From Rhodobacterales bacterium UBA5972 (GTDB taxonomy: Bacteria; Pseudomonadota; Alphaproteobacteria; Rhodobacterales; Rhodobacteraceae), in assembly GCA_002430125.1 (NCBI GenBank), contig DJBQ01000005.1, positions 1-28,327 of the forward strand: a DNA stretch of 28,327 nt, in the 5' to 3' direction. Position numbers and translations under genes: made by a program. Shown one piece after another: positions 1 to 28,327 of the stretch (the stretch's first letter is position 1; the number at the start of each line of letters is the position of its first letter). The notes under the pieces are model-generated. The model saw nothing but the letters and a program-made list of their open reading frames with translations. It was not told the origin of the DNA and searched no databases.

Positions 1-1118
1 ATGGCGCGCTTGAAGATCAGGTCGTAAAGCTTGGCTTCGTCCCCGCTGCCCGCTCGATCTTTGCGGAAATCGGTCGGGCGGATCGCTTCATGCGCTTCCT
101 GCGCGTTCTTGGCTTTGTTTTTATAGATGCGCGGGCTGTCCGGCAGATAAGGCGCGCCATACCGGGTTTTGATTTCGTCCCGCGCGGCGACCACCGCTTC
201 GGGTGCCATGTCGATGCCGTCGGTCCGCATATAGGTGATGTACCCGGCCTCGTATAACCGCTGCGCCGTGCTCATTGTCTGGCGCGCGCCAAAGCCGAAT
301 TTGCGGCTGGCCTCTTGCTGCAGGGTCGAGGTCATGAATGGCGGATAGGGGTTGCGCGAGGCGGGCTTGGCCTCGACCAAAATCACCGCCAGATCGCGGC
401 TGTTGACTGCGTGGGTTGCCAGATCGGCGGCTTCGGCCGTGGCAATATCAAATTTATCGAGCTTCTTGCCGCCCAGAACCGTCAGCCGCGCTTCGACCTC
501 CTGCCCACGCGGGGTGGTTACAATCGCGCCTACAGTCCAGAATTCGCGCGCCCTGAACGCTTCGACTTCCATTTCACGTTCAACAATCAGACGCAGGCAG
601 ACCGATTGCACCCGACCGGCAGATTTTGACCCCGGCAACTTGCGCCACAGAACCGGCGACAGGGTGAACCCGACCAGATAATCCAGCGCACGGCGGGCGA
701 GGTAGGCCTCGACCAGTTCCATATCGACCTGACGCGGGTTTTTCATCGCTTCGGTGACGGCGGATTTGGTGATCGCGTTGAACACAACCCGGCTGACCGG
801 GGTGTCTTTCTTGATGGCTTTGCGGGCGCGCAAGGCCTCTTCCAGATGCCAGGAAATTGCCTCGCCTTCACGGTCAGGGTCGGTCGCGAGGATCAGGTTA
901 TTGTCAGCCTTCAGCGCGTCAACGATTGCTTTGATGTGTTTTTGCGAGGTCGGCGCAATCTCCCATTTCATCTCGAAATCTGCATCTGGATCGACCGAAC
1001 CGTTCTTGGCGGGCAGGTCGCGCACGTGGCCGTAAGACGCCAGAACCGTGTAGCCGCTGCCGAGGTATTTGTTGATGGTTTTGGCCTTGGCGGGCGATTC
1101 AACAACGACGACGGGCAT
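1..1118 (-). CDS. topA: DNA topoisomerase I, N-terminal part (cut by left edge)
   Basis: Type IA topoisomerase that relaxes negative supercoils by cutting one DNA strand through a tyrosyl-phosphate bond. The reading starts at the ATG at 1118-1116 with MPVVVVESPAKAKT, the classic start of the Toprim domain. The acidic Toprim motif TDPDREGEA follows near residues 78-86. The catalytic motif GYITYMRTDG places the active-site tyrosine at about residue 296 (codon 231-233). About 372 codons are visible. The rest of the core and the C-terminal zinc-ribbon region lie beyond the left edge, so the gene is partial because of the window and shows no damage. It is divergent from the small hypothetical gene at 1270. 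Nearness to dprA is common in Rhodobacterales. Identification is very secure. Confidence 0.96.
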   Translation of the reverse strand, partial: MPVVVVESPAKAKTINKYLGSGYTVLASYGHVRDLPAKNGSVDPDADFEMKWEIAPTSQKHIKAIVDALKADNNLILATDPDREGEAISWHLEEALRARKAIKKDTPVSRVVFNAITKSAVTEAMKNPRQVDMELVEAYLARRALDYLVGFTLSPVLWRKLPGSKSAGRVQSVCLRLIVEREMEVEAFRAREFWTVGAIVTTPRGQEVEARLTVLGGKKLDKFDIATAEAADLATHAVNSRDLAVILVEAKPASRNPYPPFMTSTLQQEASRKFGFGARQTMSTAQRLYEAGYITYMRTDGIDMAPEAVVAARDEIKTRYGAPYLPDSPRIYKNKAKNAQEAHEAIRPTDFRKDRAGSGDEAKLYDLIFKRA

Positions 1119-1269
1119 GGGCAATCCAATACTGAAAAACGGGCTTTGCTGTGGGCGCGGAACATGGGTTGCAGGGCAGGGTCTGTCAATGGGTTAGTTT
1201 TCTGCCGTGCCTTGACCCAGCGGATTTATCGGCGTCAGATGCCGGAATTATGGCGTGGGGGGTTTCAGG

Positions 1270-1707
1270 ATGATCAGGATTTTCTGCCTTTTGGCGTTGC
1301 TTTTCAAGCCGTTACGCGCCTCTGCAGGCGAAGACTATCACGAACCCACCCGTGGCAGTGCGACGCGCGCCGCCATGATGGATGCGATTCGTCCGCAAGT
1401 CGAATGGAACCTCGGCCAGCCGATCGAATTCGTGGTGAAAGAACTGCGCGTCGCAAATGATATCGGTTTTGCCATCCTGGAACCGCAACGCCCCGGCGGC
1501 AAAGCGATCCGGCTTGCTGACACGCCGATGGTCCGGCGTGCGGGTGGGGATATTGAGATGTTCGACGGCACAACGGTTTACGTCCTTTACCAACTGTCCG
1601 GCGCAACCTGGGTGGCGGTGCATTGGGCAATCGGTGCCACCGACGTGTGGTGGGCCGACCCGGAACTGTGCGTAACCTTCCGGTCTGTAGCGCCCGAAGC
1701 GTGTTAG
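1270..1707 (+). CDS. Small secreted hypothetical protein
   Basis: A protein of about 145 residues that I do not recognise. From the ATG at 1270 it opens with a short basic stretch and a hydrophobic core (MIRIFCLLALLF) ending at ASAGED, which reads as a Sec signal peptide cleaved near residue 20, so it is probably periplasmic. An in-frame start at 1255 exists, but 1270 puts the signal peptide at the true N-terminus. The mature part has a tyrosine/valine strand (TTVYVLYQLSG) followed by WVAVHWAIGATDVWW. Two cysteines near the C-terminus (ELCVTF and the last residue) could form a disulphide. It is divergent from topA and lies about 210 bases before the lipid desaturase gene, so shared transcription is uncertain. 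GC-rich codon use fits a resident gene. Confidence 0.7.
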   Translation: MIRIFCLLALLFKPLRASAGEDYHEPTRGSATRAAMMDAIRPQVEWNLGQPIEFVVKELRVANDIGFAILEPQRPGGKAIRLADTPMVRRAGGDIEMFDGTTVYVLYQLSGATWVAVHWAIGATDVWWADPELCVTFRSVAPEAC

Positions 1708-1931
1708 GTGGGCGCTGGGTATAGGAGTGTCGGTCGCGCGAAGATCCAGAGATTTGCCGTCGATCACAGCGCGAAAACGCAGCCGATAACCTGAACCCAG
1801 ACCAGGTTGGGATCAGTCGAAAGGTATGGAATCCCTGACTTTCCTTGAAAAAAATAGTGTTGCAGCCTAGTGTGATGCGGGCGTTAACTGCGTTTCCGGG
1901 GGTCCAAATCATCTAGAAATTGGAGATCAGC

Positions 1932-2528
1932 TTGTTATTGGAAATCGTCACGGGGATATTTTGGGCTGTGGGCCTGTACCTATTGGTGGATTTCATTGCT
2001 GGCTTTTTCCACTGGGCCGAAGACACCCTAGGGACACCGGAAACACCGATTTGGGGGCAGACGTTCGTCGCACCCAACGTGCTGCATCACAATGCACCAC
2101 TTGAAATGAACAAAATCCACTGGTTCCGCAACAGCCTGCCGATCTATCTGATTTGCATCGCGGTTTTGGGCGTGGCCTGGTTGACTGACAGCTTAGGCTG
2201 GAAGGTTTGGTTCTTTGCGTTTGTCGGCTTGTTCGCCCAGCAGACCCACCGATGGTCGCACACACCGCGAAAAGCGTTGCCGCGGCTTGTTGTGTTTTTA
2301 CAGCGCCTCAAGATCTTGCAAGATGCCAAACACCATTACAAACACCACCGCGCCGACCACAGCACGCATTTTTGCGTCGGAACACCCTGGCTTAATCCGA
2401 TCCTTGACCGGTTTGGTGTCTGGAAGTTTCTCGAGCGGATGTTGGTTCCGGTATTTGGGGCGCCGCGCCGACCTGATTTAGATGACAAGACCTGGTACAA
2501 CGACCGGGCATTTTATAGTAGGCAATAA
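1932..2528 (+). CDS. CarF/TMEM189 (Kua)-family membrane lipid desaturase, probable plasmanylethanolamine desaturase
   Basis: Membrane enzyme of the Kua/TMEM189/CarF family. Characterised members make the vinyl-ether bond of plasmalogens from alkyl-ether phospholipids, and in Myxococcus CarF is needed for the singlet-oxygen/light response. The His-rich pattern is complete: FFHWAEDT, PNVLHHNAP, QTHRWSH and KHHYKHHRADHSTHF, with His at about residues 27, 52, 53, 106, 110, 134, 135, 138, 139, 143 and 146, expected to bind a di-metal centre. Hydrophobic segments lie near residues 5-25, 70-86 and 91-105. No ATG is available near the front. In-frame TTG codons occur at 1920, 1932 and 1938. GGAG at 1922-1925 lies six bases before TTG 1932, so I choose that start (198 aa). 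It ends 25 bases from the convergent dprA. Substrate and exact reaction are inferred from the family. Confidence 0.82.
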   Translation: MLLEIVTGIFWAVGLYLLVDFIAGFFHWAEDTLGTPETPIWGQTFVAPNVLHHNAPLEMNKIHWFRNSLPIYLICIAVLGVAWLTDSLGWKVWFFAFVGLFAQQTHRWSHTPRKALPRLVVFLQRLKILQDAKHHYKHHRADHSTHFCVGTPWLNPILDRFGVWKFLERMLVPVFGAPRRPDLDDKTWYNDRAFYSRQ

Positions 2529-2553
2529 GCCGGATTGCGGCCTTTCCCCCCCC

Positions 2554-3702
2554 TCAAACCACCAGCGCCAACATGCCGCCGGTATGGCGTTGCAACCTGC
2601 CGTCAAGTTCAAGCGTCACCAGATGCGATGACACTGCGGCGGCGGGGGCGTTGAGTTCGCGGATCAACTGATCCTCGGGGATCGGGGCGGGGCCCAGCAG
2701 TGAGAGGATTTTTCGCGACAGGTCCATCGCCTCGGAAATTGTGGCTTTGGGGGGTTCCTGTATGGTCAGCCGGGACGGCACAATCGGGTCAGGTCGCGGC
2801 GCTTGTTGCGGCACGCCAAGGGCTTCGATCACATCGCTTGCCGATCGTACCAGAACCGCGCCGTCACGGATCAGCATGTTGCAGCCGGTGGCGCGGGTAT
2901 CCAGTGGATGCCCCGGTACGGCCATCACGTCGCGGCCCTGATCGGCGGCTTCGCGGGCAGTGATCAGGCTACCGGATTTGGCCGCCCCTTCCACCACAAC
3001 CACGGCCCGGCTGAGGCCGGACACAATCCGGTTGCGGCGCGGGAAATGCCGTGCCTGCGGGGCAAGGCCCATCGGTTGTTCCGAAATCAGCAAGCCGGTT
3101 TCGGCAATTTCATCGGCCAGTTTCTGGTTTTCGACCGGATAGATAACATCAACCCCGCCAGCCATGACCGCGATTGTTCCGGTTGGCAGGGCGGCATGAT
3201 GCGCAGCAGCATCAATCCCGCGCGCGAGGCCCGAAGTGACGACATATCCGGCCTTGCCCAGATCGCTGGCCAGCAGTTTCGCCATGCGGGTGCCAAGGCT
3301 CGAGGCGTTGCGTGCACCCACCAGCGCAACGCTGTCGCGCAGCAACAGATCGACACGTCCACGCGCCCAGATCACTGGCGGGGCATCGCTGATATCGGCC
3401 AGAACCTGTGAATATTCCGGCGTGCCGATACAAAGAAGACGGGCGCGTTTGGCGCGACCGGTTTCGTATTCCCGCTGGGCTTCGGCCTTTGGGTAAACGT
3501 GATAGTTGTTCACCCCGGCCGCCGCAGCAATACCCGGCAGCGCATCCAGTGCGGCACCGGCAGTGCCGTAATCGCCCATCAGGCGCATAAACGTCGCAGG
3601 CCCGACCCGGCGTGAACGGATCAGTTGCAGCCACAACACTTTGTCGTCGTGGGTTTGTGGCAAGGCCGATTGGGGGATCGACCCAAACAGAGAATCAGTC
3701 AT
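2554..3702 (-). CDS. dprA: DNA-processing protein DprA (natural transformation)
   Basis: DprA/Smf binds incoming single-stranded DNA and loads RecA during transformation. The 382-residue reading has an N-terminal helical region (residues 20-80) and then the DprA Rossmann-like core. Core motifs are GARNASSLGTRMA, TSGLARGIDAAAHHAAL, AGGVDVIYPVEN, FPRRNRIVSGLS and SGSLITAREAADQGRDV. The last ~65 residues look like the winged-helix DML1 domain seen in many proteobacterial DprA proteins. The ATG at 3702 has GGAG at a good distance upstream. Full length, no damage seen. It is convergent with the lipid desaturase gene and faces the same way as topA, from which it is separated by two plus-strand genes. 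Confidence 0.95.
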   Translation of the reverse strand: MTDSLFGSIPQSALPQTHDDKVLWLQLIRSRRVGPATFMRLMGDYGTAGAALDALPGIAAAAGVNNYHVYPKAEAQREYETGRAKRARLLCIGTPEYSQVLADISDAPPVIWARGRVDLLLRDSVALVGARNASSLGTRMAKLLASDLGKAGYVVTSGLARGIDAAAHHAALPTGTIAVMAGGVDVIYPVENQKLADEIAETGLLISEQPMGLAPQARHFPRRNRIVSGLSRAVVVVEGAAKSGSLITAREAADQGRDVMAVPGHPLDTRATGCNMLIRDGAVLVRSASDVIEALGVPQQAPRPDPIVPSRLTIQEPPKATISEAMDLSRKILSLLGPAPIPEDQLIRELNAPAAAVSSHLVTLELDGRLQRHTGGMLALVV

Positions 3703-3828
3703 TAAGGCTCCGTGGCAGCGGAAGCGTTGATTTTGGCCTTTGCAGCCTTAATGAAAGGTTAACGAACCAGGTTTCTAAGCCGCCAAGCCGACCTCAACCC
3801 CACGTAATCAGGTAAATCAACGCGCAAG

Positions 3829-5256
<1,428 letters not shown>

Positions 5257-5446
5257 TGGCAGCAACTTTCCCGCCAAATGGCGTGTTTTTGAGGCTTGAA
5301 GCGGCTGAATGCCGCAAAAGAGAAACTTGTTCTTGGTCGCGTATTATGGTTTCTCCCACGAAAGAAACAACTGGGGATTCTCTGTCATCAGATGGGGTGT
5401 CACCGTAGCGGCAGCAAGGCTGCACAGATAAACGGGAAGAATACGG

Positions 5447-6307
5447 ATGCGCTTAGTCAGAACACTCACCGGAATCGGAACTGCATTGACCGGATTGACC
5501 CTTAGCGGGGCAGTATGGGCGCAAGCAGCGTTGCAAGGGTTGGAAACTGTCGGCAAACCCAAGCCCGAGGGTATTTATTTTCAGCCAGCCGCGACCGAAC
5601 TGGCCCGCGATATTCACTGGCTGGACGATTTGATCATGTGGATCATCACGATCATCACAGTTTTTGTCGCATTGCTGTTGCTGTGGATACCATTCCGTTA
5701 CAACCGCCGCAGAAATCCCGTGGCGGCCACATTCACCCATAATTCGGCCCTTGAAGTCGCCTGGACCATCGTGCCGATCATCATTCTGATCGTCATCGGG
5801 GTGTTTTCGCTGCCGGTTCTGTTCAAGCAGATGGAAATTCCCGAGGCTGAACTGAATATCAAGATCACCGGCAACCAGTGGTACTGGTCTTATGAATACA
5901 CCGACGAAAACCTGAGCTTTGACAGCTTTATGCTGGCCCGCGAAGACCTTGCCAAGAACGGTTACGCACCCGACGAATACCTTTTGGCCACTGACACAGC
6001 CGTCGTTGTGCCGATCAACAAAATTGTCGTCCTCAGCATCACTGGGTCTGACGTGATCCATTCATGGACCATTCCGGCCTTTGGCGTGAAACAAGACGCG
6101 GTGCCCGGTCGTCTGGCTCAGTCCTGGTTCAAAGCGGAACGTGAAGGCGTTTACTTCGGTCAGTGCTCGGAACTTTGCGGCAAAGATCACACGTTTATGC
6201 CGATCGTGGTCAAAGTTGTGTCGCAGGCGGTTTATGACGAATGGCTGAAAACCTCGCTGGCGGCCGCAAACGGCACACCTGCACCGGTTGCCGTTGCGTC
6301 GAATTAA
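5447..6307 (+). CDS. ctaC: Cytochrome c oxidase subunit II
   Basis: Subunit II of an aa3-type haem-copper oxidase. It takes electrons from cytochrome c through the binuclear CuA centre in the periplasm. The reading has a signal peptide (residues 1-26, cleavage near VWAQA) and two membrane helices (about 60-85 and 105-125, the second with VAWTIVPIIILIVIG). The aromatic stretch GNQWYWSYEY follows, and then all CuA ligands: H205 (DVIHSW), C240, E242, C244, H248 and M251 in CSELCGKDHTFM. Start ATG 5447 has GGGAAGA upstream. It is the first gene of a cluster with haem O synthase, Cox11, subunit III and Surf1. Subunit I (ctaD) is absent, as is usual in Rhodobacteraceae and Paracoccus, where it sits elsewhere. 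Confidence 0.97.
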   Translation: MRLVRTLTGIGTALTGLTLSGAVWAQAALQGLETVGKPKPEGIYFQPAATELARDIHWLDDLIMWIITIITVFVALLLLWIPFRYNRRRNPVAATFTHNSALEVAWTIVPIIILIVIGVFSLPVLFKQMEIPEAELNIKITGNQWYWSYEYTDENLSFDSFMLAREDLAKNGYAPDEYLLATDTAVVVPINKIVVLSITGSDVIHSWTIPAFGVKQDAVPGRLAQSWFKAEREGVYFGQCSELCGKDHTFMPIVVKVVSQAVYDEWLKTSLAAANGTPAPVAVASN

Positions 6308-6361
6308 GGTTGAAACCAAGGGGGCGCATTCTGTGCGTGCTCTTGTGGCATGGATAATCCG

Positions 6362-7315
6362 ATGACGGATGTAACCACAATGGATCAAAGCCGCGATGCC
6401 GAGTTTGGTGATTATTTCGCCTTGCTCAAGCCGCGTGTAATGTCGCTGGTGATCTTCACCGCAGCGGTTGGTCTGTTTGTGGCGCCGGTGCATGTGCATC
6501 CAGTTCTGGCCTTCGCGTCGATCCTGTTTATCGCCATCGGGGCCGGTGCCTCGGGCGCGCTGAATATGTGGTGGGACGCCGATATCGACCTTGTGATGAA
6601 GCGCACGCAGGGCCGCCCGGTGCCGTCGGGCCGGGTTACGGCGGACGACGCCAAGATGCTGGGCTTGTGGCTGTCGGTGATTGCGGTGGCGATGCTGGGG
6701 CTGACCGCGAACTTTCTGGCGGCAGGTTTACTGGCCTTCACCATCTTCTTTTACGCCGTGGTGTATTCGATGTGGCTGAAACGCGCCACGCCGCAGAATA
6801 TCGTTATCGGTGGAGCGGCTGGTGCCTTTCCGCCGATGATCGGCTGGGCGGTGGCAACTGGTGGCGTGTCGATTGAATCGATCCTGATGTTCGGGTTGAT
6901 CTTCATGTGGACCCCGCCGCATTTTTGGGCGCTGGCGTTGTTTATGAACGACGACTACACCAAGGCAGGGGTGCCGATGCTGCCGGTCACGCATGGCAAA
7001 CGCGAGACCCGCAAGCAAATCCTGATCTATTCGGTGCTGTTGGCCCCTGTTGGTCTGATACTGGCATTTACGCCAATCGGCGGACCGGTGTTTTTCGCGG
7101 TCTCGGCTGTGTTGAATATCCTGTTCCTTAAAGGCGCTTACGGCCTTTACCGCCGGGTTGAAGACAATGCCGAAGCGGATAAATACGCAGCGGAACGCAA
7201 GTTTTTCCGCCTGTCGCTTTACTATCTGTTCCTGCATTTCGTCGGCCTGCTGGTCGAGTCAGGCCTGCGCGCTGCATCAATTGACTGGGCCTTTTGGCCG
7301 CAATGGGGGCTGTAA
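6362..7315 (+). CDS. ctaB: Protohaem IX farnesyltransferase (haem O synthase)
   Basis: UbiA-superfamily membrane prenyltransferase that attaches a farnesyl group to haem B, giving haem O, the precursor of haem A for the oxidase encoded by this cluster. The diphosphate-binding Asp motif NMWWDADIDLVMKRTQGRP lies near residues 65-83. A second loop, MNDDYTKAGVPMLP, follows the conserved FMWTPPHFWALAL. About seven to nine hydrophobic segments span the protein. Possible starts are ATG 6350 and ATG 6362; I prefer 6362, which gives MTDVTTMDQ and has GGAT five bases upstream, but the evidence is slight. The stop codon overlaps the next gene by one base (TAATG), showing a tight operon. Confidence 0.95.
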   Translation: MTDVTTMDQSRDAEFGDYFALLKPRVMSLVIFTAAVGLFVAPVHVHPVLAFASILFIAIGAGASGALNMWWDADIDLVMKRTQGRPVPSGRVTADDAKMLGLWLSVIAVAMLGLTANFLAAGLLAFTIFFYAVVYSMWLKRATPQNIVIGGAAGAFPPMIGWAVATGGVSIESILMFGLIFMWTPPHFWALALFMNDDYTKAGVPMLPVTHGKRETRKQILIYSVLLAPVGLILAFTPIGGPVFFAVSAVLNILFLKGAYGLYRRVEDNAEADKYAAERKFFRLSLYYLFLHFVGLLVESGLRAASIDWAFWPQWGL

Positions 7316-7500
7316 TGGCAATCACCAAAGATCACGAACTGCATGTGCGCCGCCGCAAGCGCAATTTGTGGGTTGGTTTGATGCTGGTCAGTTTTGTGGC
7401 GCTGGTGTTTGGCATCACCGTGGCCAAAATGTCGGATGGCGAAATGATGGAAGCGTTTGATCATTCGCTGCGCCCTTCATTGGTTGAGGGCAGCGAATGA
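7315..7500 (+). CDS. Small single-helix membrane protein of the oxidase cluster (CoxF-like)
   Basis: A 61-residue protein between haem O synthase and Cox11. It has a basic N-terminus (HVRRRKRN), one transmembrane helix near residues 18-38 (LWVGLMLVSFVALVFGITV) and a short acidic C-terminus. A small ORF in this position is typical of alphaproteobacterial cta operons and is often called CoxF. A role in oxidase assembly is assumed from position only. The start at 7315 shares its A with the ctaB stop, and its stop overlaps the ctaG start (ATGA), so translational coupling on both sides supports a real gene. Confidence 0.82.
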   Translation: MAITKDHELHVRRRKRNLWVGLMLVSFVALVFGITVAKMSDGEMMEAFDHSLRPSLVEGSE

Positions 7501-8075
7501 GCGGCGGTATCTCAAACGGTCAGATTGCCCAACGGCTGGTGATGGTTGTGGCTTTCATGGGCGCGATGTCCTACGCCTCGGTGCCATTTTACAACTGGTT
7601 CTGCAAAGTCACCGGCTGGGGCGGGCAGACCAGTGTTGCGACATCCGGCAGCGATCTGATCCTCGATCGAATGATCACTGTGCGGTTTGATGCGTCACTG
7701 GCACGCGATATGCCGTGGGAATTCAAACCTTTACAGCGCGAAATGCAGCTGAAGATCGGTGAAACCGGTCTGGCGTTTTACGAGGCTTACAACCCGACTG
7801 ACAAGCCGATAGCCGGCACCGCAAGTTACAACGTTGCGCCGTTTTCAGCTGGATCGTACTTTGACAAAATCGCCTGCTTTTGCTTTGAAATGCAGGTGCT
7901 TCAACCCCACGAACGGGTGCAGATGCCGGTCAGTTTCTTTGTCGATCCGGAAATCGTCAACGATCCTGAAACCAAAAATATCCAAGAGTTGACCCTGTCC
8001 TATACGTTCCACGTTGCCGAATTGCCGCAGGACGAGGTAAGCCTTGTCGAAACCAAATCAAATCCGCTAAATTGA
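7497..8075 (+). CDS. ctaG: Cytochrome c oxidase assembly protein CtaG (Cox11 family)
   Basis: Cox11/CtaG is a membrane-anchored copper chaperone that delivers copper to the CuB site of subunit I. The 192-residue protein has one N-terminal membrane helix (about residues 12-30, LVMVVAFMGAMSYASVPFYNWFC) and a periplasmic immunoglobulin-like domain. The copper-binding CFCF motif sits in DKIACFCFEMQVL. The aromatic FYNWFCKVTGWGG and the PVSFFVDPE stretch are also typical. It starts four bases inside the preceding small gene (ATGA), so it is probably translationally coupled. Full length, no anomalies. Confidence 0.95.
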   Translation: MSGGISNGQIAQRLVMVVAFMGAMSYASVPFYNWFCKVTGWGGQTSVATSGSDLILDRMITVRFDASLARDMPWEFKPLQREMQLKIGETGLAFYEAYNPTDKPIAGTASYNVAPFSAGSYFDKIACFCFEMQVLQPHERVQMPVSFFVDPEIVNDPETKNIQELTLSYTFHVAELPQDEVSLVETKSNPLN

Positions 8076-8099
8076 GCCGAAAAATAGGGAAGAACACCA

Positions 8100-8903
8100 A
8101 TGGCGCATGAAAAAAACCACGATTTCCACATCCTGAACCCCAGTATCCTGCCGTTTGCAAGTGCCTTGGGCGGGATGACCATGCTGGGCGGCATGGTGCT
8201 TTACATGCACGACATGGGTCCGTGGCTGGGTCTGATCGGCCTCGCGATGGTGCTTTACGTGATGTATGCGTGGTGGGCGCAGGTGATTGTCGAAGCCAAT
8301 GAAGGCGATCACACGCCGGTTGTGATGATCGGTCTGCGCTATGGCGTGATCATGTTCATCATGTCGGAGATCATGTTCTTTGTGGCGTGGTTCTGGAACT
8401 TTTTCAAACATGCGCTTTACCCTGCCGGGCCGAACTATCCCGCCGTGGACGGACCCTGGCCACCGGTTGGGATCGAAACCTTTGATCCCTGGCACCTGCC
8501 TCTGATGAACACGTTGATCCTGCTGTGTTCCGGGGCTGCCGCGACTTGGGCGCACCACGCGATTGCGCATGACAACAACAACCGCAAGGATCTGGTCAAC
8601 GGCCTTATTCTGTCGATCCTGTTGGGTGCGCTGTTCACGGTGTTTCAGGCCTATGAATATAGCCACGCGCAGTTCGGGTTTTCCGGCAATATCTATGGCG
8701 CGACCTTCTTTATGGCCACGGGCTTTCACGGCTTTCACGTGCTGGTCGGAACGATCTTTCTGGGGGTTTGCCTGGTGCGGGCGATCAATGGTCAGATGAC
8801 GACCGAGCATCATCTGGGCTTTGAGGCGGCGGCTTGGTACTGGCACTTTGTTGACGTGGTGTGGTTGTTCCTGTTCGCAGCCATTTACATCTGGGGCGGC
8901 TGA
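8100..8903 (+). CDS. ctaE: Cytochrome c oxidase subunit III
   Basis: Subunit III of the aa3 oxidase, a seven-helix membrane protein that stabilises the catalytic subunit and proton uptake. Visible signatures are [15 protein letters not shown], the glutamate-bearing helix [62 protein letters not shown] and the C-terminal [18 protein letters not shown]. Length is 267 residues, normal for the family. AGGGA upstream of ATG 8100 acts as the ribosome binding site, 24 bases after the ctaG stop. It continues the operon led by ctaC. Confidence 0.97.
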
Positions 8904-8953
8904 ACCGCGCGAGGCGCGATTGCCTTCGGCGAGAGTTTTTTCAAAACTATGAT

Positions 8954-8975
8954 AGGGCGCGGGGGATCGCGCCCT
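8954..8975 (+). terminator. Hairpin between ctaE and surf1
   Basis: Eight-base perfect stem AGGGCGCG / CGCGCCCT with a six-base loop, followed by TTACGTTTT. The T-tract is interrupted, so this is either a weak terminator or an mRNA-stabilising hairpin that lowers surf1 expression relative to the oxidase subunits. The stem is seen directly; the function is inferred. Confidence 0.45.
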
Positions 8976-8995
8976 TACGTTTTAGGGGTAGTATC

Positions 8996-9673
8996 ATGAC
9001 ACGGCGGATGATCCTGCCAGCGCTGTTCGGGCTGAGTGGCGTGGCGATACTGATTTGGCTGGGCGTCTGGCAATTGCAGCGTCTGGAATGGAAAACCGCT
9101 GTGCTGGCCCAGATCGCGACGCGCCTTCATGATGCACCTGTCGGGCTGCCAGACCAGCCGCGTGAAGACCTGCATCAATATCTGGCCGTGGTTGTCGATG
9201 GCACATTATTGCCGGGCGAAGTGCATGTTCTGACCAGCCAGACCAATCGCGGCCCCGGTTATCGGGTAATCCAGCGCCTGCAAACCGGCAACCGGATCAT
9301 CCTGATTGATCGCGGTTTTATCGCCCAAACCCTGAAAACCGCCGACCGCCCGCTGGTCACTGCGCGTTTTGAGGGCAATCTGTTGTGGCCCAACGAGATT
9401 GACGAAACCTTTACCCCGGACCCGGACCTTAAAGCCGGAATATGGTTTGCCCGCGATCTGCCTGCCATAGCTGCGCATCTTGGGGCCGAGCAGGTTCTGC
9501 TGGTGCTGCGGGCCTCAAACGAGGCCGAGCAGGTGGTGATCCCTTGGCCGGTCAATACCGAAGGCGTGGCGAACAATCATTTCCAATACGCGATGACGTG
9601 GTTTTCACTTGCAGTGATCTGGTTGGGGATGACAGGCTATCTGCTATGGCGTATCAGGCAAAAACTCGACTAG
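8996..9673 (+). CDS. Surf1-family cytochrome oxidase assembly protein
   Basis: Surf1 proteins help insert haem A into subunit I of cytochrome oxidase. The 225-residue protein has the expected two-helix topology: an N-terminal helix (PALFGLSGVAILIWLGVWQLQRLEWK, residues 7-28), a long periplasmic domain and a C-terminal helix near 197-218 (NHFQYAMTWFSLAVIWLGM). The family signatures GVWQLQRLEWK, NRGPGYRVIQ, IILIDRGFI and NNHFQYAMTWF are all present. I start at ATG 8996; the reading is open upstream, but that region contains the hairpin at 8954-8975. The DUF983 gene that often lies between ctaE and surf1 in this order is missing here. Confidence 0.92.
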   Translation: MTRRMILPALFGLSGVAILIWLGVWQLQRLEWKTAVLAQIATRLHDAPVGLPDQPREDLHQYLAVVVDGTLLPGEVHVLTSQTNRGPGYRVIQRLQTGNRIILIDRGFIAQTLKTADRPLVTARFEGNLLWPNEIDETFTPDPDLKAGIWFARDLPAIAAHLGAEQVLLVLRASNEAEQVVIPWPVNTEGVANNHFQYAMTWFSLAVIWLGMTGYLLWRIRQKLD

Positions 9674-9690
9674 AAAAGACGACATCACGC

Positions 9691-11085
9691 ATGAAATATA
9701 TCTCGACCCGCGGTCAGGCTCCGGTTCTGACATTTGAAGAGGCGATGCTGACCGGCCTTGCACGCGACGGCGGGCTTTATGTGCCGGAAAGCTGGCCGCA
9801 GATGCGCGCCGACGAAATCGCTGATCTGGCCGGGCGGCGGTATGAAGAGGTGGCGTTCCGCATCATGAAACCGTTTATCGGTGATACCTTCACCGAAGCT
9901 GAATTCCGCGATATCATTGACCGGGCCTATGCCGGATTTACGCATGAAGCGCGTTGCCCTTTGGTGCAAATCGGCGAGAACGATTTTCTGCTGGAATTGT
10001 TTCACGGGCCTACGCTGGCCTTCAAAGATGTGGCGATGCAACTGATCGGTCAGATGTTCGACGCCGCCCTGAAGCGCAGTGGCAAACGGGTGACGATTGT
10101 CGGGGCGACGTCCGGCGATACCGGATCCGCCGCGATTGAGGCCTTCAAGGGGCTGGACTCGGTGGATGTGTTCATCATGTATCCGCATGGCCGGGTGTCA
10201 GACGTGCAGCGCCGCCAGATGACAACACCAGACGCTGACAATGTGCATGCCTTGGCGGTGGATGGCGATTTTGACGATTGTCAGGCGCGTCTGAAGGATA
10301 TGTTCAACGATTTTGAGTTCCGCGATGCTGTCCGGTTGGCTGGCGTTAACTCGATCAACTGGGCGCGGGTTCTGGCGCAGGTGGTGTATTACTTTACCTC
10401 GGCAGTTTCGCTGGGCGCGCCTTATCGCAAGGTCAGTTTCACCGTGCCAACCGGAAATTTCGGTGATATTTTCGCAGCCTATGTCGCCCGCCGGATGGGG
10501 CTGCCGATTGATCGTCTGATCATCGCCACCAACCAGAACAACATCCTGCACCGGACGCTGGTGACCGGTGCGTATACCAAACAAGGGGTCACACCCTCGA
10601 TCAGCCCGTCGATGGATATTCAGGTCAGTTCGAACTTTGAACGGGCTTTGTTTGATGCCTACGACCGCGAAGGCGGGGCGGTCTCGCAATTGATGAACGA
10701 AATGGCCGCGACCGGTGGTTTCAAGCTCAGCCAAGGGGCGCTGGAACGTCTGCGGCTGGAATTTGATTCAGGTGATTGTTCCGAAGAAGAAACCGCCGCA
10801 GCGATTGCCACTGTGCGCAAAATGACCGGCGAGGTGGTCTGCCCGCATACCGCCGTCGGCATCAAAGTGGCGGCTGACAAGCGCGTCAGTGGCCGGGTGC
10901 CGATGATCACCCTGGCCACCGCACATCCGGCGAAATTCCCCGATGCTGTCGCGGCTGCCTGCGGCATCCGCCCGGAACTGCCGCAGCATATGGCAGATCT
11001 GTTTGACCGCCCTGAACGTGTCACGCGGGTTGCCAATGATCTGGGCGCGCTGAAAGATATCATCCTGAAAGGCATCAAAAATTGA
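9691..11085 (+). CDS. thrC: Threonine synthase
   Basis: PLP enzyme that converts O-phosphohomoserine to threonine. The N-terminus KYISTRG(Q)APVLTFEEAMLTGLARDGGLYVPE is diagnostic for the longer threonine synthase class. The PLP lysine lies in HGPTLAFKDVAMQ (K112 from this start). GATSGDTGSAAIEAFKG and TVPTGNFGDIFAAYVARRMG bind the cofactor phosphate. The 464-residue length is normal. ATG 9691 lies 17 bases after the surf1 stop. The stop overlaps the start of the M16 peptidase gene, so the two are likely co-transcribed. Confidence 0.96.
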   Translation: MKYISTRGQAPVLTFEEAMLTGLARDGGLYVPESWPQMRADEIADLAGRRYEEVAFRIMKPFIGDTFTEAEFRDIIDRAYAGFTHEARCPLVQIGENDFLLELFHGPTLAFKDVAMQLIGQMFDAALKRSGKRVTIVGATSGDTGSAAIEAFKGLDSVDVFIMYPHGRVSDVQRRQMTTPDADNVHALAVDGDFDDCQARLKDMFNDFEFRDAVRLAGVNSINWARVLAQVVYYFTSAVSLGAPYRKVSFTVPTGNFGDIFAAYVARRMGLPIDRLIIATNQNNILHRTLVTGAYTKQGVTPSISPSMDIQVSSNFERALFDAYDREGGAVSQLMNEMAATGGFKLSQGALERLRLEFDSGDCSEEETAAAIATVRKMTGEVVCPHTAVGIKVAADKRVSGRVPMITLATAHPAKFPDAVAAACGIRPELPQHMADLFDRPERVTRVANDLGALKDIILKGIKN

Positions 11086-12344
11086 CCGTTCAACTGCACA
11101 CATTGTCCAATGGTTTTCGCATTGTGACCGAACATATGCCGGGGCTGAAATCAGCCTCGATCGGGATCTGGGTCAATGCCGGAGGCCGGCACGAAACGCA
11201 GCAACAAAACGGCATCGCGCATTTTCTGGAGCATATGGCTTTTAAAGGCACGGCAAGGCGTTCAGCGCTGGAAATCGCCGAGGCGATCGAGGATGTGGGT
11301 GGCTATATCAATGCTTATACCAGCCGCGAGATGACCGCCTATTACGCGCGGGTTCTGCAAGACGACGTGCCTTTGGCGCTGGATGTGATCGCGGATATAC
11401 TGCTGAACCCGGCCTTTGATCCGCGCGAAATCGAAGTTGAACGTGGGGTTATCCTGCAGGAAATTGGCCAGGCTCTGGACACGCCAGACGACATCATCTT
11501 TGACTGGTTGCAGGAAGTCACCTATCCCGATCAACCGCTTGGCCGCACGATCTTGGGGCCAAGTGAACAGGTGTCGGCGTTTGGTGAAGATGACCTTCGC
11601 CAGTTCGTTCAGCAATATTACGGCCCCGAACAGATGATCCTGTCAGCTGCCGGTGCTGTCGATCACGACGCGATTGTCGCCGAGGCGGAAAAGCTGTTTG
11701 GCCATCTGGCGGCACGCACTGCACCGCTTGCGCCGGCTGGTTTGTTTCTGGGCGGCGAACATCGTGCCGTCAAACAACTGGAGCAGGCGCATTTCACGCT
11801 GGCACTGGAAGCACCGGGGTATCGGCACGACGCGATCTATACCAGCCAGATATATTCCATGGCTTTGGGCGGCGGAATGTCGTCGCGTCTGTTTCAGGAA
11901 GCGCGCGAAAAGCGCGGGCTGTGTTATACGATTTTTGCCTCGGCCGGGTCTTTTGCCGACACTGGCATGCTGACGATTTATGCCGGCACCAGTGGCGAGG
12001 ATGTCGCCGGATTGGCTGAACTCAGTATCGACGAAATCCGCCGTTCGGCTGACGATATGTCCGAGGCCGAAGTGGCGCGTGCGCGCACCCAACTGAAGGC
12101 CGGAATGCTGATGGGGCTGGAAAGCCCGTCGTCGCGCTGTGAACGGCTGGCGCGGATGGTGGCGATCTGGGATCGGGTGCCGACGCTGGAAGAAACCATC
12201 GCGCGGATTGAAGACGTCACTTTGACCAAAGTGACCGATTTCGCTGTCACCCTGTGTGCGGCTGAAAAGGCGGCAATGGCGCTTTATGGTCCGGTTGAAA
12301 AAACCCCTGAACTTGCTGCGTTAACCACACGTTTGGCCGCATGA
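11082..12344 (+). CDS. M16-family zinc peptidase (mitochondrial processing peptidase-like)
   Basis: Inverzincin peptidase of the M16B type, related to the beta subunit of mitochondrial processing peptidase. The inverted zinc motif HFLEHMAFKGT gives H47, E50 and H51. The family stretch ERGVILQEIGQALDTPDD carries the downstream acidic ligand. The C-terminal half has the glycine-rich ALGGGMSSRLFQEAREKRGLCYTI loop. It begins with TTG at 11082, overlapping the thrC stop by four bases, which supports coupling. Length is 420 residues, a full single-chain member. Next to thrC, this is a conserved pairing in Rhodobacterales as I recall it. Substrates are unknown. Confidence 0.92.
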   Translation: MTVQLHTLSNGFRIVTEHMPGLKSASIGIWVNAGGRHETQQQNGIAHFLEHMAFKGTARRSALEIAEAIEDVGGYINAYTSREMTAYYARVLQDDVPLALDVIADILLNPAFDPREIEVERGVILQEIGQALDTPDDIIFDWLQEVTYPDQPLGRTILGPSEQVSAFGEDDLRQFVQQYYGPEQMILSAAGAVDHDAIVAEAEKLFGHLAARTAPLAPAGLFLGGEHRAVKQLEQAHFTLALEAPGYRHDAIYTSQIYSMALGGGMSSRLFQEAREKRGLCYTIFASAGSFADTGMLTIYAGTSGEDVAGLAELSIDEIRRSADDMSEAEVARARTQLKAGMLMGLESPSSRCERLARMVAIWDRVPTLEETIARIEDVTLTKVTDFAVTLCAAEKAAMALYGPVEKTPELAALTTRLAA

Positions 12345-12928
12345 TTTTCAGCCGCCGCAAGCATATCGCGATTGAAACTGATCGTCTGACCCTGCGGCTG
12401 CCGAAATCTGGCGACCACAAAGCCTGGGCAGATTTGCGTCACACCTCGGCGGATTTCCTGCAACCATGGGAGCCGGTCTGGGCCAGGGATCACCTGGCAA
12501 AAAAGGCTTTTTCTAATAGGGTTTACGCGGCCCAACGCTCGGTTGAACTGGGGCAGGGGATGCCGCTGTTTCTGATCCGGCGGGACGATCAGCAGCTTGT
12601 CGGGGCGATTACACTGGATAATCTGCAACGCGGTCCGGCCCAGACCGGCACGCTGGGGTATTGGACCGGGCAGGAGTTTGCCCGCCAAGGCTATATGCGT
12701 GAGGCGGTGCTGGCGGTGGTGCATTATGCGTTCACCGAACTTGACCTCAGTCGCATTCAGGCGGGCTGTTTGCCGGAAAACAAAGCCTCGCGCGGGGTAC
12801 TGGAAAAGACGGGCTTCAAGTATGAGGGCGTGGCACAAAGCTATCTGCAAATCGCCGGGCGCTGGCGCACGCATGTTTTATACGCCAACCTGCGGGCTGA
12901 CCGGCGCGGGAAAACCGAGGCGGGCTAG
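12341..12928 (+). CDS. RimJ/RimL-type GNAT N-acetyltransferase
   Basis: GNAT acetyltransferase of the ribosomal-protein-alanine acetyltransferase type, using acetyl-CoA. The start IETDRLTLRLPKSGDHKAWADLR is typical of the family. The acetyl-CoA loop region is GYWTGQEFARQGYMREAVLAVVHYAF, followed by LDLSRIQAGCLPENKASRGVLEKTGFKYEG, the classic motif B and end strand. Length is 195 residues. It overlaps the peptidase stop codon by four bases (ATGA) and so ends the thrC operon. The actual substrate (RimJ-like S5 modification or another amine) cannot be read from the sequence. Confidence 0.88.
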   Translation: MIFSRRKHIAIETDRLTLRLPKSGDHKAWADLRHTSADFLQPWEPVWARDHLAKKAFSNRVYAAQRSVELGQGMPLFLIRRDDQQLVGAITLDNLQRGPAQTGTLGYWTGQEFARQGYMREAVLAVVHYAFTELDLSRIQAGCLPENKASRGVLEKTGFKYEGVAQSYLQIAGRWRTHVLYANLRADRRGKTEAG

Positions 12929-13088
12929 GCGGCGAAATTTGAACACGCACGGTCAATTTTGACTTTGGTCACAATCGCGCTAACTCGCGGCGGCCCCCGG
13001 TTCGTGTAGTTCCCAATACAACCGCTGTTTGCTGCCCTTTGGCGTGGCGGCACGAAACCGCCAAAGCTCTCGGAAGGGGTGCAGGTTG
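12929..13088. other. Intergenic stretch with no intact gene
   Basis: Gap after the acetyltransferase gene. It contains an imperfect inverted repeat (GGCGG / CCGCC around 13045-13062). On the minus strand there is an open stretch of about 40 codons reading ...GNLHPFRELWRFRAA..., ending at a TAG near 12980, with no good start codon. It could be a gene fragment or chance. Together with the pseudogene that follows, this makes a decayed region of about 500 bases. Confidence 0.4.
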
Positions 13089-13376
13089 CCACGGATTACG
13101 CCGGTTTTTTAGGCCATCGCGATGTGGTGACAATGAATTTTGCGCACGAAACCCACACCACCGCTGCCCTGAGCCGCGCATCCGTTACGTTCTGCAGGGC
13201 TGGAACCCTCGATCGTGATGCCGATGCATTGGTTCGGGGATTATACGCGTGATGCGTTTTTAGGTGTGACGTCGGATCAGTTTGTCATCGTGCGACCCGA
13301 TTCCGGTTTTATCGAGGCCAACTGGCGCAGCTTGCCGAAAAAGCCGACTGTCATGCTGTTGACACCGCGTTGGTTA
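13089..13376 (+). pseudogene. 3' remnant of an MBL-fold (UlaG-like) metal-dependent hydrolase
   Basis: The reading from about 13173 gives LEPSIVMPMHWFGDYTRD, then a variable part and SLPKKPTVMLLTPR. This matches my memory of the C-terminal end of UlaG-like metallo-beta-lactamase-fold hydrolases, where the MPMHWF histidine is a conserved metal ligand. The frame is closed by TGA at 13170. In another frame just upstream, LGHRDVVTMNFAHETHTT could be the preceding part of the fold, implying a frameshift. The N-terminal two thirds, with the HxHxDH motif, is absent. No start or ribosome binding site fits, so I call it a decayed gene. It lies directly before the FAD oxidase gene. Confidence 0.5.
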
Positions 13377-13446
13377 AAACCGCGTCTAAGTGACTTGAAT
13401 TCGCCCCTCAAGCGTGCTTCCTGATCGTGTAGCCAAGGAGCCGCCC

Positions 13447-14862
13447 GTGTTGAACCCCGTTTCCCAAGACCTGATTGACGCTTTGCGCGCAAGCCTGCCA
13501 GCGGCGTGTTTTCGCCCCATTGAACCCAGATATCTGGAGGAGCCGCGTGGGCGGTATATCGGGCAGGCCGGGGTGCTGCTGGCACCTGCGACGGTTGAAG
13601 ACGTCGCGCTGATTGTGCTGGCCTGCAACCGGTTCAAGGTCGGGATCGTGCCTTATGGCGGCGGCACCTCGCTGGTTGCCGGGCAGGTGATGGACGACGG
13701 GCCAGTGCCGGTTTTGCTGTCGCTGGAACGAATGAATAAGGTGCGTGACGTTGATGCGGAAAGCAACGTGATGATTGCCGAAGCCGGGGTGATTTTGGCG
13801 GATGTTCAGGCGTCTGCCAAGGTGGCGGATCGGCTGTTTCCACTGTCGCTTGCCTCGGAAGGGTCGTGCCGGATTGGCGGTAATCTGTCCACCAATGCAG
13901 GTGGAGTTCAGGTGCTGAGATACGGCAACGCGCGCGATTTGTGTCTGGGGCTTGAGGCGGTGTTGCCGGACGGTTCAATCTGGCACGGGCTCAGCCGGCT
14001 TCGCAAAGACAATACCGGGTATGATCTGCGCGACCTGTTGATCGGCGCTGAGGGCAGCCTTGGCATCATCACGGCGGCCAGCCTGAAACTGTTCCCGCGC
14101 CCGGACCGGCATGTCACTGCCTTTCTGGCAATCCGCGATCCGGCGGCGGCGCTGGAACTGTTGACCCAATGCCAAACAGCATTTGGCGGTATGGTGTCAG
14201 CGTTCGAGTTGATCCACCGGCAAGGGCTTGAATTCCTGACCGAAGTTTTGCCGCATATCCGCCAACCGTTTACGGACCCACCGGACTGGATGGTGTTGCT
14301 GGATCTGGGTGTCAGCGGCGAAAAAGGCGTCACTGCGCGGCTTGAGGGTCTGCTGGGGGTGGCTTTGGAAACTGGGATCGTGAAGGATGCGTTGATCGCG
14401 CAGAACGAACAGCAGCGGGCGGATTTCTGGGCGGTGCGTGAAACCATTCCCGAGGCAAACCGGCTGGTTGGCGCGATCTATTCGCATGATATATCGGTGC
14501 CGGTTGCGCGTATCCCGGAATTTATCCGCCGCGCTGACGCGCTGGTGGCCGGGATCACCACTGCGCGGATCAATTGTTTCGGGCATGTTGGCGATGGTAA
14601 CCTGCATTACAATGTCTATGCGCCAAAAGGGCAGGACAAACGCGCTTTTGGCGATGTCATTGAGGCGGTCAAAGACGCGGTTTATGATCTGGTGCATGAA
14701 CTGGGCGGGTCGTTTTCTGCCGAGCATGGCATCGGGCGGCTGAAAATCCCTGATCTGGTAAAATACGGCGACCCGGCGAAACTGGCAGCGATGCGCAGCA
14801 TCAAAGCGGCCCTTGATCCCAACGGCATCATGAACCCCGGAGCGGTGGTGCCGCCTGTCTGA
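13447..14862 (+). CDS. FAD-linked oxidase, GlcD/D-lactate dehydrogenase type
   Basis: VAO-fold FAD enzyme oxidising a 2-hydroxy acid (glycolate, D-lactate or a similar acid). The PCMH FAD-binding domain shows PYGGGTSLVAGQ, NLSTNAGGVQVLRYGNARDL and NTGYDLRDLLIGAEGSLGIIT. The C-terminal domain has the metal/substrate motif NCFGHVGDGNLHYNVYAP and the terminal SAEHGIGRLK. I start at GTG 13447, which has AAGGAG six bases upstream; the reading is open further back but without a binding site. Length is 471 residues. No GlcE or GlcF partner lies beside it, so it may be a stand-alone D-2-hydroxyacid dehydrogenase and not the GlcD of glycolate oxidase. Confidence 0.9.
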   Translation: MLNPVSQDLIDALRASLPAACFRPIEPRYLEEPRGRYIGQAGVLLAPATVEDVALIVLACNRFKVGIVPYGGGTSLVAGQVMDDGPVPVLLSLERMNKVRDVDAESNVMIAEAGVILADVQASAKVADRLFPLSLASEGSCRIGGNLSTNAGGVQVLRYGNARDLCLGLEAVLPDGSIWHGLSRLRKDNTGYDLRDLLIGAEGSLGIITAASLKLFPRPDRHVTAFLAIRDPAAALELLTQCQTAFGGMVSAFELIHRQGLEFLTEVLPHIRQPFTDPPDWMVLLDLGVSGEKGVTARLEGLLGVALETGIVKDALIAQNEQQRADFWAVRETIPEANRLVGAIYSHDISVPVARIPEFIRRADALVAGITTARINCFGHVGDGNLHYNVYAPKGQDKRAFGDVIEAVKDAVYDLVHELGGSFSAEHGIGRLKIPDLVKYGDPAKLAAMRSIKAALDPNGIMNPGAVVPPV

Positions 14863-14870
14863 AAAGTATG

Positions 14871-14951
14871 CGCCCCGCCTTGGGTAAGGCGGAGCGCAAA
14901 ATTCAGACTGGAGGTCTGTTTTGCAAGCAGTCAGGTCCCGTGGGGCGGGAC
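14871..14951 (+). other. Cluster of three hairpins after the FAD oxidase gene
   Basis: Three inverted repeats in 80 bases. The first is CCGCCTT-gggt-AAGGCGG (14875-14892), extended by CGC/GCG on the outside. The second is CAGAC-tggag-GTCTG (14904-14918), followed by TTTTGC. The third is GTCCCG-tgggg-CGGGAC (14935-14951). The second, with its T-run, or the first probably ends transcription of the oxidase gene. The stacked arrangement could also be a small structured RNA. The pairing is seen directly; the function is inferred. Confidence 0.5.
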
Positions 14952-15088
14952 AGCTAAGATTTACCCGCGATAGATTAGCAAATGGTTTACGGCGGCAAGA
15001 CAAGCACATAAATATACATCGGCTCATATCCGCGTGACCGACCCGCTTGGCGATTGACCACGGGCCTTGGCAAAGGCACTCTGGGATT

Positions 15089-15901
15089 ATGGACGCTGGA
15101 AACTTTATGCTGGATTGGATCGGACGGCAGCTTGCCAAGCGGCTGACCAAGGTTTCGCCGCGTTATAAGCCCTATACACCGTCTGATTATGCGACCCTCT
15201 GCGACACATTGCGCCCGGGCGATGTTTTGCTGATCGAGGGCAATCAGTTCGTGTCCGCCTCGATCAAATATCTGACCCAATCAACCTGGTCGCATGCGGC
15301 GTTTTTCATTGGCGATGCGTTGCCCGAACCCGCGGACGGCAGTGAACGCCCGCGCCTGATCGAGGTTAATCTGGGCGATGGCTGCGTGGCGACGCCGTTA
15401 TCAAGCTATCAGGATTTCAACACCCGGATTTGCCGCGCGGTTGGTCTGTCGGATGAGGATCGCCAACAGGTGGTGGATTTCATGCTGAGCAAAATCGGCA
15501 CCCGGTATGATTTGAAAAACATCGTTGATCTGCTCAGATATTTCCTGCCAACTCCGCCGGTGCCTGTGCGTTGGCGCCGCCGGATGATTGCCTTTGGATC
15601 GGGCGCGCCGACCAAGGCAATATGTTCGTCGCTGATCGCACAAGCGTTTCAATCCGTGCGCTATCCGATCCTGCCGGAAGTTACATTGGCACCGGGGCGA
15701 CCACATGCGGCGTCAGATCATTCCCGCCGGGAAATTCTGCATATCCGGCATTTTTCGCTGTTCGCACCGCGTGATTTTGACTTGTCACCGTACTTTCGCG
15801 TGGTCAAGCCGACCATCGAAAAAGGCTTTGATTATAAGGCGCTGACTTGGTCAGAGGATACAATTGGGCAAGATGCGTTGCGCATCAAGATAGGCGGTTA
15901 G
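15089..15901 (+). CDS. YiiX-like permuted papain-fold (NlpC/P60-type) hydrolase
   Basis: Predicted cysteine hydrolase of the circularly permuted NlpC/P60 class (YiiX/YebB-like), which cut amide or ester bonds in peptidoglycan peptides or lipids. The family order of catalytic features is present: RPGDVLL (residues 42-48), STWSHAAFFIGD with H69, LIEVN with E92, and the cysteine in KAICSSLIAQAF at C179. There is no clear signal peptide, so the location is uncertain. ATG 15089 is chosen because it is followed at once by the folded part. Length is 270 residues. It lies after the hairpin cluster and convergent with the VOC gene, so it is probably transcribed alone. Substrate unknown. Confidence 0.8.
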   Translation: MDAGNFMLDWIGRQLAKRLTKVSPRYKPYTPSDYATLCDTLRPGDVLLIEGNQFVSASIKYLTQSTWSHAAFFIGDALPEPADGSERPRLIEVNLGDGCVATPLSSYQDFNTRICRAVGLSDEDRQQVVDFMLSKIGTRYDLKNIVDLLRYFLPTPPVPVRWRRRMIAFGSGAPTKAICSSLIAQAFQSVRYPILPEVTLAPGRPHAASDHSRREILHIRHFSLFAPRDFDLSPYFRVVKPTIEKGFDYKALTWSEDTIGQDALRIKIGG

Positions 15902-15908
15902 GCCCCGG

Positions 15909-16256
15909 TCACGCCACAGACCAGACCGCCAGTTCATAACCGTCCGGATCGGTGAAGTGAAACCGTTGGCCGCCGGGAAAGGCGAATTGCGGTTTGGTGA
16001 TTGTGCCGCCCGCCGCCGCCACAGCCTTGGCCAGCGCGCTTAGGTCATTACCGTAAAGCACCACCAGCGGGCCGCCGGGATTGGGCGGTTTGGTAGCGTC
16101 AAAGCCGCCCTTCATGTGACCATCGGAAAACTCGCAATAGCCTGGGCCATAGTCGGTAAAGCTCCAGCCAAACGCGCCGCCATAAAACGCTTTGCTGCTG
16201 GCAGTATCGGCGACGCCGAATTCCACATAGTTGATGGTTTTGTCGATTTCGGCCAT
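15909..16256 (-). CDS. VOC-superfamily (glyoxalase/bleomycin-resistance-like) protein
   Basis: A 115-residue protein with the paired beta-alpha-beta-beta-beta modules of the vicinal oxygen chelate fold. NYVEFGVADTASSKAFYGGAFGWSF is the typical first module. PQFAFPGGQRFHFTDPDGYELAVWS is the second, ending with the metal-ligand glutamate of DPDGYELAVW. The ATG at 16256 starts directly at the first strand; upstream in-frame starts would add residues unlike the family. It ends 7 bases from the hydrolase gene. It may be a small-molecule lyase, isomerase or dioxygenase-like enzyme, and the specific activity cannot be told. Confidence 0.88.
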   Translation of the reverse strand: MAEIDKTINYVEFGVADTASSKAFYGGAFGWSFTDYGPGYCEFSDGHMKGGFDATKPPNPGGPLVVLYGNDLSALAKAVAAAGGTITKPQFAFPGGQRFHFTDPDGYELAVWSVA

Positions 16257-16401
16257 TGCGCGCCCCGGTTTGGTTGCGAAAAATCTAGCACCTGTGGGTA
16301 TCGCCGCGCAACTGTTGCGCGTGATTTCCGCCAATTGGCAAGCGCGTGCATTCGGTGTAACAACGCCCGCAAACACCTTATATCATGATCGGCCTGACCA
16401 G

Positions 16402-17724
16402 ATGACGACGACGCGCTTTGCCCCTTCCCCGACTGGCTATTTGCATGTTGGCAATCTCAGGACGGCTTTGTTCAACTATATGATCGCCCGCAAGGCTGGT
16501 GGGACGTTTATTCTGCGGCTCGATGATACCGATCAGGAACGCTCAAAACCCGAATATGCCGACGGGATCAAGGAAGATCTGGAATGGCTGGGGCTGACCT
16601 GGGACCGTGTTGAAACCCAAAGCACGCGGCTCGATCAATATGCGGCGGCGGCGGATCAATTGCGGGCGGCCAAGCGGTTTTACGAATGTTTTGAAACCCC
16701 GGTCGAGCTTGATCTGAAGCGCAAGAAACAACTGAATATGCACAAGCCACCGGTATACGACCGTTCGGCTTTGGCCTTGTCTGAGGCTGACAAAGACCGG
16801 TTGCGCAATGAGCGTAGTGGGCATTGGCGGTTTTTGCTGAACCAGACCCGGATCAACTGGACCGACGGCATTCTGGGTGATTTGTCGATTGATGCGGCCA
16901 GCCTGTCTGATCCGGTGCTGATCCGTGGGGACGGTCAGGTGCTTTATACGCTGGCCTCGGTGGTGGATGACGTGGAAATGGGGGTGACGCATGTGGTGCG
17001 CGGGTCAGATCACGTGACCAATACCGCCACGCAAATCCAGATTATCGAGGCTTTGGGTGGTGCCCTGCCGTCGTTTGCGCATCATTCGCTGTTGACCGGA
17101 CCGCAGGGGGAGGCTTTGTCAAAACGCCTTGGCACGCTGGCCTTGCGCGATTTGCGGGCAGCCGGGATCGAGCCGATGGCGTTGTTGTCCCTGCTGGCGC
17201 GGCTGGGATCAAGTGATCCGGTTGACCTGCGTTCATCGTTAAGCGAGTTGATAGAAGGTTTTGATCTGGCCCATTTCGGGGCCACGCCAACCAAGTTTGA
17301 TGTCGAGGATCTGAAGCCGCTGACGGCGAAATATGTTTCGGGCCTGTCGGCGGAAGACATGGCCGGGGCGATGGCGCAAGCTGGTGTCCCCAACGAAGTC
17401 GCGCCGGCGTTTTGGGCGGCTGTGCACGAGAATGTGGCGATCCGCAGTGATGTGGCGGTGTGGTGGGTGCTGTGTCGCGACGGGGCCGAGCCGTTGATTG
17501 CGGCGGAAGATGCCGGGTTTATTGCCGAGGCGATGGCTTTGCTGCCCACGGGCGCACTGGGCGAAACCGCTTGGGCGGATTGGACGAGCGCGGTGAAAGC
17601 GGCGACGGGGCGTAAGGGTAAGACGTTGTTTATGCCATTGCGCAAGGCATTGACCGGGATGGAGCATGGCCCGGATATGGGGCGGTTGCTGCCGTTACTT
17701 CGGGCGATCCGGGCGCGGCAATAA
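16402..17724 (+). CDS. gltX: Glutamyl-tRNA synthetase, short form
   Basis: Class I synthetase charging tRNA with glutamate. The N-terminus TRFAPSPTGYLHVGNLRTALFNYMIAR contains the HIGH-equivalent (HVGN). LRLDDTDQERS binds substrate. The KMSKS-equivalent is EALSKRLGTLALRDL. The first part of the anticodon-binding domain follows (FDLAHFGATPTKFDVEDLKPLTAKYV). At 440 residues it is shorter than E. coli GltX, and the Cys/His zinc cluster near residues 95-125 is absent (only one Cys, in YECF). Rhodobacterales often carry two GltX-like proteins, so this could be the second type, with relaxed tRNA-Gln or tRNA-Glu specificity. An upstream extension of the frame overlaps the divergent VOC gene and is rejected. 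Confidence 0.92.
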   Translation: MTTTRFAPSPTGYLHVGNLRTALFNYMIARKAGGTFILRLDDTDQERSKPEYADGIKEDLEWLGLTWDRVETQSTRLDQYAAAADQLRAAKRFYECFETPVELDLKRKKQLNMHKPPVYDRSALALSEADKDRLRNERSGHWRFLLNQTRINWTDGILGDLSIDAASLSDPVLIRGDGQVLYTLASVVDDVEMGVTHVVRGSDHVTNTATQIQIIEALGGALPSFAHHSLLTGPQGEALSKRLGTLALRDLRAAGIEPMALLSLLARLGSSDPVDLRSSLSELIEGFDLAHFGATPTKFDVEDLKPLTAKYVSGLSAEDMAGAMAQAGVPNEVAPAFWAAVHENVAIRSDVAVWWVLCRDGAEPLIAAEDAGFIAEAMALLPTGALGETAWADWTSAVKAATGRKGKTLFMPLRKALTGMEHGPDMGRLLPLLRAIRARQ

Positions 17725-17737
17725 TCAAGCTTGCGGA

Positions 17738-17761
17738 GGCGCCTGCGGCGCCGTTTCTTTT
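17738..17761 (+). terminator. Rho-independent terminator after gltX
   Basis: GGCGCC-tgc-GGCGCC stem followed by GTTTCTTTT, 14 bases after the gltX stop codon. A GC-rich six-base stem with a T-rich tail is the standard form. A second inverted repeat, GCGCC...GGCGC (about 17764-17780), follows and may serve the convergent gene on the other strand. Confidence 0.7.
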
Positions 17762-17771
17762 GAGCGCCACT

Positions 17772-17806
17772 GCGCGGCGCGGGGCCTTCGGCGAGGATAT
17801 TTGCAC
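17772..17806. repeat. Short intergenic repeat containing GCCTTCGGCGAG
   Basis: GCCTTCGGCGAGGATATTTG here is closely matched by the segment around 8921-8940, where GCCTTCGGCGAG is followed by AGTTTT. Both copies follow a GC-rich GCGCG/GCGAGG stretch just downstream of a plus-strand gene. Similar short intergenic repeats are common in Rhodobacteraceae genomes. Two copies are seen directly; the family is from memory. Confidence 0.4.
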
Positions 17807-17823
17807 CTTCTGAGATGGTGGGT

Positions 17824-18396
17824 TTAGCGGGTGGTGATCCGCTGGACGGCGTGGTCATCCAGCAAGCTGTCGATCAGGATGCGGTCCTGTCTGCTGAGGG
17901 GCGTGGTGCGCGGATAGATCGGGTGAGCGCGGTCATTCAGAACCGGTGCGTCCCAGCCATCGGTGCTGGTGAAAAACGCTTGCGCGCCTTCCTGGCCGAA
18001 AATCTGGCGATAGCCGGACACCACCGTATCAAGATAGCTGAGCAGGATCGGGTGGCGGGTTGAGGGCGGCGCGTCATTGGCCGTCGAGGTTTTGTAAACC
18101 TCGACGGTGATCGGATGGGGGTGGTCGTGATGGATCAGTTCAGGCGCCACCAACAGGCGGTCGTAAGCGGCTTCGCGCAGATCAAGGGCGGCCCAATCGC
18201 CGTTTGGCACGGCGGCGATAAGGCCTGCGATAATGTGGCCGGGGGCCTGTTCGACCGTCAGATAAGCGACGTCGCGCAAAGATGTGTGCCGCCAGCGCCG
18301 CCTGAAGCCGGACAGATGCGCGGTACGGGTATCCGGATAGCTGTGGGTTGCCGTATTCACCAGCGAACCATAGCCAAAGAAATGCGGATCGGACAT
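17824..18396 (-). CDS. Gamma-glutamylcyclotransferase-like protein
   Basis: Protein of the AIG2/GGCT fold, members of which release 5-oxoproline from gamma-glutamyl compounds. The diagnostic N-terminal FFGYGSLVN (residues 6-14) forms the substrate-binding loop. The usual strand/helix pattern follows, with HLSGFRRRWRHTSL and the hydrophobic VAYLTVEQAPGHIIAGLIAAV. Length is 190 residues. The start at 18396 is firm because AGGAGG lies just upstream of it. It is convergent with gltX and divergent from the glycine riboswitch. The substrate is not certain, and the C-terminal half is less conserved in my memory of the family. Confidence 0.85.
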   Translation of the reverse strand: MSDPHFFGYGSLVNTATHSYPDTRTAHLSGFRRRWRHTSLRDVAYLTVEQAPGHIIAGLIAAVPNGDWAALDLREAAYDRLLVAPELIHHDHPHPITVEVYKTSTANDAPPSTRHPILLSYLDTVVSGYRQIFGQEGAQAFFTSTDGWDAPVLNDRAHPIYPRTTPLSRQDRILIDSLLDDHAVQRITTR

Positions 18397-18455
18397 GCGG
18401 GGCCTCCTGTTTGCTGTGGTGGTATAAGGAAGTCTTTGATCCGAGTACAAGTCGG

Positions 18456-18484
18456 TTGCCAGCGGATTTTCGGCATACTAGGGT
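18456..18484 (+). promoter_or_regulatory. Candidate promoter of the gcv operon
   Basis: TTGCCA (18456-18461) and TAGGGT (18479-18484) are separated by 17 bases. This would start transcription near 18490, immediately before the first glycine aptamer. The fit to the sigma-70 consensus is modest, but the position relative to the riboswitch is right. Confidence 0.4.
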
Positions 18485-18494
18485 GTACAAATCA

Positions 18495-18655
18495 GGATCG
18501 GGAGAATCGGGCGCAAGTTCGATGCCGAAGGAGCAACCGCCCCGGAAACTCTCAGGCCACAGGACCGGCTCTGGTTACGACACTCTGGAGAGACTTCGGA
18601 CAGGATCCGGGGCGCCGAAGGGATAACGATCTCAGGCCAATGAACAGGGGGGGCA
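18495..18655 (+). promoter_or_regulatory. Tandem glycine riboswitch controlling gcvT-gcvH-gcvP
   Basis: Two glycine aptamers in a row. The first runs from about 18495 to 18568, with GGGAGAATCGGGCGC, then GCCGAAGGAGCAACCGCC and the conserved CTCAGGCCACAGGACCG end. The second runs from about 18580 to 18655, with CTCTGGAGAGACTTCGG, then GGCGCCGAAGGGATAACGATCTCAGGCCAATGAACAGGGGG. The paired GCCGAAGG and CTCAGGCC-A cores are the hallmark of this RNA class. A short linker joins the aptamers, as in known tandem forms. Known members turn on gcv genes when glycine is plentiful. The gcvT start lies about 80 bases after the second aptamer. I see no strong terminator in between, so translation control or a less obvious switch is possible. 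Confidence 0.93.
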
Positions 18656-18733
18656 TCGCAGCGCGGGATTTTCCGCGTGGTTGACGATGCCGGATATGCT
18701 TTTGCCGCAGACCCGGACCGTTTGGGGATTTGG

Positions 18734-19864
18734 ATGAGCGACTTAAAGCGCACGGCTTTGTTTGATTTGCATGTGGAATTAGGGGCCAAAATGGTGGCCT
18801 TTGCCGGCTATGATATGCCGGTGCAGTATCCTTTGGGGGTGTTGAAGGAACATCTGCACTGTCGTGCCGCGGCGGGGTTGTTTGATGTGAGCCACATGGG
18901 GCAAGTGATTTTGCGGTCGCGCTCCGGGGTCCTGGCCGATGCAGCACTGGCGCTGGAAACTCTGGTGCCGGTGGATGTGCTGGGGATTGCGGCAGGGCGT
19001 CAGCGTTACGGGTTTTTCACCAATGAAGGTGGCGGGATTTTGGACGATCTGATGATTGCCAATCGCGGCGATCATTTGTTTCTGGTGGTGAATGCTGGCT
19101 GCAAGGACGCGGATTTCGCGCATATGGCGGCGCATTTGAGCGAGGTTTGCACGCTGGAAATGGTTGAGGGCCGCAGTCTGCTGGCACTGCAGGGCCCGGC
19201 GGCGGAAATGGCCTTGGCGCGGTTGGTGCCGGGTGTGGCGGATATGCGGTTCATGGACGTGGCAGTTCTGGATATGGGCGGGGTTGACCTGTGGGTGTCA
19301 CGGTCCGGCTATACCGGCGAGGACGGTTATGAAATCTCGGTGCCAGACGGGGCGGTGGCAGATTTTGCCCGTGCTTTGCTGGCGATGAACGAGGTCGAGG
19401 CGATTGGCCTTGGGGCCAGGGATTCTCTGCGGCTTGAGGCGGGGTTGTGCCTTTATGGCAGCGATATTGACGAAGGCACCTCGCCGGTTGAGGGGGCTTT
19501 GAGCTGGGCGATCCAGAAGCTGCGGCGCACCGGTGGCGCGCGGGCTGGCGGGTTTCCGGGCGCTGCGCGGATTTTGGATGAGCTGACTGGTGGGGCTGTG
19601 CGCAAACGTGTTGGCTTGCAGCCCGAGGGGCGCGCGCCGATGCGTGGCCACACGGTGCTGTTTGCCGATCAGACCAGTTCGGAACCGATTGGCGAAGTGA
19701 CCTCGGGCGGGTTTGGCCCAACGATCGAGGGGCCGATGTCGATGGGCTATGTTTCGGCGCAAAACGCGGCAATCGGCACGGTGATCTATGCGGATGTGCG
19801 CGGCAAACGCTTGCCTGCGACGGTTGTCCGAATGCCCTTTAACCCTGCAAATTTCAAACGTTAA
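18734..19864 (+). CDS. gcvT: Glycine cleavage system T protein (aminomethyltransferase)
   Basis: T protein of the glycine cleavage complex. It moves the aminomethyl carbon from lipoyl H protein to tetrahydrofolate, releasing ammonia. The start [32 protein letters not shown] and the [11 protein letters not shown] stretch are diagnostic. Folate and substrate-binding features include [13 protein letters not shown] and [20 protein letters not shown]. The C-terminal barrel has [21 protein letters not shown]. Start ATG 18734 is preferred because it gives the family N-terminus; the frame stays open back to a GTG at 18677 near the riboswitch. Length is 376 residues. It leads the gcvT-gcvH-gcvP operon behind the riboswitch. 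Confidence 0.95.
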
Positions 19865-19880
19865 CGACTGGAGAACTAAC

Positions 19881-20240
19881 ATGAAATTCACCGAAGAACA
19901 TGAATGGCTGTTGCCCGAGGGCGATCTGGTGGTTGTCGGGATTACCGAACATGCGGCGACCGCTTTGGGCGATCTGGTGTTTGTGGAACTGCCCGAAATC
20001 GGCATGAACGTGGTTAAAGACGACGAGATTTGTGTGATCGAAAGTGTCAAGGCGGCCTCGGACATTCTGGCACCGATTGACGGCGAGATTGTCGAGGTGA
20101 ACAGTGCGCTTGTCGATAATCCGACGCTGGTCAATGAGGACCCGATGGGGGCTGCCTGGTTTTTCAAGATGAAGCCTGCCAACATGGCCGATCTGGACGA
20201 GATGCTGGACGAAGACGAATATAAAGCGCTGGTTGAGTGA
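19881..20240 (+). CDS. gcvH: Glycine cleavage system H protein (lipoyl carrier)
   Basis: Small lipoylated shuttle protein that carries the aminomethyl group between the P and T proteins. [10 protein letters not shown] is the standard N-terminus, [22 protein letters not shown] is the family core, and the lipoyl lysine is K57 in [12 protein letters not shown]. Length is 119 residues. ATG 19881 follows GGAG at a good distance and lies 16 bases after the gcvT stop, in one operon. Confidence 0.97.
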
Positions 20241-20262
20241 TCGACGCGGTCGGTTCGGCGAA

Positions 20263-20290
20263 CCAATAAGCCGGTCGACCGGTTTATTGG
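20263..20290. repeat. 28-base near-perfect palindrome between gcvH and gcvP
   Basis: CCAATAA-g-CCGGTCGACCGG-t-TTATTGG is symmetrical except for one G/T pair, which can wobble in RNA. As RNA it could form a long, almost loop-free hairpin 23 bases after the gcvH stop. It is not followed by a T-run, so a processing or stability element within the operon is more likely than a terminator. A protein-binding operator is an alternative. Confidence 0.6.
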
Positions 20291-20324
20291 CCCGAAGCCT
20301 TGATGTCGCACAGAAAACCAGCGG

Positions 20325-20343
20325 CCCCGGATCAGGTCCGGGG
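20325..20343. repeat. Inverted repeat CCCCGGA-tcagg-TCCGGGG
   Basis: Seven-base perfect stem with a five-base loop, 29 bases before the gcvP start. Elements of the form CCCGGATCAGGTCCGGGG are, from memory, frequent dispersed intergenic repeats in alphaproteobacteria. It may shape the mRNA around the gcvP ribosome binding site. Confidence 0.5.
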
Positions 20344-20371
20344 CGCCGCAACCTGAATAATGGAGTGCCAA

Positions 20372-23224
20372 ATGACGTTCGAGCCTACAGAATACCTGCC
20401 ATATGATTTTGCAAACCGTCGCCATATTGGGCCATCTCCCAAAGAGATGCAGGCGATGTTCAAGGTGCTAGAGGTCAGGGATCTGGACCACCTGATCGAC
20501 CAGACTGTGCCGGAAAGTATCCGCCAAAAAGCGCCGCTGGAATGGGAGCGCGCGAAATCGGAACGCGAGATGCTGTTTCACATGCGCGAAGTGGCGCGCA
20601 AGAACGCGCATATGACCAGCCTGATCGGGCAGGGCTATTACGGCACCGTGACACCGCCCGCGATCCAGCGCAATATTCTGGAAAATCCGGCCTGGTACAC
20701 GGCTTACACGCCTTATCAGCCGGAAATCAGCCAAGGCCGGCTTGAGGCTTTGTTGAACTTTCAGACGATGATTTCTGATCTGACCGGGCTTGAGATTGCC
20801 AACGCCTCGTTGCTGGATGAGGCGACGGCTTGTGCCGAGGCAATGGCGATGGCGCAGCGGGTGGCCAAATCAAAGGCCAAGGCGTTTTTTGTCGATGAAA
20901 ACTGTCATCCGCAGAATATCGAAGTGATGAAAACCCGCGCAGCCCCGATTGGGATCGAGATCATTGTCGGTGATCCGGAAACCGATCTGGACGCTGAAAA
21001 AGTGTTTGGCGCGATCTTTCAATATCCCGGAACCTATGGGTTTTTACGCGATTTCAGCCAGCCGATTGCGGCCCTGCATGCGGCCAAAGCCATTGGGATT
21101 ATTACGGCTGATCCACTGGCCCTGACGCTGCTGAAAGAACCCGGCGAAATGGGGGCGGATATCGCTGTGGGCTCAACCCAGCGGTTTGGCGTACCCGAAG
21201 GTTACGGAGGGCCACATGCGGCCTATATGGCGACCAAGGACGCCTATAAGCGTTCGATGCCGGGGCGGATCGTTGGCATCTCCATCGACAGCCACGGCAA
21301 CCGCGCTTACCGGCTGGCGCTGCAAACCCGCGAGCAACATATCCGGCGCGAAAAGGCCACCAGCAATGTCTGCACGGCGCAGGCTTTGTTGGCGGTGATG
21401 GCCAGCTTTTATGCGGTGATGCACGGACCTGAGGGGCTGAAGGCGATTGCCCAGCGGATACATCGCAAGACCGTGCGGCTGGCCAAGGGGTTGGAAAGCA
21501 TTGGCCTGAAAATCGAGCAGGAACATTTCTTTGACACGATCACGGTTGACGTCGGGGCGATGCAGAATGTGATCATGAAGTCGGCGGTGGATGAAGGGAT
21601 CAACCTACGCCGGGTTGGTAAAAGTCGCATCGGTATTTCGATGGATGAACGCACGCGACCTGCAACGATCGAGGCGGTGTGGCGGGCGTTTGGCATTGAC
21701 CGGCAAGCCAATGATCTGATTGCTGAATACCGTATCCCGGATGCCTTGCTGCGGCGGACGAAGTATCTGCAACATCAGGTTTTTCACATGAACCGCGCCG
21801 AAAGCGAAATGATGCGCTATATGCGGCGTTTGGCGGATCGTGATCTGGCGCTTGACCGCGCGATGATCCCGCTGGGGTCGTGTACGATGAAGCTGAACGC
21901 AGCAGCGGAAATGATCCCGCTATCCTGGCCCGAACTTAGCCAAATTCACCCGTTCGTGCCCGAAGATCAGGCGCTGGGCTATAAGGAAATGATCGACGAT
22001 CTGGGCGCAAAGCTGTGCCAGATCACCGGCTATGACGCGATGTCGATGCAGAGCAATTCGGGCGCGCAGGGCGAATATGCCGGGCTGCTGACGATTGCCG
22101 CCTGGCACCGTTCACGCGGTGACGGGCATCGCAACATCTGTCTTATTCCAATGTCAGCGCATGGCACCAATCCGGCCAGCGCGCAGATGGTGGGGATGGT
22201 GGTTGTGGTGGTCAGTACCGCGGAAAACGGTGATATTGATCTGGACGATTTTCGTACCAAGGCCGAACTGCATTCCGCCAATCTGGCGGCGTGCATGATC
22301 ACCTATCCCTCGACGCATGGGGTGTTCGAGGAAACGGTGAAAGAGATCTGCGATATCACTCATACGCATGGCGGGCAGGTCTATATTGACGGGGCCAACA
22401 TGAACGCGATGGTCGGGCTGGTGAAGCCCGGTGAAATTGGCGGCGATGTCAGCCATTTGAACCTGCACAAGACCTTCGCGATCCCGCATGGCGGCGGCGG
22501 GCCGGGCATGGGGCCGATTGGCGTGAAGGCGCATCTGGCGCCGTTTCTGCCGGGTGACCCGCGTGGCGGTGGGGCAGAAGGGCCGGTGTCGGCAGCGCCT
22601 TATGGGTCGGGGTCAATTCTGGCTATCTCGTGGGCCTATTGCATGTTGATGGGCGGGCCGGGGATGACACAGGCCACCAAGGTTGCGATCCTGAACGCCA
22701 ATTATATCGCGGCCCGGCTGAAGGGGGCGTTTGAGGTGCTGTACAAAGGCCCGCAGGGACGGGTTGCGCATGAATGTATCCTGGACACGCGGCCCTTGAA
22801 GGACGATGGCGGAGTGACGGTTGACGATATCGCCAAGCGTCTGATGGATTGCGGCTTTCATGCCCCAACCATGAGCTTTCCGGTTGTCGGCACCCTGATG
22901 ATCGAACCGACTGAAAGTGAGACCAAGGCCGAACTTGACCGGTTCTGTGACGCAATGCTGGCGATCCGCGAAGAGGCGCGCGACATTGCCGAAGGGCGGA
23001 TTGATCCGGAAAACAACCCACTGAAAAACGCACCACATACGGTTGAAGACCTGATCGGCGACTGGGACCGGCCATATAGCCGCGAACAGGGGTGCTTTCC
23101 GCCGGGGGCGTTTCGGGTGGACAAATACTGGCCGCCGGTTAACCGCGTTGATAACGCGTATGGCGATCGCAACCTGATCTGCATCTGCCCGCCGATGGAA
23201 GATTATCAGGACGCCGCCGAGTAA
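20372..23224 (+). CDS. gcvP: Glycine dehydrogenase (decarboxylating), P protein
   Basis: PLP enzyme that decarboxylates glycine and passes the aminomethyl group to lipoyl H protein. It is the single-chain form, 950 residues, combining the two halves that are split in some bacteria. The N-terminal half shows [32 protein letters not shown] and [14 protein letters not shown]. The C-terminal half has the PLP-lysine motif [21 protein letters not shown] with K700, and near the end [23 protein letters not shown] 20372 is chosen: GGAG lies six bases upstream, while the alternative ATG at 20360 overlaps that site. It is separated from gcvH by about 130 bases with two inverted repeats, yet is clearly part of the operon. 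No damage seen. Confidence 0.97.
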
Positions 23225-23242
23225 TGACACTGTGGCTGAAAG

Positions 23243-23276
23243 GCAGCGCCGGGCTGAAATCACTGCCCGGTGCTGC
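23243..23276 (+). terminator. Strong hairpin after gcvP
   Basis: GCAGCGCCGGG pairs fully with CCCGGTGCTGC (one G-T wobble) around a 12-base loop, starting 19 bases after the gcvP stop. No T-run follows, so it may mark a factor-dependent end or protect the 3' end of the operon mRNA. Confidence 0.45.
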
Positions 23277-23330
23277 AGACGAACCTGAACGCATTCCAGT
23301 TTCATCTGATTGACGGGCCATCTGAGCATC

Positions 23331-23359
23331 TTGAACAGCCTTTGTGCGGCTCTTATATA
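23331..23359 (+). promoter_or_regulatory. Candidate promoter of trxC
   Basis: TTGAAC (23331-23336) and TATATA (23354-23359) with a 17-base spacer, 33 bases before the chosen trxC start. This is the clearest sigma-70-like promoter in the window. Confidence 0.5.
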
Positions 23360-23391
23360 TTAGAGAAATGGAATATATAGGGGCCGTGCAA

Positions 23392-23835
23392 ATGGATGCC
23401 AAGAAACTGACCTGCCTGTCTTGTGGTGCGATCAACCGGGTCGCTGGCGATAAGGTCTCAGCCGGGCCAAAGTGCGGCGTTTGCGGTGCCAAGTTGGCGG
23501 ATGGCCATGTCGCGGAACTCGATCCCAAGGTCTTGTATAAGGCCGAGGGTAACGATCAGCTGCCGCTGGTCGTAGATTTCTGGGCCCCGTGGTGTGGGCC
23601 TTGCCGGATGATGGCACCGGAATTCGCCAAGGCAGCACAAGCGCTTAAGGGCAATGTGCGGTTCGCCAAGATCAATACGGAACAATATCCCGCGGTGTCG
23701 CAAAAGCATGGTATCCGGGGCATTCCGCTGATGATCGTCTACCAGAACGGTAAGGAAATCGCCCGCCAAGCCGGGGCAATGCCCGCCCAGCAAATCGAAG
23801 GGTTTCTGCGCGCCAAGACCGGGGTTTCGGCCTGA
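23392..23835 (+). CDS. trxC: Thioredoxin 2 (zinc-finger thioredoxin)
   Basis: Cytosolic disulphide reductase with an extra N-terminal zinc-binding segment. Two CxxC pairs, CLSCG and CGVCG, lie within the first 30 residues. The thioredoxin domain follows with the active site WAPWCGPCRMMAPEF and the cis-proline stretch RGIPLMIVYQNG. Length is 147 residues. ATG 23392 has AGGGG eight bases upstream; the in-frame ATG at 23368 would put extra residues before the zinc segment and lacks a good binding site. It is probably transcribed alone from the promoter described at 23331. Trx2 proteins are often induced by oxidative stress; no such operator is visible here. Confidence 0.94.
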   Translation: MDAKKLTCLSCGAINRVAGDKVSAGPKCGVCGAKLADGHVAELDPKVLYKAEGNDQLPLVVDFWAPWCGPCRMMAPEFAKAAQALKGNVRFAKINTEQYPAVSQKHGIRGIPLMIVYQNGKEIARQAGAMPAQQIEGFLRAKTGVSA

Positions 23836-23929
23836 AATCAACGCCGCTAACGCGCACGATTTGGTGAGCGGCGGCGCTTGGGCTTGAACCTTGGCGTGGC
23901 GGGCGTCATGTGTTGTTTCACAGGGCCAG

Positions 23930-25075
23930 ATGTCCCGGAAATGCGATTGGCACAATATGCATAGCAATGGCAGCGGTGAACTGGTCGTTCTGGTGTTTCA
24001 GGGCGGCGGCGCTTTGGGGGCCTATCAGGCCGGGGCGTTTGAAGCTATGGACGCGGCAGGCATGGCGCCTGATTGGCTGGCAGGGATATCCATCGGGTCG
24101 ATCAATGCCGCGATAATCGCCGGGAACCGCCCGCATGATCGGTTGAATCGCCTGCATGGGTTCTGGAACCGGGTTTCCTCGGGACCGCTTGCCATGATGC
24201 CGGTACTGCCCGGCGTGCCGTATCGCAAGTTCTTTAACGAGGTCGCCGCTGTCGGGGTAATGAACACCGGCGTTCCTGGGTTTTTTACGCCACGCTTTCC
24301 GCCTGCGGCCATGATGCCCGAAGGCGGGGTCGCGGCAACCAGCCATTATTCCACAGCACCTCTGCGTGACAGCCTGCTCGAGTTTGTCGATTTCGAGTAC
24401 CTGAACACCGAAGGCCCGCGCCTGAGCATTGGCGCGGTGGAAGTGGCCACCGGAAACTTTCGCTATTTTGACAGTGCGAAAATGAAGATCGGGCCCGAGC
24501 ATGTTATGGCCAGTAGCGCATTGCCGCCGGGTTTTGCGGCGGTGACTATCAACGGCAAGCAATATTGGGACGGCGGATTGGTGTCCAACACGCCGTTGCA
24601 ATACGTGCTGGAAGACGCCGAGGATCGTGACCTGTGCATCTTTCAGGTTGATCTGTTTTCGGCTCGTGGGGCAGTGCCGCGCAACTTGTCGGACGTGGCG
24701 CATCGCGAAAAGGACATCCGGTTTTCCAGCCGGACCCGGCTGACAACGGATCGATTTCGCGAGAAACACCGCATTGGTGCGGCAGCAGCGCGATTACGCG
24801 ATAAACTGCCCGAGGCGTTGCGCGACGATCCGGATTTGGCGTTTCTGACGGCGGTTGCCCCGGCACGCGCGGTGACATTGGTGCATCTTATCCAGCGGCA
24901 GGTGGCCAGCGAAACCCAATCCAAGTATTACGAGTTTTCCCGCGCGTCGGTGCTGGATCGCTGGGCCGTGGGGGTGGCGGATGCGCGCCTCAGCCTTGGG
25001 CATAAGGATTGGCAGGGCCGGGCGAAGTCGCGTGATCATTTGCAGGTTTTCGATCTTGGTCGAAAAGACCTTTGA
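23930..25075 (+). CDS. Patatin-like phospholipase
   Basis: Serine lipid hydrolase of the patatin fold. Motifs are the oxyanion loop FQGGGALGAYQAGAFEAM, the nucleophile elbow GISIGS (Ser at residue 54 from this start) and the catalytic aspartate in YWDGGLVSNTPL (Asp at about residue 214), so the Ser-Asp dyad is complete. The C-terminal part after DLFSARG has a charged helix-rich region typical of longer bacterial members with an extra C-terminal domain. Three starts compete: TTG 23891, ATG 23930 and ATG 23957. 23930 has AGGG a few bases upstream, but 23957 starts closest to the fold. Length is about 381 residues. It lies upstream of bdhA; a link to membrane lipid turnover or polyhydroxybutyrate use is possible but unproven. 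Confidence 0.88.
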   Translation: MSRKCDWHNMHSNGSGELVVLVFQGGGALGAYQAGAFEAMDAAGMAPDWLAGISIGSINAAIIAGNRPHDRLNRLHGFWNRVSSGPLAMMPVLPGVPYRKFFNEVAAVGVMNTGVPGFFTPRFPPAAMMPEGGVAATSHYSTAPLRDSLLEFVDFEYLNTEGPRLSIGAVEVATGNFRYFDSAKMKIGPEHVMASSALPPGFAAVTINGKQYWDGGLVSNTPLQYVLEDAEDRDLCIFQVDLFSARGAVPRNLSDVAHREKDIRFSSRTRLTTDRFREKHRIGAAAARLRDKLPEALRDDPDLAFLTAVAPARAVTLVHLIQRQVASETQSKYYEFSRASVLDRWAVGVADARLSLGHKDWQGRAKSRDHLQVFDLGRKDL

Positions 25076-25189
25076 GCGGCAATCGGTAGCGAGTGAATTT
25101 GGCGTGGCAGACATTTACCTGCTTGTGAAACCGGACTAGAAACCAGCGCATCGGCATCCGCGCCGCCGCCATACAGAAGGATCAGGAAC

Positions 25190-25972
25190 ATGGATTTGAA
25201 AGACAAGATTTGCATCGTTACCGGGGCTGCCGGCGGGATCGGCAAAGGCATCGCAGCGCGGTATGTAGCGGCCGGGGCAAAGGTGGCCGTGGCGGATTTG
25301 CGCATGGATGCGGCCCAAGCGACCGCCGCTGAACTGACCGCGATGGGGCCGGGTTCGGCGATGGCTGTGGCGATGGATGTGACGGATGAGGATCAGGTCA
25401 ATGCCGGGGTTGCCGCCGTGGTTGCGGCCTGGGGTGGGGTTGATGTGCTGGTGTCAAATGCCGGAGTTCAGATCGTCCACCGGGTCGAGGATTATCCGTT
25501 TTCCGACTGGAAAAAGATGCTGGCGATCCATCTGGACGGGGCGTTTCTGACCTCCAAAGCCTGCTTGCCGCATATGTATGCGGTTGGCGGCGGGACGATT
25601 ATTTTCATGGGCTCGGTGCATTCCAAAGAAGCCTCGCCTTTGAAATCGGCCTATGTGACGGCCAAGCATGGTTTGCTGGGTCTGGCGCGGGTGATTGCCA
25701 AGGAAGGCGGGCCGTTCCGGGTGCGCACTAACGTGATCTGCCCCGGATTTGTGCGCACACCTTTGGTGGAAAAGCAGATCCCGGAACAGGCGAAAAGCCT
25801 TGGGATTTCCGAGGCCGAGGTGGTCAGCAAGGTGATGCTGGGCGGTACGGTGGACGGCGAGTTTACCACGATTGAAGACGTTGCCGAAGTGGCGTTTCTG
25901 TTCGCGGCGTTTCCGACCAATGCGCTGACCGGGCAATCGCTGAATGTCAGCCACGGGTGGAATATCAGCTAA
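25190..25972 (+). CDS. bdhA: 3-Hydroxybutyrate dehydrogenase (SDR family)
   Basis: NAD-dependent short-chain dehydrogenase that interconverts 3-hydroxybutyrate and acetoacetate, a step of polyhydroxybutyrate breakdown. The Rossmann motif is [15 protein letters not shown] occurs in SNAGVQIV, and the catalytic YVTAK gives Y155 and K159. Features favouring 3-hydroxybutyrate dehydrogenase over other SDRs are [44 protein letters not shown] and the C-terminal [11 protein letters not shown]. Length is 260 residues, normal for the family. ATG 25190 is preceded by AAGGA at a good distance. No neighbour for acetoacetate use is visible in the window. Confidence 0.9.
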
Positions 25973-26301
25973 GCGCCACGCCTGAAGCCCCGCCGGGCGG
26001 GTGCCGGGCAGGGTTTGGGGTGTCTCGTCAGGTTGGGTCGAAAGAAGGCGGGCCCGCCGATGCGGTTCATGTGCCGAACGGGGTTGATGGCCCCGAAACC
26101 TGTCGATCTGTCGGTTATCCGGCTTGCCCCTCGGAATGTTTACCGTGATGTACGGGGCCGAACCATATTTAAGCGCTTAAGGCGGCGGTTTAGCGGGGGT
26201 GGGTTAAGGCAGGGTTTCAGGGGCGTTCGGTGGTTTGGGGGATTTGGCAACGGTGCGTTCAATCAGACCGGCCCGGTCAGCGCCTGACCCGCAGGCTGGC
26301 A

Positions 26302-26394
26302 GGGGATTGCCTTCAATCCCCGAGAAGAGCTCCCCCAGGAGGGCGCTTCGCTTCCCCCAAGGTCGGGCGCTGACCTTGTGGGGAAGAAGCTCTT
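26302..26394. repeat. Nested hairpin block at the island edge
   Basis: Three nested or adjacent pairings are visible. GGGGATTG-cctt-CAATCCCC is a perfect eight-base stem (26302-26321). AAGAGCT (26325-26331) pairs with AGCTCTT (26388-26394) and encloses the rest. Inside it, CTTCCCCCAAGGTC (26351-26364) pairs with GACCTTG-t-GGGGAAG (26372-26386) around GGGCGCT, a 14-base stem with one bulge. It could be a structured RNA, a strong terminator, or the end of a mobile element. Pairing is seen directly; function is unknown. Confidence 0.6.
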
Positions 26395-26486
26395 GAGTGA
26401 CATTTTATAAAAAAGGATCGATGTTGCCACTTGATAGAGCATAATACGTTCTGTTCTTGAAGTTGTGATGGATGCAATTTTTGCGC

Positions 26487-26515
26487 TTGTTTTGACTAAT
26501 TAGGTCACTTAAAGT
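26487..26515 (+). promoter_or_regulatory. Candidate promoter of the two-gene island
   Basis: TTGTTT (26487-26492) and TAAAGT (26510-26515), 17 bases apart, about 60 bases before the first island gene. A perfect TTGACA at 26535 has no usable -10 at the right distance. Weak evidence. Confidence 0.28.
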
Positions 26516-26573
26516 TGAACTAGGGCGCGCACTATTGACATTTGTTCACTTTATGTTCTAAACGGAGTTTGAA

Positions 26574-27494
26574 ATGAGAAAAAGCGCGCATTATCGGCGT
26601 TGTAACTGGCTTAATGAAAACATGTTTCAACTCCAAACGGTTCTCGAGGAAGCACTTGATCTTGGAGGTGAGTTTGGCCTTCCAACGTTTAATTTGAGTG
26701 ATGACGTTGAATGTGTTGTGGCACGTCAGATCGAGGTAAACGGACGATTATTTCTAAATATGGTATCTTTCGAGCATGGTGCCGGAGCAGCAGTAATCCC
26801 AGCCCTAGGAGGGGCAGAAGCTGTAGATACTGACGAAATCGAACCGCCAGCAGGAATGGAGTATGTTCAGGCACAGTTGCTTTGCTTAGTCGAAGGAAAC
26901 AACGTCATATGGACTACCCACAATTCACCAATTCGCGAAGGTTCAGTTGCTCATTTTCTGAGACAGTTGCTTGCCGAGCATCATAATCAAGATGAGGCGG
27001 CTAACTTTGTACTTAAGGCCGATCTCAATGTTGAGCAATTGAATGTTGCGTTTGAGGAGGGAATTGAGGAAATTGACTTAAAATTGGGTGGATTTAGGAG
27101 CTCACTTGAAGAAGCATTCGGAATTGACCCTGTTGGCGGTGATGGATTTGCTTCACATTTGCGGTCATTTCTCCGTGGGCGACCAACCGTTGAAGAAATG
27201 CAGGCTGCCGCAGAAGTGGAGATGAAAGTCGTTTTGCGACCTGGTAAGTCGTGGAAGAAAGAGAACGTTAAGGAATTCCTATCTGTAATAGGTAAAGGAA
27301 TATACGAAGAGCGAGACGAGCTAGATGAAGGTTTCGCAATAGTCACAAAAAGTGGTCTTAGGCTAACACGGGACAAGCTTACAATTCATAAGCCCTTCTC
27401 TGTGGATGGGAACAAACGCTTAGTAGATCCATTTCAAGTTCGTGACAGGTTGGATGAAATCTTGACGCAATTGATCGCAGACGGCGTGGTGTGA
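26574..27494 (+). CDS. Soluble protein of unknown function, first gene of an AT-rich pair
   Basis: A 306-residue protein I do not recognise. No signal peptide or membrane segment is visible, so it is probably cytosolic. The N-terminal half (residues 1-120) reads as mixed alpha/beta, with strands such as EVNGRLFLNMVSFEHG and a buried strand LLCLVEGNNVIWTTHNSPIREGS. The middle (about 150-230) is acidic and probably helical (VEQLNVAFEEGIEEIDLKLGG). The end has basic and acidic helices around SWKKENVKEFLSVIGKGIYEERDELDE, then a strand-rich tail. ATG 26574 has GGAG six bases upstream. Base and codon use are clearly AT-richer than the flanking genes, a sign of transfer. The membrane-protein gene follows after 21 bases, so the two are probably one unit. 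Function unknown; a defence role is only a guess from architecture. Confidence 0.8.
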   Translation: MRKSAHYRRCNWLNENMFQLQTVLEEALDLGGEFGLPTFNLSDDVECVVARQIEVNGRLFLNMVSFEHGAGAAVIPALGGAEAVDTDEIEPPAGMEYVQAQLLCLVEGNNVIWTTHNSPIREGSVAHFLRQLLAEHHNQDEAANFVLKADLNVEQLNVAFEEGIEEIDLKLGGFRSSLEEAFGIDPVGGDGFASHLRSFLRGRPTVEEMQAAAEVEMKVVLRPGKSWKKENVKEFLSVIGKGIYEERDELDEGFAIVTKSGLRLTRDKLTIHKPFSVDGNKRLVDPFQVRDRLDEILTQLIADGVV

Positions 27495-27515
27495 AGTTGA
27501 AAAAGGAAAGTGTTG

Positions 27516-27998
27516 ATGCCCCTAAGACCAAAAGTAACTTTATCGAGAAGTGCATTTGTGGTTGTTTCGATAGCTGTTTCTTTAGCGGTTGGGTGCTTTG
27601 CAGGTGAGCCTCTACGCCTTTCAGAGAAGCCGTCTGAATATATAGGACTTCTGTTTTCAATGTTGGCCGCCGCGATTTTTGCCGTAGTGTCGATTATCGG
27701 GGACCCTAGCATGTTGCTTCCAGGAAATCGACGACTTGCTTGGGAGAGTGCAGTTTCAATTCAAACAGACATTCAACGCCTCAATGTGGTTTTCTTTTTT
27801 CAGTTGTTGACGTTGTTTCTTTTGGTGGTGACTGAGTTGGTTGAGTTCATGAAATATGAAAGGTTCTATTGGACCTTCAATTTCTTGGGAGGACTTTCAT
27901 CCTTTAGTTTCATAATGTCACTATCGTTGCCGTTCGAGTTGGGCAAACTCCAACGCGAACGACTAAATGCTGAAATAAAAAGTAGAAAGAATTCTTAA
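27516..27998 (+). CDS. Four-helix membrane protein of unknown function, second gene of the AT-rich pair
   Basis: A 160-residue integral membrane protein I cannot place in a family. Four hydrophobic segments are visible: about residues 12-30 (FVVVSIAVSLAVGCFAG), 42-62 (IGLLFSMLAAAIFAVVSIIG), 87-110 (LNVVFFFQLLTLFLLVVTEL) and 120-142 (YWTFNFLGGLSSFSFIMSLSL). A charged cytosolic tail (KLQRERLNAEIKSRKNS) follows. A GTG at 27510 is open in frame, but AAGGA at 27503-27507 is properly spaced only for ATG 27516. The composition is AT-rich like its partner. It ends four bases from the stop codon of the convergent ettA, which fits insertion of the pair beside that gene. A membrane effector or sensor partner of the upstream protein is a reasonable inference, not shown. 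Confidence 0.8.
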   Translation: MPLRPKVTLSRSAFVVVSIAVSLAVGCFAGEPLRLSEKPSEYIGLLFSMLAAAIFAVVSIIGDPSMLLPGNRRLAWESAVSIQTDIQRLNVVFFFQLLTLFLLVVTELVEFMKYERFYWTFNFLGGLSSFSFIMSLSLPFELGKLQRERLNAEIKSRKNS

Positions 27999-28002
27999 CC
28001 TC

Positions 28003-28311
28003 TCACCTCGTAAATTTCTGATACTTCACCCGTTTCGGCGTCAACGCATCCGGCCCCAGGCGGCGTACTTTGTCGGCCTCATAGTCCTCGAAGTTGCCCT
28101 CGAACCACTCGACGTGGGAGTTGCCCTCAAAGGCTAAGATATGGGTGCAGATGCGGTCAAGGAAAAACCGGTCGTGGGAAATCACTACGGCGCAGCCGGC
28201 GAAGTCTACCAGGGCGTCTTCTAGCGCGCGCAGGGTTTCTACGTCCAGATCGTTGGTGGGTTCATCGAGCAGCAACACGTTGCCGCCTTCGCGCAGCAGT
28301 TTGGCCAAATG
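28003..28311 (-). CDS. ettA: ABC-F translation factor EttA, C-terminal part (cut by right edge)
   Basis: C-terminal 102 residues of the energy-dependent translational throttle A, an ABC-F protein acting at the ribosomal E site. Visible are the Walker B stretch [24 protein letters not shown], the H-loop [22 protein letters not shown], and the EttA-type tail [33 protein letters not shown]. The tail distinguishes EttA from Uup and YheS. Translation is normal up to the His codon at 28309-28311, which belongs to the expected RVHLAKLL stretch. Beyond that the sequence is adapter, so the gene is truncated by the assembly, not by mutation. Confidence 0.94.
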
Positions 28312-28327
28312 AGATCGGAAGAGCGTC
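28312..28327. other. Illumina adapter read-through at the contig end (artefact)
   Basis: The final 16 bases, AGATCGGAAGAGCGTC, equal the start of the standard Illumina TruSeq adapter. The EttA reading frame is sensible up to 28311. At 28312 the residue expected before His-Leu-Ala-Lys (valine) is replaced by serine encoded by adapter bases. These bases are not genomic. Confidence 0.95.

Follow-up and report, generated by a model that had tools for sequence, protein, structure and literature searches.

The gene pair and its surroundings

The window, a stretch of 28,327 nt from Rhodobacterales bacterium UBA5972 (contig DJBQ01000005.1, positions 1-28,327, forward strand), carries close to its right end two genes, termed here gene 1 and gene 2 (Table 1). 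The first-pass annotation had described them as co-directional, each with its own ribosome binding site, and this was confirmed in the sequence: 21 bases separate the stop of gene 1 from the ATG of gene 2, four bases lie between the stop of gene 2 and that of ettA, and the starts are preceded by CGGAG and AAGGA, respectively. The ORF list gave GTG 27510 as an alternative start of gene 2; the ATG at 27516 was preferred because AAGGA (27503-27507) is spaced for it. The sharp drop in GC content to the low forties percent, seen by eye at first, was measured as 0.434 for 26395-27998 against a mean of 0.582 in the rest of the window (1-26394; sd 0.018, minimum 0.541, 248 overlapping 1600-base windows), a difference that exceeds chance. 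At third codon positions the values were 0.392 for gene 1 and 0.425 for gene 2 versus 0.712 for bdhA. The AT-rich leader is probably the promoter region of the pair; the promoter scan counted four promoter-like sites against 1.9 expected and had no sigma-70-like match on the plus strand within 26395-26573. The terminator scan gave values close to chance.

Table 1 Features at the right end of the window
Feature	Position	Strand	Basis and remarks
bdhA-like short-chain dehydrogenase, left neighbour	25190..25972	+	ORF; name from first reading
Dispersed repeat between bdhA and the pair	26023..26195	.	7 more copies on 7 contigs
Dispersed repeat with hairpin	26269..26380	.	matches on 3 other contigs of the genome
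AT-rich leader of the pair, 36.3 % GC	26395..26573	+	composition
Gene 1	26574..27494	+	ORF; predicted RexA-like soluble protein, 306 aa
Gene 2	27516..27998	+	ORF, model, conserved columns, hydropathy; helical membrane protein, 160 aa
ettA, C-terminal part only, right neighbour, convergent	28003..28311	-	ORF; cut by contig end

From the end of bdhA to the start of gene 1 there are 601 bases, holding both dispersed repeats. Copies of the left repeat have 77-88 % identity, plus one fragment of 22 bases; the matches of the right repeat cover 50-112 query bases at 82-91 % identity. The right repeat ends where the AT-rich stretch begins and the GC content steps down, and its hairpin had a DNA fold z of -2.9 (26310-26420). 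A DNA-level search of plasmids with 25973-28002 gave no match. The final 16 bases, 28312-28327 (agatcggaagagcgtc), resemble the start of the Illumina adapter, so neither the end of the contig nor the initial residues of the ettA fragment are likely to be genomic.

The pair had been placed between two core genes. Orthologues of ettA with 88-94 % identity are present in nine of nine congeners. bdhA is not its conserved neighbour: bdhA orthologues (75-78 % identity) were found in four of the nine, on contigs different from those of ettA in these draft genomes, and none lay beside ettA within stretches of up to 1.5 kb. A bdhA-ettA junction, as needed for the empty-site comparison proposed at first reading, was found in none of the nine congeners. 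The 3' side of ettA varies among the readable congeners (eight of nine; in L086 the stop was missed by the search pattern). In two of them this flank is GC-poor, 0.477 in L088 (G009) and 0.524 in L092 (G003), so the spot 3' of ettA may take up accessory genes in the genus.

The two proteins

Neither protein had a match to a named family above the cut-off in Pfam and NCBIfam, and PADLOC returned no match whatsoever. Homologues gave isolated weak matches, the best with an E-value of 0.0065 (gene 1, n = 18, Pfam and PADLOC; gene 2, n = 34, PADLOC). The structure search proposed in the first-pass annotation was informative for gene 1: the top structural match of its predicted fold was lambda RexA (8twq), with RdgC as third Foldseek match (model pLDDT 76.7; VIA alignment rmsd 15.3 A). 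A soluble protein with a RexA fold, one feature of Rex-type systems, is thereby present as a prediction. Sequence searches of solved structures with the profiles A1, A2 and A4 revealed chance-level matches only. The gene 1 protein is acidic, with a pI of 4.82 (family median 5.27) versus 8.61 for lambda RexA, a warning against simple DNA sensing or non-specific DNA binding.

Two phage protein families matched gene 1 weakly, phrog_3482 (E 0.017) and phrog_26543 (E 0.083). These matches proved meaningful. Phage members of the gene 1 family fall into the same groups: L072 matches both, and the protein of Escherichia phage Perceval matches phrog_3482 with 453 bits. PHROGs assigns no function to either; RexA-like proteins are proposed here. 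The gene 1 relatives of L020 and L069 had no tblastn match among the named phages. Some homologues differ in length. P0002, on a contig of 106645 bases, is identical through residue 251 and then continues with an unrelated short tail, either a population variant or a different junction. P0018 and P0025 (Aliiroseovarius crassostreae) combine a full-length gene 2 homologue with a gene 1 homologue that is listed at 196 aa and lacks the N-terminal third; this pair is perhaps decayed or mis-called.

The model of gene 2 (pLDDT 88.8) has helices at residues 9-35, 37-61, 72-112, 119-135 and 138-159 and fits four membrane passes, which the protein probably has. In the hydropathy scan, three helices were clear at one threshold, and a lower threshold raised the number to four. 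A segment of the form SIL-A...V.SI.GDP, spanning the second helix and the following loop, is strongly conserved; its GDP occupies residues 62-64. The even helix number and the positive ends, with three K+R in the first 12 residues and six in the last 24, point to a cytoplasmic position of both termini and of the GDP loop, which would then be within reach of gene 1. Among the best 50 of 198 and 299 structural matches in PDB and BFVD, none reached E<=0.001.

Pairing and distribution

The search for the pair across genomes, also proposed at first reading, established that adjacency is kept. The gene 2 family lies directly downstream of the gene 1 family in seven of seven loci of the first search, window included, and in all 19 viral contigs that the gene 2 profile detected; these contigs are not all independent, since one repeats the Chelativorans copy and L069 and L070 are alike. 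Within the taxonomic family, gene 2 occurs in seven of 295 genomes, the own genome included; the order was kept in six of these (one has gene 1 cut by the contig start), and the remaining genome has a locus that stops 77 bases upstream. Records labelled plasmid, from Sinorhizobium fredii GR64 and Shinella (4.6 Mb), have the same order. A small multi-helix membrane protein directly downstream, a further feature of Rex-type systems, is present. Over 30 pairs, distances among the gene 1 proteins and among the gene 2 proteins correlate at r = 0.89, a value that none of 5000 permutations reached; exact duplicates, gene 1 ORFs below 250 aa and the loci L078, L080 and L081, the partner of which lies outside the gene 2 family, had been dropped. 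The two genes are passed on together. The three loci just named hold distant gene 1 relatives followed by a membrane protein that the gene 2 profile does not recognise; L081 adjoins a Mu-type phage protease-like gene, as judged by eye.

The distribution is patchy. Gene 1 was present in one of 41 relatives, the own genome alone, and in none of the nine congeners. In the class, one of 289 genomes had the gene 2 family (own genome included), and a wider gene 1 profile detected seven of 398 genomes of the phylum, the own included, one of them with internal stops. Chelativorans, Oceanicaulis, Sneathiella, Salipiger and Palleronia are among the named carriers.

Ten neighbouring proteins from six loci were scanned, Salipiger being read from two records; they were picked as informative-looking and present no rate. 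Eight of the ten gave a family. Two terminase subunit proteins adjoin the Chelativorans pair, a baseplate protein lies 5 kb from one Sneathiella pair, an IS1595 transposase adjoins the Oceanicaulis pair, a D12 methylase adjoins a pair on a viral contig, the Palleronia pair has an Eco57I-type methylase at a distance of 4 kb, and a C5 methylase and Vsr are near the Salipiger pair. The other Sneathiella pair has a tRNA-Phe 407 bases before it. In Salipiger (L009:1-2891 / L005:10001-14788) the order is the pair, an ORF with CxxC-type motifs and no Pfam match, the C5 cytosine methylase and the Vsr endonuclease, a small restriction-modification cluster.

Sequence comparison with Rex proteins

The Pfam family of lambda RexA, PF15969, is carried by all 36 lambda RexA relatives, and had no match at E<=10 in the gene 1 protein and 18 members; by this measure gene 1 falls outside the lambda RexA sequence family proper. 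A narrow gene 1 alignment did not match lambda RexA (hhalign probability 0.2). With a 45-member alignment, from which near-identical sequences had been dropped, the probability was 34 % with a pair E-value of 4e-4, and the score was 35, compared with 11-12 in the reversed controls. When 482 ORFs from outside the family were scored with the gene 1 profile, a lambda-type RexA ranked first (locus L053, 30.3, versus 25.8 for the best of 460 decoys), yet only one of 22 lambda-type RexAs exceeded the best decoy; in the opposite direction it was only one of 36 gene 1 relatives (24.9 versus 23.9). Since this sequence link to RexA is weak, the Rex case rests more on predicted fold and gene order, which agree with each other.

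After removal of its three nearest intermediates, which are three of the six members of the Perceval-type clade, the gene 1 family still matched the three phage proteins (probability 99, E 6e-18). The clade itself did not match lambda RexA (12.0, below the reversed control of 19.0) or the actinophage RexAs. Likewise, the 45-member gene 1 family had no match to Toast gp42 and Butters gp30, with 13.0 versus 10.0 for the reversed control, in a test that is weak because lambda RexA itself scores only 21.3. Gene 2 scored 25.2 against lambda RexB versus 17-18 for reversed sequences (hhalign probability 7.7), which is only suggestive of a kinship. In Shigella phage SfIV (L115, 2405-3827) the Rex-like partner gene encodes only 108 aa and adjoins a transposase gene. 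In the table for L023 (J02459.1), the neighbouring lambda genes rexB, rexA and cI are all labelled 'rexb (exclusion;144)', an annotation slip.

Gene order

Relatives of the pair occur in the order of lambda cI-rexA-rexB. In genome G300, from the same taxonomic family as the window, a repressor of CI type with HTH and S24 peptidase domains ends about 85 bases before the gene 1 relative, the end of which overlaps the gene 2 relative. The opposite strand has a YdaS/Cro-like gene (below the cut-off) and, further left, a weak CII-like protein. The two relatives scored 30.5 and 27.0 bits with the narrow profiles A1 and A2 (E 1e-5 and 2e-4 per million sequences), both built without them. The arrangement corresponds to lambda cro / cI-rexA-rexB, the gene 1 and gene 2 families standing at the positions of rexA and rexB, and the region (L140:2329-4738) is probably a prophage immunity region. 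In Escherichia phage Perceval the gene 1 relative (A1 28.3 bits, E 5e-5 per million sequences; A4 60.6) follows the CI repressor and precedes a transmembrane protein, kil, gam and bet. The homologue in Acinetobacter phage phi1_092021, labelled 'DefenseFinder protein', comes after the repressor with one small gene between; its A1 score of 19.8 bits is not significant alone, its A4 score is 52.8. The partners in both phages are membrane proteins, which had no match with the wide gene 2 profile A5 and 5.4 bits at best with the narrow A2; here the partner may have been replaced, or its divergence may be too great for it to be recognised.

S24-type ORFs, confirmed with Pfam, were located within 2.5 kb upstream in three of 36 gene 1 loci (L003, L014, confirmed as L140, and L064), in a motif scan that misses repressors lacking the motif and in which many loci have an upstream stretch shorter than 2.5 kb. 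The window pair is not located directly after a prophage CI repressor as in G300, Perceval and phi1_092021; its left neighbour is bdhA, and no repressor was seen beside it.

Interpretation

We consider the pair likely to be a Rex-type phage-exclusion (abortive-infection) system that was acquired horizontally, a function predicted here. The genes and their foreign composition, the RexA-like predicted fold, the membrane partner, the strict coupling of the two genes, their co-divergence and the relatives arranged as in lambda were all computed in this study. The idea of a transferred pair with a sensing soluble part and an acting membrane part was partly supported: it fits the scattered occurrence of the pair, its foreign composition, the strict coupling and the RexA-like fold, with both roles being predictions. 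The pair had also been suggested to be undescribed. For the sequence family this holds as far as the searches go, no description being found in titles or abstract openings of the literature searched; as a kind of system it does not hold, lambda RexAB being known.

In the usual model of lambda Rex, infection leads a soluble sensor to activate a partner that damages the membrane. By analogy with lambda RexAB and P. putida RexAB we infer the trigger, contact, pore and growth arrest of the window pair. Gene 1 would be a cytosolic RexA-like protein, probably a two-domain dimer, that may detect phage replication as DNA, nucleoprotein complex or phage protein. Once triggered, it would contact the cytoplasmic loop with the GDP segment and the C-terminal helix of gene 2. 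In the inner membrane, gene 2 would oligomerise or open, damage the membrane and halt growth, and the phage cycle would not be completed.

An unlikely alternative reverses the roles, as in mycobacteriophage Butters gp30/gp31, where according to PMC12894663 the toxic antiviral effector is the RexA-like protein, and its membrane partner only keeps it in check until the cell is infected. The two-gene layout is shared with Butters, and gene 1 is slightly more diverse (16-42 % identity to the window protein) than gene 2 (18-52 %). However, gene 1 lacks a profile match to Butters gp30, the gene 2 family keeps a sharp membrane/loop motif, as expected of a working effector, and RexB is described as the effector in lambda and three other systems (PMC12894663).

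The pair might instead serve no defence at all and be a regulator of prophage origin that acts on recombination or on the choice between lysis and lysogeny, an RdgC-like DNA protein tied to the membrane. We regard this as quite improbable. The rank of RdgC in the structure search, the bias that lambda RexA exerts on the lambda switch (PMC11077077) and the G300 copy behind a CI-like repressor point to it, but the occurrence in one of 41 relatives only, the strict pairing with a membrane protein and two close relatives near DNA methylases speak against it.

Kiwa, named as the closest layout in the first-pass annotation, resembles the pair in sizes and in one membrane protein (KwaA) beside a soluble protein of about 300 aa (KwaB with DUF4868), but is hardly credible and was rejected: DUF4868 is absent from the 18 gene 1 homologues (Pfam, E<=10), the PADLOC matches of these and of 34 gene 2 members, from a library that presumably includes KwaA, contain no Kiwa model and no KwaA, and the fold match is to RexA, which makes RexAB the better comparison. 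KwaA and KwaB do not occur among the fold-search matches listed, an absence given no weight here. In Kiwa the membrane gene comes first.

A Rex-type system, as predicted here, in a nameless family is ordinary in architecture and unusual in sequence, location and breadth. Tentatively, and with somewhat more doubt than confidence, the pair may be part of a large unnamed superfamily of RexA-fold sensors and exchangeable small membrane effectors in phages, plasmids and chromosomes. It would comprise one RexA-like family with at least two partner families, gene 2 with the GDP motif and the Perceval/phrog_16807 type, which profiles could not connect. If so, lambda RexAB would represent one part of a wider, modular sensor-effector platform and not an isolated phage curiosity. 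Lambda Rex is an old abortive-infection system that is still unexplained; a coupled family in chromosomes, plasmids and prophages offers many natural variants to probe what RexA senses and how it opens its partner. It would also give a likely function to phrog_26543 and phrog_3482.

Comparison with known systems

PMC12894663 counts only five Rex-like systems as described. A text search for Rex in the DefensePredictor paper (PMC13092281) gave no occurrence. RdgC differs from the system proposed here as a ring-forming recombination protein (PMC11077077). The actinophage pairs Sbash gp30/31, CarolAnn gp44/43, Butters gp30/31 and Toast gp42/41 have the same two-gene layout. Sbash and CarolAnn were likened by description; Toast gp42 and Butters gp30 show no profile similarity to gene 1. 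RdgC is not known to have a membrane partner. The actinophage RexA homologues bind DNA, while for lambda exclusion DNA binding is reported as not strictly required; lambda RexA and RexB jointly exclude T4 rII (PMC11077077). RexABpp of Pseudomonas putida (PP_5643/PP_5644), compared by description, differs in being prophage-borne beside a CI-like repressor. Its defence requires both rex genes, over-expressed RexApp arrests growth only with RexBpp present, the arrest came with dye entry and no measured depolarisation, and binding of RexApp to RexBpp was not shown by two-hybrid assay, all according to PMC12894663. The window pair differs from lambda RexA-RexB in its missing Pfam-level match, the absence of an adjoining repressor and the acidic gene 1 protein; gene 2 is not demonstrably homologous to RexB. 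It resembles lambda in the succession of a soluble protein with a RexA fold, predicted for gene 1, and a small helical membrane protein, and in relatives of both genes that stand in the order cI-rexA-rexB.
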